A stretch of DNA of 64,000 bases from Armatimonadota bacterium (lineage in GTDB: Bacteria; Armatimonadota; DTGP01; JAKQQT01). The stretch is from assembly GCA_036504095.1 (NCBI GenBank), contig DASXVS010000045.1:124001-188000 (forward strand). Reading direction: 5' to 3'. Made by a program: the position numbers and the translations under genes. Position 1 is the stretch's first letter. Each line of letters opens with the position of its first letter. Of this stretch, positions 1 to 64,000 are shown one piece after another. The notes under the pieces are model-generated. The model made no database searches and had not been told where the DNA came from. It saw only the letters and a list, made by a program, of their open reading frames with translations.

Positions 1-290
1 GGGCGGACAAGGATCTTACCAGCCGCCTCGTGGACGAATTCGTTCGGCTGTCACGGTTGCAGACGGCCGTCACAAGCCCCGTGGACAATCCGCTCACCAA
101 CCGGGAACGGGCGATCCTGACCCTGGTGGCCCAGGGTCAGACGAATTCGGCGATCGGGGAAGCTTTGTTTATCAGCGAGAAGACAGTCAAATCCCACCTT
201 ACGAATGTCTTCGATAAACTGAATGTCGAGGACCGATCGCAGGCGGCCATGACGGCCTTCAAACGAGGATACATTCAGATCAGTGATTAG
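1..290 (+). CDS. Response regulator, LuxR/NarL family, C-terminal part (5' truncated)
   Basis: The reading frame is open from the left edge of the window, so this is the 3' end of a longer gene; an internal GTG at 30 is not a convincing start. The visible part is a linker followed by a complete LuxR-type helix-turn-helix: LTNRERAILTLVAQG, then NSAIGEALFISEKTVKSHL and a final helix ending in DRSQAAMTAFKRG. The KTVKSHL recognition helix is typical of NarL/FixJ response regulators, which usually carry an N-terminal phosphoacceptor receiver domain; that domain would lie outside the window. Target genes cannot be inferred. It ends 241 bp before dnaA, on the same strand. Confidence 0.85.
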   Translation, partial: ADKDLTSRLVDEFVRLSRLQTAVTSPVDNPLTNRERAILTLVAQGQTNSAIGEALFISEKTVKSHLTNVFDKLNVEDRSQAAMTAFKRGYIQISD

Positions 291-531
291 CAAATTGGAC
301 TTGACTTTTTCTGCGTAATCCACGCTGTATAACTTGCATTCGCGGCCTCTTGGACATCAAATCCGGGAGGCCGATTTTCGGCGAAAGGTATGTCCTTCAA
401 TAACACCTTTCGGCCCAATTTGAGCGGCCTTAAGAATGGCTTTAGGTGCGTTCCCAACGGTAGCATGAGTAAGCCTGTTCTGACGTCCCCCAGGTTTGTG
501 AGCCCGGTCTGTACGTGTCCCGAAACCATCC

Positions 532-1965
532 ATGCCAACCGCTTCTCAACTTGATTTTGGATTGCGCGAGACCACCACGCAGGAAGCGTGGGCTGCCGCC
601 TTACACTTGGCTCGCGAGCGAACAGGCGTCCCTACTTTCGAATCCTGGCTGCGCGATCTTAAGCCAAGCGCTGTTGAGGACAACGCCCTCGTAATCGGTG
701 CGCCGTCCGAGTTCAAGCGCTCGTGGGTCGAAAAGAAGTACGCGTCCCTGCTCGAGGAGTGTGTGGAGGCTGCATTCGGAGAGCCGGTGCGGCTTCGCTT
801 CTCGGTAACAGAGCACGCCGCGTCCGATGCGGCGCCGGAGCCCCGCGCAACGAAGAGGGACACGTTCACATCGAGGCCCGTCGCCGCGGTGACCACCCGG
901 ACCGCGGAAGCGATCTCCGACGAGGCCATGTTCGGCGGTGTGCCGCTTAACGAACGGTATACCTTCGATACTTTCGTGGTCGGGGCCTGCAACCGCCTGG
1001 CCCAGGCCGGCGCCATCGCCGCGGCCCGGAAACCTGGCGCGGCTTTCAACCCGTTGTTCCTCTACGGGGGCGCGGGGCTCGGCAAGACCCATTTGATGCA
1101 CGCGATCGGCCACGGTGCCAAGGCGGACAATCCCCGCTGCCGCGTCGCCTACATGTCCGGAGAGTCGTTCACCACCCAGTACGTCGCCGCTATCCGTGAA
1201 CGCAAGATGGACGAGTTCCGCCGTCGTTTCCGGCACGCCGATGTCTGGCTGGTAGACGATATCCAGTTCATCGCGGACAAGGAACGGACCGAAGAGGAGT
1301 TCTTTCACACGTTCAACACACTGCGGGACACAGGCAAACAGATCGTTCTGAGCAGCGACCGTGCTCCCAAGGACCTGCGTCTCGATAACCGTCTTCGTTC
1401 CCGTTTCGAAGCGGGCCTGATCGCGGATATCGGCGCGCCAGACCTTGAGACGCGCATCGCCATACTTCAGGCCAAGGCTCAGGTTGAAGGCGCTCCGATC
1501 CCCGATGATGTGCTCCTGTACATGGCGGAGTTAGTACAAAGCAACATACGCGTACTCGAGGGCGCCCTGATCAAACTGCTGGCGTATGCGAGCGTGACAC
1601 ACAGCGCCATTACGCAGCAACTCGCCGGGGACGTCTTGGGCTCCTATTTCTCCCAGCGCTGCGGGGAGGAGGGGGTGACTCCGGACGAGGTGAAGAAGGC
1701 CGTCGCCCAGGCATTCGATGTCACCGTCGCCGAGATCAACGGAACGTGCCGCTCGCGGGCCATCGTCTTCGCCCGCCAGGTGAGCATGCACCTCATCCGC
1801 GAGCTCACGGGCGCCAGCCTGCCGGAGATAGGCCGCAATTTCGGCGGAAAGGACCACAGCACCGTTGTCCACTCCTGCCAGAAGATCCGCGCGCTCCTCA
1901 AGTCAGACCTCGATCTGTCCAAGCGGCTTGCCGAACTGACGGAGGGACTGCGCAAGAGCGCATAG
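532..1965 (+). CDS. dnaA: Chromosomal replication initiator protein DnaA
   Basis: This AAA+ ATPase binds DnaA boxes and melts the origin. All four domains are visible in 477 residues: an N-terminal oligomerisation domain (about 1-85), a variable linker, an AAA+ core with Walker A GGAGLGKTH (about 180-188) and Walker B VWLVDDIQF, and a C-terminal DNA-binding domain. The last carries a DnaA signature around GGKDHSTVVHSCQKI. The length is normal for the family. No clear Shine-Dalgarno sequence precedes the ATG. Unusually, no dnaN or recF follows: the next gene is a minus-strand zinc-ribbon protein. I see no cluster of TTATCCACA-type boxes on either side, so the origin is not demonstrably here. 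Confidence 0.97.
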   Translation: MPTASQLDFGLRETTTQEAWAAALHLARERTGVPTFESWLRDLKPSAVEDNALVIGAPSEFKRSWVEKKYASLLEECVEAAFGEPVRLRFSVTEHAASDAAPEPRATKRDTFTSRPVAAVTTRTAEAISDEAMFGGVPLNERYTFDTFVVGACNRLAQAGAIAAARKPGAAFNPLFLYGGAGLGKTHLMHAIGHGAKADNPRCRVAYMSGESFTTQYVAAIRERKMDEFRRRFRHADVWLVDDIQFIADKERTEEEFFHTFNTLRDTGKQIVLSSDRAPKDLRLDNRLRSRFEAGLIADIGAPDLETRIAILQAKAQVEGAPIPDDVLLYMAELVQSNIRVLEGALIKLLAYASVTHSAITQQLAGDVLGSYFSQRCGEEGVTPDEVKKAVAQAFDVTVAEINGTCRSRAIVFARQVSMHLIRELTGASLPEIGRNFGGKDHSTVVHSCQKIRALLKSDLDLSKRLAELTEGLRKSA

Positions 1966-2124
1966 GCTTCGGCGCGGGTTGAAGCGAGTCACGAGCTCCG
2001 AGCGATCCGCGGCGCCTGGTCGGCCGAAGGAATCCGGCTATGCCTCATCAACCGTCTTGGCCGGAAGACAGATTTCACGCTCAGACGCCCAGATGTTTCG
2101 GGCGGGAAGAACGCATGCCGGGCT

Positions 2125-2451
2125 CTAGCCATCACTGCTGTCAACGAGGTCGCGAAGCGGTCGGGACTCCAACTGGAAGTGGAAATCGATCACTTCGTCC
2201 AGCTCAATATCGCCCATCGCTTTGAACCGGATGGCGTCATCGCCGGAGATCTCCAGCCCAGCCCTTGCCGCCCTCCCGCTGCCTGCGCCCTGAGGTACGA
2301 ACCTCTCGCCCAGGCGTTTGCATCGCGGACAGCGGAACTTCACATAAAGAAATCCCGGGCTCATCAGCCGCGGAAACCGGCCATGTTGCAGGATGTCTTT
2401 CTCCTGCACAATTTGCCCGCAGTGACAGGTTATTACAGTCTCTGTGTCCAT
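2125..2451 (-). CDS. Small zinc-ribbon-like protein of unknown function
   Basis: A 108-residue protein with two short Cys motifs, CHC near the N-terminus (about residues 10-12) and CPRC near residue 41, which could bind one metal ion as a zinc ribbon. The second half is acidic and ends DLVDSSDG. The start is supported by GGAG about 10 nt upstream of the ATG, and a TATAAT hexamer lies further upstream on the minus strand (2513-2518). It stands alone between dnaA and dgt, both ending towards it. I do not recognise the family and assign no function; nucleic-acid binding is only a possibility from the ribbon. Confidence 0.6.
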   Translation of the reverse strand: MDTETVITCHCGQIVQEKDILQHGRFPRLMSPGFLYVKFRCPRCKRLGERFVPQGAGSGRAARAGLEISGDDAIRFKAMGDIELDEVIDFHFQLESRPLRDLVDSSDG

Positions 2452-2596
2452 GGTTGAATACTCCAGGCGGCCGCAATCGGATCACGTAGTCCTCGCAGAG
2501 TTACAGTGGGCAATTATAGCAGCGCGTGGCGCGGGGCGGCGAACGCGTTTACATCGAAGCCGCGGCTGATTCCATCAGCGGGGGACACGTTGCAGA

Positions 2597-3628
2597 TCAC
2601 GCTTTTGAGGCGAGGCTGAGGGCGTAGCGGTCGGTCATGCCTGCCACGAAATCGACGGCCGCCTGAACAACGGCGCGGTCGGTATCGCCGTATTCCCTCG
2701 CGGCGACGGAGCGCAGCCAATCCGGCACGAAACCCGGGTCCGCCAGTGCACGGTCAAAAAGTGTGCGCACGACGTTCTCCACGTCCAGCCCCAGGTTCTT
2801 GTCCAGCTCCCGCGTGTAGACGCGCTCAAAGAGGAACTCCTTGAGCGTGTCCAGCAGACGGGCTGTCTCCGGGGAGAATCCGATCGGGTCCGCGTTCTGC
2901 GAATGCTCCACCAGATCGGTGATGACATAGGCCATCCGCTGCCCGGGCGTCCGTCCGAATACGCGCAGAACATCCTCGGGCAGATCATCTTCGCACAGGA
3001 ACCCCGCGCGGACGGCGTCCTCGAAATCGTGGTGGACGTATGCCACCCGGTCTGCGATGCGGACGCATTGCCCTTCCATCGTGGCGGGCAGATCCTTCCC
3101 GGCAATGCCGGCACGGCCTTTGGAATGATGGCCGATCCCGTCCAGGACCTCCCACGTGAGGTTCAATCCGGCGCCCTGGTTTTCGAGAACCTCCACAACT
3201 CGCAGGCTCTGTTCGAAGTGGCGAAATCGGGCCGCGGGATCGTGGGATTGCAACGCGGCGTCGAGAGCCCTCTCGCCGGCGTGCCCGAACGGCGTATGGC
3301 CAAGGTCGTGCCCCAGCGCGATGGCTTCGGTGAGGTCCTCGTTTAATTCAAGCGCCCGGGCGACGGTCCGGGCGATCTGGGCGACCTCCAGGGTATGCGT
3401 GAGGCGCGTTCGATAGTGGTCGTTTTCGGTTGCCAGGAACACCTGGGTTTTGTGCTTCAGGCGCCGAAAGGACTTGCAGTGTAGGATACGGTCCCGATCG
3501 CGGGCAAAGGCGGTACGGATGGTGTCCGGCTCCTCGGGACGGGCACGGCCACGTGAGGACGCGCTACGGGCCCCCCTGGGCCCAAGGAATCGATCCTCCT
3601 TATCCTCCGTCCTTTCGCGAATGTTCAT
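2597..3628 (-). CDS. dgt: Deoxyguanosinetriphosphate triphosphohydrolase-like protein (HD domain)
   Basis: An HD-domain dNTP triphosphohydrolase of the Dgt family, which cleaves dNTPs to deoxynucleoside and triphosphate and so helps set nucleotide pools. The HD-fold metal ligands are visible: H in RTRLTHTLEV, HD in ALGHDLGHTPFGH, and a later D in VAYVHHDFEDA. The N-terminus has the family-typical DTIRTAFARDRDRI and FRRLKHKTQVF blocks. I place the start at the ATG giving MNIRERTEDKEDRF (343 residues) because related proteins begin this way. An in-frame TTG at 3682 would overlap the upstream gene. It is 16 bp downstream of the DUF4342-like gene and probably co-transcribed with it. Confidence 0.92.
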   Translation of the reverse strand: MNIRERTEDKEDRFLGPRGARSASSRGRARPEEPDTIRTAFARDRDRILHCKSFRRLKHKTQVFLATENDHYRTRLTHTLEVAQIARTVARALELNEDLTEAIALGHDLGHTPFGHAGERALDAALQSHDPAARFRHFEQSLRVVEVLENQGAGLNLTWEVLDGIGHHSKGRAGIAGKDLPATMEGQCVRIADRVAYVHHDFEDAVRAGFLCEDDLPEDVLRVFGRTPGQRMAYVITDLVEHSQNADPIGFSPETARLLDTLKEFLFERVYTRELDKNLGLDVENVVRTLFDRALADPGFVPDWLRSVAAREYGDTDRAVVQAAVDFVAGMTDRYALSLASKA

Positions 3629-3644
3629 GGGCAAACGCGAGGTG

Positions 3645-3899
3645 TCAGTCCTTGTCGATCTCGATGCTAAGTTGGCTGACAATGACGGCCGCCGCTGCTA
3701 TGAGGATCGCGGTCAGGGCTGCCGCCTGAACCGGGATCTCCCGGATAGTGCGGCGTCCCAGTTTGATGCGTACGCGCCGGATGCGCCCGCCGCTCAGCGT
3801 TGACTGGACTTCATCCAGAATGTCCGACCCAACCGCCAGCGCGGCCTCGACCCTGGGACTGGCCGACGCGGCCCCATTATCGGTTCGTTCCTGGCTCAT
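3645..3899 (-). CDS. DUF4342-like small membrane protein
   Basis: An 84-residue protein with a short N-terminal helix, a basic segment (GGRIRRVRIKLGRR) followed by EIP, and one C-terminal transmembrane stretch of about 20 residues rich in Ala and Ile, ending IEIDKD. The order of a charged strand, the EIP motif and then a hydrophobic helix matches what I know of DUF4342 proteins, whose function is unknown. An AAGGA Shine-Dalgarno lies about 8 nt before the ATG. It sits 11 bp after the transporter fusion gene and just before dgt on the same strand, so the three may form one transcript. Confidence 0.6.
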   Translation of the reverse strand: MSQERTDNGAASASPRVEAALAVGSDILDEVQSTLSGGRIRRVRIKLGRRTIREIPVQAAALTAILIAAAAVIVSQLSIEIDKD

Positions 3900-3910
3900 T
3901 TCATATTTCC

Positions 3911-6304
3911 TTACTCACCGTAATGGACCCACCTGGATCCGAAACGCAGTTGTATCAGCGTAATACCCAGAATCACCACAAACAGCATCCACGCAAGCGC
4001 GCTTGCGTATCCCATCTTAAAGTACGTGAAAGCGTTCTGGAAGAGCAAGACCACCGGCATCATCGTGGAGTCGTTCGGGTAGCCGAGCGGTCCCGCACCG
4101 CGCATGATATAGGCGACCTCGAAGATCTGCAGGCTGCCAATCACGCCCATCACCGCCAGGAAGAAGATGGTGGGAGTGAGCAGTGGCAGTGTCACATGCC
4201 GGAACTTGCTCCAGGCGCCGGCGCCATCGAGTTCCGCGGCCTCGTAGAGATGCTGCGGGATACCTTGCAGGCCGGCGAGCCAGAGGATCATCCCGCTCCC
4301 CGCACTCCAAAGCCCGAGCAGGATATACGCCGGCTTTGCCCACGCCTCTTCGGCCAGCCAGTTGGGCGCTGCCTGTCCAAGCCAGCGCGTGATAGTCGCT
4401 CTCCACACGATGTCGATGACGCCGTATTGCGGGTTCAGCAGCCAGACCCAAAGTATCGCGCCCGCGACAACCGGCATGATCGCGGGCAGGTAGTATGCCG
4501 TCCGGTACCAATGCATAGCCTTAACCCGGGCGTTCAGCAGCATCGCGATCGCAAGACCAGTGAACATCGTCAGCGGAATCCCGAAGAAGCTCATGAAGGC
4601 AACATTGCCGAACGATTTCAGCAGAAGCGGCCCGTCACCCGACGCGCTTGTGAGCTCGGTGTAGTTGAGCATCCCCACCCAACGCGGCGGATGCAGGACA
4701 TCGTAGTCGCAGAACGATAGCAGGATGCTCGCCACGATGGGTCCCAGCGTGAACACAACAAACCCGGCGATCCAGGGCGCGGCGAACAGATAAGCCGCCC
4801 GTGTTTCCGCCCTTGCGTTTCGGGGCTGCCGCCGCGTCGTCCCGTAAAGCCACCCGCTGCCGGCAGCGAGGAGGGCAGCGACGAGGGCTGTGAGGGTGAC
4901 GTAGACGGACCGCGGCAGTTCCGGATGTTGAGCCCGGGCGAACGTCCGGTCCAGTTCCCGCTGGACCGACAGCGTACCCTGGTGCAGGGCGACGGCAGGA
5001 TCCACCCCTCGCGCGGCCTGGTCCATCGCTCGAACGTGCTCATCCCACAGCCGCTGCCCCACAAAAGTGACCGGCCGGTAACGGGCGTATGGCATGAGGT
5101 CCCTGAAGACGCCAATTCCCTGGCGGATACGCGGCATACGGGGCGTAAAATCGCGAAGCAGCGCTTCGTTTACGATGCGATTCGCGCGCATGTCCGGCAC
5201 GAGTTTGCGGCCGACCTTGGCAAACTCTGCGCGCTGCACTCTGTATCGGAGGCGTTGCGCCTCCAGGCTGTTGTCCCATCGGATGAAGTCCCACGCGAGG
5301 TCGCGCATGCCGGCGGGCACGCCGCGCGGAATGACCCAGGAGAACCCGCCGCACCACGTGACCCATGTAGTCTCGTTGCGATAGCGTCCTTCGTGGCGGT
5401 ACCTTGCGTCCGGCACAGGTGCCGGCGCGACTCCGAAATCCAGGGTCGGGTTGTAGCGAACGATCGACTCCAGGAACCAGTTGCCGTCAACCTTCATCGC
5501 CACGTCGCCGGTGAGGAACGGGTCCTGTACCCCGTCGCGCATGCCACTGGTGAACGCATCCACTTTCGAAAGGCCGCCAATCGCGTTGTACAGGCCGGCC
5601 ATATAGGCCAGCGCCTCGACGTTACGCGGGTCATCAAGCGTGCATCGCCTCCCGTCCGGGCTCAGGAATTCGCCGTCATTCTGCCAGGCATACATATAGA
5701 ACCATACATTGCCGTAGTTCGGGAGATAGCCAACGCGTTCGATGTTTCCGTTGCGGTCAAACCGCGTCAGTTTGACCGCCATCCGTTTGAGTTCGCTCCA
5801 CGTTCGCGGGGGACGGTCGGGATCCAGGCCGGCGGCGCGAAATGCATCGCGGTTGTAGTACAGCGCACGGTCATCCAGGCTGTCGGGGATACCATACACG
5901 CTCCCGTCAAAGGTCGCTTCGTTCCACGCCGCCGCGTAGAAATCGCGCTTGTGGACCCCATCTGGGCGGCCCTCATCGCGGGCGATAAGGTCGTCGAGGC
6001 GTTGAAAGGCATCACGGGACGCGAAATCCCCGATATTGAAGCGCCCCTGGCGGACGAGCGCCGGCGGAACGTTTCCCGCAATCGCCGTGGAGAGCTTCTG
6101 GGCGTCCATGTGCCCGGCGGCCATATCCAGCCTGCGGACGCGGCAGCCGTGCTGCTTCTCGAAGGCGGCGACTTCCGCATCGAACCCCTCAGTATCGCGC
6201 GTCCGCTCCAATCCGGGTCCCCACATGACCAGGGTCAGGGGCGGTGCAGCGCAAACCGGCGCGAGGATCGATGCCGTCAGGGCCAAAGCAGCGAGAGTTC
6301 TCAT
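3911..6304 (-). CDS. Sugar ABC transporter: solute-binding protein fused to MalF/UgpA-type permease
   Basis: One 797-residue chain joins two transporter parts normally made separately. Residues 1-20 are a signal peptide or anchor. About 20-460 resemble a family 1 extracellular sugar-binding protein (VMWGPG start, VYGIPDSLDDRALYYN, MKVDGNWFL). A transmembrane helix at about 465-488 leads into a MalF-like permease of about six helices with the ABC-interaction EAA loop, YEAAELDGAGAW, at about 685-697. The start at 6304 gives a proper signal sequence; the frame extends upstream but without one. No MalG-type second permease or ATPase lies next to it: the downstream gene is DUF4342-like. The substrate is probably a sugar or oligosaccharide, not determinable here. 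Confidence 0.88.
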   Translation of the reverse strand: MRTLAALALTASILAPVCAAPPLTLVMWGPGLERTRDTEGFDAEVAAFEKQHGCRVRRLDMAAGHMDAQKLSTAIAGNVPPALVRQGRFNIGDFASRDAFQRLDDLIARDEGRPDGVHKRDFYAAAWNEATFDGSVYGIPDSLDDRALYYNRDAFRAAGLDPDRPPRTWSELKRMAVKLTRFDRNGNIERVGYLPNYGNVWFYMYAWQNDGEFLSPDGRRCTLDDPRNVEALAYMAGLYNAIGGLSKVDAFTSGMRDGVQDPFLTGDVAMKVDGNWFLESIVRYNPTLDFGVAPAPVPDARYRHEGRYRNETTWVTWCGGFSWVIPRGVPAGMRDLAWDFIRWDNSLEAQRLRYRVQRAEFAKVGRKLVPDMRANRIVNEALLRDFTPRMPRIRQGIGVFRDLMPYARYRPVTFVGQRLWDEHVRAMDQAARGVDPAVALHQGTLSVQRELDRTFARAQHPELPRSVYVTLTALVAALLAAGSGWLYGTTRRQPRNARAETRAAYLFAAPWIAGFVVFTLGPIVASILLSFCDYDVLHPPRWVGMLNYTELTSASGDGPLLLKSFGNVAFMSFFGIPLTMFTGLAIAMLLNARVKAMHWYRTAYYLPAIMPVVAGAILWVWLLNPQYGVIDIVWRATITRWLGQAAPNWLAEEAWAKPAYILLGLWSAGSGMILWLAGLQGIPQHLYEAAELDGAGAWSKFRHVTLPLLTPTIFFLAVMGVIGSLQIFEVAYIMRGAGPLGYPNDSTMMPVVLLFQNAFTYFKMGYASALAWMLFVVILGITLIQLRFGSRWVHYGE

Positions 6305-6313
6305 GGTTGGTTC

Positions 6314-6319
6314 ATTATA
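6314..6319 (-). promoter_or_regulatory. -10 hexamer directly upstream of the fused transporter gene
   Basis: A perfect TATAAT on the minus strand ends nine bases before the ATG at 6304. If used, transcription would start within a few bases of the start codon, giving a leaderless or nearly leaderless mRNA; consistent with this, no Shine-Dalgarno is present. No good -35 is visible at 17 bp. This is inferred from position only. Confidence 0.4.
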
Positions 6320-6410
6320 GCGGCGCCGCCCCGCCAGAAGGCGCTGAGCCCGCACCGCCGTGCGCGCTCCGTATCGTGCCCTGCACTACCAATTTCACGC
6401 TCAAAATGCC

Positions 6411-6416
6411 TATAAT
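6411..6416 (+). promoter_or_regulatory. Candidate -10 hexamer upstream of gyrA
   Basis: A perfect TATAAT lies 105 bp before the gyrA start, in the 216-bp region between gyrA and the divergent transporter gene. No recognisable -35 sits at normal spacing, so this is a weak promoter call. The rest of the intergenic region shows no other clear element. Confidence 0.35.
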
Positions 6417-6520
6417 ATGACTGACAAATAGTGGGAATTATGGGCGGCTGTGGCCTCGCGAAAGCGGGGCCATGATCCTGTTTGAAGGGGAGACGGCCGC
6501 CAGGACAGAAGGGACAATAG

Positions 6521-9007
6521 ATGGACATCGCCAAACTTGTCATACCTATCAATATCCAGGATGAGATGAAGCAGAGTTATCTGCTCTACTCGATGTCCGT
6601 TATTGTGGCGCGTGCCCTGCCGGACGTGCGCGACGGCCTCAAACCGGTTCAGCGACGCATCCTGATGGCGATGAATGACCTGAACCTATCCCCCAACGCC
6701 CAGAGCCGCAAATCCGCCAAGATTACCGGTGACACTTCCGGAAACTACCACCCTCACGGCGACACGGTCATCTACCCGACTCTCGTCCGCATGGCGCAGG
6801 ATTTCACCTTGCGCTATCCGCTGGTAATAGGGCAGGGCAACTTCGGCAGCATCGGTGGAGACTCGCCCGCCGCGCAACGATACACCGAAGTGAAAATGTC
6901 CCCGTTCGCCATGGAGATGCTCGCGGACCTGGACAAGAACACCGTCAACCTGGTCCCCAACTACGACAATACCCGGACAGAGCCAAGCGTACTGCCGGCC
7001 AAATTCCCGTTCCTTCTCGCAAACGGGGCAAGCGGCATCGCCGTGGGAATGGCAACGAATATCCCGCCCCATAACCTCACGGAATTATGCGACGGAATCA
7101 CGTTCCAGGTGGACAATCCCGACGCCACGGCCGAGCAGTTGATGCATTTCATCACCGGCCCTGATTTCCCGGGCAAGGGCCTCATTCTCGGCACGAGGGG
7201 CATCCGGGAGGCTTATGAGACGGGCCGCGGGTCGATCACGATGCAGGGACAGGCGATTGTCGAACCGATGGAGAACGGCAAGAACCGGATCATCATCAGT
7301 GAACTGCCGTATCAGGTGAACCCCAACCGCATCATCGAGCAGATCGTTGACATGGTGAAGGGGAAGAAGATCGACGGTATCACGGACCTGCGAGACGAGT
7401 CCGACCGCACAGGCATGCGCATCGTCGTGGAACTGCGGCGCGACGCCCAGCCGAAACGCATCCTGAATCACCTTTACAAGCACACCCCGCTCCGCACAAC
7501 GTTCGGCGTCATCATGCTGGCGCTCGTCAAGGGGCAGCCAAAGGTCCTTTCGCTGCCGCAGATGATCCACCAGTACATCCTGCACCGGGCGGAGGTGATC
7601 GAACGCCGCAGCCGATACGATCTGGAAGGCGCGCTGCTGCGGGCGCACATTCTCGAGGGTTTCCTCAAGGCGCTGGACATCCTGGATGAAGTCATCGCCA
7701 CGATTCGAGCGTCCGACGGTCCGGACGACGCCCGAAAGAACCTTGTGGCCAAGTACGGCTTCAGCACGCTGCAGGCTCAGCGCATCGGCGAGATGCGGCT
7801 GTTCCAGTTGACCCGCCTCGAGGGCCAAGTCATCAGTGACGAGTTCCGCGATAAGCTCAAGCTCATTCACTACCTGGAAGACGTCCTGAGCAACCCGGCG
7901 AAGCTCCGCGAGCTCATCAAGTCCGAGATCAAGTACATCAAAGACAAGTACGGCGACGAACGGCGCACCAAGATCCTCCCGCTGGAAGCCGAGGAGATCG
8001 GCGATGAAGACCTCATCCCGCAAGAAGATACCATCGTCACCATCACGCGGCAGGGCTACGTCAAGCGAGTCTCCATCGATACCTATCGCACGCAGGGCAG
8101 GGGAGGGCGCGGGGTAAGCGCGGCCGCGACCAAAGAAATGGACGAAGTCGAGCACCTGTTCATCGCCCGCACCCACGACTACATCCTCTTCTTCACGGAT
8201 CGTGGGCGTGTGTACCGCCTGAAGGCCTACGAAATACCGCTCACGAGCCGCCAGGCCATGGGTACAGCCATCGTCAACCTCATAAACAAGGAAGCCGACG
8301 AAAACGTCAAGGCCATCATTCCCATGGCGGACCTCGCGGCCGAAGGCTACCTGGTGATGGGAACCGAAATGGGCGAAGTCAAGCGCATCCAGATCGCCGA
8401 TTTCCGCCACCTTAAGAACCAGGGAATCAAGGCTTTCGACGTGGAGGAAGGCGATCAGCTGCGTTGGGTGGTCAGCACACACGGGGACGACCAGATACTT
8501 TTCGCCACCCGCGAAGGGATGAGCATCCGGTTCAGCGAGACCGATGTGCGATGCTCCGGCCGGACCAGCGGCGGAGTGCGCGGCATCCTGCTGGACAACG
8601 CGGAACGGAGCAAGAGCGGCGTCGCGGACAGGTGCATCGCGATGGTACGCATCCGCGATCCGCACCGGGGGGAAATCCTGGTGGTCAGCGAGCGGGCATT
8701 CGGCAAACGCACTCCGGTGGATTACTACCGGTTGCAGACCCGCGGCGGCCGCGGCGTCCATACGATGAATGTGACGGCGAAGACCGGACCGGTGCACGAC
8801 GCCCTCACCGTGGCCCGGGAAGACCGCCTTCTGATGGTGACCAAAAACGGCATCGCGATTCGAATGGACGTTGCGGACATCCGCCAAACCGGCCGGACCG
8901 CCCAGGGCGTTATGCTTCAGCGTCTGGCCACCGGTGATGTGGTGAGCAGCATCGAGCGGATGATCCACCAGCCGGAAGTTCTGGACGACCTGACAAGCAG
9001 CGGATGA
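6521..9007 (+). CDS. gyrA: DNA gyrase subunit A
   Basis: The breakage-reunion subunit of the type IIA topoisomerase that introduces negative supercoils. In 828 residues it has the N-terminal winged-helix and tower region with the catalytic tyrosine in AAQRYTE (about Y121), and a C-terminal beta-pinwheel of repeats. A GyrA-box-like QGRGGRG starts the pinwheel near residue 526, which favours gyrase over ParC. In the quinolone-binding loop the sequence is HPHGDTVIYP, so the positions matching E. coli S83 and D87 are T and P. AAGGGA precedes the ATG at good spacing. gyrB is not adjacent in the window. Confidence 0.96.
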   Translation: MDIAKLVIPINIQDEMKQSYLLYSMSVIVARALPDVRDGLKPVQRRILMAMNDLNLSPNAQSRKSAKITGDTSGNYHPHGDTVIYPTLVRMAQDFTLRYPLVIGQGNFGSIGGDSPAAQRYTEVKMSPFAMEMLADLDKNTVNLVPNYDNTRTEPSVLPAKFPFLLANGASGIAVGMATNIPPHNLTELCDGITFQVDNPDATAEQLMHFITGPDFPGKGLILGTRGIREAYETGRGSITMQGQAIVEPMENGKNRIIISELPYQVNPNRIIEQIVDMVKGKKIDGITDLRDESDRTGMRIVVELRRDAQPKRILNHLYKHTPLRTTFGVIMLALVKGQPKVLSLPQMIHQYILHRAEVIERRSRYDLEGALLRAHILEGFLKALDILDEVIATIRASDGPDDARKNLVAKYGFSTLQAQRIGEMRLFQLTRLEGQVISDEFRDKLKLIHYLEDVLSNPAKLRELIKSEIKYIKDKYGDERRTKILPLEAEEIGDEDLIPQEDTIVTITRQGYVKRVSIDTYRTQGRGGRGVSAAATKEMDEVEHLFIARTHDYILFFTDRGRVYRLKAYEIPLTSRQAMGTAIVNLINKEADENVKAIIPMADLAAEGYLVMGTEMGEVKRIQIADFRHLKNQGIKAFDVEEGDQLRWVVSTHGDDQILFATREGMSIRFSETDVRCSGRTSGGVRGILLDNAERSKSGVADRCIAMVRIRDPHRGEILVVSERAFGKRTPVDYYRLQTRGGRGVHTMNVTAKTGPVHDALTVAREDRLLMVTKNGIAIRMDVADIRQTGRTAQGVMLQRLATGDVVSSIERMIHQPEVLDDLTSSG

Positions 9008-9121
9008 ATCGATCGACGTCTCAACGAGTCAATGGGTCAGCGGGGGATGCCTACGGCACGTTGACTCAGTGACGCCTTGACCATTCTGCAGTGATCATCC
9101 CATTTCACAGGAGACAACACG

Positions 9122-9658
9122 ATGGAACTCGAAGGCTCGAAAACACTGGCCAATCTGATGGCCGCATTCGCCGGCGAATCGCAGGCGCGCAACAGGTACA
9201 CCTTCTTCGCGAGCGTCGCCCGAAAAGCCCGCTATGAACAGATCGCGGCGATCTTTGAAGAGACCGCGAACAACGAAAGAGAGCACGCGAAGCTCCTCCT
9301 TCGCGCGGCCGGCGGCCTGAAGGGGAAGACCCTGGACAACCTTCTGGAAGCTGCCGGTGGCGAGAACCACGAGTGGACCTCGATGTACCCCGATTTCGCC
9401 AGAATCGCCCAGGAGGAAGGGTTCGCCGATATCGCCAAAATGTTCTCCGAGATCGCCGAAGTGGAAGCGCACCACGAAGCGCGCTATCGGGCTTTGGCGG
9501 AGAACGTGAAGAACGAGACCGTCTTCAAGAAGCCGGAAACGGTGAAGTGGATCTGCCGCAACTGCGGGCACATCCACGAAGGCCCGGAAGCGCCCGGCGT
9601 CTGCCCGCTGTGCAGCCATCCGCAGGCGTTCTTCGAGCGGATGGTAGAAGAGTACTAA
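9122..9658 (+). CDS. Rubrerythrin
   Basis: A non-haem iron peroxidase that reduces hydrogen peroxide with electrons from rubredoxin-type partners, acting in the cytoplasm. The 178-residue protein has the N-terminal four-helix ferritin-like diiron domain, with E-x-x-H ligand sets in [20 protein letters not shown] and [11 protein letters not shown]-terminal rubredoxin-like domain carries four iron-binding cysteines in CRNCGH and CPLCSH. AGGAG lies 9 nt before the ATG. It follows gyrA after 114 bp and ends just before a large inverted repeat that may terminate it. Confidence 0.95.
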
Positions 9659-9676
9659 GCAGCAGGGCTGAGATGT

Positions 9677-9735
9677 AAGGGCTGAGGGCTGAGATCCGGT
9701 TGGCCTCAGCCCTCTCACCTCAGCCCTCAGCCCTT
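9677..9735. repeat. 17-bp perfect inverted repeat built of GGGCTGAG units (convergent terminator candidate)
   Basis: The arms at 9677-9693 and 9719-9735 are exact reverse complements, each containing two copies of the unit GGGCTGAG or CTCAGCCC. Extra copies lie at 9665-9672 and 9704-9712, so several alternative hairpins can form. It fills the gap between the convergent rubrerythrin gene and the Cys-rich protein gene, which fits bidirectional termination, though there is no T tract. A related hairpin occurs at 51081-51116. Confidence 0.75.
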
Positions 9736-9738
9736 CAC

Positions 9739-9999
9739 CTAGGCTTCATCCTCCTGCTCGGCGTCGATCCACAACACTTCATCCGGGTCTATCTGGACGG
9801 TAATGAGGTTCGGACGGCAGCACACATCGCAATCCTCCGTGAACTGCTGGTGCTTGCTGGCGGTACGATCTACGAACAACTCGTTCGGCTCACCGCAGAA
9901 GGCGCAGGTGTACGTCTCCACACCCCCCATTTCTGCGCTGTCCGCCTCATCCTCGTCATGGATCACCACGTTTTCCAGTTCTGCAGTTCCGTTGTTCAT
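9739..9999 (-). CDS. CPXCG-type cysteine-rich small protein
   Basis: An 86-residue protein with two CxxC pairs, CAFCGE near residue 32 and CDVC near residue 59, followed by an acidic tail (DPDEVLWIDAEQEDEA). The spacing and the conserved TEDCDVCCRPN block match the Cys-rich CPXCG family, small zinc-binding proteins of unknown role. I prefer the ATG at 9999, which gives MNNGTAELENV. The frame continues upstream to 10059 without a Shine-Dalgarno, and TAACAT sits about 9 nt before 9999, so this mRNA may be leaderless. Confidence 0.75.
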   Translation of the reverse strand: MNNGTAELENVVIHDEDEADSAEMGGVETYTCAFCGEPNELFVDRTASKHQQFTEDCDVCCRPNLITVQIDPDEVLWIDAEQEDEA

Positions 10000-10097
10000 G
10001 ACATCGATGTTAGCGCGCGACGTCAGGGCGGACCACATGGTTTGAGGAGATGGCGCCACGCCGGAGGCGTTCTTGCGCCGAGGGAATCCGGTAGGGT

Positions 10098-10796
10098 TTA
10101 CCGCGTGCCGAACGTTTCGCGCAGCAGGCGGGTGATGGTCTGTCGGCGTGCCTCAATGGTGGGGGCAAGCGAACCGCCGATAACCTCGACGTACATATGG
10201 ATTCGGGCGATGGTGCCGCGTATGTAGCCGATCTTCTCTTCTTTCATCGGGTGGGTCACGCCGAGCAGAGTGACCGATTCGATGCGGAGTTGCTGGACCT
10301 GCGCGTGGCGGTAGAGCGCCATTTCAACCCCGTAGCGGAGTTCAGACACGTGTGAGGCCTCCAGGAAGGAGGAGCGAAGCATGCACCGCTGGCCCGAGAT
10401 GTGCGGGGCTAGTTTCTGGGCGAGGTCCGTGAGGAACCGCCCTCCGCGAAAGACGCCGACGGTCATGTCTGCGCGACCGCTGACGACCGGCTCGACTAGA
10501 TCCGCGATGTGATTCGGAGTCAGGCCGCTGAGGTCCGCATCGAGGAACAGAAGGGCATCCACGTTTGTCTGCAGGGCGCCGGCCATCATTGCCGCACCCT
10601 TGCCGAGGTTCTCCCTCAGGCGGAGCGCTTTCACGCCGGGAACGGCGGAAGCCTCCTGGTAGGTACGATCACCGGAACCATCGTCCACAACCCAGATTTC
10701 CGAGATTGCCGAAGAAGACGTTACCGCCTCCAGTACTCGAGTGATCCGGGTCTCTTCGTTATATGCCGGAATTATCGCCGCAACGCGAAGATTCAT
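10098..10796 (-). CDS. Glycosyltransferase family 2 (dolichyl-phosphate mannosyltransferase-like)
   Basis: A 232-residue GT-A fold glycosyltransferase that would transfer a sugar from a nucleotide donor. It starts with VAAIIPAYNEE, followed by IWVVDDGSGDRT and the metal-binding LFLDADLSGL (D-x-D). ENLGKGAAMMAG is typical of the DPM1/DPG-synthase-like branch. No transmembrane segments are evident, so it is probably a cytoplasmic or membrane-associated enzyme. Donor and acceptor cannot be told from sequence. It lies 76 bp downstream of nrdR on the same strand, at the end of a possible STAS-hemW-nrdR run. Confidence 0.85.
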   Translation of the reverse strand: MNLRVAAIIPAYNEETRITRVLEAVTSSSAISEIWVVDDGSGDRTYQEASAVPGVKALRLRENLGKGAAMMAGALQTNVDALLFLDADLSGLTPNHIADLVEPVVSGRADMTVGVFRGGRFLTDLAQKLAPHISGQRCMLRSSFLEASHVSELRYGVEMALYRHAQVQQLRIESVTLLGVTHPMKEEKIGYIRGTIARIHMYVEVIGGSLAPTIEARRQTITRLLRETFGTR

Positions 10797-10872
10797 GTAT
10801 CCCTGTAGTTCCCCTCTTGGCGAGACGCCTTATCACTCTATCCGCCGACCGCCGGGCAATTCCAAATCCGGG

Positions 10873-11361
10873 CTATAGCGGGAGTGCCGGCTGGTCCTCG
10901 GTCACTCTCGGAGACGAGCGCACATCCTCGGCTTCGGCCAACAGGGAATCCACGTCCTCGAACCTCCGGTAGACGCTGGCGAAGCGGATGTAGGCGATAT
11001 CGTCGAGCGCGCGAAGCCTCTGCATAACCATCGCGCCCAGGACGCTGCTCTTGATTTCGGACTGGCCGGAGTTTGCGGCCGCGCGTTCCACTTCGTCAGC
11101 GATCTGGTTCAAAACCTCGGTGCTCACAGGGCGCTTGGTGCACGCCGCGCGAAGGCCGCGGAGGATCTTTTCCCGGTTGAACGGCTCCCGTCTCCCGTCG
11201 ATCTTGATCACGACCGGCACGTTTACGTCCACTCGTTCGACGGTTGTGCAACGGCGCAGGCAAACGAGGCATTCGCGCCGGCGGCGGATGGTCTCGCCGC
11301 CGTCGCTGGAACGGCTGTCGATGACGCGATCGTTATCTTCTCCGCAAAACGGACACTTCAT
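10873..11361 (-). CDS. nrdR: Transcriptional repressor NrdR
   Basis: A 162-residue nucleotide-sensing repressor of ribonucleotide reductase genes. The N-terminal zinc ribbon has MKCPFCGED and CLVCLRR, and RRRREC is the DNA-binding patch. The ATP-cone domain follows, with VVIKIDGRREPFNREKI and later IAYIRFASVYRRF. Length and layout are normal. No strong Shine-Dalgarno is visible before the ATG. It lies 36 bp after hemW in the same direction. No nrd genes are in the window, so its targets, usually marked by paired NrdR boxes, are elsewhere. Confidence 0.95.
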   Translation of the reverse strand: MKCPFCGEDNDRVIDSRSSDGGETIRRRRECLVCLRRCTTVERVDVNVPVVIKIDGRREPFNREKILRGLRAACTKRPVSTEVLNQIADEVERAAANSGQSEIKSSVLGAMVMQRLRALDDIAYIRFASVYRRFEDVDSLLAEAEDVRSSPRVTEDQPALPL

Positions 11362-11397
11362 AGTTTTGAGATTCAGGTTTCAGGGTCGGCGCAGGCG

Positions 11398-12636
11398 TCA
11401 GACGAACGCTTCCCAGACCTCGTTGGCCAGGAAAAGGCCGCGGTGGGTGAGTCGAATTGCATCCGGCGTCACTTCGAGAAGTCCCTGCCGGGAAAGGGCC
11501 GCAATCTCGCCGGCGAACTCGGCGCACGGGTCCGCGCCGAACCGGCTGGCGAAGGCCTCGCGGTTGACCCCATCCAGGATACGAAGCCCCATCATCATGG
11601 TTTCGCCCATTTGGCCCCGTCGGTCAAGCCGTTCGCGGGACACGATGGTGTCCTTCCCAGTTTCGGCCAACTGAACGTAACTCTCCAGCCTGCCCTCCCG
11701 CGTGCTGCGTTCGCCGTCTGTATAGGATGCCGCGCCAACGCCGAACCCAAGATAGTCCTCATTGCGCCAGTAGATGGCGTTGTGGACGCTCCGTTTCCCG
11801 GGCCGTGCGAAAGCGGATACCTCGAAATGCTCGTAGCCGGCGGCTGTGAGCGTCCCGATGGCGGTCTCATACATTTCGGCTTCATCGTCCTGGCTGACTT
11901 TTGGCAGACGGCCCTGCCCGTCCCAGAGGGCGAACGGAGTGTCTGGCTCAACGATGAGGCTGTACGCCGAAATGTGCTCCGGTTCAAGCGCCAGTGCGCC
12001 GGCCAGGGTGTCGGCCCACTGGGCTCTCGTCTGACCCGGCAGGGCGAACATCAGGTCGATGTTGATGTTGGCGAATCCGGCGTCCCGGGCTAGGCGGACG
12101 GACTCGATAGCCTGCTCCGGGCTGTGAATGCGTCCGAGGGTCTTGAGAAGGCCGGCGTCGAGGCTCTGCACGCCGAAACTCAGGCGGTTGACTCCTGCTT
12201 CCTTCAAATGCCGGAGAAACGCTTCGGTGGTCTCGCCTGCCATGCGTTCCGAGGCGATCGTGCCAGGGTTGCATTCGACGGTCACCTCCGCGTCGGCGTC
12301 AAGGCGAAAGGTGCCGGTAAGCGCGGTCATGAGGCGCTGAATCGACGAGGCGGGCAAAACAGAGGGTGTTCCTCCGCCAAAGAAGGCGGATTGGGCGCGC
12401 GTTCCGGCGAACGGGGAAGCGAGTATGTCCTTCAGGAGAGCGCGGACATACCGTTCGCGGACCTCCGGCGCGTATACGCCGGAGTTGAAGTCGCAATACG
12501 AACACTTGCGTTCGCAGAACGGGATGTGGATGTACAGTCCGGGAAATAACGCCGTGGAACGCGACAGAACGGGGCCGGGGGAAGGGGAGGGTCGCTCCTT
12601 TGTATCCTGGGCCGGCGGCTTCTCTTGAATGATCAC
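11398..12636 (-). CDS. hemW: Radical SAM heme chaperone HemW (coproporphyrinogen III oxidase-like)
   Basis: A radical SAM protein with the 4Fe-4S motif in IHIPFCERKCSYCDF (C-x3-C-x2-C) near residue 40. The following blocks, AFFGGGTPSVL and NRLSFGVQSLD, are typical of the HemN/HemW family. HemW delivers heme to respiratory enzymes, whereas true HemN oxidises coproporphyrinogen. The 412-residue length and the CDF ending of the Cys motif, without the extra cysteine of HemN, favour HemW. A GTG start overlaps the stop of the STAS gene (GTGA), implying translational coupling. The N-terminal 30 residues are Pro- and Ser-rich and probably unstructured. Confidence 0.88.
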   Translation of the reverse strand: MIIQEKPPAQDTKERPSPSPGPVLSRSTALFPGLYIHIPFCERKCSYCDFNSGVYAPEVRERYVRALLKDILASPFAGTRAQSAFFGGGTPSVLPASSIQRLMTALTGTFRLDADAEVTVECNPGTIASERMAGETTEAFLRHLKEAGVNRLSFGVQSLDAGLLKTLGRIHSPEQAIESVRLARDAGFANINIDLMFALPGQTRAQWADTLAGALALEPEHISAYSLIVEPDTPFALWDGQGRLPKVSQDDEAEMYETAIGTLTAAGYEHFEVSAFARPGKRSVHNAIYWRNEDYLGFGVGAASYTDGERSTREGRLESYVQLAETGKDTIVSRERLDRRGQMGETMMMGLRILDGVNREAFASRFGADPCAEFAGEIAALSRQGLLEVTPDAIRLTHRGLFLANEVWEAFV

Positions 12637-12986
12637 GTGTCCAACGCGCGAACCGCTGCGTCTTCGTCGTCGTAAATACCGAATACCGTATTCAGCCGGG
12701 TGATGCGGAGCATTCGATGAATGGCGTCATTGCAGCCGACCAGATTGACGGATCCGCCGTCCGGACGCACCCTCTTCGTCGCGCCCAGCAGAGTGCCGAA
12801 TCCGCTGCTATCCATATATGAGACCTGCTTCAGGTTCACCACGATATGCCGGTGTCCATCATCGATAGTGTCGGAAAGCGCGCGTTTGAACTGCGGCGCC
12901 GTGTACAGGTCAATCTCGCCCGACACATCGATCACCGCAAAACGGCTGATGGCGCGAATCTGTGTTTCTAACCTGACTTCGTCCAC
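12633..12986 (-). CDS. STAS-domain anti-sigma factor antagonist
   Basis: A 117-residue single-domain STAS protein, like SpoIIAA/RsbV. These bind an anti-sigma kinase when unphosphorylated and release the sigma factor. The phosphoacceptor serine lies in YMDSSGFGTLL, and the strand before it, IDLYTAPQFKRAL, is typical. The start is a GTG at 12986, chosen because AGGAGGG stands 8 nt upstream; the frame continues further without such a site. The partner kinase and sigma factor are not in the window. It overlaps hemW by four bases, an unexplained pairing. Confidence 0.9.
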   Translation of the reverse strand: MDEVRLETQIRAISRFAVIDVSGEIDLYTAPQFKRALSDTIDDGHRHIVVNLKQVSYMDSSGFGTLLGATKRVRPDGGSVNLVGCNDAIHRMLRITRLNTVFGIYDDEDAAVRALDT

Positions 12987-13107
12987 GTTGTATTCCCTCC
13001 TCGATGCAGCTTCCAAAGCCGCTGCACACGAGCACCCAGTCCGAGGCAATCCTTTGCGAGCAAGCATGGCTCAGGCGCGCCTGCTCATGGCTTTCGCCAC
13101 GTTCATA

Positions 13108-14952
13108 TTATGTGTTCTGCTGAACCGTTGGCAGAGCCATCGCGCGAAGCCACTCATTCAGCTTGGCTGTTCTTTGCGCATCGGCCGGCGGAAGTACCAG
13201 CGGCCGGCCACGCCCGTCGAGAATGAGCCCGACCACGCCGCCTTCTACAACCGCGTGCTCGACTGTTTTGTTCTTTCCTGCCCCAAGATTCCAACCCTTG
13301 CCGGGATGGATTGTTACCGTCTTCTTCTCGCCGAGGGCGAGGGGGATCAGTTTCAATTCGCCTGTCTGAACGGCAATTTCAGCGCCGTCCATCTGCACGA
13401 CAAACGCCGTGCCGGCGGCATTGGCGGGACCGACGCCGGCAACGCTGTCACCCAGTTTGATCAGGCAGTCACGCTCGAACACCTGCGCGGCCGCCTGCGG
13501 GTGGACGGTGGAAAGGATGCCCAGTTGGGGCATCATGAAGATGCTGTCAACGGCCAGCATGGTGATACCCACGGGCTGGTAGGCGTCGAGCATCATCAGA
13601 GCGGATTGCGCCCGGTGGGGCGCATGGCTGAGCACGCCGCCGGACCCGACGATCATATGGAGATTCCACAGGTTCACCAGCGTGGCGCCGCTGGCCTCCT
13701 GCGAAATCGCCTCACCGACCGTGCGGATCTTCTGTACACCTTTGAGACCGCGCGCGAGTGATTTATGGTGGTCGAAGGCCAGGCGCAGCGCCTCCCGCGA
13801 TACGGCGTGCTCAATGAGAAGGTCTTCAAGGTCTTGCGGCACGGTCGTGGGGCGGATCATCTTGTTGCGCAGGCGGTTGCGTAAATCGTCGTCGCTGATC
13901 GGGAACGGGATCCACCGCTGAATGTTGGGAACGCCCGCCTCGGTGAGAACATTGCAGATGGAGTAACTCATGCCGAGGTTCGCCGATACGGTTCGATTGA
14001 AAACGCCATCGAAGACGCTGAAAACGTCGGTTGTCGCTCCGCCGATATCCACCGCCAGGACGTTGATCTGCATCTGCTCGGCGATGGTTTCGATGATTTT
14101 GCCAACGGCGTTCGGCGTGGACATGATGCCGGAACTCGTCCAGGTCATGAGTTTGCCGTAACCGGGCGCCTGCTGCATCACGTGCTGCAGAAACAGCTCG
14201 TGGATTGCTTCCCGGGCGGGACCGAGGTTTTCGCGGTCCATCTCTGGCCGAAGGTTGTCCACAACCTTGAGGTCCACGCGGTTTTCGAGCACTTCTTCCA
14301 CTGGCCCCACGGCGTTCTTGTTCCCGGCGAAAATGACGGGAATTTTGAGCCCGATTCCCAGGCGCGGCTTCGGATCGGCGGCCACGAGCATCTGGGCCAG
14401 GTCCACCAGATGGGTAACGGTTCCACCGTCGGTCCCCCCGCTCATCAGAAGCATGTCGGGTCGCAATTGACGTATGCGCTCCACCTTTTCGTGGTCTTTG
14501 CGTCCATCGTCCACGGCCACGGTGTCGATGACGATCGCACCGGCACCGAGAGCGGCGCGATTCGCGGATTCCGCGCTCATCGTCTTCACCACGCCGGCCA
14601 CGCTCATCTGCAGGCCGCCGCCCGCGCTGGACGTGCTGAGGTAAAGATCGGCGCCGGTCTTGTCGTCGCGCTGGGGGGTGATGATCGCGCTCTTGCCCTC
14701 GGCGCCCTTCGTCTCGTCCGTCACGTTCAGGAGAGTGCGGCCGGAGAGCTCTTCCAGTTCGCGAACGGCGTTGACGACGCCGACGGTGACGTCGTCGAAA
14801 GGCGCTTCAACGGTAGTGGGGGCTTCGCCGCGGGTCGTCAGGCGGTATTCGTCGCCACGCTTCTCGATCAGGATGGCCTTCGTTGTGGTTGAACCGCAGT
14901 CGGTAGCCAGAATGGTGGTCACATCATCTATGTTGATTGATATCTCGTTCAA
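13108..14952 (-). CDS. MutL/GlmL family ASKHA protein (mutase accessory-type)
   Basis: A 614-residue protein of the glutamate mutase L family, related to the ATPases that reactivate cobalamin enzymes. The ASKHA nucleotide-binding motifs are visible: ATDCGSTTTKAILIE at the N-terminus (phosphate 1), VLAVDIGGATTDVFS in the middle (phosphate 2) and MIVGSGGVLSHAP (adenosine). In known cases the gene neighbours mutS/mutE-type mutase subunits, but none occur here, so its partner and role are open. The start is TTG at 14952, supported by GAGG six bases before it. The following STAS-hemW operon is 121 bp away. Confidence 0.85.
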   Translation of the reverse strand: MNEISINIDDVTTILATDCGSTTTKAILIEKRGDEYRLTTRGEAPTTVEAPFDDVTVGVVNAVRELEELSGRTLLNVTDETKGAEGKSAIITPQRDDKTGADLYLSTSSAGGGLQMSVAGVVKTMSAESANRAALGAGAIVIDTVAVDDGRKDHEKVERIRQLRPDMLLMSGGTDGGTVTHLVDLAQMLVAADPKPRLGIGLKIPVIFAGNKNAVGPVEEVLENRVDLKVVDNLRPEMDRENLGPAREAIHELFLQHVMQQAPGYGKLMTWTSSGIMSTPNAVGKIIETIAEQMQINVLAVDIGGATTDVFSVFDGVFNRTVSANLGMSYSICNVLTEAGVPNIQRWIPFPISDDDLRNRLRNKMIRPTTVPQDLEDLLIEHAVSREALRLAFDHHKSLARGLKGVQKIRTVGEAISQEASGATLVNLWNLHMIVGSGGVLSHAPHRAQSALMMLDAYQPVGITMLAVDSIFMMPQLGILSTVHPQAAAQVFERDCLIKLGDSVAGVGPANAAGTAFVVQMDGAEIAVQTGELKLIPLALGEKKTVTIHPGKGWNLGAGKNKTVEHAVVEGGVVGLILDGRGRPLVLPPADAQRTAKLNEWLRAMALPTVQQNT

Positions 14953-15049
14953 GGGTCGCCTCTGTCCAGGTTAGGATGCTACACCATTCTATCACGTTTG
15001 GGCCTCCTCGTGTCAGGAAGGCTGCCAGGCGGTGTATCGGGCACGAAGT

Positions 15050-15078
15050 TTGACTCGCCGGCTGCCCGATGATATACT
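15050..15078 (+). promoter_or_regulatory. Sigma-70 promoter of tRNA-Glu
   Basis: TTGACT (15050-15055) and TATACT (15073-15078) are separated by exactly 17 bp, and the tRNA begins 14 bp after the -10. Near-consensus sequence and ideal geometry make this a firm call. Confidence 0.85.
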
Positions 15079-15092
15079 TGTTCAGGTGCCGC

Positions 15093-15169
15093 GGCCCGTT
15101 CGTCTAGCGGCCCAGGACGCCGCCCTCTCAAGGCGGAAACCACGGGTTCGAATCCCGTACGGGCTACCA
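15093..15169 (+). tRNA. tRNA-Glu (anticodon CTC)
   Basis: A 77-nt gene with encoded CCA. The acceptor arm GGCCCGT pairs with ACGGGCT (one G-U), the anticodon loop CTCTCAA between CCGCC and GGCGG gives CTC, and the T arm has GGTTCGAATCC. It reads GAG codons. A sigma-70 promoter precedes it and a strong terminator follows at 15183, so it is a single-gene transcript. Confidence 0.97.
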
Positions 15170-15182
15170 CTCAGATAACCGA

Positions 15183-15223
15183 AAGCGCCCCCGAATCCAA
15201 CAGGGATTCGGGGGCGCTTCTTT
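15183..15223 (+). terminator. Rho-independent terminator after tRNA-Glu
   Basis: A perfect 16-bp stem (15183-15198 with 15204-15219), a 5-nt loop and a short T-rich tail (CTTTGT). It can also serve the minus-strand gene that ends at 15236. Confidence 0.9.
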
Positions 15224-15235
15224 GTGTCGGCCGGG

Positions 15236-15577
15236 CTACTCGTTCAGCAGGCTGCGAACGCGCTGTTGCTCAAACGCCTCAAGCAGATCCTTCATCAGCG
15301 CGGCGGCTACCTGCGAGCGTACGCCGATAACCCGGAGGTTCTCTTCTTCATCGAGCACGAGGACGGGGAACTCGTCATAGTGCTCCGATATGATCTCATC
15401 CGCGGCCTCGCTGTGCTCGCACCATGCGAGGAAGTCGTCGTACATGCCCGGCACAACCCAGCCATGCGCGAAATTAGTATCGCGCAGCGCCTCCATGACT
15501 TCTATCAGGAAGCCGGCGTCCACCGGGTTGTTTCGAATCCCGTCGCTATCGTTATCGGGTGTCCACTCAGGGGTCAT
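15236..15577 (-). CDS. Hypothetical acidic protein
   Basis: A 113-residue protein rich in Asp and Glu (DEEENLRVIG, EHSEAADEIISEHYDE) without a recognisable motif, signal or membrane segment. It looks like a small soluble globular domain. I place the start at the ATG at 15577, which overlaps the stop of the upstream gene as ATGA, so the two are translationally coupled and probably work together. The first residues would be MTPEWTPDND. It ends 13 bp from the tRNA-Glu terminator. Function unknown. Confidence 0.65.
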   Translation of the reverse strand: MTPEWTPDNDSDGIRNNPVDAGFLIEVMEALRDTNFAHGWVVPGMYDDFLAWCEHSEAADEIISEHYDEFPVLVLDEEENLRVIGVRSQVAAALMKDLLEAFEQQRVRSLLNE

Positions 15578-16083
15578 AGTCCACCGTTGTTCAGCCTGGC
15601 CGCCGCATCCGCAAGCCACTCATTGATCTCCGCGCAGACGGCGTCAGCTTCCGCCCCCAGTATCCGTCGTACGTACGCCTGGTTCACTCCCAGCAGATGG
15701 CGGCGAACGTTGAGCACCTCGTGCCTCCGCCTCGCCGTGCGCGCCTGGGCAAGAAGGTTATTCAGGCGATCGTGCAGTCTGGCGCGCGCGATGCCCTTGC
15801 TTTCACGGTGCGGAACCGCCCGGCCGGTTCGCGCGATCTGCCTCCCGCCATTCGCCTCGAGAAACGCCTGCACGTGAGTGGCTTCCATACGGCTTTGCGC
15901 TTCCGCTTCCTGCTCCAGGAGCAGGTTCGCGGTGCTTCGAAGCCCGGATGCGAAGACCTCCGGCGGCAGTCCGCGTCGCAGCATCTCCCGCGACATGCTG
16001 TGCAGTTGTTCGCGAGCCGCCTCCGAAAGGGAAGCGAACTCCGGTATGTCCGCGAATACCTCTGCCTCTTTGTCGATGCACAT
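15574..16083 (-). CDS. Hypothetical helical protein, coupled to the downstream gene
   Basis: A 169-residue protein predicted to be mostly helical, with long runs rich in Ala, Arg, Glu and Leu (LEQEAEAQSRMEATHVQAFLEANGG, split here as one continuous helix region around residues 55-85). The start at 16083 (MCIDKEAEVF) is chosen because GGAGG lies 5 nt upstream; the frame runs on to 16128 without a better site. It ends in NNGGL and overlaps the next gene by four bases. I do not recognise the family. The upstream neighbour is a divergent sugar kinase gene. Confidence 0.6.
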   Translation of the reverse strand: MCIDKEAEVFADIPEFASLSEAAREQLHSMSREMLRRGLPPEVFASGLRSTANLLLEQEAEAQSRMEATHVQAFLEANGGRQIARTGRAVPHRESKGIARARLHDRLNNLLAQARTARRRHEVLNVRRHLLGVNQAYVRRILGAEADAVCAEINEWLADAAARLNNGGL

Positions 16084-16214
16084 GGCCGCCTCCAGAACGC
16101 CAGAAGAATCACGTCCCCCCATAGTCATTCTACTGCGGGACGTGGAACTCGCGCCACGAAATCGCCGATTGCGCTAAACTGCGAAAGACAACTGAGGGGA
16201 CAAGCGAGGGGATC

Positions 16215-17732
16215 ATGTATCTGATTGGCGTTGACGTTGGCACTACTCACAGCAAGGCGGGATTGTTCCGGGAGGACGGGACGTGCGTCCACGTGGCCCG
16301 TCGCGAAACCCCCACTCGCTGGGATCCCGATGGTCCCGAAACGTACGATCCGGAGGAACTCTGGAGCGCCGTATCCGGTGCCGTCCACGAAGCCGCGGAG
16401 AAGGTTCCGGGCGGGAATATCGCCGTCGTGGGCATCGCAAGCCAGGCCGAAACCGGCGTGCTGCTGGACAGACGGTCCGGTGCTCCCAGATATCCCTTCG
16501 TCCCGTGGTTTGACGCCACCTCGGCGGCGCAGGCCACGCTCCTCGCCAAAGAGGACGATCCTTTCTCGCGCTTCCAGAAATCCGGCCTCCGCGCCAACCG
16601 GAAAGTCGGACTGGCGAAGATACTCTGGCTGAAGCAGCGCGACCCGCGCCTCGTGCAGGACGCCGTCTGGCTCTCCGTTTCCGACTATATCGCGTGGCGC
16701 CTGACGGGGGTCCAGGGCACGGATTACACCCTGGCCGGGCGAACATTCGCGTACCGGATGGACACGCTGGAGTGGGATGCGGACTGGATTTGCCACCTGG
16801 GCCTCGATCCGTCCATGTTCCCCCATGTCGCGGCGTCGGGGACAACGCTTGGCGATACCCGTGGCCCGGGTGCGGAACAGGCTGGGCTCCGCGCCGGCGT
16901 TCCGGTTGCCGTCTCCGGGCACGATCACGTTCTCGCAGCCCTTGCCGTCGGAGTCGTACAACCCGGCCGGGTGCTCAACTCGATGGGAACGGCGGAAACG
17001 CTGGTCGGTGTCGTGGATGCGAAGCCCCTCACGCGCGCACAATTCGATTCCAGCCTCAGTTTCGGCAGGCACATCTCCCCTGGACGCCTGTTCTGGATGG
17101 GTGGGCCGCCGTCGTCCGGCGCTTCCGTTGAATGGATTCGAACGCGCCTTGCGGACCCGCCTCTTTCTTACGCGGATATCGAACGGCTCGTTGGAGAAGC
17201 CGGGCCGGAACCCACCGGGATCCTCTACTATCCGTACCTTGCCGGGTGCGCCGCGCCGTGGCCCGAGCCCAGGATGCGCGCCGCCTTCATCGGCCTCGAC
17301 GACGAACACACGCGCGCGCACATCGTCAAGGCGGTGCTCGAAGGTACGGCCTACGAACTCGAAGCGGTCCGGCGCGCGGCCGTGGAGGCTACCGGGGTCA
17401 ACACAGACGTCATCCGGGCCGTGGGTGGCGGGACGCTCAACCACTCCTGGATGCGCATCAAGGCGGACGTTTCGGGTTGCGATTACGACGCGCCGGACAT
17501 CCCGGAGGCAGCCGCGCTTGGAGCGGCCATCGCGGCCGGCATCGGCGCCGGTATCTACCCCGATGTCGATGCAGCCGTGAGGGCTGTGGGTAACGGAATA
17601 TCGGCCGACCACTATTCGCCGGACCCCGCGCGTCATGACGCGTACAGACGGGTGTACGAACAGGGGTATCAGCCCCTTCACGACGCGCTTCGCGCAACGG
17701 CAATCGCGTTGGGCGACATGGCGCGGCAGTAG
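16215..17732 (+). CDS. FGGY-family carbohydrate kinase
   Basis: A 505-residue sugar kinase that would phosphorylate a pentose, hexose or sugar acid with ATP. The N-terminal ATPase motif GVDVGTTHSKAGLF and the C-terminal adenosine motif AVGGGTLNHSWMRIKAD bracket the two FGGY domains. The block VSGHDHVLAAL (about residue 234) contains the catalytic aspartate. The proximity of features resembles xylulokinase and gluconokinase branches, but the substrate cannot be fixed. GAGGGG precedes the ATG. No sugar transporter or isomerase is adjacent; the downstream genes are an ABC exporter operon. Confidence 0.9.
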   Translation: MYLIGVDVGTTHSKAGLFREDGTCVHVARRETPTRWDPDGPETYDPEELWSAVSGAVHEAAEKVPGGNIAVVGIASQAETGVLLDRRSGAPRYPFVPWFDATSAAQATLLAKEDDPFSRFQKSGLRANRKVGLAKILWLKQRDPRLVQDAVWLSVSDYIAWRLTGVQGTDYTLAGRTFAYRMDTLEWDADWICHLGLDPSMFPHVAASGTTLGDTRGPGAEQAGLRAGVPVAVSGHDHVLAALAVGVVQPGRVLNSMGTAETLVGVVDAKPLTRAQFDSSLSFGRHISPGRLFWMGGPPSSGASVEWIRTRLADPPLSYADIERLVGEAGPEPTGILYYPYLAGCAAPWPEPRMRAAFIGLDDEHTRAHIVKAVLEGTAYELEAVRRAAVEATGVNTDVIRAVGGGTLNHSWMRIKADVSGCDYDAPDIPEAAALGAAIAAGIGAGIYPDVDAAVRAVGNGISADHYSPDPARHDAYRRVYEQGYQPLHDALRATAIALGDMARQ

Positions 17733-17839
17733 GGGTTACGTCTCCGAACCACGGCGCCGGCCGGCGTCGTCTCAATCAGTGAAACCTCGGCGCGCCGCGT
17801 TTGCGTATACGTGTTGTAACCGCCCCTCATGAGGATGCT

Positions 17840-18754
17840 ATGCCTGTTGCCACAATCACAGATATGACGGTCTGCTACGGCTCGAAAGCCGCTGTCAGCA
17901 ATATTAACGTTGAAATACCCGAGGGTTGCACCGGTCTCCTTGGCCCGAACGGCGCCGGAAAGACGACCCTGCTGAAAACCCTTCTCGGCTTCCTGCGACC
18001 GTCCCACGGTAACGGCGAGGTTCTGGGTCTCAATATCGCCACCCAGGGTCTCCGGATCCGCCAGTGCGTGGGCTTGATGCCGGAACAGGACTGCCATATC
18101 CCCGGCATGAACGCCGTCACGTTCGCCGCCTACGCGGGCGAACTCTGCGGAATGCCGTCGAACCACGCGATGCGGCGCGCCCATGAGACGCTGGAGTACT
18201 GCGGGCTGGGGGAAGCGCGCTACCGCAATGTGGAGACCTATTCCACGGGCATGAAGCAGCGCATCAAATTGGCGCAAGCCCTGGTTCACGGTCCCACTCT
18301 CCTGTTTCTGGACGAACCGACGAACGGCCTTGACCCCGCCGGCCGCGACGATATGCTCGGTCTGATACGCGACATATCTCACGGAAAGGGGATACACGTC
18401 GTGCTGTCATCCCATTTGTTGCCGGACGTCGAAAGGACCTGCGACAGCGTTATCGTCATGCGCCAGGGCAAGGTTGTTGAGCACGGGGGAATGGGCGAGT
18501 TGAGAAACCTGGGCGGGCGGCAGTTTGTTGTCGATCTGCGCATTCCATCGGAGCAGTTCGCCGCGGCCGTTGTGCGGGCCGGGGCGCAGGTGATCGGCCA
18601 GGCCGGCAGCCGGTACCGCCTGGCGGTCCCGGACGGCGAGGCCGACTGGGGCCGCACGCTCTTCCAATGCGCACGGGATTCCGGCAGCCAGCTCCGGTCG
18701 TTCCAGCCGGCTATGCGCTCGCTGGAGGAGATATTCATGGAGGCAGTGCAGTGA
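17840..18754 (+). CDS. ABC transporter ATP-binding protein (exporter, first of two)
   Basis: A 304-residue ATPase with Walker A GPNGAGKTTLLK, signature YSTGMKQRIKLA, Walker B LLFLDEPTNGLDP and a switch histidine in VVLSSHLLP. This layout is of the ABC-2/multidrug and gliding type that pairs with separate membrane subunits. The ATG at 17840 has GAGG five bases upstream. Its stop overlaps the GTG of the next gene. It heads a four-gene operon of ATPase, permease, ATPase, permease, all overlapping by four bases, so they probably form one or two related export complexes. The substrate is unknown. Confidence 0.92.
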   Translation: MPVATITDMTVCYGSKAAVSNINVEIPEGCTGLLGPNGAGKTTLLKTLLGFLRPSHGNGEVLGLNIATQGLRIRQCVGLMPEQDCHIPGMNAVTFAAYAGELCGMPSNHAMRRAHETLEYCGLGEARYRNVETYSTGMKQRIKLAQALVHGPTLLFLDEPTNGLDPAGRDDMLGLIRDISHGKGIHVVLSSHLLPDVERTCDSVIVMRQGKVVEHGGMGELRNLGGRQFVVDLRIPSEQFAAAVVRAGAQVIGQAGSRYRLAVPDGEADWGRTLFQCARDSGSQLRSFQPAMRSLEEIFMEAVQ

Positions 18755-19728
18755 ATCCGAACGAAGCCCCCCCCGTCGTCGCATCACCCATTGCAGACCT
18801 CAGTTACCGGGGGTACGACGGCCCTCTTCGCGCGCACCCGGCGCGCTGGTGGATCGTCGCCCTGGCCGGAATCCGCGCCGCCTTCAAGAATCGGTGGTTC
18901 TGGGCTTTGGCCGCCGGCGCCTTCCTGCCATATGTGTTTCACGGTCTCATCTTCTACGTGACCACCGTCTTCGCTCCGCAGGGGGGAGGGGGGCCGCCGA
19001 TGATGGGTTCTGATGCGAACGGGCAGCGATACGCGATGGTCTTTTTCCAGGCCTTCACCGGATTTGAGTGGTTGTGGCTGTTCGCGATTGCGTTGATGGT
19101 CGGCGCCGGTTCGATCGCCTCCGACAATGGGGCCAACGCGCTCCAGGTGTACCTGTCCAAACCGATCACAAAGGCCGACTACCTGCTCGGGAAGTGGATG
19201 AGCATTTTCCTGATGGTATCGTTCGTAGCATTGGCGCCGGCCGTGCTGATGTACGCGTTCCTCGGCGCCGCTTGCGCGAACCTCGGTTTCTTCAAGAATG
19301 AACCGTTGCTTTTCCCGCACGTCGTCCTCGCATGCCTGATCCCGGGGGCGATCCATGCGAGCCTTCTGGTGGGGTTTTCCGCGTGGTGCACGAGCAGCCG
19401 GATCGCGGGTGCGCTATACGCGGCATTCACATTCGCCAGCAAGATCCTGGTGGGCATCCTCTGGATGGTCCACTACGACCACAATCCTGCGAAGGGCCTT
19501 CTGTTGCAGCACGGCAGCGTCGATGGCGTGATCTCGGGCCTGGCCCAGCGGGTGTATGGAATCGCGGTCCAGGTGTCTCCGATGTTTCGCCGTCGCGCGA
19601 TGATGGGTGACCCGATTATCCCTCCACCCAACGTGCTGGCGCTCGGCGGCATCGCTCTCGGGGCATGCCTGCTCGCGATCGCCGCCGCGAGGTGGAGGAT
19701 CCGCGCCGTGGAGGTGGTACGAGGATGA
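18751..19728 (+). CDS. ABC-2 type transporter permease
   Basis: A 325-residue membrane protein with about six hydrophobic segments, starting after a short cytoplasmic N-terminus (first segment around WWIVALAGIRAAFKNRWFW). The block SIASDNGANALQVYLSKPI is typical of ABC-2 permeases, where the loop contacts the ATPase. The GTG start overlaps the upstream stop and has GGAGG about 7 nt before it. It is the membrane partner of the preceding ATPase. Its C-terminus overlaps the next ATPase gene by four bases. Confidence 0.88.
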   Translation: MNPNEAPPVVASPIADLSYRGYDGPLRAHPARWWIVALAGIRAAFKNRWFWALAAGAFLPYVFHGLIFYVTTVFAPQGGGGPPMMGSDANGQRYAMVFFQAFTGFEWLWLFAIALMVGAGSIASDNGANALQVYLSKPITKADYLLGKWMSIFLMVSFVALAPAVLMYAFLGAACANLGFFKNEPLLFPHVVLACLIPGAIHASLLVGFSAWCTSSRIAGALYAAFTFASKILVGILWMVHYDHNPAKGLLLQHGSVDGVISGLAQRVYGIAVQVSPMFRRRAMMGDPIIPPPNVLALGGIALGACLLAIAAARWRIRAVEVVRG

Positions 19729-20702
19729 TCGAACTCAATCACGCCTCCCGCTGGTATGGACAGGTCATCGGCGTCAACGATGTGTCGTGTGTCATCACGC
19801 CTGGCATCACAGCCCTGCTGGGCCCGAACGGCGCGGGAAAATCAACCGTGTTGAAACTCATCACCGGACAGTTGCGCGCGACGACGGGCGTCGTTTCGGT
19901 CCTTGGCCAGATGCCGTTCGCCAACCCGGCCGTAGCGCGCCACCTGGGGTACTGTCCGGAGATCGACAGTCTTTATGACGACCTGACCGGAGTCGAGTTT
20001 GTCACGATGCTGGGGGCAATGTCCGGGCTTCGCGGAAGCACTCTCAGCGATGCGGTCTCGGAATCCATCGATTTGGTCGGGATGTCTGAGAGCGCCGGGC
20101 GCAAGATCGGCGGCTATTCCAAAGGCATGCGACAGCGCATAAAGGTCGCGCAGGCTATCGTTCACGATCCTGCTGTGATTATCCTCGACGAACCTTTGAA
20201 CGGACTCGACCCGGGCGGCCGCCGCGAGATGACCAACCTGTTCACCGCCAAGGCGGAACAGGGGAAGTGTATCGTCGTCTCCAGCCACATCCTGTATGAA
20301 GTCGAGCAGATGACGCGCAATATCGTGCTGATGAACCACGGGCGCCTGTTGGCCCAGGGTGATATCTACCAGATAAGGTCGCTGATCGACGCCCATCCGC
20401 ATCGGGTGGCCATCGGAACGGACAAACCGCGCGAATTGGCCCGTGAACTGCTTGCGTTCCCGGACACCCTGAGCATCCGGATTGGAGGCGCGTACGGCGA
20501 CGGCCTGGAGGTTGAAACGCTGGCGCCCGAGCGGTTCTACGACGCGCTCCCGTCGCTCGTCCTGGACGGCGGCTACAACATCACCAGTTTCGAATCGCCG
20601 GATAATAACCTCGAAGCCGTATTCCGCTACCTGGTTGGAGACAGCCAGACCCCCTCGGCGCCACGCACAGTGTTCGGCCCGCCCGTGACGAAGAAACCAT
20701 GA
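19725..20702 (+). CDS. ABC transporter ATP-binding protein (exporter, second of two)
   Basis: A 326-residue ATPase paralogous to the one at 17840, with Walker A GPNGAGKSTVLKLI, signature YSKGMRQRIKVAQA and Walker B VIILDEPLNGLDPGG. After the nucleotide-binding domain (about 1-220) it has a C-terminal region of about 100 residues (DKPRELARELLAFPDTLS onward) of the kind found in ABC-2 ATPases. The ATG overlaps the previous stop as ATGA and follows a good GAGG. It pairs with the permease at 20699. Confidence 0.92.
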   Translation: MIELNHASRWYGQVIGVNDVSCVITPGITALLGPNGAGKSTVLKLITGQLRATTGVVSVLGQMPFANPAVARHLGYCPEIDSLYDDLTGVEFVTMLGAMSGLRGSTLSDAVSESIDLVGMSESAGRKIGGYSKGMRQRIKVAQAIVHDPAVIILDEPLNGLDPGGRREMTNLFTAKAEQGKCIVVSSHILYEVEQMTRNIVLMNHGRLLAQGDIYQIRSLIDAHPHRVAIGTDKPRELARELLAFPDTLSIRIGGAYGDGLEVETLAPERFYDALPSLVLDGGYNITSFESPDNNLEAVFRYLVGDSQTPSAPRTVFGPPVTKKP

Positions 20703-21484
20703 CCATGTTGTACCTTATCAAGCCCGCGCTTAAGGAAGTGTCGCGACCCGGGCGCGCACTCATCGCCACCCTGCTGGCCCTTGCACCCGCCGCCATCGCC
20801 CTCGCCTGGCGATGGTCTGCCGGTCCGACGCACTTCCCCCGCGAACTGGCATACAACTCGCTGGAATCCGGCTTCGTCTTCAGCTTCACGCTCGTCATTC
20901 TGACCGTGATGCTCGCAACGGGGGTGATATCGCAGGAACTGGAGCAGAAGACGATCGTTTACCTGCTGACACGCCCCGTGCGCCGGATCAGCATCCTGCT
21001 CTCACGATTCGCCGCGGCGCTCCTGATGATCGTGGCTACCTCCTGGGTATCCACGCTGGCGCTCGCGCTGACCACATACGGTCTAGCTCATCTGCACGGC
21101 TCTCCCGTAGGTCGAGACCTTCTCATCCTGCCGATCGGCGCGCTGGCGTACGGCGCGGTCTTCCTCTGCCTGGCCACGCTGATCGCCCGTCCGCTCCTGT
21201 GGGGCCTGCTGTTTGCGTTTGGCTGGGAGTGGTGGGTGCCCAGTCTGCCAGGCAACTTCCGGATGGCTTCACTGATGGCGTATCTCCGTGTCCTGGCCCC
21301 ACATGCCACCCAGGACGGCGGGGAAGCCACGGACATCTTCGCGATATTGTCCGGGCTGGTGCCGACCAAAATCACCGCCGCTCTCTCGTGGGAGGTCTTG
21401 CTCACCGTCATCGTCGTCGCCATGGCCGGCGCGATGGTCGTCTTTTCGACGAAGGAATACGTTCCGCGGGATGATGCCATTTAG
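20699..21484 (+). CDS. ABC-2 type transporter permease
   Basis: A 261-residue membrane protein of about six transmembrane segments. SQELEQKTIVYLLTRPVRR is the characteristic ABC-2 loop between the second and third helices. The ATG overlaps the ATPase stop (ATGA). It is the last gene of the exporter operon; 93 bp separate it from the VOC protein gene. Together the four genes could encode a heteromeric exporter, or two exporters expressed in fixed ratio. Confidence 0.88.
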   Translation: MTMLYLIKPALKEVSRPGRALIATLLALAPAAIALAWRWSAGPTHFPRELAYNSLESGFVFSFTLVILTVMLATGVISQELEQKTIVYLLTRPVRRISILLSRFAAALLMIVATSWVSTLALALTTYGLAHLHGSPVGRDLLILPIGALAYGAVFLCLATLIARPLLWGLLFAFGWEWWVPSLPGNFRMASLMAYLRVLAPHATQDGGEATDIFAILSGLVPTKITAALSWEVLLTVIVVAMAGAMVVFSTKEYVPRDDAI

Positions 21485-21577
21485 ACACGCTGGTCGTGTC
21501 GACAAATACTCGGAACGAGACCTATAACTCGCTTACACGGCGTTCAATCCGGAACGCTGAGGAAAGGAGCGAGTTTT

Positions 21578-21943
21578 ATGCCGCGTGTAGTGCATTTTGA
21601 GCTGCCGGCGGACGATCCCGAGCGGGCTATCGCGTTTTACACCAGGCTCTTCGGCTGGACTTTCGACAAGTGGGGCGACGAGGATTACTGGCTGATAGGC
21701 ACCGGCGCGGAAGGCGAACCGGGCATTGACGGGGGAATGGGGCGGCGCTCGCCTCACAACGATTTTGTCGTCAATACCGTGGATGTCGCGGATCTGGATG
21801 CGAGCGTCCAGGCCGTCATCGCCTGTGGCGGCTCCATCGTGATGCCGAAAACGCCGATTCCCACCGTGGGCTGGCTGGCGTATTGCACGGATACCGAGGG
21901 TAATCGCTTCGGTATGCTGCAAAGCGACGAAAAGGCCGGCTGA
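21578..21943 (+). CDS. VOC-family (glyoxalase/bleomycin resistance-like) protein
   Basis: A 121-residue single VOC domain of two beta-alpha-beta-beta-beta modules. VVHFELPADDPERAIAFYTRLFGW is the usual first module (residues 4-27), and YCTDTEGNRFGMLQ ends the second. These resemble the stress-linked CFP32/glyoxalase-like branch that often binds a metal or small molecule, but the metal ligands are not fully conserved, and activity is unknown. AAAGGAG lies 7-8 nt before the ATG. It appears monocistronic. Confidence 0.85.
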   Translation: MPRVVHFELPADDPERAIAFYTRLFGWTFDKWGDEDYWLIGTGAEGEPGIDGGMGRRSPHNDFVVNTVDVADLDASVQAVIACGGSIVMPKTPIPTVGWLAYCTDTEGNRFGMLQSDEKAG

Positions 21944-22049
21944 CCACCCCTTGTTACTTCGGCGCCGGCGCCGGGGTCCCCAGACGCGATTGAGACGCCC
22001 CGGGCCGGACGGCCGTCGGACATTTAGGCAAATCTTCCGGAAATTCAAG

Positions 22050-22078
22050 TTGACAGTTGTTATAGAACACTATAAAAT
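22050..22078 (+). promoter_or_regulatory. Sigma-70 promoter with internal palindromic operator (copy 1)
   Basis: TTGACA (22050-22055) and TAAAAT (22073-22078) are 17 bp apart. Between and overlapping the -10 lies TATAGAACACTATA (22061-22074), a 14-bp near-palindrome. The same arrangement recurs at 28437-28465, with only a few differences. A regulator bound here would compete with RNA polymerase, so repression is the likely mode. The transcript would run into the 22368 gene with a leader of about 285 nt. Confidence 0.7.
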
Positions 22079-22367
22079 ACTGTGGGTCGTGATTGGCCGT
22101 GAACCAGCTCCGTTGGCGCGACCAGCCGCACAAATGGCCGCCCGCTTCACCCTTCCTGCGGCCTTGCTCGGATAGTCACAAAATGCTACGCCTTCATCGA
22201 CCTCTTGCCGAGGTGAACACCCTCCGGTTGGTTCACCCTCGTTGGCCGGCAAGGGTTGCGTACCGTTGCGGTGCCGACAAAACAACCGCAGCGGGACGCC
22301 ATATGCGAAGACTCCGTGCACGGCGACGGAGTGCCAGTACAATACACGCAGCGAAAGGACAACCGCA
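22079..22367 (+). other. Long structured 5' leader without a gene
   Basis: No credible ORF is present. Three stems can be drawn. CTTGCCG at 22204-22210 pairs with CGGCAAG at 22247-22253. Inside it, GGTGAAC at 22212-22218 pairs with GTTCACC at 22231-22237. Further down, ACTCCGT at 22311-22317 pairs with ACGGAGT at 22326-22332. I cannot match the layout to a known riboswitch class. It could be a regulatory leader or simply a long untranslated region. Confidence 0.4.
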
Positions 22368-25300
22368 TTGAAATGCCAATTGCTTGTTCCCGCGCTCGCC
22401 TGTGCGCTCTATGCTTTTGGGCCCCCGGCCCACGCGCAAAGCGTCACAGGTGCACCCGTGGACCTCACACCAGGCAGCATCTCGGGAGACATCTGTCCGC
22501 GCCTGAGCCAGGACGCGTCAAAGGTCTCCTACGCCGCGCAAAAAGGTCAATGGGACGCCTCATATACCTATGACAACACCATTGTCATGAATCCCGACGG
22601 CTCCGGCAAATACGTGCTGGAGATGCAGACTTACTTCGGCGGCATGGATAACTGGGGCTCGCTCAACGCGAACGGCTCCAAAATCGTCCTCCAGAAGACC
22701 GGTGACTATACCGTTGAACCGACCAGCCTGTACCTCGCGACGATCAATCCGTTCGTGTCAACCCGCCTCACCTCCAACAATTACGACGGCTGGCCCACCT
22801 GGAAGAGTGACGGCACCATGATCGCCTTCGTGTCGAAGCGCCTTAACGGCCCCAACGGCACGTACCAGTTGATGATGATGAAGCCGGAACCGGAGAGCGC
22901 CACAAACGTGCCGGTTCAGTTGACAACCTGGGCCGATGGCGAAGCGGCTATGCCGTATGGCACACCGGACGGCAAGATTCTCGTCCTGAAGAAGATCAGC
23001 GATTACCAGCAGGAGATCTTCCGATGTGACTTCGCGGACTCCAACGGTGACGGCGTAGCCGATAACCTCACGCAGGTCACGAACCTCGGCCGATTCATCA
23101 CCAGCGTCAGTCAACCCGTTGCGGGCGGCAAGATCTACTTCGCCGCTACCGGGAATGACGGCAAGAGCCACGTCTTCACCGTCAACAACGACGGCTCCGG
23201 CCTTCACCAGGTGACCGGAGGAAACTTCGATGAAGCCAGCCCGTATGCCGCCGGCAACAAACTGGTAGCCTCGATTAACGACCCCAATAACGGCGTCAAT
23301 AACTACGACGTCATGATCTACACCCTGAACACGGCTGCCGGCACAGGCACTGTGTCCGGTAAGCTCACGACCTCCGCCGGCGCACCGCTGGCAGGCGCGT
23401 CCGTTGCCGCCTATGACGGCGACACCGGCGCGGGAGACGCAACCACAGACGCGAACGGAAATTACACCCTCACACTTCCGGCCGGCGGCTACACCCTGGT
23501 CTTCGCAACCAACACACCCACCGTCTATGAGGTCAAGAGAAGCGTTGCCGTACAGATTGGCGGCGCAACCACTCAGGACGCCTTTACCACCCCCGTCGCC
23601 TCTCCTCGCCCGCGCGGAACCATCGCCACCATCAAGGCCGGCAAGGTTGAAGTAAAATGGGCGGCCGCCGGAACCCCCGACGGCTACAACGTCTATCGCG
23701 CCACTGCGGAGACGGGCCCGTGGACCAAAATTACCTCAACTCCGGTCTCTCCGGTCGATCCCGTCAAGTACATTGACAATACTCCCGGCAACCTTGCCTC
23801 CGTGTTCTACAAGGTCACCGGGGTCACCGGCGGCGTTGAAAGCGCATTCTCCGAAGTAGCCCAGGCGGCCAACAACCTGCTGTGGAATCCATCCTTCGAA
23901 CAGGTTGACAGCACCACCGGCGAGCCCATTGGCTGGACCTACGGCACGTGGGGCGGCGATGGAACGCACGGCACGTCGACGGCGATCAAAGCCGATGGAA
24001 CCCGCTCTATCTTCATCAAGACCGGCGCAACGGAACGCGGCGCCGGAATGTACCACCTCGACCTCCCGTTCTATCCGCCAACCCAGCCGGGCGTGGCGAT
24101 GGTGGAAGGCGTGTGGGGCAAATTCACCGATACCAATACCACCTGGCCGCTCGCACTTATGCAGGCCCCGTGGGTCTCCGCCTTCGGATACATCCCGTGG
24201 TGGTATCCTCAGGACTGGGTCCAGGGACCCGGCCTCAGCCAGTGGGACACCGACGGACTGACGGTCGGCGGCGGAGACACGCCGTGGACCTGGCTCTACA
24301 ACACCAATAACGTCGTCGAGTGGGAGTTCACCCAGGGCACGCGCTTCTCCATTCTCTGGCCGAACGACGGACTTACAACGCTCGGATCGTCTACCGCCTA
24401 CGCCGACGACGCCACTCTTCAAGTCAAGCGCTTCGGGGCGACGGGCTGGGTCATGGGCCGAATCCTCGACACCAACGGCCACGTGCCCTCGGGCATCACG
24501 GTCACATGCGGCGGAAAGTCCATCGCCACCACCTCGTCCGATCTGTTCGTCATTAAAGACGTGCCGACCGGCGACCAGACACTCACCATAAAGGCCCCCG
24601 GCCAGCCGGACTACACGCTCGCGATTGGCAACTATGGCGGGTACATGATGCCCACCGTACACGTTGTGCCTGCCGCCGCAGCGCTCATTATCAAAGGCAC
24701 AGTCAGATACCCCAATGGAACGCCGTGCCCGGGCGCGGACGTCCGCCTGATCACGTGCGGCGCGGCAGACGCTCAGGTAGCCGAGTTCACGACCACCGCT
24801 GACGCGAACGGCGCCTTCAGTCTCGGATCCGACACCGTTGACGTATCCAGCCAGTACGTAAGCCACCTCGTGGCTCATAAGAAGGGGTTCCTTTCCGCCC
24901 GGCTCGATGTGAACTTCGGGCTATCCGGCACTTCCGCCGGCAACGACATAACGCTCATCCAGCCGTCGGCTTTCATCGAAATCGCCAAGACTGCCGCCAC
25001 CATTACGATCGACGGCCATGTCAACCCCTCTGAATGGGCCGGCTCTCAGGTGATCCGCACCAAGGTAGCAACCAGCGCTTCCCGCGTCCCCACTGTGAAC
25101 ACGACTATCTATGCGCTGTGGGACTCCACCAACGTCTACTTTGCGTTCATCTGCGACGAACCGAATCCTGCCGGCATCTTTGCCGACCCCTCCGTCTCCC
25201 TGTGGGGCGCACCGCCATACTGGAACGGCCACGATATGGCTGAACTCCGCATCGACCCGACCAACGGCTGCGACGCGGGCCAGGGCCACGAGTGGTGGCA

Positions 25301-25841
25301 GATCATGAACAATACGGCTACGCCGGTGTTCAACGACAACATCATCTGGCGCCGTGTCGCCGCGTCCCTCTGGGGCGACAATTCGCCCATCAGCGGCTAC
25401 GAAGTCGCAAGCTACATCGATACCGCCGGCTTGAAGTGGTACCAGGAAGTCAAGATCCCGTTCGCCAGCCTGTCCACAACCTACGGGATGACCGTAGGCA
25501 CTCCAGCCGTCGGCGACGAGTGGGCCATCAACCTCGCGCGGCAGCGCCATCAGCCGGACCCGGTTGGCGAAAGCTCCTCCATTGGGGTTATTCCTCCCGG
25601 CCAGGACGTCAGCTCGATCGCCCACTTCGTAACCACGTCAGCCGCGTTGCCCAAGGGTGACCTGAACGGCGACCGCGTCGTTAACCTCACCGACGCCGCT
25701 ATCTCCCTGCGCATCGCCGCCGGTCTCGAATGGATCGACGGCCGCTTCGCCCAGGCCGACATCAATGGTGACGGCAAGGCCGACCTGTCCGACACCGTAA
25801 AGATCATCCGCAAGATCAACGGTCTGGACACTTCGTTCTAG
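22368..25841 (+). CDS. Secreted multidomain protein: PD40 propeller, carboxypeptidase-like, FN3, CBM9-like and dockerin-like domains
   Basis: A 1157-residue secreted protein that probably binds polysaccharide at the cell surface. The TTG start at 22368 gives a signal peptide ending PPAHAQS, with AAAGGA 8 nt upstream. In order: a TolB/PD40-like beta-propeller (about 25-325), a carboxypeptidase-regulatory-like domain (327-400), an FN3-like domain (415-500), a carbohydrate-binding-like region (502-690), two more carboxypeptidase-like domains (694-760, 774-865), a CBM9-like domain (868-1085) starting ITIDGHVNPSEW, and a C-terminal dockerin-like pair, DLNGDRVVNLTDAA and DINGDGKADLSD. No catalytic residues are evident. 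It is followed by a hairpin and a pilin-like gene. Confidence 0.85.
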   Translation: MKCQLLVPALACALYAFGPPAHAQSVTGAPVDLTPGSISGDICPRLSQDASKVSYAAQKGQWDASYTYDNTIVMNPDGSGKYVLEMQTYFGGMDNWGSLNANGSKIVLQKTGDYTVEPTSLYLATINPFVSTRLTSNNYDGWPTWKSDGTMIAFVSKRLNGPNGTYQLMMMKPEPESATNVPVQLTTWADGEAAMPYGTPDGKILVLKKISDYQQEIFRCDFADSNGDGVADNLTQVTNLGRFITSVSQPVAGGKIYFAATGNDGKSHVFTVNNDGSGLHQVTGGNFDEASPYAAGNKLVASINDPNNGVNNYDVMIYTLNTAAGTGTVSGKLTTSAGAPLAGASVAAYDGDTGAGDATTDANGNYTLTLPAGGYTLVFATNTPTVYEVKRSVAVQIGGATTQDAFTTPVASPRPRGTIATIKAGKVEVKWAAAGTPDGYNVYRATAETGPWTKITSTPVSPVDPVKYIDNTPGNLASVFYKVTGVTGGVESAFSEVAQAANNLLWNPSFEQVDSTTGEPIGWTYGTWGGDGTHGTSTAIKADGTRSIFIKTGATERGAGMYHLDLPFYPPTQPGVAMVEGVWGKFTDTNTTWPLALMQAPWVSAFGYIPWWYPQDWVQGPGLSQWDTDGLTVGGGDTPWTWLYNTNNVVEWEFTQGTRFSILWPNDGLTTLGSSTAYADDATLQVKRFGATGWVMGRILDTNGHVPSGITVTCGGKSIATTSSDLFVIKDVPTGDQTLTIKAPGQPDYTLAIGNYGGYMMPTVHVVPAAAALIIKGTVRYPNGTPCPGADVRLITCGAADAQVAEFTTTADANGAFSLGSDTVDVSSQYVSHLVAHKKGFLSARLDVNFGLSGTSAGNDITLIQPSAFIEIAKTAATITIDGHVNPSEWAGSQVIRTKVATSASRVPTVNTTIYALWDSTNVYFAFICDEPNPAGIFADPSVSLWGAPPYWNGHDMAELRIDPTNGCDAGQGHEWWQIMNNTATPVFNDNIIWRRVAASLWGDNSPISGYEVASYIDTAGLKWYQEVKIPFASLSTTYGMTVGTPAVGDEWAINLARQRHQPDPVGESSSIGVIPPGQDVSSIAHFVTTSAALPKGDLNGDRVVNLTDAAISLRIAAGLEWIDGRFAQADINGDGKADLSDTVKIIRKINGLDTSF

Positions 25842-25855
25842 AGCGACCTGCTTGT

Positions 25856-25896
25856 AGTTGGCCCGGGGACCGCAGCCAGCGGTCCCCGGACCAACT
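25856..25896 (+). other. Intercistronic 18-bp hairpin
   Basis: Arms 25856-25873 and 25879-25896 pair with one mismatch and a 5-nt loop. There is no T tract, so it is more likely a transcript-stabilising or partial stop element between the 1157-residue protein and the pilin-like gene than a full terminator. Confidence 0.7.
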
Positions 25897-25937
25897 CTCA
25901 CTCCCGCCAACCCGATCGCACGGTATTGGATAATGGA

Positions 25938-26768
25938 ATGGCAAATCGCAAGCCACGGATGTGGGGATTCACACTGATTGAGCTCCTGGTGGTCATCGCC
26001 ATCATCGCCATCCTCGCCGCCATATTGTTTCCGGTTTTCGCCAAGGCCAGAGAGCGCGCCAACTCCGCCAGCTGCCTTTCGAATCTGAAGCAGATGGGCA
26101 CCGCGGAGCGGATGTACATCGATGACTACGACGGCGCACTAGTGCCGTACGGAATCAGCGAGGATGCGGCGCACGGCGGTTATACGACCACCTTTACCAA
26201 GCTGCTCGAAAAATACTCGAAGAACGTTACGATCTTCACCTGTCCGTCGGACCACCTCCAAAGGGACAAACTGACGGACCCCAACATCTATTGGCCCTAT
26301 ACGACAACTTACGGATGTAACTGGTATATATGCTCGGCCACGGGCTCGGCATGGTTCGGAAACAAGGCGTACTCCCGTAAGGAAACCCGGGTGAAGGAAC
26401 CTGCAAACACCGTGTGGTGCGCGGATACCGCTGCGATCAAGCACGATAACACCTCCTCAATGGAGGTGAGCCAGTGGAAGGAAGACCTCGTCATCGCCAG
26501 GACGCTGTCCATCTATTTCTTCTACCTTCCAGTGGACGCTGAGTCCGGGAAACGGGGTGATTACGGTTGGTATACGGAATCGCCCTGGCTCCGGCCCAGG
26601 CCGGCCATTGTGCGGCCCTTCCCACGGCATTTTGGCCGCGTTAACTGCGTGTTCTTCGACGGCCACGCCGCCGCGGTTCCGGGGGCGAAATTCGACCCCG
26701 ATCATTACCCGCAATACAGGTTCGGCCAGCAGGAGTGCATTTGGGATAACCCGACGACCCTGCCATAG
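25938..26768 (+). CDS. Type II secretion/type IV pilin-like protein (prepilin N-terminus, Armatimonadota type)
   Basis: A 276-residue pilin-like protein. A short basic leader precedes the prepilin peptidase site [10 protein letters not shown], and the hydrophobic helix runs into [15 protein letters not shown]. The globular part contains [10 protein letters not shown] and ends with the [16 protein letters not shown] motif, like DUF1559/H-x9-DG proteins. Such proteins are assembled by type II or IV machinery on the surface, with no proven role. The ATG at 25938 has only a weak GGA upstream; an in-frame TTG at 25926 is possible. A paralogue lies at 28529. Confidence 0.85.
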
Positions 26769-26915
26769 GGCCGTTTCCCGGTCCGACGCGGGACGTCCGG
26801 CGGAAACCCATGCGCCAGCCAATGCCTCGGAGCCTCGCGCGGCTGAACGTCTTTTCAGAACAACGCGTCGATCGCGGACGAATCCACGAGCCGCCAAGAC
26901 CCAGGGGTACCCGGC

Positions 26916-28328
26916 ATGAACCAACAGACAGGTGATTTTGCGCTCTTTGACGCGGGTTGGGTCGAGGGACTTATCCGAACCGAGTTTCTCAACCGCAGCC
27001 AGCAGGGGTACGAACTGGACGGAATTGACGCCTCCCTTTCCGCTGCGTCCGGAAACGTCGATGCGCTTTGGACGGTCTATGAGGCGCTCCTGAAGACGGT
27101 GATTGCACCGGAATATCCCTACACGGAACCGAACGATCTGGCCGCCATCCGTTCCCTGCGCCCGCACGGTCCTCGCCGGCTTCCGGTCAACCACAGCAGC
27201 GTCCAAATGCGCGACCGCGTGCACGGCGCGCTTCTGGGCAGAGTCATCGGGGTCATATTGGGGCGTCCGGTCGAGGGTCTTGATATAGACTCCATCCGCC
27301 AGCGCCTGGAATCGACCGGAGACTATCCGTTGGCCGACTACTTCCGCCGGTTCTGGACACAGGGCGGGGTTCGCCAGGAAAACGGCTATGCTTCCTTCCG
27401 CAGCACGCGCGAAGGCCTCCGCATGCTCCCTGGGGCGGAGCCGGACGATGATCTGAATTACGTGATGATCAATCTTCGGCTTCTTGAGAAATACGGCGCC
27501 GGCTTCACCACTATGCATGCCGGCTACAACTGGCTGGAATCCTTCCCGGTAAACTGGGCGTGGGGCCCCGAGCGGACCGCGTATCTGAATCTCGCGCGTT
27601 ACACCGACCAGGGCGATCGGTGGCGCTCCATCGAGCCCGAAGCGCTCTGGCGGATCACACACCACCTGTATGAGTCAAGCGAACTCATCGGCGCGCAGAT
27701 ACGCGCGGATGTTTTCGGCTATGTTCTTCCCGGCAAGCCCGAACTCGCCGCGGAGTGGGCGTGGCGGGACGGAGCGCTTACGCACGTCAAGAACGGCATC
27801 TACGGCGAAATGCTGTTCGCGGCGGCGATCGCGGCGGCGTTCGTCGCGGAGACACCACGGAAGGCGATCGAGATCGGCCTCTCCGAGATTCCCGATAGCT
27901 GCCGTCTCGCGGAGGCGGTGCGAAACACCCTCACGTGGTGGGATGAATCGCACGACTGGCAGACCGTCTATTCACGTATCGCGCCCGCATACAACAAATA
28001 CCAGCCGGGCGGAACCATCAATAACGCGTGCATCATCGTAAATGCGCTGCTGAGCGGTGCCGGCGATTTTGAACAAACCATGGCGATAACGGTCATGCAG
28101 GGGCAGGATACCGACTGCACCGGCGGCACCGCCGGCTCCATCATCGGCGCGTGGCTGGGCGGAACGGGGATCCCCGCGAAATGGTCCGATCCATTGGCCG
28201 ATACGTTTGAGACCGCCATCCCTGGCGAAGGCCGCAACAGTATTCGGGCCACCGCCGAACGCATTCAGCGCTTGTCGCTCGGACTGGCAAGTGCAGGCCG
28301 GGAGGCTGCGTTCCGATGGGATATCTGA
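26916..28328 (+). CDS. ADP-ribosylglycohydrolase family protein (copy 1)
   Basis: A 470-residue protein of the ADP-ribosylglycohydrolase/dinitrogenase reductase-activating fold, whose known members remove ADP-ribose from proteins or related N-glycosidic substrates using two Mg ions. Visible metal motifs are PDDDLNY near residue 180 and GQDTDC near residue 394. The first motif, normally GxxxGDAxG, reads GRVIGVILG, without the aspartate. An extra 100-residue N-terminal region ends AIRSLRPHGPRRLPV, shared with the paralogue at 58439. A GGGG lies about 8 nt before the ATG. It is 147 bp after the pilin gene. Confidence 0.85.
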   Translation: MNQQTGDFALFDAGWVEGLIRTEFLNRSQQGYELDGIDASLSAASGNVDALWTVYEALLKTVIAPEYPYTEPNDLAAIRSLRPHGPRRLPVNHSSVQMRDRVHGALLGRVIGVILGRPVEGLDIDSIRQRLESTGDYPLADYFRRFWTQGGVRQENGYASFRSTREGLRMLPGAEPDDDLNYVMINLRLLEKYGAGFTTMHAGYNWLESFPVNWAWGPERTAYLNLARYTDQGDRWRSIEPEALWRITHHLYESSELIGAQIRADVFGYVLPGKPELAAEWAWRDGALTHVKNGIYGEMLFAAAIAAAFVAETPRKAIEIGLSEIPDSCRLAEAVRNTLTWWDESHDWQTVYSRIAPAYNKYQPGGTINNACIIVNALLSGAGDFEQTMAITVMQGQDTDCTGGTAGSIIGAWLGGTGIPAKWSDPLADTFETAIPGEGRNSIRATAERIQRLSLGLASAGREAAFRWDI

Positions 28329-28436
28329 ACGTGCCACCGGCCGTTCTTTCGGTTGCGGGCCTCAACGTGGTTGCGAAGACAAGGGCGATGCCCTCCCTGA
28401 ATTCGTCTACCGTGACACAGAATTTCACCTGAGGGG

Positions 28437-28465
28437 TTGACAATTGTTATAGTACACTATATCAT
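28437..28465 (+). promoter_or_regulatory. Sigma-70 promoter with internal palindromic operator (copy 2)
   Basis: TTGACA (28437-28442) and TATCAT (28460-28465) are 17 bp apart. TATAGTACACTATA at 28448-28461 is a perfect palindrome around a central AC. Position for position it matches the element at 22050. It drives the pilin-like gene at 28529 with a leader of about 57 nt. Confidence 0.75.
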
Positions 28466-28528
28466 CATGGCAGGGACGAGTCCCGGAACAGACGGGGACA
28501 CGAGTCAGGGCTCCACGCCAATGGTCGG

Positions 28529-29293
28529 ATGAAAGTGACAAATATGAATGACGCTCGCAGACGAGCCTTTACACTGATCGAGTTGCTGGTGGTGATCGCC
28601 ATCATCGCGATTCTTGCCGCCATCCTGTTCCCGGTCTTCGCTAAGGCCCGCGAACGGGCGAAGGCCATCAATTGCATTTCCAACCTGAAGCAGATGGGGA
28701 TCGCCTCGAAGATGTATGAAGGCGACTACGACGATTTTCTCGTTCCGTACGCTCTCGGCACAACGGCCACGCGCTTCACGAAGCTTCTCCAGCCATACAC
28801 GAAGAGCCTTGAAATCTTCACCTGTCCCAGCGACCTGCTTCGCCGGGACAAGCTGAACGATCCAAGCTACCCGCAATATCCCACAACCTATGGCCTCAAT
28901 TGGTATATCAGCAGCGGCGCCGGCGTGTTTGCAGGGGTGTTCTACGCAGGCCGCCCCACCAGTTTCGTCAAGGACCCTTCCGGCACCGTCTGGTCCTGTG
29001 ACTGCGCGGTGATTGACGGGTCAACAGCCGACAAGGCGCCGATCGACTGGAAGGAAGACAAGAAGATCGCGCCGACGTACAAAGCCGACATCTATTATTT
29101 CTACCTGCCGTGGGATACCTGGGGTTGGAGTGGCAAGGGTCTTCAATGGGTGCGGCCGTTCCCGCGACACCAGGGCCGTCTGAACGCGATGTTCTTCGAC
29201 ACGCACGCGCAGGCGCTTTCGGCAGACAAGATTCCCACCAAGGCCACCGACAACGGCGCCCCTGGCAATATGTTCGACAATTTCCCCGGGTAG
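28529..29293 (+). CDS. Pilin-like protein (prepilin N-terminus), paralogue of the one at 25938
   Basis: A 254-residue protein with the prepilin motif [10 protein letters not shown], a hydrophobic helix into [25 protein letters not shown] in the middle and [16 protein letters not shown] near the end. The final motif has T where the paralogue has G. It shares layout and many blocks (SNLKQMG, YFYLP, VRPFPRH) with the protein at 25938, so the two arose by duplication. ATG at 28529 or 28544 are both possible; no strong Shine-Dalgarno is visible. It has its own operator-bearing promoter and a strong terminator after it, so it is monocistronic. Confidence 0.85.
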
Positions 29294-29473
29294 CACGGCC
29301 GGCAACCGGCGGGCCGGCGCGGCGAACCAGGATTCGCGCGCGGACAATAAGTTCCGCCGCGACAAGATGTCCGGCGAGATCCCATCTGCTAGGCGGCGCG
29401 ATGGGATTTCGCCGGGCTGACCATTCTGGGGTGCACCCGTTGCTCCGCGCAACGGGCCACCAACAGCCCCTAA

Positions 29474-29516
29474 GGACAAAGACCACCGAAATCCAGCGTT
29501 TCGGTGGTCTTTGTCC
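29474..29516. terminator. Bidirectional terminator between convergent genes
   Basis: A perfect 18-bp stem (29474-29491 with 29499-29516) with a 7-nt loop lies between the pilin-like gene and the minus-strand SGNH gene. The T tail on the plus side is short (GTTT). The gap 29294-29542 holds nothing else I can identify. Confidence 0.85.
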
Positions 29517-29542
29517 GTTTGATGCGAACCGAAGTGGCGGAG

Positions 29543-30277
29543 CTATCGGACCGATGCGTGGGGGCTGCGCGGAGGCGCGATCGCCTGGGCGATCGCCTTC
29601 TCGGCGAGCGGCGCCATTACCGCATAACCCTCGGCGTTCGGGTGAACCCCGTCGCCCGACCATTCGGCCTTGAACCCGCCCTTGTCATCGACCAGGGAAG
29701 TGTAGTAGTCCAGGTACACCGCGCCGTGACGCGCCGCGTATGTCTTGAGCCACGTGTTCAGCGCGCGGATCTTGCCCACCGGTTCCAGTCCCTTCCGCCA
29801 GGGAAAATCATATGCCGGCGTAATCGAAGCCAGCACCACCGCGATCCCGTTGGCCTGGGCGATGTCAACCATCGACATCAGATTGTCCTCGATGGCCTCC
29901 GGGGTTGTGGGGCCTGTGTTGCCGGCGATATCGTTGATGCCGGCCAGGATGACCACCACCCGCGGCTTCAGAGCTACCACGTCGGGGCGGAAGCGGATCA
30001 GCATCTGCGGGGTTGTCTGGCCGGATATCCCGCGGTTCACGTATGGCTTGCCCGGGAAGAAGGTGGCAAGCGCCCAGCCATCCGTTATCGAGTCGCCCAT
30101 AAAGACGACGCGATTCTCGTGGGGCTTGGGCGCGGCCAATTTGGCGTTGTCTGCGGAATAGCGGGCGAGATTGGGCCAATCTTGCTGCGCCATCGCGGGA
30201 GCCTGCGCTATAGCCGAACAAACAGCGAACGAAAGAGCGGCGGCCGGGACCGCTCGCGAAAGGCCTTTGTTGAACAT
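29543..30277 (-). CDS. Secreted SGNH/GDSL hydrolase
   Basis: A 244-residue secreted esterase or lipase-type enzyme. A signal peptide runs to about residue 28 (ending PAMAQQD). The SGNH blocks are VVFMGDSITDGW (catalytic Ser), VNRGISGQTT (Gly), ILAGINDI (Asn) and DGVHPNAEGY (Asp and His). The branch resembles platelet-activating-factor acetylhydrolase-like and carbohydrate acetylesterases, so removal of acetyl groups from glycans is plausible. The ATG at 30277 follows AAGGAGTACATC, an excellent Shine-Dalgarno; the frame extends upstream without a signal peptide. Confidence 0.92.
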   Translation of the reverse strand: MFNKGLSRAVPAAALSFAVCSAIAQAPAMAQQDWPNLARYSADNAKLAAPKPHENRVVFMGDSITDGWALATFFPGKPYVNRGISGQTTPQMLIRFRPDVVALKPRVVVILAGINDIAGNTGPTTPEAIEDNLMSMVDIAQANGIAVVLASITPAYDFPWRKGLEPVGKIRALNTWLKTYAARHGAVYLDYYTSLVDDKGGFKAEWSGDGVHPNAEGYAVMAPLAEKAIAQAIAPPRSPHASVR

Positions 30278-30580
30278 GATGTACTCCTTAGGGTTTTGCG
30301 GAAACGACGCCTCGAAGCTCTGAGGTCTGCCCGCTCTGATAGAACCAGTATACAACCCTGATGGGCGGGATAGACTGCCCGCGCGGCGGCAATGAGTCAG
30401 GCGCACCGTGTCGGATGCAGGCTCGGTCCCTGGACAGGGGGGCGGACGGCGGCCTCACTTGCCAGTCTGCGATAGGCCGGGGTAACATAACGGTCAGATG
30501 CCGCGAGCGCCGTTCCGAACTGGGACGCGCCGGGACGACCTCCTCGCGACCCGCCTTGGCTCTGCAACAAGGAGGTTCGT
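30278..30580. other. Divergent intergenic region
   Basis: These 303 bp separate the SGNH gene (minus) from the S74 protein gene (plus). TATACT-like and TATCAG-like hexamers occur around 30335-30355 on the minus strand, but I find no convincing -35. Apart from the two Shine-Dalgarno sequences at its ends I see nothing that can be called. Confidence 0.5.
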
Positions 30581-32218
30581 ATGTGCCGCATGATCAGGTA
30601 CGCTCTCTTTTTGATTTGGACCGGGTGTCTCGGCGCGCATGCCGTGGGAGCCGCAGATCCCTACACTTCAGTTCCCTTTCAGGCCGTTCTGAAGACCGCC
30701 GGCGGACAACCGGTGAACGGCCCAGTGTCCGTGACGTTCCGCATGTATTCAGTCCAGTCCGGGGGAACGCCGGTGTGGACTGAAACTCAGGCGCTGACGG
30801 CCGGCCAGGGCGTCGTCTCCACGATGCTGGGCGCCGTGACCCCCATTCACGACACATTCAGCGGCAGCCGGTACATCAGCGTGCAGGTGGGGTCCGACGC
30901 GGAAATGGCGCCGCGCACGATGCTGGCCGCCGTGCCGCTGGCGCTCACCCTGCCCGGTGTCTATCCCGATACCGGCACCGGCAATGTGTCACTCACCGGG
31001 AACCTTGGCCTGGGAACCAACGCGCCGGCTTTCAAACTCGACGCCCACGCGCCGCAGGCCGTGGCGAGGCTCACGAGCAACGCGAACGCGAATGGTTCGG
31101 TGATCGAGCTTCGTAACGACACCGCCTCCGCGGGTACGCTCGGGGCTATAAACTTCACCAGGTTCAACGCTGGCGGCCTGGAGTACCCCGGCCAGATTGC
31201 TTACTACAAACCGGACGCGCTGGCCTTTCGCGTGGGCGGAACCGAGCAGGCACGGCTGACAGCATCGGGGCGCTTAGGTATCGGGACCTCTCAGCCGGGG
31301 TTCCCGCTGACGTTCGGGAGCGCGCTGGGCGATAAAGTAGCCCTCTATACGGCGGCCGACGGAGTGAACAGCGTAGGGTTCGGCGTTCAAGCCAGCCTGC
31401 TGCAAATCCACTCCGACACCCCCACGTCGGATATCGCCTTCGGCTACGGCTCGAGCGCCGCCTTCACGGAAAACGTGCGATTCACCCACGATGGCAAGGT
31501 GGGGATCAGCACACAGGCTCCGGAACGGACACTGGACGTCCGGTATCAGGGCGACAGTGGGCGATCATCCCTGCGGGTCCAGAGCAACGGGTTGGGAGGT
31601 TCGGTCCTGGAACTGCAGACCTTGAATCCCACCTGGGGCACAATCTACGCGGACTTTCTCGGAGAGATCCGGTTTCTGGGAGGCAGCAATGTCGTCGGAC
31701 AGATCACGATGAATCCTCTTTCGGTGATGTCCATCAGCACGCTGGGGTCCCCGCGCATAACTATCGCGGCATCAGGACGCGTCGGCATCGGCAACGTGAA
31801 TCCGACGGAGATGCTGGATGTGGCCGGGAATGTGAAAGCCCTGAATGTCACAGTCCCGTCCGATTCGCGCCTGAAGAAGGACATCCGCCCGCTTACCGCC
31901 GCGCTGGAGAAGGTGGAATCGTGGAACGGAGTCACGTACAACTGGAGTCCCGAGACCTTCCCGGGCCATCACCCGCCCACGGGGCGGCAGGTGGGGCTCA
32001 TCGCCCAGGAGGTTGAAAGAAGCTTGCCCGAGGTCGTGCGAACCGATGCAGAGGGCTACAAGTCGCTCTCGTACCAGAACCTGGTGCCGGTGCTGGTGGA
32101 GGCCATCAAGGAACAGCAGAAGCAGATCGGGAACAAAGACGCGCGGATAAGGGAACTGGAGAACCGCATGACGCGACTGGAGCGCGCTCTGCTCAAACGA
32201 ACGCGGTCGGGCCGCTGA
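30581..32218 (+). CDS. Surface protein with C-terminal peptidase S74 intramolecular chaperone domain
   Basis: A 545-residue protein with a signal peptide (to about residue 23), an N-terminal beta domain (PYTSVPFQAVLKTAGGQP, like collar or stalk domains), repetitive stalk-like segments with recurring LGIGT, VGIST and VGIGN turns, and a C-terminal S74 domain. The S74 start is visible as SDSRLKKDIRPL near residue 427, with GLIAQEVERSLPEVV and a final coiled coil. In phage tail spikes and some surface fibres, this domain drives trimer folding and cuts itself off. AAGGAGG lies 5 nt before the ATG. No phage genes are nearby. Confidence 0.88.
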   Translation: MCRMIRYALFLIWTGCLGAHAVGAADPYTSVPFQAVLKTAGGQPVNGPVSVTFRMYSVQSGGTPVWTETQALTAGQGVVSTMLGAVTPIHDTFSGSRYISVQVGSDAEMAPRTMLAAVPLALTLPGVYPDTGTGNVSLTGNLGLGTNAPAFKLDAHAPQAVARLTSNANANGSVIELRNDTASAGTLGAINFTRFNAGGLEYPGQIAYYKPDALAFRVGGTEQARLTASGRLGIGTSQPGFPLTFGSALGDKVALYTAADGVNSVGFGVQASLLQIHSDTPTSDIAFGYGSSAAFTENVRFTHDGKVGISTQAPERTLDVRYQGDSGRSSLRVQSNGLGGSVLELQTLNPTWGTIYADFLGEIRFLGGSNVVGQITMNPLSVMSISTLGSPRITIAASGRVGIGNVNPTEMLDVAGNVKALNVTVPSDSRLKKDIRPLTAALEKVESWNGVTYNWSPETFPGHHPPTGRQVGLIAQEVERSLPEVVRTDAEGYKSLSYQNLVPVLVEAIKEQQKQIGNKDARIRELENRMTRLERALLKRTRSGR

Positions 32219-32272
32219 CCAGGTGTCGCCACGCGCAGGAAGGCCCTGGCCGAAATGGCCGGGGCCCGGGCT

Positions 32273-33682
32273 TTACCGGCCGAAGCTGACGTATCGGAAG
32301 CCGGCGGCCTCCATTTCGGATGGGTTGAACATGTTGCGCGCATCGACCAGAACCGGCGTGCGGACGGCTTCGCGCAGCCGGGCCGGATCGGCGGTGCGGA
32401 ACTGAGGCCAGTCGGTGACGAGCACCAGAGCGTCGCAATCCTGCGCCAGGTCGTAGATGTCCGAACACATCCGGATCTCGGGGATTTCGACGGTGGCCCT
32501 TTCCATGGCGACGGGATCATACGCCTTTACGCGCGCTCCGGCCTCGAGGAGCCGGTGGGCGAGGGTCAGGGCGGGGGCGTCGCGAAGGTCGTCTGTATTC
32601 GGTTTGAACGCCAGGCCCATCAGTCCGATCGTTTTCCCCTTGACCATCTTCAACTCGTGCTGTATCTTCTGGAAGCACTCTTCGCGAAGCTCCATGTTCA
32701 CATCCAGCGCGGCGCGGATGATCGCCGGGGTGTGCCCGTATTGCGCGGCGATGTGCCAGAGCGCGGAGATGTCCTTCTTGAAGCAGGAGCCACCCCAACC
32801 GAGCCCGGCTTCGAGGAAGCGGTGTCCAATGCGGCGATCGTATCCGATGCCACGGGCCACCTGTGTGATGTCCGCGCCGACGTGTTCGCAGATAGTGGCC
32901 ATTTCGTTGATGAAAGACACCTTCAGGGCCAGGAACGAATTTGCCGCGTACTTAATCATCTCCGCCGATGCGAGATCGGTGACGAGGAACGGAACCGGCA
33001 GACGGAGGTGCGGCGGCGGCATGAGGCCTGGAACGGCCACGCGACCCTCGATGAGCGGCGCGTACAGACTTTCCATCACCCGGATAGCCCGTTCGGAGCG
33101 TGTGCCGATCACGATGCGGTCCGGATAGAAGCTGTCCGCGATGGCCGACCCTTCCCGCAGGAACTCGGGGTTGCTCACCACGTCGAAATCCGCCACGAAA
33201 TCGCCCGCCGAATGGTTCTGTGTGAAGCCATCCTGGAGCACCATTGCCACCCAGTCGCCAGACCCCACCGGCACGGTGGATTTGTTGACGATGACGCGAT
33301 AGGATCCGTCGAGTGCGGCGCCGATCGCGAGCGCAACGGTCTCGACCTGGCACATGTCCGCCGAGCCGTTCGCGGACATCGGCGTCCCGACGCAGATGAA
33401 GATCACCTGCGCCCGGCTGACCGCTGCGGCGAGGTCGGTCGTGAAGGTGAGACGCCCCGATTCCGAGAGAGACGCGATGATATCGCTCAATCCCGGCTCG
33501 TAGATGGGTACGGCACCGGCTTTCAATGCCGCAATCTTCGATGCATCGTTATCAACGCAGATGACATGATGGCCGATTTGAGCCATTGCGGCCCCTGTAA
33601 CCAGCCCCACATATCCGGTGCCTACAATCGCGACGGACATCGGTCTGCCGCTGCGGTCTTCTGCTTCAGCCATAGTCTTCAT
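32273..33682 (-). CDS. ugd: UDP-glucose 6-dehydrogenase
   Basis: An NAD-dependent enzyme that oxidises UDP-glucose to UDP-glucuronate for polysaccharide synthesis. The Rossmann motif VAIVGTGYVGLVTGA is at the N-terminus, and the catalytic cysteine stands in GWGGSCFKKDI. STVPVGSGD and EFLREGSAIADS are further family blocks. The ATG at 33682 gives 469 residues; ATGs at 33673 and 33640 (MSVAIVGTG) are alternatives, the first with AGGA about 10 nt upstream. It converges on the S74 protein gene with a 54-bp gap. It could supply sugars for envelope glycans. Confidence 0.94.
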   Translation of the reverse strand: MKTMAEAEDRSGRPMSVAIVGTGYVGLVTGAAMAQIGHHVICVDNDASKIAALKAGAVPIYEPGLSDIIASLSESGRLTFTTDLAAAVSRAQVIFICVGTPMSANGSADMCQVETVALAIGAALDGSYRVIVNKSTVPVGSGDWVAMVLQDGFTQNHSAGDFVADFDVVSNPEFLREGSAIADSFYPDRIVIGTRSERAIRVMESLYAPLIEGRVAVPGLMPPPHLRLPVPFLVTDLASAEMIKYAANSFLALKVSFINEMATICEHVGADITQVARGIGYDRRIGHRFLEAGLGWGGSCFKKDISALWHIAAQYGHTPAIIRAALDVNMELREECFQKIQHELKMVKGKTIGLMGLAFKPNTDDLRDAPALTLAHRLLEAGARVKAYDPVAMERATVEIPEIRMCSDIYDLAQDCDALVLVTDWPQFRTADPARLREAVRTPVLVDARNMFNPSEMEAAGFRYVSFGR

Positions 33683-33892
33683 ATCCTGGGAGTTCGGGCC
33701 TGCATTGGCGGGCTTTCCGGGGGGACCCTCGTCTCCCCGGCGTAACCCGTCGAATCAGATCACCAACCGGTCGCCACGATTCGCAAGGGAAAGGGTGGCC
33801 TGCGGTCGACCGGGAATTGGCGTAAATCTCACGCTTGCGACCGCGCGAATCACGGGAACGGGCCGGGCGGAGTGAACGCCATAATCCAGAAA

Positions 33893-33914
33893 GGGCAGGC
33901 CGTACGGCCTGCCC
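33893..33914 (-). terminator. Terminator after tRNA-Gln
   Basis: A 9-bp GC-rich perfect stem (GGGCAGGCC and GGCCTGCCC) with a GTAC loop, followed on the minus strand by TTTCTGG. It lies 25 bp past the tRNA-Gln 3' end. The rest of 33683-33938 shows nothing identifiable. Confidence 0.75.
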
Positions 33915-33938
33915 ACGCACTTGGTGCTTGTTCTTTTC

Positions 33939-34014
33939 TGGCTGCCGACCTAGGATTCGAACCTAGGACCTACTGCTCCAGAGGCAGCCGCTCTACCAGC
34001 TGAGCTAGTCGGCA
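33939..34014 (-). tRNA. tRNA-Gln (anticodon CTG)
   Basis: A 76-nt gene with encoded CCA. Acceptor TGCCGAC pairs with GTCGGCA; the anticodon loop CTCTGGA gives CTG; the T arm has GGTTCGAATCC. The U1-A72 pair and G73 are identity elements for GlnRS in known systems, in line with the glnS gene at 37198. Confidence 0.97.
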
Positions 34015-34025
34015 ATACTGACATT

Positions 34026-34054
34026 ATTCTAACATGCCGGGCCCGAAGTGTCAA
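34026..34054 (-). promoter_or_regulatory. Sigma-70 promoter of tRNA-Gln
   Basis: On the minus strand TTGACA (34054-34049) and TAGAAT (34031-34026) are 17 bp apart, with the tRNA start 11 bp after the -10. Confidence 0.85.
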
Positions 34055-34265
34055 TTCACCGCTCACGGCACCGAAAGCGAATTCATCTCCGCCTCATATC
34101 CGCTTCCGCGCGGCGCGTAAAGAGGGTGGTCACTTCGGCGAAGGCCATGGCATATTACGCATTGGATACCGATTTCCACGGCGCCCGGGCATCATTCGGC
34201 GCCGATGACATATCACCGACCGCCGCGTCTGGGCCACTGGCGCGTTCATGAGAGGAGGTATGCGG

Positions 34266-36977
34266 ATGAGAAACAGGCTTTTGCTGCCCCTGGTATCCCT
34301 TGCGCTTGCATCATTGCCATCCTCGGCGGCAGACTGGTACGTCACAACGGGCGGCACCGGAACCCAGACGGGCGCAGACTGGGACAACGCGCTGCCCACC
34401 ATTTCCAAGGCGATGCAGCTCGCTTCCAGCGGGGATACCATCTCCGTCTGGGTGGGCGGGTACCACGAGCGGATCACCCTGAAGTCCGGTGTCCACCTTG
34501 TCGGAGGTTATTTCTTCAACGCGATCCGGCTTCCGTTCTGGTCGATTATCGACGGTGACGGTGGAGGCTCCGTGGTCACGGTTCAACCCGGTTCCGGGCC
34601 CAGCACAGTGCTGAACGGTTTCACCCTCCAGAATGGCAGCGGGACGCGCAGGGATGCGGCGTCGCCCGATATGTTCGGCGGCGGCATCTACTGCGCAAAC
34701 GCGAAGCCTACCCTCCAATACAATCACATCACCGGCTGCCGCGCCACGTACGGCGGCGGCATCTACCTCGATAACGCCGCAGCGGACATCTCCCTGTGCC
34801 ATTTCACCAACAACCGGGCGGTGGACGGTGCTGGCATCTTCTCCAATAACGGCTCGCCCCCTATCTACATCTGCACCTTCCTCCGGAATGTGGCGTACAG
34901 GAACGGCGGGGCGGTGGCGGGCAGCGTGACTCCCCTGATGATGCTGGCCTGCAACACGTTCGAGGCAAATAGCGCGTCGCACAATGGCGGTGCGGTGTTT
35001 GTGAACGGCGGCACGCTTTTGAACAATACCTTCATACGTAACACCGGCGCCGCCGGAGCTGTATTCGTGGACGCCGGGAATCCCGTCCAGGTCGTCAACA
35101 ACATCGTCTCCCGCAATGAGACCGGCGTGGCGATAGCGCCGGGCGGCAGCGTTTCCATTCATCATAACGACGTGGTGATGAACGCGTTATTCGATTATTC
35201 GGGTATCGCGAATCCCACGGGTCAAAACGGTAACATCAGCGCTGACCCTGCCCTCGCCGATCCGCTCGTGGGAGACTATACGCCGTGTCCCGGGTCCCCC
35301 TGCATTGACAAGGGGGACGACTCGCTCGTCCAGACCGGGTGGAATGACTACTACCTGAAGCCGCGGATATCGGGCGTCTCCGCGGACATCGGAGCGGCGG
35401 AGTGGCAGCAACCCACTGCGCCGAAACCGCTGGCGGTCCGCGTGCGGCCTGACGGCGACGATGCCAATGACGGCGCCGATTGGGCGCATCCAAAGCGCAC
35501 GATACAGGCAGCCGTGGACAGCGCCATCCTGTTGGACAGGGAGGTTTGGGTGGCCGCCGGCACATATGGCAATGACGTCAATATCCTCAAGGGCAACGTC
35601 ATGCTTTACGGCGGCTTCGCCGGCGACGAAACGATGCGGAACCAGCGTAATCCCGCTGTCAACAAGTCTATCATCGACCGATGCCTGGTGCAGATTGCGG
35701 ATCTTCCCAGAAAAGACAACCGCACGATAGTGGACGGGTTCACCATCCACGACGGCAGGGGATACTCGTCCGGGTTGTCCTACCAGGAGGGAGGCGGGCT
35801 AGATATCAACGGTTCCGCGCCCATCATCTCTGGGAACACGATCGAGGGCAACTATCTGACCACTGTTGACAGCTATGGTGGCGGACTCTACGTGGGATAC
35901 ACCTCATCGTCCTCGAACACCGATAGGCCGTATATCTCCTGCAATGTCATCCAGGGAAACTATGCGCGCGTGGGAGGGGGAATCTACATCACCTACTCCG
36001 ATGCTTATGTCCGCAACAACGTCATCGAGATTAACCACTCCGAGACTCGTAACACCTATCCGGGATTCGGAGGCGGCATTGCCACCGAACACGCGACGGC
36101 GACGATAACGGGCAATACCATCCGAGGCAATCACGCGGACAGTACAGGAGGGGGCATCTATTGCTACGATCTGCCGGTCGTGGTACGGGACAATGCTGTT
36201 GTCGAGAACACGTCTGACGAGTTTTCGGCAGGCATCCATTGCTCAACTGATGCCCAGATACTCAATAACGTCATAAGGGGAAACGTGAGTTCGAACTCGG
36301 TCGGAGGACTGTCTTTAAAAAACGGAACGATCACCCTCGCAAACAACCTCATCGCCGTGAATAAATCCACGTCTTATGCGGGGGGGCTATGGGCGCATGA
36401 AGCAAGCGTGAACCTTTACAATAATACATTCGCCAGCAACGATCACGAGGCGGTGGAGATGATCTCGACTGCGGCAGCGCATACGCTCAACGTGGCCAAC
36501 AACATCATCACTGGAAGCGCCACCGGTATCCTGATAAACGCTCCGGCCCCATCGACCGTCACGCTGTCCACAAACTGCGTTTTCGGCAACATTACGAACT
36601 ATACCTACATCGCTCCGGGCGCGTCCGATATCCAGGTGAATCCCTTGTACGTAAACGCCACCGGCGGAGACTATCGGCTGCTTCCCGCCTCGCCCGCCAT
36701 CGACGTCGGTACGGACAGCGCGGCCACCGGCGACTGGGACCTCGATGGACGGCCCAGGATACAGGGCAGCCACGTCGATATGGGCGCCTATGAATATGTG
36801 GCTGTCGCGCAGACGGGAGCGGCAGCGGCGCTCACCGCGTTGAAGATCGCCGCGGGGCTGCAGACGGCAACGCCGTTTGATAAGATGGCGCTTGATGTGG
36901 AAAGCACCGGGACGTCGAACGGGGTCATCGATCTCGGCGATGCAGTTCGCCTGCTCCGCATGGCCGCGGGTCTCTGA
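34266..36977 (+). CDS. Secreted tandem right-handed beta-helix protein with dockerin-like C-terminus
   Basis: A 903-residue secreted protein. The signal peptide ends SLPSSAADW. Two beta-helix units follow, each opened by a DUF1565-like block: WYVTTGGTG near residue 25 and AVRVRPDGDDAND near 388. Each has many short turns of the type NGGAVF, GGGIYC and GNTIRGN. The second ends ASPAIDVG and GAYEYVA, after which ALTALKIAAG and VIDLGDAVRLLRMAAGL form a dockerin-like pair. Beta-helix proteins bind or cleave polysaccharides, but no catalytic site is evident. ATG 34266 has AGGAGG 7 nt upstream; two earlier ATGs are less well placed. Confidence 0.88.
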   Translation: MRNRLLLPLVSLALASLPSSAADWYVTTGGTGTQTGADWDNALPTISKAMQLASSGDTISVWVGGYHERITLKSGVHLVGGYFFNAIRLPFWSIIDGDGGGSVVTVQPGSGPSTVLNGFTLQNGSGTRRDAASPDMFGGGIYCANAKPTLQYNHITGCRATYGGGIYLDNAAADISLCHFTNNRAVDGAGIFSNNGSPPIYICTFLRNVAYRNGGAVAGSVTPLMMLACNTFEANSASHNGGAVFVNGGTLLNNTFIRNTGAAGAVFVDAGNPVQVVNNIVSRNETGVAIAPGGSVSIHHNDVVMNALFDYSGIANPTGQNGNISADPALADPLVGDYTPCPGSPCIDKGDDSLVQTGWNDYYLKPRISGVSADIGAAEWQQPTAPKPLAVRVRPDGDDANDGADWAHPKRTIQAAVDSAILLDREVWVAAGTYGNDVNILKGNVMLYGGFAGDETMRNQRNPAVNKSIIDRCLVQIADLPRKDNRTIVDGFTIHDGRGYSSGLSYQEGGGLDINGSAPIISGNTIEGNYLTTVDSYGGGLYVGYTSSSSNTDRPYISCNVIQGNYARVGGGIYITYSDAYVRNNVIEINHSETRNTYPGFGGGIATEHATATITGNTIRGNHADSTGGGIYCYDLPVVVRDNAVVENTSDEFSAGIHCSTDAQILNNVIRGNVSSNSVGGLSLKNGTITLANNLIAVNKSTSYAGGLWAHEASVNLYNNTFASNDHEAVEMISTAAAHTLNVANNIITGSATGILINAPAPSTVTLSTNCVFGNITNYTYIAPGASDIQVNPLYVNATGGDYRLLPASPAIDVGTDSAATGDWDLDGRPRIQGSHVDMGAYEYVAVAQTGAAAALTALKIAAGLQTATPFDKMALDVESTGTSNGVIDLGDAVRLLRMAAGL

Positions 36978-37002
36978 AGGCTGTCGCTTGAACCAGGCTG
37001 GC

Positions 37003-37165
37003 GGAGTCGAAGGACGCCATGCTGCCGGCTCCTTCGATTACGTCCGCACGCTCGTTACGCATCAGGATGCCTCGAACATTGATTGATCAGAGGTATTCTG
37101 AGCGTAACGGAGCGAAGTCAGCCTGTCCTGAGATTGCCTAAGGAGGCGGAACGGAGTCGAAGGAC
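37003..37165 (+). repeat. Degenerate dispersed repeat with GAGTCGAAGGAC motifs
   Basis: The motif GGAGTCGAAGGAC occurs at 37003-37015 and GGAGTCGAAGGAC again at 37153-37165. Between them lie AGCGTAACGGAGCGAAGTC and CTGTCCTGAG segments. This resembles TCGAAGGA/TCCTGAGC-type intergenic repeats seen in several bacterial phyla. No gene is present in 36978-37197. Confidence 0.5.
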
Positions 37166-37197
37166 TACCGCCAAGCACGGTTGTCGGGTTTGAAGGT

Positions 37198-38916
37198 TCA
37201 GACGCCACCCTTCATCGCCCTGGCGATCTTTGTCCAGGTGTCGCGGAGGGTTGCCGTGCGATTGAAGACCAGTTTGTCGGGGGTGGAGTCGCTGTCCACG
37301 CAGAAATACCCCTGACGTTCGAACTGGTACCGCGTTCCCGGCTTGGCGCCGACGATGCCTGGCTCGACGAAGCAGATTGTTTCCTTCAGCGAATTCGGGT
37401 TCAGGTTGTCGAGGAACGTCTTGTCATCCTCTACGTCGTCCGGATCCGGCTTCAGGAAAAGGTGGTCATATAGGCGCGCCTCGGCGGGCACCGCGTGTTC
37501 CGCGGAGACCCAGTGCATCGTCGCCTTCACCTTGCGGCCATCCGGCGCATCGCCACCGCGTGTCGCGGGGTCATACGTGCATTGAAGCTCCACGATTTCG
37601 CCGTTCGCGTCCTTCACGACGCCCTCGCACCGAATGAAATACGCGTAGCGAAGGCGGACCTCCCTGCCGGGAGCGAGGCGGAAGAATTTCGGCGGCGGAT
37701 CCTCGCGGAAGTCGTCGCGCTCGATGAAGAGCTCTCGACCGAAAGGCACCTTTCGGGTGCCGGCGTCGGCATCCTCCGGGTTGTTGACGGCGTCCATTTC
37801 CTCAATCTGCCCCTCGGGATAGTTCGTGATAACCACCTTGATCGGATCGAGCACCGCCATCACGCGAGGTGCGCGCTTGTTCAGATCGTCGCGCACACAA
37901 TCCTCCAGCACAGCAACCTCGACCATATTGTGCGCCTTGGCGACACCGATTCTCCGACAGAATTCCCGGATGGCTTCGGGCGTGTAACCGCGCCTCCGGA
38001 GTCCGGCGAGGGTGGGCAGGCGCGGGTCGTCATAGCCGTTGACGTAACGTCCGTCCACAAGGTCGATGAACCGGCGCTTGCTCATGACCGTGTAGGTCAT
38101 GTTCAGGCGGGCGAACTCGATTTGCCGCGGGTGGTAGATGCCCAGTTGGTCGATGAACCAGTCATACAACGGCCGGTGGTTCTCGTATTCCAGCGAACAC
38201 AATGAGTGCGTAACGCCCTCGATGGCGTCCTGAAGCCCGTGCGCCCAGTCGTACATCGGGTAGATGCACCATTTGTCGCCCTGGCGGTGGTGCTCGGTGT
38301 GGCGGATACGATACATCACCGGATCGCGAAGGAGGATGTTCGGCGAGGCCATGTCGATTTTCGCCCGCAGCGTTCTCGCGCCGTCCGGGAATTCGCCGGC
38401 CCGCATTCGCCGAAACAGATCGAGGTTCTCGGCGATTTCGCGGTCACGGTAGGGACTGTTGACTCCCGGCTCCGTAGGCGTTCCGCGCATCTCGATCATC
38501 TGCTCGGCCGTCAGGTCGCAGACGTAAGCGCTGCCCTGATTGATCAGTTGAACGGCCCATTCGTACTGCTGCTCGAAGTAATCGGAACCGAAGAAGAGCC
38601 TGTCGCCCCAGTCAACGCCCAGCCAGCGCACATCCTCGACGATTCCGTCCACGAATTCCTGCTCTTCTCTCGCGGGGTTGGTGTCGTCGAATCGCAGGTT
38701 GAACAACCCGCCAAAATCCTGGGCGATGCCGTAGTTGACCCACAACGCCTTGGCGTGGCCGATGTGCAGATAGGCGTTCGGTTCCGGGGGAAAGCGGGTG
38801 TGCACGTGGTCGAAGCGACCCTCGGCGAGGTCCTGCTTGATGAATTCGCGTATGAAATCGGTCGGTTCGGCGCGCCCGGCGCCAGTCTCAGTGGTTGCTT
38901 TGTCAGTATCGTTCAT
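37198..38916 (-). CDS. glnS: Glutaminyl-tRNA synthetase
   Basis: A class I aminoacyl-tRNA synthetase of 572 residues that charges tRNA-Gln directly. The HIGH motif is in [10 protein letters not shown], the KMSKS-like loop is VMSKRR, and RFPPEPNAY precedes the active site. The C-terminal beta-barrel anticodon-binding domain is complete, with LNPNSLKE and YFCVDSDS. It resembles GlnRS rather than GluRS because of this all-beta C-terminal region. It lies about 3 kb from the tRNA-Gln gene it should serve. No gatCAB genes appear in the window. Confidence 0.95.
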
Positions 38917-39042
38917 AGTCTCATTCTATCTTGTCGGCGGAAACGGCCGTACATCAGGTCCGGGAAATCACAGTGAGATCATGGTGGCACGACTTGCTGG
39001 GTTGGTCAAAGGCGGCCCAACGCCCCACGGCGGCGCGCTTGA

Positions 39043-39071
39043 TTGACCCCCGCACCCCCGCGCCGTATAAT
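39043..39071 (+). promoter_or_regulatory. Sigma-70 promoter of tRNA-Pro
   Basis: TTGACC (39043-39048) and a perfect TATAAT (39066-39071) are separated by 17 bp; the tRNA begins 9 bp after the -10. It could also drive recG. Confidence 0.85.
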
Positions 39072-39080
39072 GTGCATGTG

Positions 39081-39157
39081 CGGGGTGTGGCGCAGCTTGG
39101 TAGCGCGTTCGCTTTGGGAGCGAAAGGTCGCTGGTTCGAATCCAGTCACCCCGACCA
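39081..39157 (+). tRNA. tRNA-Pro (anticodon TGG)
   Basis: A 77-nt gene with encoded CCA. Acceptor CGGGGTG pairs with CACCCCG; the anticodon loop TTTGGGA between TTCGC and GCGAA gives TGG; the T arm has GGTTCGAATCC. No clear terminator separates it from recG, 70 bp downstream, so read-through is possible. Confidence 0.97.
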
Positions 39158-39227
39158 TACTGGAACACGGATGATGGAAGATGGACGCTGGATTGGGCTT
39201 CCTCACCGAATCCTGCAGGAGAACCCC

Positions 39228-41339
39228 ATGGAGAACCGCCGCCCGGCACGTTCATCTGCCCCGCCCATCGATCTTCAAACCCCTGTTACTTTCGTAAAGG
39301 GGGTGGGGGAGACCCGGGCGAAACTCCTCGCCAAACTCGGCCTCATCACCGCCGGCGACCTCCTGACGTACTACCCCAAGCGCCACGAAGACCGCTCCCG
39401 CGTCTCGCTGATTTCCAACGTTGAGGACGGCGAGGCCGCCGTTTTCCACGTCAAGATACTCGGCGCCGAAACCAAGGCCACCCGGAGCGGTGTACGGCTC
39501 ACCAAGGTCACCGTTGAGGACGCATCCGCGATGGCGGGTATGACGTTCTTCAACCAGCCCTGGCTCAAGGATAAGTTCTACCGCCTGCGCGGCCAGACCG
39601 TGCCGGTGTATGCGACAGTGGCGCGCGATTCGTACGATGGTATCCTCGAACTCAAGGACGCCGAGGTGGATGACGGCACCAATGCGTCGTCGATGATGCT
39701 CGGTCGCATCGTGCCGTTCTATGGCCTCACCGAAGGCCTTCCCCAGAACACGATGCGGCGCATTATGCAGGCCGCCATCCCGGCTCTGGCGCCGCTTGCG
39801 GCCGAACCTCTGCCGTCGGACCTGCTCGATCGCCTCGATCTGATGTCGGTGGACGAAGCCCTGCGGCAGTACCATTGGCCCGAGTCGCTTGAAGCGTGCG
39901 AGGCCGCGCGGCGGCGGCTCGTATTCGAAGAGTTGTTCCTTCTCCAGACCGCGCTTGCCATCCGGCGCAAGCATGAAGTCCTGGATATCCCCGGCATCGC
40001 CTTCGAGATACCCCCGGGATTTGAACGTGAGTTCGAGCAGACACTGCCGTTTGAGTTCACGGCCGCCCAGTCTCGGGTCGTGGATGAGATCCTCGCCGAT
40101 ATGCGCCTGCCCAGGCCCATGAACAGGCTGCTTCAGGGTGACGTGGGGAGCGGCAAGACGGTGGTTGCCGTTGCGGCAATGGCCGCCGCCGCGCACTCCG
40201 GTTACCAGGCCGCCGTTATGGCGCCCACGGAAATCCTTGCGGAGCAGCATTACCGCAGCATGAGCGCGCTGCTCGTTCCGCGCGGCCTGAGCGTCGAGAT
40301 GCTCAAGGGCAGCATGACAGCCAAGGAGAAGCGCGAAGCCCGCGACCGCCTCGCGATGGGCCTCAGCCCTATCGCCATCGGTACCCACGCGCTCATCCAG
40401 GACGATACCGTTTTCCGAAACCTCGGCCTGGTGGTCGTGGACGAACAACACCGCTTCGGTGTCGAGCAGCGCGCCAAACTCAGCCAGAAAGGCACTTTCC
40501 CTGATACGCTCGTGATGACCGCTACGCCGATCCCCCGGACTCTTGGCCTAACCGTCTACGGCGATCTGGATATCAGTTCCATCAACGAACTGCCGCCCGG
40601 CCGCAAGCCGATCAAGACCCATATCAAGCGGCCACAGGACCGGCAGTCGGTGTACGCAGCCGTCGAACGTCTCATCAACGAGGGCAGGCAGGCGTACGTT
40701 GTCTGTCCACTTGTTGAGGAGTCGGAGAAATCGCAGTCGCGCGCCGCGACGATGCTGGCCGAGGAACTCCAACGAACGGTCTTCCCGCATCGCCGGATCG
40801 GCCTCGTCCACGGCCAGATGCCGTCCGCGGAGAAGGACGAGACCATGACCGCATTCCGCGCGGGGGAAATCGACATCCTGGTGGCGACAACGGTCATCGA
40901 AGTCGGGGTGGACGTACCGAATGCGACGGTGATGGTGGTGGAAGGCGCGGAACGCTTCGGCTTGAGCCAGTTGCACCAGTTGCGCGGACGGGTCGGGCGC
41001 GGCGCGGAGCGCAGTTTCTGTATCCTCATCGCGAACCCCACCGTGGGGCAGAGCGACCAGCGGCTCGACATCCTGGCCAACTCCACGGATGGTTTCGAGA
41101 TCGCGGAGCAGGATCTGCGCCTGCGCGGCCCCGGCGAATTCCTGGGGACGCGCCAGAGCGGGATGCCGGGTTTGAAGATCGCGAACATCATCACGGACAT
41201 CGCGATCCTGTACGAAGCGCGGGAGGCGGCTCTCGTCCTCCTGGCGGACGACCCCACGCTTTCCAAGCCCGCGCATCACCCGTTGAAGACCGCCATCGAG
41301 CGGGACTATGCCGAGTTCGCGCTGGCGAACGTGAGTTGA
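39228..41339 (+). CDS. recG: ATP-dependent DNA helicase RecG
   Basis: A 703-residue superfamily 2 helicase that reverses stalled replication forks and branch-migrates Holliday junctions. The N-terminal wedge domain (OB fold, about 60-150) precedes the helicase core: motif I LLQGDVGSGKTVVA, Ia APTEILAEQH, II VVVDEQHRFG (DEQH), III VMTATPIPRTL and VI QLRGRVGRG. AGGAG lies 6 nt before the ATG at 39228. Upstream extension would run into the tRNA-Pro gene, so the shorter start is right. The length is normal. Confidence 0.96.
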   Translation: MENRRPARSSAPPIDLQTPVTFVKGVGETRAKLLAKLGLITAGDLLTYYPKRHEDRSRVSLISNVEDGEAAVFHVKILGAETKATRSGVRLTKVTVEDASAMAGMTFFNQPWLKDKFYRLRGQTVPVYATVARDSYDGILELKDAEVDDGTNASSMMLGRIVPFYGLTEGLPQNTMRRIMQAAIPALAPLAAEPLPSDLLDRLDLMSVDEALRQYHWPESLEACEAARRRLVFEELFLLQTALAIRRKHEVLDIPGIAFEIPPGFEREFEQTLPFEFTAAQSRVVDEILADMRLPRPMNRLLQGDVGSGKTVVAVAAMAAAAHSGYQAAVMAPTEILAEQHYRSMSALLVPRGLSVEMLKGSMTAKEKREARDRLAMGLSPIAIGTHALIQDDTVFRNLGLVVVDEQHRFGVEQRAKLSQKGTFPDTLVMTATPIPRTLGLTVYGDLDISSINELPPGRKPIKTHIKRPQDRQSVYAAVERLINEGRQAYVVCPLVEESEKSQSRAATMLAEELQRTVFPHRRIGLVHGQMPSAEKDETMTAFRAGEIDILVATTVIEVGVDVPNATVMVVEGAERFGLSQLHQLRGRVGRGAERSFCILIANPTVGQSDQRLDILANSTDGFEIAEQDLRLRGPGEFLGTRQSGMPGLKIANIITDIAILYEAREAALVLLADDPTLSKPAHHPLKTAIERDYAEFALANVS

Positions 41340-41429
41340 AAGCGGTAACCCAAAACAGCAATGATGTAGCGGGGGTTCCCGAGCCGTGCCGAAGATTGGC
41401 AGGCCGGCGGACCTTCGTTTCACGTTCAG

Positions 41430-41930
41430 ATGCCAAACGGACGCACAGCCATCTATCCGGGGACGTTCGATCCCGTCACCAACGGGCACGTTGACGTCAT
41501 CGAGCGCGCCGCCCGCGTTTTCGAGCGGGTCGTTGTCGCGGTCGCCGATAATGCATCGAAGGACCCGCTGTTCAGCGTCCCGGAACGGGTCGAGTTGCTG
41601 AGCGCGGTGACGGTCGGACTGGAAAACGTTTCGGTAACGTCGTTCCACGGCCTGTCCGTGGATTTTGCGAGGTCGAACGAGGCAACGGTTCTTATCCGTG
41701 GATTGCGCGCCGTTTCCGACTTCGAATACGAATTTCAGATGGCGTTGATGAACCGCCATTTGGCGCCGGACGTCGAGACAGTGCTGATCATGACGGATGC
41801 CGAAAAAGCGTTCCTCAGCAGCAGCACCGTGAAGGAAGTGGCGAGGCTGGGCGGCAACGTGCACGGCCTTGTTCCCGACGAGGTAGAGGCGGCTCTTCGG
41901 GCAAAAAGGAATGAGCAGCCACGAGGATGA
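41430..41930 (+). CDS. coaD: Phosphopantetheine adenylyltransferase
   Basis: Fourth step of coenzyme A synthesis: transfers AMP to 4'-phosphopantetheine. The 166-residue protein has the nucleotidyltransferase motif YPGTFDPVTNGHVDVI near the N-terminus, RGLRAVSDFEYE (substrate-binding) and the ISS-type FLSSSTVKEVA near the C-terminus. No strong Shine-Dalgarno precedes the ATG. It is followed after 18 bp by a SepIVA-like gene, as in Actinobacteria. Confidence 0.96.
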   Translation: MPNGRTAIYPGTFDPVTNGHVDVIERAARVFERVVVAVADNASKDPLFSVPERVELLSAVTVGLENVSVTSFHGLSVDFARSNEATVLIRGLRAVSDFEYEFQMALMNRHLAPDVETVLIMTDAEKAFLSSSTVKEVARLGGNVHGLVPDEVEAALRAKRNEQPRG

Positions 41931-41948
41931 TCGTGCGAAGGGCAGCGT

Positions 41949-42467
41949 ATGCAGGACTCCATAGCCAAATCCAGGGGCGATGACAGCGTACTTCAGATGA
42001 TGGATGAATTGGAGGACCTCATTTCGGAGGACCTCAAGGTTCCATTCGTCAATCGCGCAATCTGGGTGGACGTTGACGAGTTCTTCGCCCTCACGAACAA
42101 GATCCGGCTCGCGTTGCCGCAAGAGGTCCGTCGCGCGGACAGATTTGTGAAAGACGCCGATCGCCTCACACACGACGCGCAGGCCCAGGCCGCTCACATT
42201 GTGGATGAGGCGCGCGCCGAGGCGGACAGGCTGATCGCGGAGGCCGCCGAAAAAGCGCGGCTTGCCACCGAGTCAACCGAGATCAACCGCGCGGCAACCA
42301 TGCGCGCCAAGCAGCTCATGCAGGACGCCGAGGACCACGCGCGCGAGATCAAGAAGGGCGCAGACGACTACGCCCGCGAAGTCCTGGAGAACCTCGATAA
42401 TTACATCGCCCGCGTGATGTCAACGATCCGCCAGGGCAAGGACAAACTGGACACGAAGCGTCCGTAA
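41949..42467 (+). CDS. SepIVA/DivIVA-like coiled-coil protein
   Basis: A 172-residue protein with an N-terminal helical region (ELEDLISEDLKVPFVNRA) and a long coiled coil from about residue 75 to 165, rich in Ala, Glu and Arg (DEARAEADRLIAEAAEKA). In Actinobacteria the gene after coaD encodes SepIVA, a DivIVA-like protein needed for cell division. Position and architecture match, but sequence evidence for that function is only suggestive. GAAGGG lies before the ATG. It is probably co-transcribed with coaD. Confidence 0.65.
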   Translation: MQDSIAKSRGDDSVLQMMDELEDLISEDLKVPFVNRAIWVDVDEFFALTNKIRLALPQEVRRADRFVKDADRLTHDAQAQAAHIVDEARAEADRLIAEAAEKARLATESTEINRAATMRAKQLMQDAEDHAREIKKGADDYAREVLENLDNYIARVMSTIRQGKDKLDTKRP

Positions 42468-42507
42468 CGCGCCCGTCCGGCAAACTCATGAATGAAGGAA
42501 GGCTCTG

Positions 42508-43506
42508 ATGCCTCTCGCAGATATCCTACAGCGCTCCAAAGCGCAACCGCAGCGAATCGTCTTCCCCGAAGGCGAAGAGCCACGAACCATCCAGGCCGCA
42601 CAAATTCTGGTGCGCGACAAGATCGCGTATCCTATCCTGCTCGGCAATGTGGACGCCATCAAAGCCGCCGCGGCGGCGTGCCAGGCTGACACTTACGGTG
42701 TGACCATTATCGATCCCGCCACCTCCAGCCTTCGGGCGCAGTTCGCTCAACGGTTATTTGAGCTACGCCAGAAGAAGGGCATGACCCTGGAGCAGGCAAG
42801 CGAACTTGTCCTCAACCCGATGTATTTCGGCGTTTTGATGGTTGACGCGGACGAGGCGGACGGCGAGGTTTCCGGCGCGGTACACAGCACCGCCGACACA
42901 TTGCGCCCGGCCTTGCAGGTTCTCGGCGCGGCGCCCGGCACACCGCTCGTCAGCAGCGCGATGGTAATGGAGACTCCAAAACCTGAATACGGCGAGAAGG
43001 GGACTCTCGTCTTCGCGGACTGCGGCCTCGTGGTGAATCCAAGCGCCGAGGAACTTGCCGCCATCGCATTTTCGACGGCTCAGACGGCGCGCCACTTGTT
43101 GGATATTGAGCCTCGCGTCGCGATGCTTTGTTTCAGCACGAAGGGAAGCGGCAAAGGCGACGTGGTTGATAAAGTCGCGGAAGCTACGCGGATCGTACGC
43201 GAGCGGTATCCGGTTCTCGAGATTGATGGCGAGCTTCAGGCGGACGCCGCTCTGGTGCCGTGGGTTGGAGAGAAAAAGGCGCCGGGGAGCCCCGTCGCCG
43301 GCCGCGCGAACGTTCTGATCTTCCCGGATCTGGCGTCGGGCAATATCGGTTACAAGCTGGTTGAACGCCTCGCGGGAGCACAGGCGATGGGGCCGATCCT
43401 GCAGGGCTTGGCCAAGCCGGTAAACGACTTGTCCCGCGGCTGCAGTGCCGCGGATATCGTCAATGTGGCGGCGATCACAGGGCTGCAAGCTCTCGGCGCC
43501 AGATAG
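42508..43506 (+). CDS. pta: Phosphate acetyltransferase
   Basis: Interconverts acetyl-CoA and acetyl phosphate. The 332-residue protein is the short single-domain form. Family blocks are [15 protein letters not shown] at the start, [15 protein letters not shown] in the middle, [16 protein letters not shown] and [16 protein letters not shown] near the C-terminus. AAGGAAGG precedes the ATG. A hairpin lies between it and ackA, its functional partner: together they make ATP and acetate from acetyl-CoA, or activate acetate. Confidence 0.95.
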
Positions 43507-43515
43507 CAAGACTCC

Positions 43516-43550
43516 AGGGGGCTACAGCGCTGAATCGCGCGCAGCCCCCT
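43516..43550 (+). other. Hairpin between pta and ackA
   Basis: AGGGGGCT (43516-43523) pairs with AGCCCCCT (43543-43550), with an inner GCGC/GCGC pairing. The stem is followed only by TGTCACG, so it may reduce rather than stop transcription into ackA. Confidence 0.6.
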
Positions 43551-43588
43551 TGTCACGTCGCCGGTTCGGCCGGCATACAGGAATCTGA

Positions 43589-44776
43589 ATGCACGTACTC
43601 GTAATCAACAGTGGCAGCAGCAGCGTTAAGGCGCGGTTTATCGAAACCGAAAGCCGTGCGCTCCTTGGCAAGGGATTGGTGGACCGGATTGGTTCGCCGG
43701 AATCGGCGCTGGAATGGACCGACGATGGCAACGCTATCAAGGGCAGCCTGGCCAACGCTACCGTCGAATCCGCGGTGGACCGCCTCATTGGCCTTGCCGA
43801 GGGATTGGGTACGATCGGCGCGGTCGGTCACCGCATCGTCCACGGCGGCGAACTGTACACCCGTCCGACCCTGGTAGATGATTCGGTCGTAAAAGGTGTT
43901 GAGGACTGCGCGGCGTTCGCTCCGCTGCATAACCCCGCCCATGCGGAAGGACTGAGGGCCGCGCGGAAGGCGCTCCCCCACGTTCCCCACGTCTGCGTGT
44001 TTGACACCGCGTTTCACGCCACGATCCCAGTCTACGCCCACCGTTATGCGATTCCCACGGAGTATTACGAAAACTATGGCGTCCGCCGGTACGGGGCGCA
44101 CGGCACATCGCACCAGTACTTGAGCGCCACGGCAGATGAATGGCTCGCCTCCAAAGGCGTCCCGGCGCCCCATCGAGTCATCACCGCCCACCTGGGCAAC
44201 GGTTCCAGCATCTCCGCGGTTCGCGACGGTGTCTGCGCGGAGACCAGCATGGGATTCACACCGCTGGAAGGCCTGATCATGGGCACCCGGTGCGGGGACA
44301 TGGATTGCGCCGTGGTGCCGTTCCTGATGGAACGCAAGGGGTGGTCTCCCGCGGATGCCGACCGCTTCCTGAACAAGGACTGTGGCCTCCTTGGTGTCAG
44401 CGGTGTCAGTTCCGATATGCGCGACATCGAGCGCGCCCGTTCCGAGGGGAACCCGGACGCCACGCTGGCTTTTGACATGTTTTGCTATCGTATTAGGAAG
44501 TACGTGGGCGCGTTTACGTCCGTACTGGGTGGATTGGATGCCCTCGTTTTCAGCGGCGGGATCGGCGAACACTCCGATGCCGTACGACGGGAAGTGCTGG
44601 CCGGTCTTGGTTGGCTTGGCCTGCGCGTCGATGACGTCGCCAACGCGGACCCGCGCGGCGACGTTTGCGTCATCAGCCAACCCTCAGATGGCCCGGTGGC
44701 GCTGGTGATTCCCACGGACGAAGAGGGGCTCATTGCGCACCAGACGGCGGATGTCGCGCTTCAGGCGGCGCGCTGA
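43589..44776 (+). CDS. ackA: Acetate kinase
   Basis: Transfers phosphate between acetyl phosphate and ADP. The 395-residue ASKHA protein begins VLVINSGSSSVKARF (phosphate 1), has GHRIVHGGELYTRP (substrate-binding), TAHLGNGSSISAVRDG, GTRCGDMD and FSGGIGEHSDAVRRE (adenosine). AGGA lies 6 nt before the ATG. It completes the pta-ackA pathway and is followed by the DUF177 gene after a 48-bp gap. Confidence 0.96.
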   Translation: MHVLVINSGSSSVKARFIETESRALLGKGLVDRIGSPESALEWTDDGNAIKGSLANATVESAVDRLIGLAEGLGTIGAVGHRIVHGGELYTRPTLVDDSVVKGVEDCAAFAPLHNPAHAEGLRAARKALPHVPHVCVFDTAFHATIPVYAHRYAIPTEYYENYGVRRYGAHGTSHQYLSATADEWLASKGVPAPHRVITAHLGNGSSISAVRDGVCAETSMGFTPLEGLIMGTRCGDMDCAVVPFLMERKGWSPADADRFLNKDCGLLGVSGVSSDMRDIERARSEGNPDATLAFDMFCYRIRKYVGAFTSVLGGLDALVFSGGIGEHSDAVRREVLAGLGWLGLRVDDVANADPRGDVCVISQPSDGPVALVIPTDEEGLIAHQTADVALQAAR

Positions 44777-44824
44777 CGGCTGCGACGGGTACCAGGACCC
44801 GTGAACAGCCGGGAGGATGGACGG

Positions 44825-45361
44825 ATGCCTGTACAACTCGATCTTTCGGAACTGCTTCACACGCCCGGGATGCGCGTGCCGTGCGATGTGGACGTTCCAT
44901 GCGACAGCGACCTGGAACTCGATTGCGAGGGGTCGGTCCCGGGGCGTCTTGTCTTCACAAATACCGGGAATCTGCTGGTTGTCCAGGGCAGCGTCACGGT
45001 GACGCTGAAAACTCAGTGCCCGCGATGTCTGGCCGAAACGGCCCAGCCGCGGGAGGTCCCGGTTGATGACGAGTTCACGGTTTACGAAGACCACGTAACC
45101 GGTAGAGCCGACGATGATGAGGGCTTTGCGGATCCGGCCCTGACGGCGCTCTGGCAGGAAGGCCATATCCTGAATCTGACGGAACTGGTCCGGCAGAGCA
45201 TCGTGCTGGAGTTCCCCGTGGAACCGCTTTGCCGCGAGGATTGCAAGGGGCTGTGCCCGGTCTGCGGGTGCAACCGTAACGAGAAGGAGTGCGACTGCGC
45301 TCCGCCGGTTGTTTCGCCGTTCGCGGTCCTGGCCGGTCTTTACAAACAGGACGCTGATTGA
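44825..45361 (+). CDS. DUF177 (YceD-like) protein
   Basis: A 178-residue protein of the DUF177 family, nearly always found just before rpmF and tied genetically to 23S rRNA or ribosome assembly in some bacteria and plants. The C-terminal part has a zinc-type cluster: CREDCKGLCPVCG and ECDC. SVTVTLKTQCPRC is the central block. The ATG at 44825 has GGAGG 8 nt upstream, better than an upstream GTG. It is 133 bp from rpmF. Confidence 0.88.
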   Translation: MPVQLDLSELLHTPGMRVPCDVDVPCDSDLELDCEGSVPGRLVFTNTGNLLVVQGSVTVTLKTQCPRCLAETAQPREVPVDDEFTVYEDHVTGRADDDEGFADPALTALWQEGHILNLTELVRQSIVLEFPVEPLCREDCKGLCPVCGCNRNEKECDCAPPVVSPFAVLAGLYKQDAD

Positions 45362-45494
45362 CTATGGTACACCGGCGTCTGATTTTTACTTTCGCCCGCC
45401 AAATGCGCGGGTGAGCGCTTGTCCGGCACGATGCCGGTTGTCACGTATCGTCGAGACATATTGAGGCGGCGCCGCCGCCAGGGAGTTATCACAA

Positions 45495-45695
45495 ATGCCA
45501 CTGCCGAAAAGAAAGACATCGCGCTCCGCACGCAATCAGCGGCGCGCCTCGGCCTGGCGCATTACGGAGCCGGCTATCGGCACCTGCGCCCGTTGCCATG
45601 CCGCCAAACTGCTTCACCATGCCTGCCCGGCCTGCGGCTTCTATCGCGGCCGGCGCGTGATCGCGGTCAAGACGAAGGGCATGGAGGAATCCTGA
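45495..45695 (+). CDS. rpmF: 50S ribosomal protein L32
   Basis: A 66-residue bL32. It begins MPLPKRKTSRSARNQRR, as is typical, and keeps both zinc pairs, CARCH and CPACG, so this is the zinc-binding C+ form. GGGAG lies before the ATG. It is followed by plsX after four bases, the classic rpmF-plsX-fab arrangement. Confidence 0.96.
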   Translation: MPLPKRKTSRSARNQRRASAWRITEPAIGTCARCHAAKLLHHACPACGFYRGRRVIAVKTKGMEES

Positions 45696-45699
45696 TCCC

Positions 45700-46692
45700 G
45701 TGACGCGTGTCGCCATCGATGCTATGGGTGGCGACCGGGCACCGGCGGAGATCGTGAAGGGCGCCGTTCTGGCGCAGTCCACGGGTTGCTCCATCATCCT
45801 GGTCGGCCAACCCGATGTGATTGAAGCCGAACTGACAGCATGCGGGGCCACTACGTCTCCGCGACTGTCCATAGTCCGGTCCGATGACGTTGTTGCCATG
45901 GACGAGTCGCCGGCCGCGGTAGTCCGCAGCCGGCGCAGTACGTCCATGTCCGTGGCACTGGAACTGGTTAAGCACGGCGAGGCTGACGCCGCCGTCAGCG
46001 CCGGCAACAGCGGCGCGATGATGGGCCTTGCCATGCGAACGCTCGGCAGGATCAAAGGCATCGAACGTCCCGCCATTGCGACGGTCTTTCCGACCCCGAC
46101 CGGCGAGGAAACCGTGCTTCTGGATTCCGGCGCCAATGTGGACTGCAGCCCTGAAAACCTCCTTCAGTTCGCGCTGATGGGCAACGAGTTCGCCAGGGGC
46201 GTGCTCAATGTGCGCCAGCCGAGGGTTGCCATCCTCTCCATCGGTGAAGAGTCGTCGAAGGGAAACGCGGTCACCAAGGAGGCTGCGATCCTCCTTGGCG
46301 GAGCCGACCTCCGGTTCATCGGAAACATCGAAGGAGGGCGTCTCTTTACTGGAGATGCGGACGTTATCGTCTGCGACGGCTTCGTCGGCAATGTGGCTTT
46401 GAAGGTCGCCGAGGGTACGGCGGAATTTGTCCAGGCGATCCTCGTCCGGGAGTTCCGCGCGTCTCCGTGGCGCATCAGCCTCGGCCGTCTCTGCCAGCCC
46501 ATCTTTCAAGCATTGAAGGCGCGTACCGACTATGACCAACGCGGTGGCGCGCCGTTGCTCGGCGTGAACGGCGTCGTCATCATCAGCCACGGACGCTCCA
46601 ATGCAAAAGCTATCCTGAATGCAGTGCGAGAGGCCGACGAGGCCGTCAAACACAGCGTTGTGTGCCGAATCTCCGCCGCGGTGGGCAGCTGA
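45700..46692 (+). CDS. plsX: Phosphate acyltransferase PlsX
   Basis: Makes acyl phosphate from acyl-ACP at the start of phospholipid synthesis. The 330-residue protein begins RVAIDAMGGDRAP and has SAGNSGAMMGLA and DVIVCDGFVGNVALK, all family blocks. The start is GTG at 45700, four bases after rpmF; GGAGG stands about 12 nt upstream, longer than usual. It leads the fab gene series. Confidence 0.95.
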   Translation: MTRVAIDAMGGDRAPAEIVKGAVLAQSTGCSIILVGQPDVIEAELTACGATTSPRLSIVRSDDVVAMDESPAAVVRSRRSTSMSVALELVKHGEADAAVSAGNSGAMMGLAMRTLGRIKGIERPAIATVFPTPTGEETVLLDSGANVDCSPENLLQFALMGNEFARGVLNVRQPRVAILSIGEESSKGNAVTKEAAILLGGADLRFIGNIEGGRLFTGDADVIVCDGFVGNVALKVAEGTAEFVQAILVREFRASPWRISLGRLCQPIFQALKARTDYDQRGGAPLLGVNGVVIISHGRSNAKAILNAVREADEAVKHSVVCRISAAVGS

Positions 46693-46753
46693 GCCGGACC
46701 AGGTCGCGACCGAAAGCTACCAACCACGCCCCCACCTGTAAGTAATTAAGAGC

Positions 46754-47707
46754 ATGCCCAGACTCCCGTATGGAATACGTATCGCCGGACTCGGCTCGTG
46801 CCTTCCGCCCCGCATCCTCGGTAACGAGGAGCTGTCGCAGATGGTGGACACCAACGACGAATGGATCGTCTCCCGAACCGGCATCCACGAGCGCCGGATA
46901 GTTGGCGAGGGGGTCAATACGTCCGATATCGCCACGGAAGCCGCGCTTGCGGCGCTGGCGGACGCGAATACCGATCCGGGCGAAATCGGGCTGGTCATTG
47001 TGGCCTCCGCCACGCCGGACATGCCGTTCCCATCCACCGCGTGCCTTGTGCAGGACCGCATCGGCGCGCCCAACGCAGGCGCATTCGACCTGAGCGCCGC
47101 ATGCTCCGGTTTTGCGTACGCCCTGGTTGCGGCGGCCGGCTTGCTGGGTGAGGGTGGCCTGGGAAAGGCCCTCGTTATCGGCGCCGAGACTTTGAGCCGC
47201 ATCACGGACTGGACGGACCGTTCAACCTGTATCCTCTTCGGTGACGGCGCGGGCGCGGCTGTCATAGAGCGCTGCGAGCCGGGGCAGGGGATGCTGGCTT
47301 GGGAACTCGGCAGCAACGGGGCGGGCGGCGTGCATCTTCGCGTTCCACCGCCCGATCGAAAGATCATCCAGAACGGGCGCGAAGTCTATAAGTTCGCGGT
47401 CCACACGCTTGGCGAGAGTGTGGCGCGGGTGTGCGGGATGTGCGACGTCAGCACGTCGGACCTCGACTGGATCGTGCCCCATCAGGCAAACACACGCATC
47501 TTCGAGGCGGCCGCCAAACGGTTGGAAATCCCCATGGCCCGCGTTTATAGTAATCTAGACCGGACCGGCAACACGTCGGCAGCGTCGATCCCGATTGCCC
47601 TGGCAGAGATGAAAGCTGCGGGATTGCTCGTGCCCGGGCAATTGGTGGCGCTGTCGGGCTTCGGTGGGGGGCTTACCTGGGCGACGGCAGTGCTTCGCTG
47701 GGCCTAG
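46754..47707 (+). CDS. fabH: 3-oxoacyl-ACP synthase III
   Basis: Condenses acetyl-CoA (or a branched acyl-CoA) with malonyl-ACP to start fatty acid synthesis. The Cys-His-Asn triad is visible in 317 residues: AACSGFAYAL (about C115), VPHQANTRI and GNTSAASI. MVDTNDEWIVSRTGI is the usual N-terminal block. Primer preference, straight or branched, cannot be read safely. No clear Shine-Dalgarno. It lies 61 bp after plsX. Confidence 0.95.
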   Translation: MPRLPYGIRIAGLGSCLPPRILGNEELSQMVDTNDEWIVSRTGIHERRIVGEGVNTSDIATEAALAALADANTDPGEIGLVIVASATPDMPFPSTACLVQDRIGAPNAGAFDLSAACSGFAYALVAAAGLLGEGGLGKALVIGAETLSRITDWTDRSTCILFGDGAGAAVIERCEPGQGMLAWELGSNGAGGVHLRVPPPDRKIIQNGREVYKFAVHTLGESVARVCGMCDVSTSDLDWIVPHQANTRIFEAAAKRLEIPMARVYSNLDRTGNTSAASIPIALAEMKAAGLLVPGQLVALSGFGGGLTWATAVLRWA

Positions 47708-47755
47708 GGACCAGCCCAACCCCGTCTGTATAAGCGGACTATTGGCAGGGAGGTC

Positions 47756-48691
47756 GTGTGTACGTTGAGTAGTTGGGCGTTTCTATTCCCGGGACAAGGC
47801 GCGCAGGAAGTCGGGATGGGGCAGGCCTTGGCCGAAGCCCATCCGGCGGCGATGGCGACGTGGGAACAAGCGGAAGACGCGCTGAACCTGCCCGTCCGTG
47901 ACATCGCCTGGTACGGCGACGCGGAAGCGCTGGCCCGCACAGACGTCACCCAGCCGTGCCTGTTGACCGCCGAGGTTGCCGCCTTGCAGGTCATCCGGGA
48001 ATTTGGGCTGAAGCCCGTCGCGGCCGCCGGGCACTCTCTCGGTGAGTACGCGGCGCTTGTCGCCGCCGGCGCCCTGTCATTTTCGGATGCGGTCAGGATT
48101 GTGCGGGTCCGCGGCCAGGCGATGCAGGACGCTGCTGAACGCTCCGGAGGGGGCATGGCCGCGGTGATCGGCGCCGATGAGGGTGAGCTGGAGGCGTTGT
48201 GCGCGGAAATCGGCGGAATCGCCCTCGCGAATATCAACGCCCCGGGACAGGTAGTCGTGTCCGGAACCGACGCCGGATTGGCTGCGCTTGAGGCCCGTGG
48301 CAAAGAGATCAAAGCGCGGAGAGTCCTCCGGCTGAACGTCGCCGGCCCGTTTCATTCGCCGGCCATGCAGCCCGCGGCGGAATCCGTCGCCTCGGCCCTG
48401 GTATCGGTGACAATCCACGACCCGCGCATCCCGGTTTACGCGAACGTGACCGCACTGCCGGAGGCGACTGCCGCTGAGGTTCGCGCCAACCTCGGCGCTC
48501 AGGTTACGGGCCGCGTGCGATGGGTTGATTCCATCCGCAACATGGCTTCGGCGGGTGTGTTGTACTATCTGGAACTCGGGCCGGGGACCGTTCTGGCCGG
48601 CCTGATCAAGCGCATTCGGCCCGATGCAACCGTGTTCTCCGTAGGAGACCCAACGTCGCTGGAGTCGTTCAAGGTGGAAGCAGGCTTATGA
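47756..48691 (+). CDS. fabD: Malonyl-CoA:ACP transacylase
   Basis: Loads malonyl groups onto ACP. In 311 residues the active-site serine lies in [10 protein letters not shown], with FPGQGAQ at the N-terminus, a histidine in GPFHSPAM and the late block [14 protein letters not shown]. The GTG at 47756 is only two bases from GGGAGG; a TTG at 47765 (then SSWAFLF) is 11 bases away, so the exact start is uncertain. It overlaps fabG by four bases. Confidence 0.95.
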
Positions 48692-49437
48692 GTCTCATCG
48701 GGAAAGTGGCCATAGTAACGGGTGCCGGCAAGGCCGGCAAAGGCATAGGGCAGGCGTGCGCTCTCGCCTTGAGCGCTGCCGGAGCGAAGGTTGTGGTTGC
48801 CAGCCGGACCGAAGCGAACGCTCAAACGGTTGCGGATGAGATCCGCGCGGCCGGAGGCGAAGCGCTCGCTCTCGGCGTGGACGTGAGCAGTGCGGAACAG
48901 GTAGAGTCTATGGTGGCGGCTACGCTCAGCGCTTTCGGCAGGGTGGACATTCTCGTCAACAACGCCGGCATCACGCGGGACGGGCTGATGATGCGGATGG
49001 GCGAGGACGCGTGGGATTCCGTGCTGGACACCAATTTGAAGGGCGCCTGGCTTTGCCTAAAGGCCGTTGCGCGGCCCATGATGAAACAGCGTTCCGGCGC
49101 GATCGTGAACATCACCAGCATCAACGGCATCACGGGCAGCGCCGGCCAGACGAACTATGCGGCCTCCAAGGCAGGGCTTATCGGCCTGGCGAAATCGGCC
49201 GCGAAGGAATTGGCGCCGCGCGGAATCCGCGTGAATGCGGTGGCGCCGGGCTGGATAGAAACAGCCATGACCGCGGATCTTGGCGACGAGTTCAAGGAAC
49301 AGAGTCTCGTTCGCATACCGCTGGGACGCCTCGGAAAGCCCGAGGACGTCGCGGCGGCGGTTCGTTTCCTGTGTACTGAAGATGCCGCATACATCACCGG
49401 GCAAACGTTGGTTGTAGACGGCGGATTGATTATGTAA
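48688..49437 (+). CDS. fabG: 3-oxoacyl-ACP reductase
   Basis: An NADPH-dependent short-chain dehydrogenase that reduces 3-oxoacyl-ACP. The catalytic Ser-Tyr-Lys are in [11 protein letters not shown] and TNYAASKAG, and NNAGITRD is the structural block. The cofactor loop reads [11 protein letters not shown], three residues longer than the usual TGxxxGIG. The ATG overlaps the fabD stop (ATGA). The 249-residue length is normal. Position between fabD and acpP supports the fatty acid role over other SDR reactions. Confidence 0.93.
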
Positions 49438-49519
49438 AATGAGGTTGCCGGCTGAGGGGCTCCACAACAGGCTCCCACACCGGCGCGTGATTCCCCGACA
49501 CCTGAAGGAGAACAGATTC

Positions 49520-49756
49520 GTGACGACATTTGACCGTGTGAAGAAAGTGGTCGTGGACCAACTGGACGTCAACCCCGACGAAGTGACTGAACAGGCTAGT
49601 TTCGTCGATGACCTTGGCGCGGACTCATTGGACGTGGTTGAACTCGTCATGGGCCTCGAGGAAGAATTCGACCTCGAAATCCCCGACGAGGACGCCGAGA
49701 AGATTACCGCGGTTGGCGCCGCTGTCAAGTACATCGACGAGAAATCCAAGGCATAG
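49520..49756 (+). CDS. acpP: Acyl carrier protein
   Basis: A 78-residue acidic carrier of growing fatty acyl chains. The phosphopantetheine attachment serine is in [15 protein letters not shown] start at 49520 follows AAGGAG at about 8 nt; upstream codons in frame lack the ACP fold. Between fabG and fabF, as usual. CoaA-pathway cofactor for it derives from CoaD, encoded 8 kb upstream. Confidence 0.96.
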
Positions 49757-49832
49757 TCAGACTCCTGTAGTCGAGTTCTCTGGCGCTTGTGCTGGAACTC
49801 GGATCAGAGAATAGAGAACCCTCACAAACGCA

Positions 49833-51074
49833 ATGCTGAACCTCAATCGACGCGTGGTCGTTACCGGTATGGGCGTCATCAGCCCGGTCGGTATCGGGCT
49901 GGACGCGTTCTGGGATGGTCTCACCGCCGGACGATCCGGCATCAAGCCCATTACGCATTTTGATGCCTCGAACTTCCCCGTGCGATTCGCTGGGGAAGTG
50001 CAGGATTTCGATCCCTCCAACTGGCTGGACCGCAAGGAAACACGCCGGATGGACCGCGTGTCCCATTTCGGCGTCGCGGCAAGCCTGGAAGCCCTGAAGG
50101 ACAGCGGCTTCGAGATCACGGATGAAAACCGCGAACGCGTCGGTGTTTTCATCGGCAGCGGGATCGGCGGCCTCCGGACGCTGGAAGACCAGATTGCGAT
50201 TCTTAACGAACGCGGTCCGGACCGTGTGACTCCGTTCCTTATCCCGATGATGATCGTGGACATTACATCCGGCCACGTCAGCATCATCCTCAACGCGAAA
50301 GGCCCCAACGAAGCGGTCACCACCGCTTGCGCTACGGCCAACCATGCCATCGGCGACGCCGCGCACATCATCGCGCGCGGTGATGCGGACGTGATGATCA
50401 CAGGCGGCACCGAAGCCTGTATCACGCCGATCGCCGTTGCGGGGTTCGCTTCCATGAAGGCGCTTTCCACCCGTAACGATGAACCGACGCGCGCGAGCCG
50501 GCCGTTTGATGTCGACCGCGACGGTTTCGTGCTGGGTGAAGGCGCCGGTATCGTGGTACTGGAGGAATATGAGCAGGCCATTGCCCGCGGCGCCCGCATC
50601 TATTGCGAAGTCGCCGGCTACGGTTTGAGCGGTGACGCATACCATATGACCCAGCCGGCCGAAAACGGCGAAGGCGCGCAACGGGCGATGAAGATGGCGC
50701 TGGCGAAGGGTGGCCTGAGGCCGGCCGACATCGGGTATATCAACGCGCATGGTACGTCAACCGGGCACGGCGATATCGCCGAGACAAAGGCAGTAAAGGC
50801 CGTCTTCGGGACGGATACGGCTCCGCCAGTGAGCAGCACCAAGTCCATGACAGGGCACCTTCTGGGCGCGGCCGGCGGGATCGAGTCCGTGGCCAGCATC
50901 CTGGCGCTTACGAAGGGCGAGATACCTCCAACTATCAACCTCGAGAACCAGGACCCCGAATGCGATCTGGATTACGTTCCGCACACGCCGCGCAAGGCGG
51001 ATCTGAACGCGGTCATGACCAATTCGTTCGGCTTCGGTGGTCACAACGCCACCCTGGTTTTCGCGAAAGTGTAG
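49833..51074 (+). CDS. fabF: 3-oxoacyl-ACP synthase II
   Basis: Elongating ketosynthase, 413 residues. The catalytic cysteine lies in VTTACATANHAIG, where most homologues have G in place of N, and the two histidines in INAHGTSTGHGD and KSMTGHLLGAAGG. GTEACITPIAVAGF and NSFGFGGHNATLVF complete the family set. The 76-bp gap from acpP can form small alternative hairpins (GAGTTC with GAACTC). No strong Shine-Dalgarno is seen. Confidence 0.96.
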   Translation: MLNLNRRVVVTGMGVISPVGIGLDAFWDGLTAGRSGIKPITHFDASNFPVRFAGEVQDFDPSNWLDRKETRRMDRVSHFGVAASLEALKDSGFEITDENRERVGVFIGSGIGGLRTLEDQIAILNERGPDRVTPFLIPMMIVDITSGHVSIILNAKGPNEAVTTACATANHAIGDAAHIIARGDADVMITGGTEACITPIAVAGFASMKALSTRNDEPTRASRPFDVDRDGFVLGEGAGIVVLEEYEQAIARGARIYCEVAGYGLSGDAYHMTQPAENGEGAQRAMKMALAKGGLRPADIGYINAHGTSTGHGDIAETKAVKAVFGTDTAPPVSSTKSMTGHLLGAAGGIESVASILALTKGEIPPTINLENQDPECDLDYVPHTPRKADLNAVMTNSFGFGGHNATLVFAKV

Positions 51075-51080
51075 AGCCCT

Positions 51081-51116
51081 AGGGCTGGGGACAATCTGGC
51101 CCCGGTCCTCAGCCCT
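51081..51116 (+). repeat. 12-bp hairpin of AGGGCTGGGGAC type, related to the 9677 repeat
   Basis: AGGGCTGGGGAC (51081-51092) pairs with GTCCTCAGCCCT (51105-51116), with one G-T pair and a 12-nt loop. It shares the CTCAGCCCT core with the inverted repeat at 9677-9735. It lies between fabF and a glycosyltransferase gene and may mark the end of the fab operon. Confidence 0.65.
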
Positions 51117-51134
51117 GACGTCTCAGCTCTCCCT

Positions 51135-52079
51135 ATGGTATCCGTCGTCCTCGTCTCATGGAATACCCGCGACCTCCTCGGCCACTGCCTGGACAGCATC
51201 AAGCCCCAGGTCGAAGCCTGCGGTGGAGACGTATGGGTCGTTGATAATGACTCCTCCGATGGATCCGCGGACCTCGTCGCCAGGGACTACCCCTGGGTCA
51301 ATTTGATCCGCAATCCCGGTAACGATGGATTCGCCCGAGCGTGCAACATCGTCTTTCCGCACCTCGACCACCCGTACGTGTTCCTCTTCAACCCGGACGC
51401 CACGCTGGATGAAGGGTCACTGGCTGCCATGATCCGCGTGATGGAAGCCGACCCAAAACTGGGCGCCATCATGCCGAAACTCCTCACCGCGGACGGTGCG
51501 CCGACGCATTTCGTGGGTCGGGCGCCGCGCTGGCTGGCGATCAGACTGCGCGTTCAGCGAACGCTGATGTGGCGCTTCCCACATTCAAGCGCGCTGCGCG
51601 ATTACTGGGAACGCGCCGCAGCGGATTATCTCGCGCATTCGGCCTCATCGGGCGGCCCGTATCCGCGCAAACTCCTGGAGGGCGCGGCTCTGATGGTCCG
51701 GCGTTCCGCGCTTGAGGCCGTTGGCCGGTTCGATCCGTCATTCTTCTGCGGATACGAGGAAACGGACCTGACCATCCGTATGCGGCAGGCCGGGTGGCGG
51801 CTCGCCGTGACCCCGCTCGCCACCGCTCGCCACTGGGATCAGCAGAGCCGCCTCCAATGGAAGACCAGGCCGTGGGAGATTCCGGATGGCTTCTATTTTG
51901 TGCGGAAACACAAGGGACGGCTGGGATTGGTTCTCCACTACCTAACCTCGCGCCGGCGACTGCGCCACTTCGCCGCCTGGGGTTTCTCCGCCCATGAGTT
52001 GCGCAGGCAGCAGGGCGAGGCCTTCCGCGCCCTCTGGCGCTCGCCTGAACACCCCGGCGTTCCGTTCTCGTCGGACTGA
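51135..52079 (+). CDS. Glycosyltransferase family 2 (rhamnosyltransferase-like)
   Basis: A 314-residue GT-A glycosyltransferase. SVVLVSWNTRDLL opens it, VWVVDNDSSDGSA and LFNPDATLDEGS (D-x-D position DAT) bind the nucleotide sugar, and GYEETDLTIRMRQAGW is the usual acceptor-side motif of the rhamnosyltransferase-like group. The last 60 residues are basic and may contact the membrane. The acceptor is probably a cell-surface glycan. It lies right after the fab cluster but looks unrelated in function. Confidence 0.88.
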   Translation: MVSVVLVSWNTRDLLGHCLDSIKPQVEACGGDVWVVDNDSSDGSADLVARDYPWVNLIRNPGNDGFARACNIVFPHLDHPYVFLFNPDATLDEGSLAAMIRVMEADPKLGAIMPKLLTADGAPTHFVGRAPRWLAIRLRVQRTLMWRFPHSSALRDYWERAAADYLAHSASSGGPYPRKLLEGAALMVRRSALEAVGRFDPSFFCGYEETDLTIRMRQAGWRLAVTPLATARHWDQQSRLQWKTRPWEIPDGFYFVRKHKGRLGLVLHYLTSRRRLRHFAAWGFSAHELRRQQGEAFRALWRSPEHPGVPFSSD

Positions 52080-52212
52080 TCGGGTCGCTTCCTCCATCCT
52101 CCGCGCCACCTCGCCTTGACAATCCACCCCATCCGGTTCAGCATAATCACGTATCGAATGCTGTTTACCGGAAGGAGATGCAAGGGCTGTCGAGTCCTTG
52201 CCTACCACACTT

Positions 52213-52416
52213 ATGACCACATGCCCGCGCTGCGGCGCAAACAATGAAGCCAACCGAGCCGCCTGTTGGGATTGCTTCGCACCCCTCACGGGGGCCATCG
52301 CCGCGAAGGTGAAACCCATGCTTTTGGCGGGTAACGGCGGAGTGACCATGGAGCCGACTCCGGAGGCGGTCGGCGCGGTTCCGGCCAAGAAGAAGGGCCT
52401 CTTCGGGAAGAAGTAG
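52213..52416 (+). CDS. Small zinc-ribbon protein
   Basis: A 67-residue protein with a zinc ribbon CPRCGANNEANRAACWDC (C-x2-C, C-x2-C) at its start and a basic end KKKGLFGKK. The middle is Gly-, Val- and Pro-rich and probably disordered. The ATG at 52213 puts the ribbon at the N-terminus; a TTG at 52198 is possible, and no close Shine-Dalgarno fits either (AAGGAG lies about 20-35 nt upstream). Function unknown. It precedes the aminotransferase gene by 21 bp. Confidence 0.6.
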   Translation: MTTCPRCGANNEANRAACWDCFAPLTGAIAAKVKPMLLAGNGGVTMEPTPEAVGAVPAKKKGLFGKK

Positions 52417-52437
52417 TCTATTCAGGGAGTGAACAGA

Positions 52438-53622
52438 ATGTCTGGACAAGTGATCAGTGAGCGCGCCAGGCGCGTCAACCCGTCCCCTACGCTGTCCCTT
52501 ACGGCTAAGATCAAAGCGCTGCAGGCGGAAGGCAAGGACATCATCGCTTTCACCGCCGGCGAGCCGGACTTCGACACGGCACCCCACATCAAACAGGCCG
52601 CCATCGACGCTCTCGGCGAAGGATTCACCAAATACACGCCCACCGGCGGCATCGTCCCGCTGAAGGCAGCGGTGTGCTCAAAACTGAAGCGCGATAATGG
52701 CCTGGAGTACGAGAACAAAAACGTTCTCGTTTCCGTGGGTGGCAAGCACAGCCTTTTCAACGCGTTCCTGGCGCTGCTCGATCCCGGCGATGAGGCCATC
52801 ATCCCGGCGCCATACTGGGTGACTTATCCGGAGCAGGTGGTTTTCGCTCAGGGCAAGCCCGTCTTCGTCCAGACTCACGCGAAGGATGGCTTCAAGCTCA
52901 CTGCGGAGGCTGTCGCCGCCGCCGTGACGCCGAAGACCAAGGTCCTTGTGCTGAACTCTCCCAGCAACCCCACCGGCGCCGTGTATGACGCCTCCGAATT
53001 GAAGAAGATCGCCGCGCTGGCGGTGGAGAAGGGCTTCTGGGTCATCAGCGACGAGATGTACGAGCGTCTGACCTATGGGGAAACCGCCGTCAGCATCGCC
53101 TCTTTCGGTGAGGACATCAAAGCCCGCACGTTGACCATGAACGGCTGCTCTAAAGCCTACTCGATGACGGGCTGGCGCATCGGCTATACCGCCGGACCGG
53201 CCGACGTGATCGCCGCCATGACGCGCATTCAGGACCAGAGTACTTCCAACCCCACGTCCTTCGCCCAGCGAGGCGCTGTGGCGGCGCTTACCGGCCCGCA
53301 GGGGGTTGTGGAAGAGATGCGCCAGGCGTTCCTCAAGCGGCGCGACGTGCTGGTGATGGGCCTGAACAGCCTGAAGGGCGTTTCATGCAACCTCCCCGGC
53401 GGAGCGTTCTACGCGTTCCCGGATATGTCCGGCTGGCTGAAAGGCGAAATCAAGGGCTCCGACGACCTGGCCGCAGTCCTCCTGGAAAAGTACGGCCTGG
53501 GAGTCATTCCGGGCGCCGGATTCGGGGCGGACACGTGTATCCGCCTGAGCTACGCAACGAGTATGGACAACATCCGCGAGGGGCTCGATCGTTTCGCTCT
53601 TGCGGCGGCTGACCTGGCCTGA
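52438..53622 (+). CDS. Class I aminotransferase (aspartate aminotransferase-like)
   Basis: A PLP-dependent enzyme of 394 residues, closest in feature to the aspartate aminotransferase branch of thermophiles and Gram-positives. The PLP lysine is in NGCSKAYSMTGWRIGY, with NSPSNPTGAVY (Asn for PLP) and FTAGEPDFDTA at the start. The C-terminal arginine that binds the substrate carboxylate is in DTCIRLSYATS. GGGAG lies 8 nt before the ATG at 52438. Aspartate or aromatic substrate preference cannot be settled here. Confidence 0.9.
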   Translation: MSGQVISERARRVNPSPTLSLTAKIKALQAEGKDIIAFTAGEPDFDTAPHIKQAAIDALGEGFTKYTPTGGIVPLKAAVCSKLKRDNGLEYENKNVLVSVGGKHSLFNAFLALLDPGDEAIIPAPYWVTYPEQVVFAQGKPVFVQTHAKDGFKLTAEAVAAAVTPKTKVLVLNSPSNPTGAVYDASELKKIAALAVEKGFWVISDEMYERLTYGETAVSIASFGEDIKARTLTMNGCSKAYSMTGWRIGYTAGPADVIAAMTRIQDQSTSNPTSFAQRGAVAALTGPQGVVEEMRQAFLKRRDVLVMGLNSLKGVSCNLPGGAFYAFPDMSGWLKGEIKGSDDLAAVLLEKYGLGVIPGAGFGADTCIRLSYATSMDNIREGLDRFALAAADLA

Positions 53623-53639
53623 TCGATCGGACGACAACC

Positions 53640-54326
53640 ATGGCCGGCCGCAAATCGCATACATCACGCCTCCAGGTGCTCCTCGCGCCTTACGGGGTTC
53701 CCGAGGGCCTGCTCCGGCAGGCCCTCACGCACCGTAGTCGTGAGGATGCCGGACCGAACAACGAACGGCTTGAGTTTCTCGGCGACGCCGTGCTCGAACT
53801 GTTGGTGAGCGATTATCTGTACACCTCCGAGCCCGCGTCCAGCGAGGGGATACTCACCCGGCGGCGCGCGCTCAGCGTTTCCGAACCGACGCTCACGCAG
53901 GCGGCGCGGCGGATCAACCTCGGCGAGGCTATCCAGATGTCGCGCGGTGAAGAGCAGACGGGCGGGCGGGACCGGCCGTCGATCCTCTCGGACGCGTATG
54001 AAGCGGTTGCGGCGGCTATCTATCTCGGCGGCGGAATCGACGCGGCTCGCGCCTTTGTCGCCGATACGCTGCTCCCTCTCATTGAGTCGGTAAAGGAACG
54101 TGATTTCAAATCGGTGTTCCAGGAGTGGGCGCAGGAAGTACATAAGGAAACGCCAACATATCGGATCGTCGAAGAGATGGGCCCGGAGCACAGCAAGGAG
54201 TTTCGCGCCCAGGTGATTGTCGGAAGCATGTGCGCGGGAGAGGGCACCGGCCGCTCCAAGAAGGAAGCCGAGCAGAATGCCGCCGAAGCCGCGGCGCGCG
54301 CGGCAGACGTTCCGCTCGACGAGTGA
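53640..54326 (+). CDS. rnc: Ribonuclease III
   Basis: Double-strand-specific endoribonuclease for rRNA and mRNA processing. In 228 residues: signature NNERLEFLGDAVLELLVSDY with the catalytic acidic residues, a second metal site in SDAYEAVAAAIY, and a C-terminal dsRNA-binding domain (about 157-222) with EAEQNAAEAAA. It is 17 bp after the aminotransferase gene. Weak Shine-Dalgarno. In many bacteria rnc lies near rpmF-fab genes, as here. Confidence 0.95.
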   Translation: MAGRKSHTSRLQVLLAPYGVPEGLLRQALTHRSREDAGPNNERLEFLGDAVLELLVSDYLYTSEPASSEGILTRRRALSVSEPTLTQAARRINLGEAIQMSRGEEQTGGRDRPSILSDAYEAVAAAIYLGGGIDAARAFVADTLLPLIESVKERDFKSVFQEWAQEVHKETPTYRIVEEMGPEHSKEFRAQVIVGSMCAGEGTGRSKKEAEQNAAEAAARAADVPLDE

Positions 54327-54392
54327 TCTGCCCCGCCCAAACCATACCCGAACTGTCACCGTTATCGGCTGTGAAAGGAGACTGAATCGCGA

Positions 54393-55226
54393 ATGCCCGC
54401 ATCAACTACATACGCTCCGCCATCCGCCAGCATTGGCGTCTTTGGAGGCTCGGGGTTCTACGATTTCCTTCCCGACGTGCGCGAGGTCATCGTTGATACG
54501 CCTTACGGCGCTCCGAGCGACCTTGTCGCGATCGCCTCGGTCGGGAACCATCGGGTGGCTTTCCTGCCGCGCCATGGGCGCGGCCACACACATCCTGCGC
54601 ACGCGGTGAACTATCGCGCCAATGTGTGGGCGCTCCATTCCCTCGGGGTGAGACAGATCATCGCCCCGTGTGCGGTCGGCAGCCTTCAGAAGCATATCCA
54701 CCCCGGGGATTTCGTGGTTCTGGACCAGATATTCGACCGAACAACCCAGCGCGCGGACACATTCTTCAACGGCCCGATCACACACCACATCTCCGCCGCC
54801 GATCCGTATTGCCAGCGTATGCGCGCCATTGCGCTGGCGACGGCTCAGGAACTCGGCATTGCGGTCCACGAGAACGGTACGGCCGTCATCATCCAGGGGC
54901 CGCGCTTCAGCACGAAAGCTGAAAGCGCGTGGTACACCGGCAACGGTTGGAGTGTCGTTGGCATGACGCAGTATCCCGAGGCGATTCTGGCCAAGGAACT
55001 GGGAATCTGCTACTCGGGGATCGCCCTTGTGACGGACTATGACGCCGGACTGGTCGCCGAAACCGGTGAGGCGGTCTCGGTGGAGGCCGTCCTCAAGACG
55101 ATGGCGGACAACAACCATCGCGTTCAGGCTCTCATCGTGGCGATGCTCGAGCGCCTTCCCGCCGCTGTGGACGGCGCCTGCCAATGCGCGAAGGAAGCCG
55201 ACTGGGCCGTGATGAACGGCCGGTAG
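54393..55226 (+). CDS. mtnP: S-methyl-5'-thioadenosine phosphorylase
   Basis: Phosphorolysis of methylthioadenosine to adenine and methylthioribose-1-phosphate. In 277 residues: GVFGGSGFYDF, PRHGRGHTHPAHAVNYRAN (phosphate site) and GPRFSTKAES with MTQYPEAILAKE (base site). This is the trimeric PNP/MTAP type. AAAGGAG lies about 12 nt before the ATG. It forms an operon with mtnA and apt: its two products are the substrates of those enzymes. Confidence 0.93.
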   Translation: MPASTTYAPPSASIGVFGGSGFYDFLPDVREVIVDTPYGAPSDLVAIASVGNHRVAFLPRHGRGHTHPAHAVNYRANVWALHSLGVRQIIAPCAVGSLQKHIHPGDFVVLDQIFDRTTQRADTFFNGPITHHISAADPYCQRMRAIALATAQELGIAVHENGTAVIIQGPRFSTKAESAWYTGNGWSVVGMTQYPEAILAKELGICYSGIALVTDYDAGLVAETGEAVSVEAVLKTMADNNHRVQALIVAMLERLPAAVDGACQCAKEADWAVMNGR

Positions 55227-55238
55227 GCAGCGATCCCG

Positions 55239-56240
55239 ATGACAGTGTACTGGCGTGACAACCAGGTCTGGATGCTGGATCAAAACGCTCTTCCCCTCGA
55301 AGAGCGCTACCTGGCGTTTGCCGACTGGCGGGATGTGACGGACGCCATACGCATCATGACCGTGCGTGGGGCCCCGGCGATCGGAGTCGCCGCGGCGTTC
55401 GGGATCGCGCTGGCTGCCCGCGGCATAGAGGATGACCATTTCGAAGCCGATTTCGAGGAAGTTTGCGCGGCGTTCGCGGCCACCAGGCCCACCGCCGTGA
55501 ACCTCTTCTGGGCGGTCGATCGCATGCGAGCCGTTGCGTTGGCGTCGCCGATTCACGGCCGACGGGAAGCCCTGCTCGCCGAGGCGCAGTCCATCCGTGA
55601 CGAGGACGAGGCGATGTGCCGGGAGATAGGGCGCCACGGCGCAGAACTGCTCGCAGACGGCGACTGCGTGCTTACGCACTGCAACGCCGGGGCGCTCGCC
55701 ACGGCGGATTATGGAACCGCCCTCGGCGTCATCCGTGCGGCGGTAGAGCGGGGGAAGCGGATCGCGGTATTCGCGGACGAGACGCGGCCGAGGCTTCAGG
55801 GCCTGCGATTGACGGCGTGGGAACTGATGCGGGACGGCATTGACGTAACGGTGATCCCCGACAACGCTTCCGGTTCTCTCATGCGCGCCGGCCGAATCAA
55901 CGCCGTTATCGTCGGATCCGACCGGATTGCGGCAAACGGGGATGTAGCGAATAAGATCGGCACGTACAACGTGGCAGTCCTTGCGCGCCACCACAAGATT
56001 CCATTCTACGTTGCAGCGCCGTTCTCGACGGTAGACAGGCGCATTGCGTCCGGCGGCGATATACCGATTGAGGAGCGCGGAGCGGAAGAGATTACCCATA
56101 TCGACGGCGTTCGCGTCGGGCCGAGGGGTGTCAAAGCGTTCAATCCGGCGTTTGATGTAACGCCCGCCGCGCTTGTATCGGCTATCATAACCGAACGGGG
56201 AGTCTTCACGGCGCCCTATGACTTTTCTCGAGGTGACTGA
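55239..56240 (+). CDS. mtnA: S-methyl-5-thioribose-1-phosphate isomerase
   Basis: Isomerises methylthioribose-1-phosphate to the ribulose form in methionine salvage. In 333 residues the catalytic cysteine is in [12 protein letters not shown] and the aspartate in [19 protein letters not shown], as in the eIF2B-related family. [16 protein letters not shown] is the N-terminal block. It lies 12 bp after mtnP and just one base before the preferred start of apt. Later pathway genes (mtnB, mtnC, mtnD) are not in the window. Confidence 0.95.
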
Positions 56241-56241
56241 A

Positions 56242-56754
56242 ATGCTGGCTGAGAAACTCATGCGTACGATCCCGGATTTCCCGCAGGAAGGCATTCTGTT
56301 CCGGGACATAACCCCCGTTCTGGCCGACGCGCGCGCCCTGCGCGAAGTTGTCAGCGAGATGGCGGATCACGCGGAGGACATGGGAGCCGAAGTGATCGTC
56401 GGCATCGAAAGCCGCGGATTCGTGTTCGGCGCCGCGGTGGCTCTGGAGTGCCGCCTCGGAATGGTCCCGGTGCGCAAGGCCGGCAAACTGCCGTACAAAA
56501 CGGTTCAGTGCTGTTACGACCTGGAATATGGGTCGGCGACCGTGGAGATCCACGAGGATGCGATTGCCCCCGGTGAGAAATGCGTCATCGTTGACGACCT
56601 GCTCGCCACCGGCGGGACGGCGGCAGCCGCAGCCAGACTGATCGAAAAGCTTGGCGGTGTCGTGGCGGGCGTGGTCTTCCTGATCGAGCTTTCGGATCTG
56701 CGGGGCCGCGACCGGCTGCAAGGCTACAAGGTCGAGTCGCTCATTCAGTACTGA
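56242..56754 (+). CDS. apt: Adenine phosphoribosyltransferase
   Basis: Converts adenine and PRPP to AMP. The 170-residue protein has IPDFPQEGILFRDITPVL at the N-terminus, GIESRGFVFGAAVA and the PRPP-binding loop CVIVDDLLATGGTAAA. I choose the ATG at 56242 because GAGGTGA lies 6 nt upstream within the end of mtnA; an ATG at 56218 is possible. It would recycle the adenine released by MtnP, a clear metabolic reason for the gene order. Confidence 0.94.
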   Translation: MLAEKLMRTIPDFPQEGILFRDITPVLADARALREVVSEMADHAEDMGAEVIVGIESRGFVFGAAVALECRLGMVPVRKAGKLPYKTVQCCYDLEYGSATVEIHEDAIAPGEKCVIVDDLLATGGTAAAAARLIEKLGGVVAGVVFLIELSDLRGRDRLQGYKVESLIQY

Positions 56755-56822
56755 CATAGCCCTCCGCGGTTCTGACGGAAGGCCCGTGACCCGCATCCAT
56801 CCGCGCCCGTTCGCCGCCAACG

Positions 56823-57623
56823 ATGATGAAGTACTGGACGATACTTGGGGTGTTCATTCAGGACAGCATGGCGTACCGCAGCCAGGTGACGCTCTGGATG
56901 CTGGTTGACCTGGTTCCCGCGATGATCATGCCGTTCGTGTGGTTCGCCGGCTTCAATGGCCGCTCGAACATAAGCGGGTTCGGCCACGCCCAGTTTGTGA
57001 TGTACTACCTCACGATGACGTTCCTCAGCAATTTCATCGTTTCGCACATCCATTGGGAAATGAGCCGGGACATCAAGGACGGGCAGCTCTCCAAGTTTCT
57101 CCTGTACCCGTTCAGTTATATGCGGTACCAGTTTTTGGGCAACGCCGCCTACCGCGTGATGCGATGCGTGTTGTTCACGCCGTTTCTGCTTCTGTGGCTG
57201 CTCGTCTTCCACAAGTACATGGGCGCCTCGGCCTTCGCAACTCTCCACGTCGGCGGGGGATTCTGGCTGGCTCTGGGCCTGGGGCATCTCGTCGCGTTCG
57301 TCCTCGCGTGGGCGCTTGGAACGATGGGCTTCTTCTTCGTTGAGAATCAGTCGCTGTTCATCACCTATTACGTCTGCCTGTCCATCTTCAGCGGCGCAAT
57401 GGCGCCATTCGCTATGCTGCCGCGCCTGCTCAAGATCATCGCCGCCCTCACCCCATTTCGATATACGCTGTCCTTTCCCCTTGAGGTATTGAACGGACGA
57501 GCGGAAGGAGCGTTCTTCTGGAACGGGATTCAGGGACAGGTGATATGGCTTGTGGTCCTGTTCGTCCTCGGGCGCATCGGGTGGGCACGGGGTACGCGTC
57601 AATACGCGGGAGCAGGCATGTAA
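56823..57623 (+). CDS. ABC-2 family permease (DUF990-like), first of pair
   Basis: A 266-residue membrane protein with about six hydrophobic segments. WMLVDLVPAMIMPFVWFAGF is the first, and HWEMSRDIKDGQLSKFLLYP is the typical cytoplasmic block of the DUF990 ABC-2 group. Such proteins occur in pairs with one ATPase, but none is adjacent here: mtnP-mtnA-apt lies upstream. It is directly followed by its partner gene at 57624. Confidence 0.8.
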   Translation: MMKYWTILGVFIQDSMAYRSQVTLWMLVDLVPAMIMPFVWFAGFNGRSNISGFGHAQFVMYYLTMTFLSNFIVSHIHWEMSRDIKDGQLSKFLLYPFSYMRYQFLGNAAYRVMRCVLFTPFLLLWLLVFHKYMGASAFATLHVGGGFWLALGLGHLVAFVLAWALGTMGFFFVENQSLFITYYVCLSIFSGAMAPFAMLPRLLKIIAALTPFRYTLSFPLEVLNGRAEGAFFWNGIQGQVIWLVVLFVLGRIGWARGTRQYAGAGM

Positions 57624-58418
57624 ATGTCAGCCCGACGCGTCATACGCCTGCTTGCGGTATTCGTCAGGACGTGCCTCGTGAAGGAAATGGAGTTCCGGGG
57701 CAACTTCTGGATGGGCGTCTTCGCCAACGTGATCTGGGTATCGGCGTACCTGGTCTTTATGAAGATCATCTACGCGAACACGAAATCCGTCGGGGGCTGG
57801 ACGCAGGGGCAGGGAGTCGTGCTGCTGGGAACTTACGTCCTGACACGCAGCATCGTAGACATCGCGTTCTCCCGCAACCTGGCCGAACTGCCCAACCTCG
57901 TCCGAATGGGCACATTTGATTTCGTCCTGGTCAAGCCGGTCAACAGCCAGTTCTTCGTGTCGCTTCGCTATATGAATTTCGGCGAGATCGGGAGCGCGCT
58001 GGCCGCCATTGCGATGATTGTGTACGGCGCGAGGATGGACCATATCCGGATCACCGGATCAAGCCTGCTGGCTTACGTTTGCATGCTCGCCTGCGCCATC
58101 TGCATCTTCTACGGCATTTATCTCATGCTGATGGCGACGGCCTTCTGGTTCGTTCGCGTTGATAATCTCTGGACTCTCGGCGAAACCGTGTTCCAGGTCG
58201 CGCGCGTTCCCATCAACATATTTGGAGTGCGGGCGACCCAGATACTGACCTTCGTCGTGCCGCTGATTTTCATCGCTCACGTTCCTGCGCAGGCCCTTAT
58301 GTCTCTGCTAACGCCGCTCCTGTTCGTCGTCGGCGTGGCCATGTCCATTACTCTGCTCGTTTTGAGTTCGCTCTTCTGGAGCTTCGCGACGAGGTTTTAC
58401 ACAAGCGCCAGCAGCTGA
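57624..58418 (+). CDS. ABC-2 family permease (DUF990-like), second of pair
   Basis: A 264-residue membrane protein of about six segments, starting at the base after the previous stop. It has VKEMEFRGNFWMGVFANVIW, TRSIVDIAFSRNLAELPNLV and GTFDFVLVKPVNSQFFVSLR, the family's conserved loop. Together the two could form an export pore, but the energy-giving ATPase must be encoded elsewhere. It is followed 20 bp later by an ADP-ribosylglycohydrolase gene. Confidence 0.8.
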   Translation: MSARRVIRLLAVFVRTCLVKEMEFRGNFWMGVFANVIWVSAYLVFMKIIYANTKSVGGWTQGQGVVLLGTYVLTRSIVDIAFSRNLAELPNLVRMGTFDFVLVKPVNSQFFVSLRYMNFGEIGSALAAIAMIVYGARMDHIRITGSSLLAYVCMLACAICIFYGIYLMLMATAFWFVRVDNLWTLGETVFQVARVPINIFGVRATQILTFVVPLIFIAHVPAQALMSLLTPLLFVVGVAMSITLLVLSSLFWSFATRFYTSASS

Positions 58419-58438
58419 TTTCCTGAATTCTGACCCCC

Positions 58439-59746
58439 ATGATCGAACATACACGCGAAGAGATAAACCAGCGGCGCGACGAAGGCGCCGATATGACCGC
58501 CTGGGCCGAGGAGCATCAGCGCCTCGTCAGTGACGGCGCTGATGCGGAGACGTGGAGAGCCTTTTACCAACGCCTCTACGCTGAGGCCGAGCCTGCCGGG
58601 AACGCCACCGAGCCTTCCACCCTTGAAGCGATCCGCGCTCTGCGCCCGGAAGGGCCTCGACGCCTCCCGGTCGATTCGTCAGCGCTCGCGGACAAGATTC
58701 TGGGCGCGTGGCAGGGCCGGATCGCCGGATGTATTCTCGGAGCCGTCGTTGAGGGAAAGCCTAGGGACTACATCGACCGCTACCTTGCCGCCGCCGGGCG
58801 GGATGACCTTACGGGCTTCTTCCCCCGCCTTGCCTCGCTGCCCGATTGGGCGGACGAAGCGTGGCTGCGGTCCGAACGAATCGAGCGCTCCGTTGCCGGC
58901 GGAATTACGCACGCCGTCCGCGACGACGACATCGACTACACCATCCTTGGCCTGCACTATCTCGAGAAGTACGGCCCCAGGTTCACTTCGGACAACGTCG
59001 CCGACGAGTGGTTGCTGCTGTTGCCCTACGCTCAGATCTACACGGCGGAACGCATCGCGTACAAGAACCTGGTGAATGATCTCCGCCCGCCGCACTCGGC
59101 GACGCACGAAAACCCATACCGGGAGTGGATCGGCGCGCAGATCCGGGCCGACGCTTTCGGTTACGTGAACGCAGGGCGGCCGGAGCAGGCGGCCGACATG
59201 GCGTTTCGCGATGCCTGCATCAGCCACACGCGCAACGGCATATACGGCGAAATGTGGAGCGCGGCTATGATCGCCGCGGCGTTCAGCGTCGCGGAACCCC
59301 GTGAGGCGATTGAGATCGGTCTCAGCGAGATTCCCGCGGGATGCCGCCTCGCCGACGCGGGACGCAAACTCCTTGCCTGGAGCGAGGAATACCCGGACTG
59401 GAAAGCGTGCTGGGAACGGGCGATGCGGGAGTATGGCCATCTGAACTGGGTCCATACGATCAACAATGCGCTGTGGGTGATGGTGGGCCTTCTCTATGGG
59501 CGGAAGGACTTCGGGCGCACGATCGCGATCGCCGTCCGGTGCGGCCAGGATACCGACTGCAACGGCGCCACCGCGGGCAGCGTTCTGGGGGCGATGCTTG
59601 GCGCCGGGGCCATACCTCAGCAGTGGACGGCGCCGTTCAACAACACGGTTCGCTCCTTTGTGATCGGGTTCGATAACAGCCTCATAACCGATCTCGCGTC
59701 CCGGACGCTTGCCCAGTACAAGAGGGTTCTCGATGCGGGCGACTGA
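58439..59746 (+). CDS. ADP-ribosylglycohydrolase family protein (copy 2)
   Basis: A 435-residue paralogue of the protein at 26916. They share the N-terminal AIRALRPEGPRRLPV region, the GAQIRADAFGYV block, IEIGLSEIPAGCRLAD and the C-terminal metal motif GQDTDC. The middle acidic motif reads RDDDIDYT. The first metal motif is again altered (GRIAGCILG in place of GxxxGDAxG). It lies 20 bp after the permease pair and overlaps the next gene by 14 bases. Substrate is unknown; a divergent subfamily is likely. Confidence 0.85.
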   Translation: MIEHTREEINQRRDEGADMTAWAEEHQRLVSDGADAETWRAFYQRLYAEAEPAGNATEPSTLEAIRALRPEGPRRLPVDSSALADKILGAWQGRIAGCILGAVVEGKPRDYIDRYLAAAGRDDLTGFFPRLASLPDWADEAWLRSERIERSVAGGITHAVRDDDIDYTILGLHYLEKYGPRFTSDNVADEWLLLLPYAQIYTAERIAYKNLVNDLRPPHSATHENPYREWIGAQIRADAFGYVNAGRPEQAADMAFRDACISHTRNGIYGEMWSAAMIAAAFSVAEPREAIEIGLSEIPAGCRLADAGRKLLAWSEEYPDWKACWERAMREYGHLNWVHTINNALWVMVGLLYGRKDFGRTIAIAVRCGQDTDCNGATAGSVLGAMLGAGAIPQQWTAPFNNTVRSFVIGFDNSLITDLASRTLAQYKRVLDAGD

Positions 59747-60302
59747 TTCACGGATATTGCCGCGGCTGGACAAGGCCTGCTGGGTAGTGTCCGCCGAGGC
59801 CGACGGAGGTCTGACCGCCCGTTTGTGCGCATCGACCGGACGAGGCGGGGAGGCTGAATCCATCGGCTCATCGCGCGGGGGCTGGGATGTGACGCTGGAC
59901 ACCGATGGAACTCCGTGGGTTGTCTTCGTTTCGGAGGAGAACGGCTGCATCGCCGTGAGACGGGCCGTCGAGGGCCGATGGGGCCCGTCGCTTCAGGTGT
60001 CCGCTGAGAGAGGTGTGGAACCGCTCATCCGCGCGGACGAGTTCAACAACATCTGGGTCTTCTGGAGAGATGGGTCGCCGGGCGCGGCGTTCGCTTGCCG
60101 CGTCTGCCGGATGGGGCCGAGGTCGGGGCAGGAAATGGTCGCGGCTTCTTTTGACCGGGATCAAACCATACTGGACGCCGGGTGCCGGGGCGGGGAGATC
60201 TGGCTCCTGGCCGGTGACCGCGAAGGCGAACGGTGGATCGTGTGCGGCACCGAGCACGACGGGTTTCCTCCGGCGAGGCGGATCGGCGCCAGCCTGACAT
60301 AA
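59733..60302 (+). CDS. Hypothetical protein, overlapping the ADP-ribosylglycohydrolase gene
   Basis: A 189-residue protein of unknown family. It contains repeated strands ending in W or F with aspartate-rich turns (VTLDTDGTPWVVFVS, DEFNNIWVFWRDG, CRGGEIWLLAGDREGER), which suggests a small beta-propeller or sialidase-like fold. No signal peptide. The ATG at 59733 has GAGGG 6 nt upstream and overlaps the previous stop by 14 bases, so translation is probably coupled to that gene, suggesting a joint function. Confidence 0.65.
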   Translation: MRATDSRILPRLDKACWVVSAEADGGLTARLCASTGRGGEAESIGSSRGGWDVTLDTDGTPWVVFVSEENGCIAVRRAVEGRWGPSLQVSAERGVEPLIRADEFNNIWVFWRDGSPGAAFACRVCRMGPRSGQEMVAASFDRDQTILDAGCRGGEIWLLAGDREGERWIVCGTEHDGFPPARRIGASLT

Positions 60303-60524
60303 TACCGCGGCAGATCGCGATCGCGTGACGCACCGCGGCAGTTTTGGCAACGCGCTCCGCTCGATGCGAACCGACTCGGCACGAGGCGGGCCGGTGACTC
60401 CGACGGGCATGAGGCGGATGGACGCTGAGATCGCCCGGGATTTGTGCTCTGAGCAGCGGCAAATGCTCTCATCAGGCAACAATTTGGCTGGGAATGAATG
60501 TGCAGCCGCCGAAGCGGTCAAACA
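60303..60524 (+). other. Upstream region of the PEP-CTERM gene, possible enhancer repeats
   Basis: No gene. ACCGCGGCAG occurs twice (60304-60313 and 60332-60341), with a perfect palindrome GATCGCGATC at 60313-60322. TGCTCTGAGCA (60445-60455) is another dyad, with a half-site TGCTCT at 60464-60469. A sigma-54 activator would be expected to bind at such a distance, but the assignment is speculative. Confidence 0.3.
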
Positions 60525-60540
60525 TGGCGCGTTTCTTGCG
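60525..60540 (+). promoter_or_regulatory. Sigma-54 (RpoN)-type -24/-12 promoter
   Basis: TGGCGCG, four bases, TTGCG: this matches the sigma-54 consensus TGGCACG-N4-TTGCW at nearly every position, with GG and GC in the required register. The predicted start is near 60551, 63 bases before the PEP-CTERM start codon. A 7-bp hairpin (CGCCGTG with CACGGCG, 60558-60578) lies in the leader. Confidence 0.6.
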
Positions 60541-60613
60541 GCGTTTTGACTTATTGGCGCCGTGGCCCACGCACGGCGACTACTCGTTCCCATTGAAAGG
60601 AGTATTCGGTCCA

Positions 60614-61393
60614 ATGCTAAAGAAACTAGCCATTGTCCTCGCATGCGCCGTCACGGTCGCGGTTGCGGCCCGCGCCGTCGACCCGGCGGTTTATCAGAAC
60701 ACCCGCGGCAGCTACTATGTCTTCAACTACACTGCCCCCACCGCGCTGGCAGCCCTTGATGACGGACACCTCAATTCACCCGGCGCCGACATCACCAGCT
60801 TCACCTTTGGCACCTCCCTGTCGCCTCTCGGGCTGGCGCCCGATGGCAGCGCGGTAAAGGTGGATTTCGACGCCCTGATCAGCTTTTACATCGGTAAACC
60901 GCTGGGTACGCCGTTTACCAGCGCAAAAAGCGCGGCGAATCTGATTGCCACGTACCGTATCCCGTTCCGCGCAGTTTCGGCCCCCGCGACGAACGCTCAG
61001 CTCAATGCTTGGTCGGTAGCCGCCAGCTTCACGATCCCGACGCAGGATTTTGCGATTGAAGAACTCTTCGTCACGCCCGACGGCACTTCGGTCAACGACA
61101 TTACGGACGTTGTGAATCCGTTCATCGCGGCCGGCAACGCCGCCCCCTCCGGCGTGAACGACGCCACGGTCGGGTCAAGTGCAGACCTTATGTATACGGA
61201 CGACAGCTATGACGGCCTGTACGATGCGCCCACGGCGCCTACATCCTTCGGTGACGGCGTCCATAACGCGAGCCTGTACCTCCGCCTCCGCGGCACTCCG
61301 CACAGTGCCGCCGTTCCGGAACCCGGCACACTGGCCCTTCTCGGCACCATCGCGCCCCTGGCGGGCCTCGTGATTCGCCGCAAACGCGCATAG
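60614..61393 (+). CDS. PEP-CTERM sorting-domain protein
   Basis: A 259-residue exported protein. The signal peptide runs to about residue 22 (VAVAARAVDP). The middle is an all-beta domain without recognised family, beginning PAVYQNTRGSYYVFNY. The C-terminus is a PEP-CTERM signal: VPEPGTLALLG, a hydrophobic helix and RRKRA. Known systems use exosortase to cut at PEP and anchor the protein in envelope or exopolysaccharide. No exosortase is in the window. AAAGGAG lies about 11 nt before the ATG, and a strong terminator follows. Confidence 0.92.
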   Translation: MLKKLAIVLACAVTVAVAARAVDPAVYQNTRGSYYVFNYTAPTALAALDDGHLNSPGADITSFTFGTSLSPLGLAPDGSAVKVDFDALISFYIGKPLGTPFTSAKSAANLIATYRIPFRAVSAPATNAQLNAWSVAASFTIPTQDFAIEELFVTPDGTSVNDITDVVNPFIAAGNAAPSGVNDATVGSSADLMYTDDSYDGLYDAPTAPTSFGDGVHNASLYLRLRGTPHSAAVPEPGTLALLGTIAPLAGLVIRRKRA

Positions 61394-61421
61394 GTCTCTT
61401 CTTCTGAGAGAAGCACAGGCA

Positions 61422-61457
61422 GTGGGGAGCCCATCCGGGCTCCTCACGTGCTTTTTT
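61422..61457 (+). terminator. Rho-independent terminator after the PEP-CTERM gene
   Basis: An 11-bp stem (61422-61432 with 61437-61447, one G-T pair), a 4-nt loop and a TTTTTT tail after GTGC. A classic intrinsic terminator that isolates the thiamine operon from the gene before it. Confidence 0.9.
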
Positions 61458-61520
61458 GGCGCGCCGTCGTCGCGCCCCTCGCTGGATGCGGGATGCCGAT
61501 ACCTGCTACCATGGTTTCAA

Positions 61521-61604
61521 CGCTGGGGGAGTCCTATGGCGGACTGAGAGCCCGTAAGGGCGACCCTTTGCACCTGATCCGGGTCATGCCGGCGTAGGGA
61601 AGCG
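61521..61604 (+). ncRNA. TPP riboswitch (THI element)
   Basis: The two hallmark blocks are intact: ACTGAGAGCC with a GTAA-capped stem (pyrimidine arm) and ACCTGATCCGGGTCATGCCGG followed by CGTAGGGAAGCG (pyrophosphate arm, TPP-binding). CGCT at 61521 pairs with AGCG at 61601 to close P1. It precedes thiG and should lower expression of the thi genes when thiamine pyrophosphate is abundant. Confidence 0.97.
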
Positions 61605-61607
61605 CCA

Positions 61608-61670
61608 GTTCTCCAAATCATTGAAGGGCCGCGCCTCTCTCGGGCGGGCCCAATTCGCATTTTGGAGAAC
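61608..61670 (+). promoter_or_regulatory. Shine-Dalgarno-sequestering stem downstream of the TPP riboswitch
   Basis: GTTCTCCAAA at 61608-61617 pairs perfectly with TTTGGAGAAC at 61661-61670, which contains the thiG GGAG ribosome-binding site six bases before the ATG. A GC-rich inner hairpin lies between. Because this arm begins three bases after P1, the riboswitch can compete with or favour it, giving translational control. There is no intrinsic terminator. Confidence 0.75.
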
Positions 61671-61673
61671 ACG

Positions 61674-62480
61674 ATGTCCGAGACATCCGCACGAAATGAC
61701 GCAGCGGCGCCGCTGGTAATCAACGGCGTGACGCTTAACTCCCGCCTGTTCCTTGGCACCGGAAAATACCGGACCAACGAGGATATGAACGCCGCGCTGG
61801 AAGCCTCAGGCAGCGAGCTGATTACCGTGGCGCTCCGCCGCCTCGACCTCGACGATCCCTCGAAGAAAACGCTTCTGGATTTCATCGACTGGAAGAAATA
61901 CCGAATCCTGCCCAACACGGCCGGATCGAAGACCGCGGAGGAAGCGGTGAAGACGGCCCGGATGGCCCGGGCGATGGGGCTCAGCGACTGGGTTAAGGTC
62001 GAGGTGATACCCGATCCCAAGTACCTGTTGCCGGACCCCGTTGGTACACTGGAAGCCTGCGAGATCCTGTTGAAGGAGGGGTTCACCGTTCTCCCTTACA
62101 TAAACGCAGACCCGATCCTCGCTCAGCGCTTGCAGGACATGGGTACCCACACCGTGATGCCGCTCGCGTCGCCGATCGGCAGCGGGCAGGGGCTTGTGAC
62201 GTGGCGCCAGATACAGATCATCATTGAGAACGCGACGGTGCCCGTGGTTGTAGACGCAGGAATCGGGTGCCCGAGCGACGCGGCCTTCGCGATGGAACTC
62301 GGGGCCGACGCGTGTCTCGTCAACACTGCCGTCGCGCGGGCAGGGGACCCGGCAACCATGGCCAAGGCGATCGCGATGGGGATCGAGGCCGGCCGGATGG
62401 CGCACTTCGCGGGCCGGATGCCGGTGCTCCCGTTCGCGAGCGCAAGCAGTCCGACGGAAGGTCTCATCAACGTCAAATGA
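61674..62480 (+). CDS. thiG: Thiazole synthase
   Basis: Builds the thiazole phosphate ring of thiamine from DXP, dehydroglycine and ThiS thiocarboxylate. The 268-residue TIM barrel has RLFLGTGKYRTNEDM, LPNTAGSKTAEEAV, VLPYINADPILAQRL and DAGIGCPSDAA; the lysine that forms the imine with DXP lies in the SDWVKVEVI segment. The first 13 residues are a short extra tail. GGAG lies 6 nt before the ATG, inside a regulatory stem. First gene of the thi operon. Confidence 0.96.
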   Translation: MSETSARNDAAAPLVINGVTLNSRLFLGTGKYRTNEDMNAALEASGSELITVALRRLDLDDPSKKTLLDFIDWKKYRILPNTAGSKTAEEAVKTARMARAMGLSDWVKVEVIPDPKYLLPDPVGTLEACEILLKEGFTVLPYINADPILAQRLQDMGTHTVMPLASPIGSGQGLVTWRQIQIIIENATVPVVVDAGIGCPSDAAFAMELGADACLVNTAVARAGDPATMAKAIAMGIEAGRMAHFAGRMPVLPFASASSPTEGLINVK

Positions 62481-63178
62481 GCCGCCTCCCGGAAGGCCCC
62501 ATCCTGATCGTGCTTACAGATCCGGGCATACCGGACCTTGATGCGCGTGTGGAAGCGGCCATCGCCGGAGGCGCCCGATGGGTGCAGTTCCGGGACAGGT
62601 CCGCTGAGCGCCAGAAAGCCGTCCGATGGGTCCGCCGCATGAAGGAGAGCCACCCGGACGTGACCGTGTCGGTGAACTACGACCTGATGGCGGCCCACGA
62701 GGCAAACGCAGACGGATTCCATATGCCCGCGGGCGTCGAATGGCTTGCGGATGCCCGGATGCTGCTGGGATTCAAGGTCTTGATCGGGCGTTCCGTGCAC
62801 CCCGGAGAGGTGGAGCCGGAGGTTAATCACCCTCACGCGCCGGGGCTGGACTACGTGACCTTCGGGAGCGTGTTCCCCACGGAGTCGCACGCCGGTGGCC
62901 CGGTCACTGGTTTGGCGGGATTGCGTCACGCTTGCTTACATACCGAAGATTGGGGAGCGGAGTGGGACGCCGACATCCAGGGCAGCGGGATGCGAAACCG
63001 GCGCAATACCGGCAAACCGCTGCCCGTGATCGCCATCGGCGGCATCGACGAATCCAACGCAGGAGACTGCATCCGTGCGGGAGCGGCTGGGGCGGCGGTG
63101 ATACGCAGCGTTTTGCTGGCGCCGGACCCGGCCGTAGCGGTCGCCGGGATTCTGAAAGCGATGAGGGAGGCGGTATGA
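62477..63178 (+). CDS. ThiE/TenI superfamily protein (TMP synthase or thiazole tautomerase)
   Basis: A 233-residue barrel of the thiamine phosphate synthase superfamily, with VLTDPGIPDLDARV, GARWVQFRDRSAE, NADGFHMP, TFGSVFPTESHAGG and IAIGGIDESNA. The lysine usual in ThiE's QxREK/RxK block is R here, and the usual D after GxH is not seen, so pyrophosphate chemistry is less certain. In Bacillus the thiazole tautomerase TenI occupies a comparable place next to thiO, thiS and thiG. A spacer of about 25 residues (DIQGSGMRNRRNTG region) is inserted late. It overlaps thiG and thiS by four bases each. Confidence 0.85.
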   Translation: MSRLPEGPILIVLTDPGIPDLDARVEAAIAGGARWVQFRDRSAERQKAVRWVRRMKESHPDVTVSVNYDLMAAHEANADGFHMPAGVEWLADARMLLGFKVLIGRSVHPGEVEPEVNHPHAPGLDYVTFGSVFPTESHAGGPVTGLAGLRHACLHTEDWGAEWDADIQGSGMRNRRNTGKPLPVIAIGGIDESNAGDCIRAGAAGAAVIRSVLLAPDPAVAVAGILKAMREAV

Positions 63179-63372
63179 CAATCACGGTTAACGACAAGCC
63201 TTACGTTTCGGAACAAACAAGCATCGAAGGATTCCTTCGTGAGCGCGGTTTCGAACCGCGGCTCATCGTGGTGGAACTGAACGGGGAGATACTTCAGCGG
63301 GCGCATTGGGACGATGTCTCGCTGAAAGAAGGCGACATCCTGCAGATGGCGCACATGGTCGCGGGAGGTTGA
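63175..63372 (+). CDS. thiS: Sulfur carrier protein ThiS
   Basis: A 65-residue ubiquitin-like protein. The C-terminal GG (MAHMVAGG) is activated as a thiocarboxylate and donates sulfur for the thiazole ring. TITVNDKPYV and VELNGEIL are the usual first strands. The ATG overlaps the previous stop (ATGA), with GGGAGG just upstream. thiF, which activates ThiS, is not seen in the window. Confidence 0.95.
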   Translation: MTITVNDKPYVSEQTSIEGFLRERGFEPRLIVVELNGEILQRAHWDDVSLKEGDILQMAHMVAGG

Positions 63373-63373
63373 T

Positions 63374-64000
63374 TTGAAGCGTGACGTAGCGATTATCGGC
63401 GGTGGAATCATCGGCTGTGCGACAGCCTACTATCTGGCGAAGCAGGGTGCATCCGTCATACTCCTGGAGCGCGGACGTATCGGCGAGCAGGCGACGGGCG
63501 CTTCCGCCGGGATGCTGGCGCCTATCGCCGAGGCCAAGCGCCCCGGCGCGTTCCTGGACGTTGTGGTGGCCGCACTGCGTGATTACCCGACCGCGGTACG
63601 CGAGGTCGAGGCGGCTTCTGGCGTGTCGACCGGCTATTTCCTGCGAAGCATCCTGAGGGTCGCATTCAGCGAAGAGGACGAAGCAAAGTTCGCGTTGGCG
63701 CTTCCGATGTATGAACTGGCCGGCCTGCCGCACAAGCGACTGGACGGGGCGCAGGCGCGCGAAGAGGAGCCAGCGCTCGGAGAGGGCGTGGTCAGCGCGA
63801 TACTCTCGCCCGAAGAGGGCCAGGTTCTTCCCCGCCAGTTGGTCCAGTCATACCGCCACGCAGCGGGCCTGCTGGGCGCCGAGTTCCGCGAGGATGCGGA
63901 AGTTATGGCGCTCGAAACATCCGGCAGGTCCGTGACGACGGTCAGGACACTGGACGGCAGCATCGACGCCGATCGCGTGGTCATCGCCGCCGGCGCGTGG
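63374..64000 (+). CDS. thiO: Glycine oxidase ThiO (3' end outside window)
   Basis: An FAD enzyme that oxidises glycine to the imine used by ThiG in aerobic bacteria. The visible 209 residues start at a TTG (KRDVAIIGGGIIGCATAYYL, the FAD-binding GxGxxG motif). They continue with GASAGMLAPIAEA, typical of the D-amino acid oxidase family, and break off in RVVIAAGAW. GGGAGG from the end of thiS lies 5 nt before the start. It follows thiS by one base. The use of ThiO rather than ThiH implies oxygen-dependent thiamine synthesis. Confidence 0.93.
   Translation, partial: MKRDVAIIGGGIIGCATAYYLAKQGASVILLERGRIGEQATGASAGMLAPIAEAKRPGAFLDVVVAALRDYPTAVREVEAASGVSTGYFLRSILRVAFSEEDEAKFALALPMYELAGLPHKRLDGAQAREEEPALGEGVVSAILSPEEGQVLPRQLVQSYRHAAGLLGAEFREDAEVMALETSGRSVTTVRTLDGSIDADRVVIAAGAW

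Follow-up and report, generated by a model that had tools for sequence, protein, structure and literature searches.

The window analyzed here is a stretch of 64,000 nt on contig C45 (C45:124001-188000) of the source genome, G000 (4.68 Mb, 80 contigs, 98.6% complete). A gene encoding a PEP-CTERM protein of 259 aa is located at 60614..61393 on the forward strand. Its product has a signal peptide and, at residues 233-257 (61310..61384, +), a C-terminal PEP-CTERM sorting signal matching PF07589, with the tail AVPEPGTLALLGTIAPLAGLVIRRKRA. The scores of the product exceed the cut-offs for both PF07589 (23.8 bits, cut-off 20.7) and TIGR02595 (25.5 bits, cut-off 16), which agrees with the earlier note, where a PEP-CTERM gene had been placed behind the promoter described below. 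A ribosome-binding site, AAAGGAG, was read directly at 60596..60602 (+), 11 nt before the ATG. The single-gene unit is closed by a terminator-like hairpin at 61422..61447 (+; 11 pairs, 8 of them GC, with a T run), although chance alone could yield one hairpin of this kind in the region. A TPP riboswitch (RF00059, 73.3 bits) was found at 61515-61617, between the PEP-CTERM gene and thiG. The ThiG protein encoded in the window shares 84% identity with its counterpart in an Armatimonadota MAG, which places the source organism in Armatimonadota.

The intergenic region before the gene (60303..60613, +) is 311 nt long and contains a predicted -24/-12 (sigma-54) promoter element at 60525..60540 (+). 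Read directly, this element is TGGCGCGTTTCTTGCG, i.e., TGGCGCG-TTTC-TTGCG. Sigma-54 promoters require GG and GC ten bases apart, and this spacing is exact here. Compared with TGGCACG-N4-TTGC, the element has one mismatch, and its next base is G, not W; the fit to the RpoN consensus proposed earlier was thus confirmed with these two departures. The element starts at -89, and 73 nt separate its end from the ATG (60614). Transcription from sigma-54 promoters is expected to start 11-13 nt past the GC, and a start near 60551 is predicted. No sigma-70-like promoter was found in the region before 60614. A lone site of this type proves nothing, because chance predicts 0.19 exact TGGCRYG-N4-TTGC matches in a window of such composition. 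No second exact match was found in the 64 kb, and one-mismatch matches were at chance level (7 found vs. 8.2 expected). As the single match is unremarkable, the finding depends on the rest of the genome.

In total, 34 PEP-CTERM matches were found in the source genome, including 28 over the cut-off, as well as two exosortases (PF09721/TIGR02602). Exosortase and PEP-CTERM proteins thus co-occur, as is characteristic of the Exosortase/PEP-CTERM system. For the enrichment analysis, 33 oriented PEP-CTERM loci with usable upstream DNA were scanned with a matrix built from the known sigma-54 consensus, independent of the tested sequences, and sites scoring >=11 in the interval from -300 to -20 were counted. 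The statistics draw on the 34 PEP-CTERM loci, on control stretches totalling 400 kb to which the window was added, and on pattern searches; the matrix (PWM) and the start codons were chosen by the analyst, and gene calling was heuristic. Such a site was found at 18 of the 33 PEP-CTERM genes, against 0.43 expected from the density in the window (binomial p = 1e-25). Among intergenic upstream regions of other genes, drawn from 460 kb of G000 sequence, only 5 of 159 had a site with this score (Fisher p = 2.6e-12). The motif scan proposed in the earlier note thus returned a strong enrichment.

When weaker and more distant sites were included, the element [TC]GGC-N7-[TGA]TGC was found at 22/33 PEP-CTERM genes, at positions from -67 to -329. 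The GG, the C, and the TGC are invariant and at fixed spacing in all 22 elements, T precedes TGGC in 17 of them, and A follows TGC in 14. Leave-one-out scores of the 22 elements range from 10.6 to 24.8, while only 28 of 800,000 control positions score >=11. Based on the enrichment and on this comparison of scores, support for the regulon is good, and the window site is a weaker but likely member. With a leave-one-out score of 11.0 against the matrix of the other PEP-CTERM promoters, the latter ranks second from the bottom among the 22 elements. This score, the lack of the usual A after TTGC, the chance expectation given above, and the occurrence of similar scores in ~2.5% of control upstream regions would all suit an explanation in which the regulon is real elsewhere, the match at this gene is accidental, and 60614-61393 is driven by another promoter. 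Such an accident is improbable: the prior for a true site is high because two thirds of the PEP-CTERM genes in this genome have one, both distance (-89) and orientation fit, and no sigma-70-like alternative was seen. Moreover, one copy of the homologous gene in the sister genus has a counterpart, TGGTCCGTTTTTTGCA, at -98. No homologues of the window gene were found outside this sister genus among 61 genomes.

The distribution of the element among the PEP-CTERM genes is dispersed. At least four PEP-CTERM genes are located in a row on contig C31 (C31:23461-29853, L055), each with its own sigma-54-type site and with no single promoter shared by all. The element is lacking at 11 of the 33 genes. 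Two PEP-CTERM genes without the element (L008 and L012), whose products have a different tail, of the YALLGGGLAALGVLRSRR type, are found on contig C23, which also carries one of the exosortases; each exosortase may thus have its own substrates, under separate regulation. A cobalamin riboswitch (RF00174, 71.9 bits; L022:2588-2763) was found on contig C2, ~125 nt upstream of another element-less PEP-CTERM gene; hence at least one surface protein of the PEP-CTERM kind appears to be B12-controlled.

The element was also found outside the PEP-CTERM genes. In matrix scans and a further pattern search, it was detected before the gene for a PilZ response regulator that heads a locus on contig C63, followed by genes for polysaccharide export, UDP-sugar dehydrogenase, exosortase, and EpsI. 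Within the same locus, it precedes the gene for a Bac_transf sugar transferase. Further copies precede genes identified by domain search as encoding an NTP_transf_5 nucleotidyltransferase and a Polysacc_synt flippase. A strong sigma-54-type site is located at C26:90138 (L310), before tandem Flp/Fap pilin genes and an apparent prepilin peptidase gene. The raw genome-wide count was rejected as evidence: the pattern TGGCN7KTGCAC has 24 matches, against 27 for the reversed control pattern, and is not over-represented. Nine of the 24 matches precede PEP-CTERM genes and one is located 68 nt before rpoN1, while most of the others are intragenic. Only the non-coding placement before PEP-CTERM genes is telling, so this count is not usable as evidence.

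Sigma-54 promoters normally need an upstream activator-binding sequence. Two dyads are present before the window gene, TGCTCtGAGCA at 60445-60455 and GATCGCGATC at 60313-60322, and were proposed earlier as activator sites. This proposal was not borne out, as the dyads are private to one gene: no good copies of either were found at the other promoters of the set. A search for an activator motif in 23 upstream regions, by gapped-word enrichment and by Gibbs sampling (plain and palindromic), gave results within the control range. The proposed activator of this regulon, EBP1 (see below), may recognise a site that is degenerate or far away, or it may work with low DNA specificity; the latter could be possible because so few activators compete in this genome.

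Two full-length rpoN genes were found in the source genome, both with the activator-interacting, core-binding, and DNA-binding domains; the presence of rpoN had been named as a check on the earlier proposal. Downstream of rpoN1 on contig C72 are the genes for a small histidine kinase, herein referred to as HK1, and a response regulator, EBP1. HK1 matches kinase domains only (HisKA, HATPase_c) and has no recognisable sensor domain. EBP1 has a receiver-AAA+-Fis architecture, with PF00072, PF00158, and PF02954 all over the cut-off, a GSFTGA loop, and the Walker A motif GESGTGKE; the loop of its counterpart in the sister genus is GAFTGA. With a receiver, an AAA+ domain with a GAFTGA-like loop, and a Fis HTH, EBP1 is an activator of the NtrC type. 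The second set, located on contig C2, includes a GAF kinase, EBP2, and rpoN2. In EBP2, the loop reads GSFTNA, which is unusual, and the DNA-binding end is shortened. Apart from these two complete sigma-54 activators, each encoded beside one rpoN, one weak match was found, which is probably unrelated. Because the genome contains no other complete activators, each sigma factor seems to have its own. No relatives of RpoN1 were found when named genomes were searched.

Among the Armatimonadota genomes searched, rpoN was found in 43 of 61. The genome G001 represents a sister genus in the same family and has a single rpoN, which is of the RpoN1 type (61% identical, fully supported clade). Here the element precedes 6 of 10 PEP-CTERM genes. 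The rpoN1 gene is in line with the genes for EBP1 (69%), a PilZ response regulator, an export protein, UDP-sugar dehydrogenase, exosortase, and EpsI. In both genera the element precedes the response-regulator/exosortase operon and the rpoN1 operon. The site upstream of rpoN is TTGGCATATAAGTTGCC in G001 and TTGGCATACAACTTGCA in G000, at equal distance from the gene, and the element before rpoN1 stands at a matching place in the two genera (TTGGCATACAACTTGCACA and TTGGCATATAAGTTGCCAA).

In four relatives that have PEP-CTERM genes and lack rpoN, the element was found at none of 19 genes (0/6, 0/3, 0/8, and 0/2); the rpoN-less G050 is a congener of an rpoN-bearing genome. This absence bears on the nature of the element, which might otherwise be taken for the operator of some other DNA-binding protein. 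Several copies are perfect palindromes (GCACAATTTGTGC), including TGGCACAATTTGTGCA at L007 and L031; near-palindromes occur at L032 and L037, and the rpoN site of G001 is palindromic too. Nevertheless, about half of the sites are non-palindromic, of the TGGCNNGNTTCTTGCA type, the asymmetric GG-N10-GC core is the part kept in 22/22 copies, and one copy precedes rpoN itself. Together with the absence of the element where rpoN is lacking, these observations make an operator highly improbable and argue for a sigma-54 promoter.

Among rpoN-bearing relatives, sites scoring >=11 were found at 0/5 PEP-CTERM genes in G006, 0/7 in G058, and 0/3 in G020; one site each was found in G043 (1/8) and G013 (1/12). 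Because several rpoN-bearing genomes have few or no sites, the wiring is patchy in the phylum. A dependence of the regulon on rpoN copy number was considered and rejected, as G020 has two rpoN genes yet 0/3 sites. In G045, which belongs to another family, the element was found at all five tested PEP-CTERM genes, four times as TGGCACGATTCTTGCA. The second rpoN cassette of this genome (contig C12, L285), in the order kinase-activator-rpoN, immediately precedes a group of flagellar genes (identified by eye, including fliF and fliG) and is a relative of the source genome's RpoN2 set. The activator in G045 may differ, since this cassette adjoins flagellar genes.

These data raise the question of which sigma factor uses the element. 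The regulon could depend on sigma-54 but be driven by the RpoN2/GAF-kinase/EBP2 set of contig C2, or both sigma factors could share one promoter type. Both sets are present in the genome, G045 combines its five of five sites with an RpoN2-type cassette, and the strong site before the Flp pilin cluster is a possible target for either set. Assignment to RpoN2, alone or shared, is nonetheless unlikely, if less so than an operator or an accidental match. RpoN1 is favoured because G001 has RpoN1 alone, with 6/10 sites and the cassette inside the exosortase locus, because the rpoN1 operon bears the element in both genera and the rpoN2 operon does not, and because EBP2 has the unusual loop noted above. 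The shortened DNA-binding end of EBP2 and the flagellar neighbourhood of the RpoN2-type cassette in G045 also speak against RpoN2. We consider it very probable that the site at 60525-60540 is a true sigma-54 promoter of the PEP-CTERM gene and a member of a dispersed RpoN1/EBP1 regulon. Judged from sequence, the whole is best read as a putative PEP-CTERM/exosortase regulon of sigma-54 (RpoN1) outside Proteobacteria.

According to the proposed mechanism, RNA polymerase with RpoN1 would bind TTGGC-N8-TGCAC and remain in a closed complex. The co-encoded small cytoplasmic kinase HK1 would phosphorylate the NtrC-type EBP1, and phosphorylated EBP1 would open the complex through ATP hydrolysis. The predicted output comprises the exported PEP-CTERM proteins and the exosortase/exopolysaccharide operon that would sort and house them. 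The switch may be self-amplifying, because rpoN1 and the genes for the kinase and the response regulator lie together downstream of such a promoter.

In Proteobacteria, -24/-12 elements and an upstream motif were described before 99 of 167 PEP-CTERM genes, and among the species covered these motifs were common to Proteobacteria only (Haft et al., 2006; PMC1569441). In later work, pepA of Aquincola proved to depend on RpoN (RpoN1-pepA; PMC9850573), and DAP-chip in Desulfovibrio (D. vulgaris) demonstrated binding of DVUA0057 to predicted PEP-CTERM targets (PMC3333781). The earlier note had extended the PrsK-PrsR-RpoN logic beyond this group. The sigma-54 part of this suggestion stood, by the presence of rpoN and by the enrichment; the PrsK-PrsR part did not, since no homologue scored over the cut-offs. 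The best candidates for PrsR (TIGR02915, cut-off 502.6) reached 392.4 and 397.7 bits, and those for PrsK (TIGR02916, cut-off 300) only 83.3 and 100.5 bits, over the kinase part of the model only. Where the best candidates were scored, PrsK was over the cut-off in none of 151 Armatimonadota genomes. Motif 1 (TTTACA, ~63 nt before the promoter) was found in 0 of 23 regions, with 0.2 expected by chance.

The system shares with PrsK-PrsR-RpoN the single-gene PEP-CTERM units behind long intergenic regions, the -24/-12 element ~70 nt before the gene at a similar share of loci (22/33 here), the pairing of a histidine kinase with an NtrC-type response regulator, and the exosortase/exopolysaccharide context. 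It differs in that PrsK and PrsR are lacking at the cut-offs used, the kinase has no PrsK sensor part, motif 1 is absent, and the sigma factor gene itself belongs to the cassette and bears the promoter. On this comparison, it is best read as functionally parallel to PrsK-PrsR-RpoN with different regulators, and not as a member of it. EBP1 and EBP2 resemble the regulators of AtoS/AtoC and NtrB/NtrC in being receiver-AAA+ activators, nearest to the AtoC/NtrC models; their scores do not reach the AtoC, NtrC, ZraR, or PrsR equivalog cut-offs, and their genes adjoin rpoN. Sigma-54 has been tied to exopolysaccharide and surface genes across phyla, and AtoC-like activators are widespread (Francke et al., 2011; PMC3162934). 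A text search of that survey gave no mention of PEP-CTERM or exosortase, and no rpoN-kinase-activator cassette dedicated to them was found in the passages considered. Searches among open-licence papers returned no description of PEP-CTERM genes being controlled by sigma-54 in Armatimonadota.

Haft and co-workers had seen the link to sigma-54 in Proteobacteria only and left PEP-CTERM control elsewhere open; here, a switch of similar type turns up in a further phylum, built around other regulators. It seems somewhat probable that sigma-54 took control of PEP-CTERM/exosortase systems on more than one occasion, through unrelated regulators, and that rpoN1 here encodes a dedicated, self-regulated sigma factor for surface sorting that comes with a kinase and an activator of its own, a cassette located in the exosortase locus in one genus, while the second rpoN set has other tasks. 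The presence of such a switch in a second phylum suggests some selective reason to control proteins that are exported and matrix-bound through a promoter of the all-or-nothing, ATP-driven type. The element may also serve as a sequence handle for predicting co-made surface proteins in uncultured Armatimonadota, and EBP1/HK1 would be the place to seek the signal.

Two further observations were made during the pattern searches. A tandem array on contig C10 near 27620 (L060), with repeated FNPHPAFPPGAT-like peptides in translation, is probably a CRISPR array, and one of its repeat copies is a chance match to the promoter pattern. A stretch with TTGGCGAGCCTGGTGC recurs at the ends of contigs C7, C24, and C31 and also inside C42 and C52, and is probably a repeated element, e.g., a transposon, that broke the assembly.
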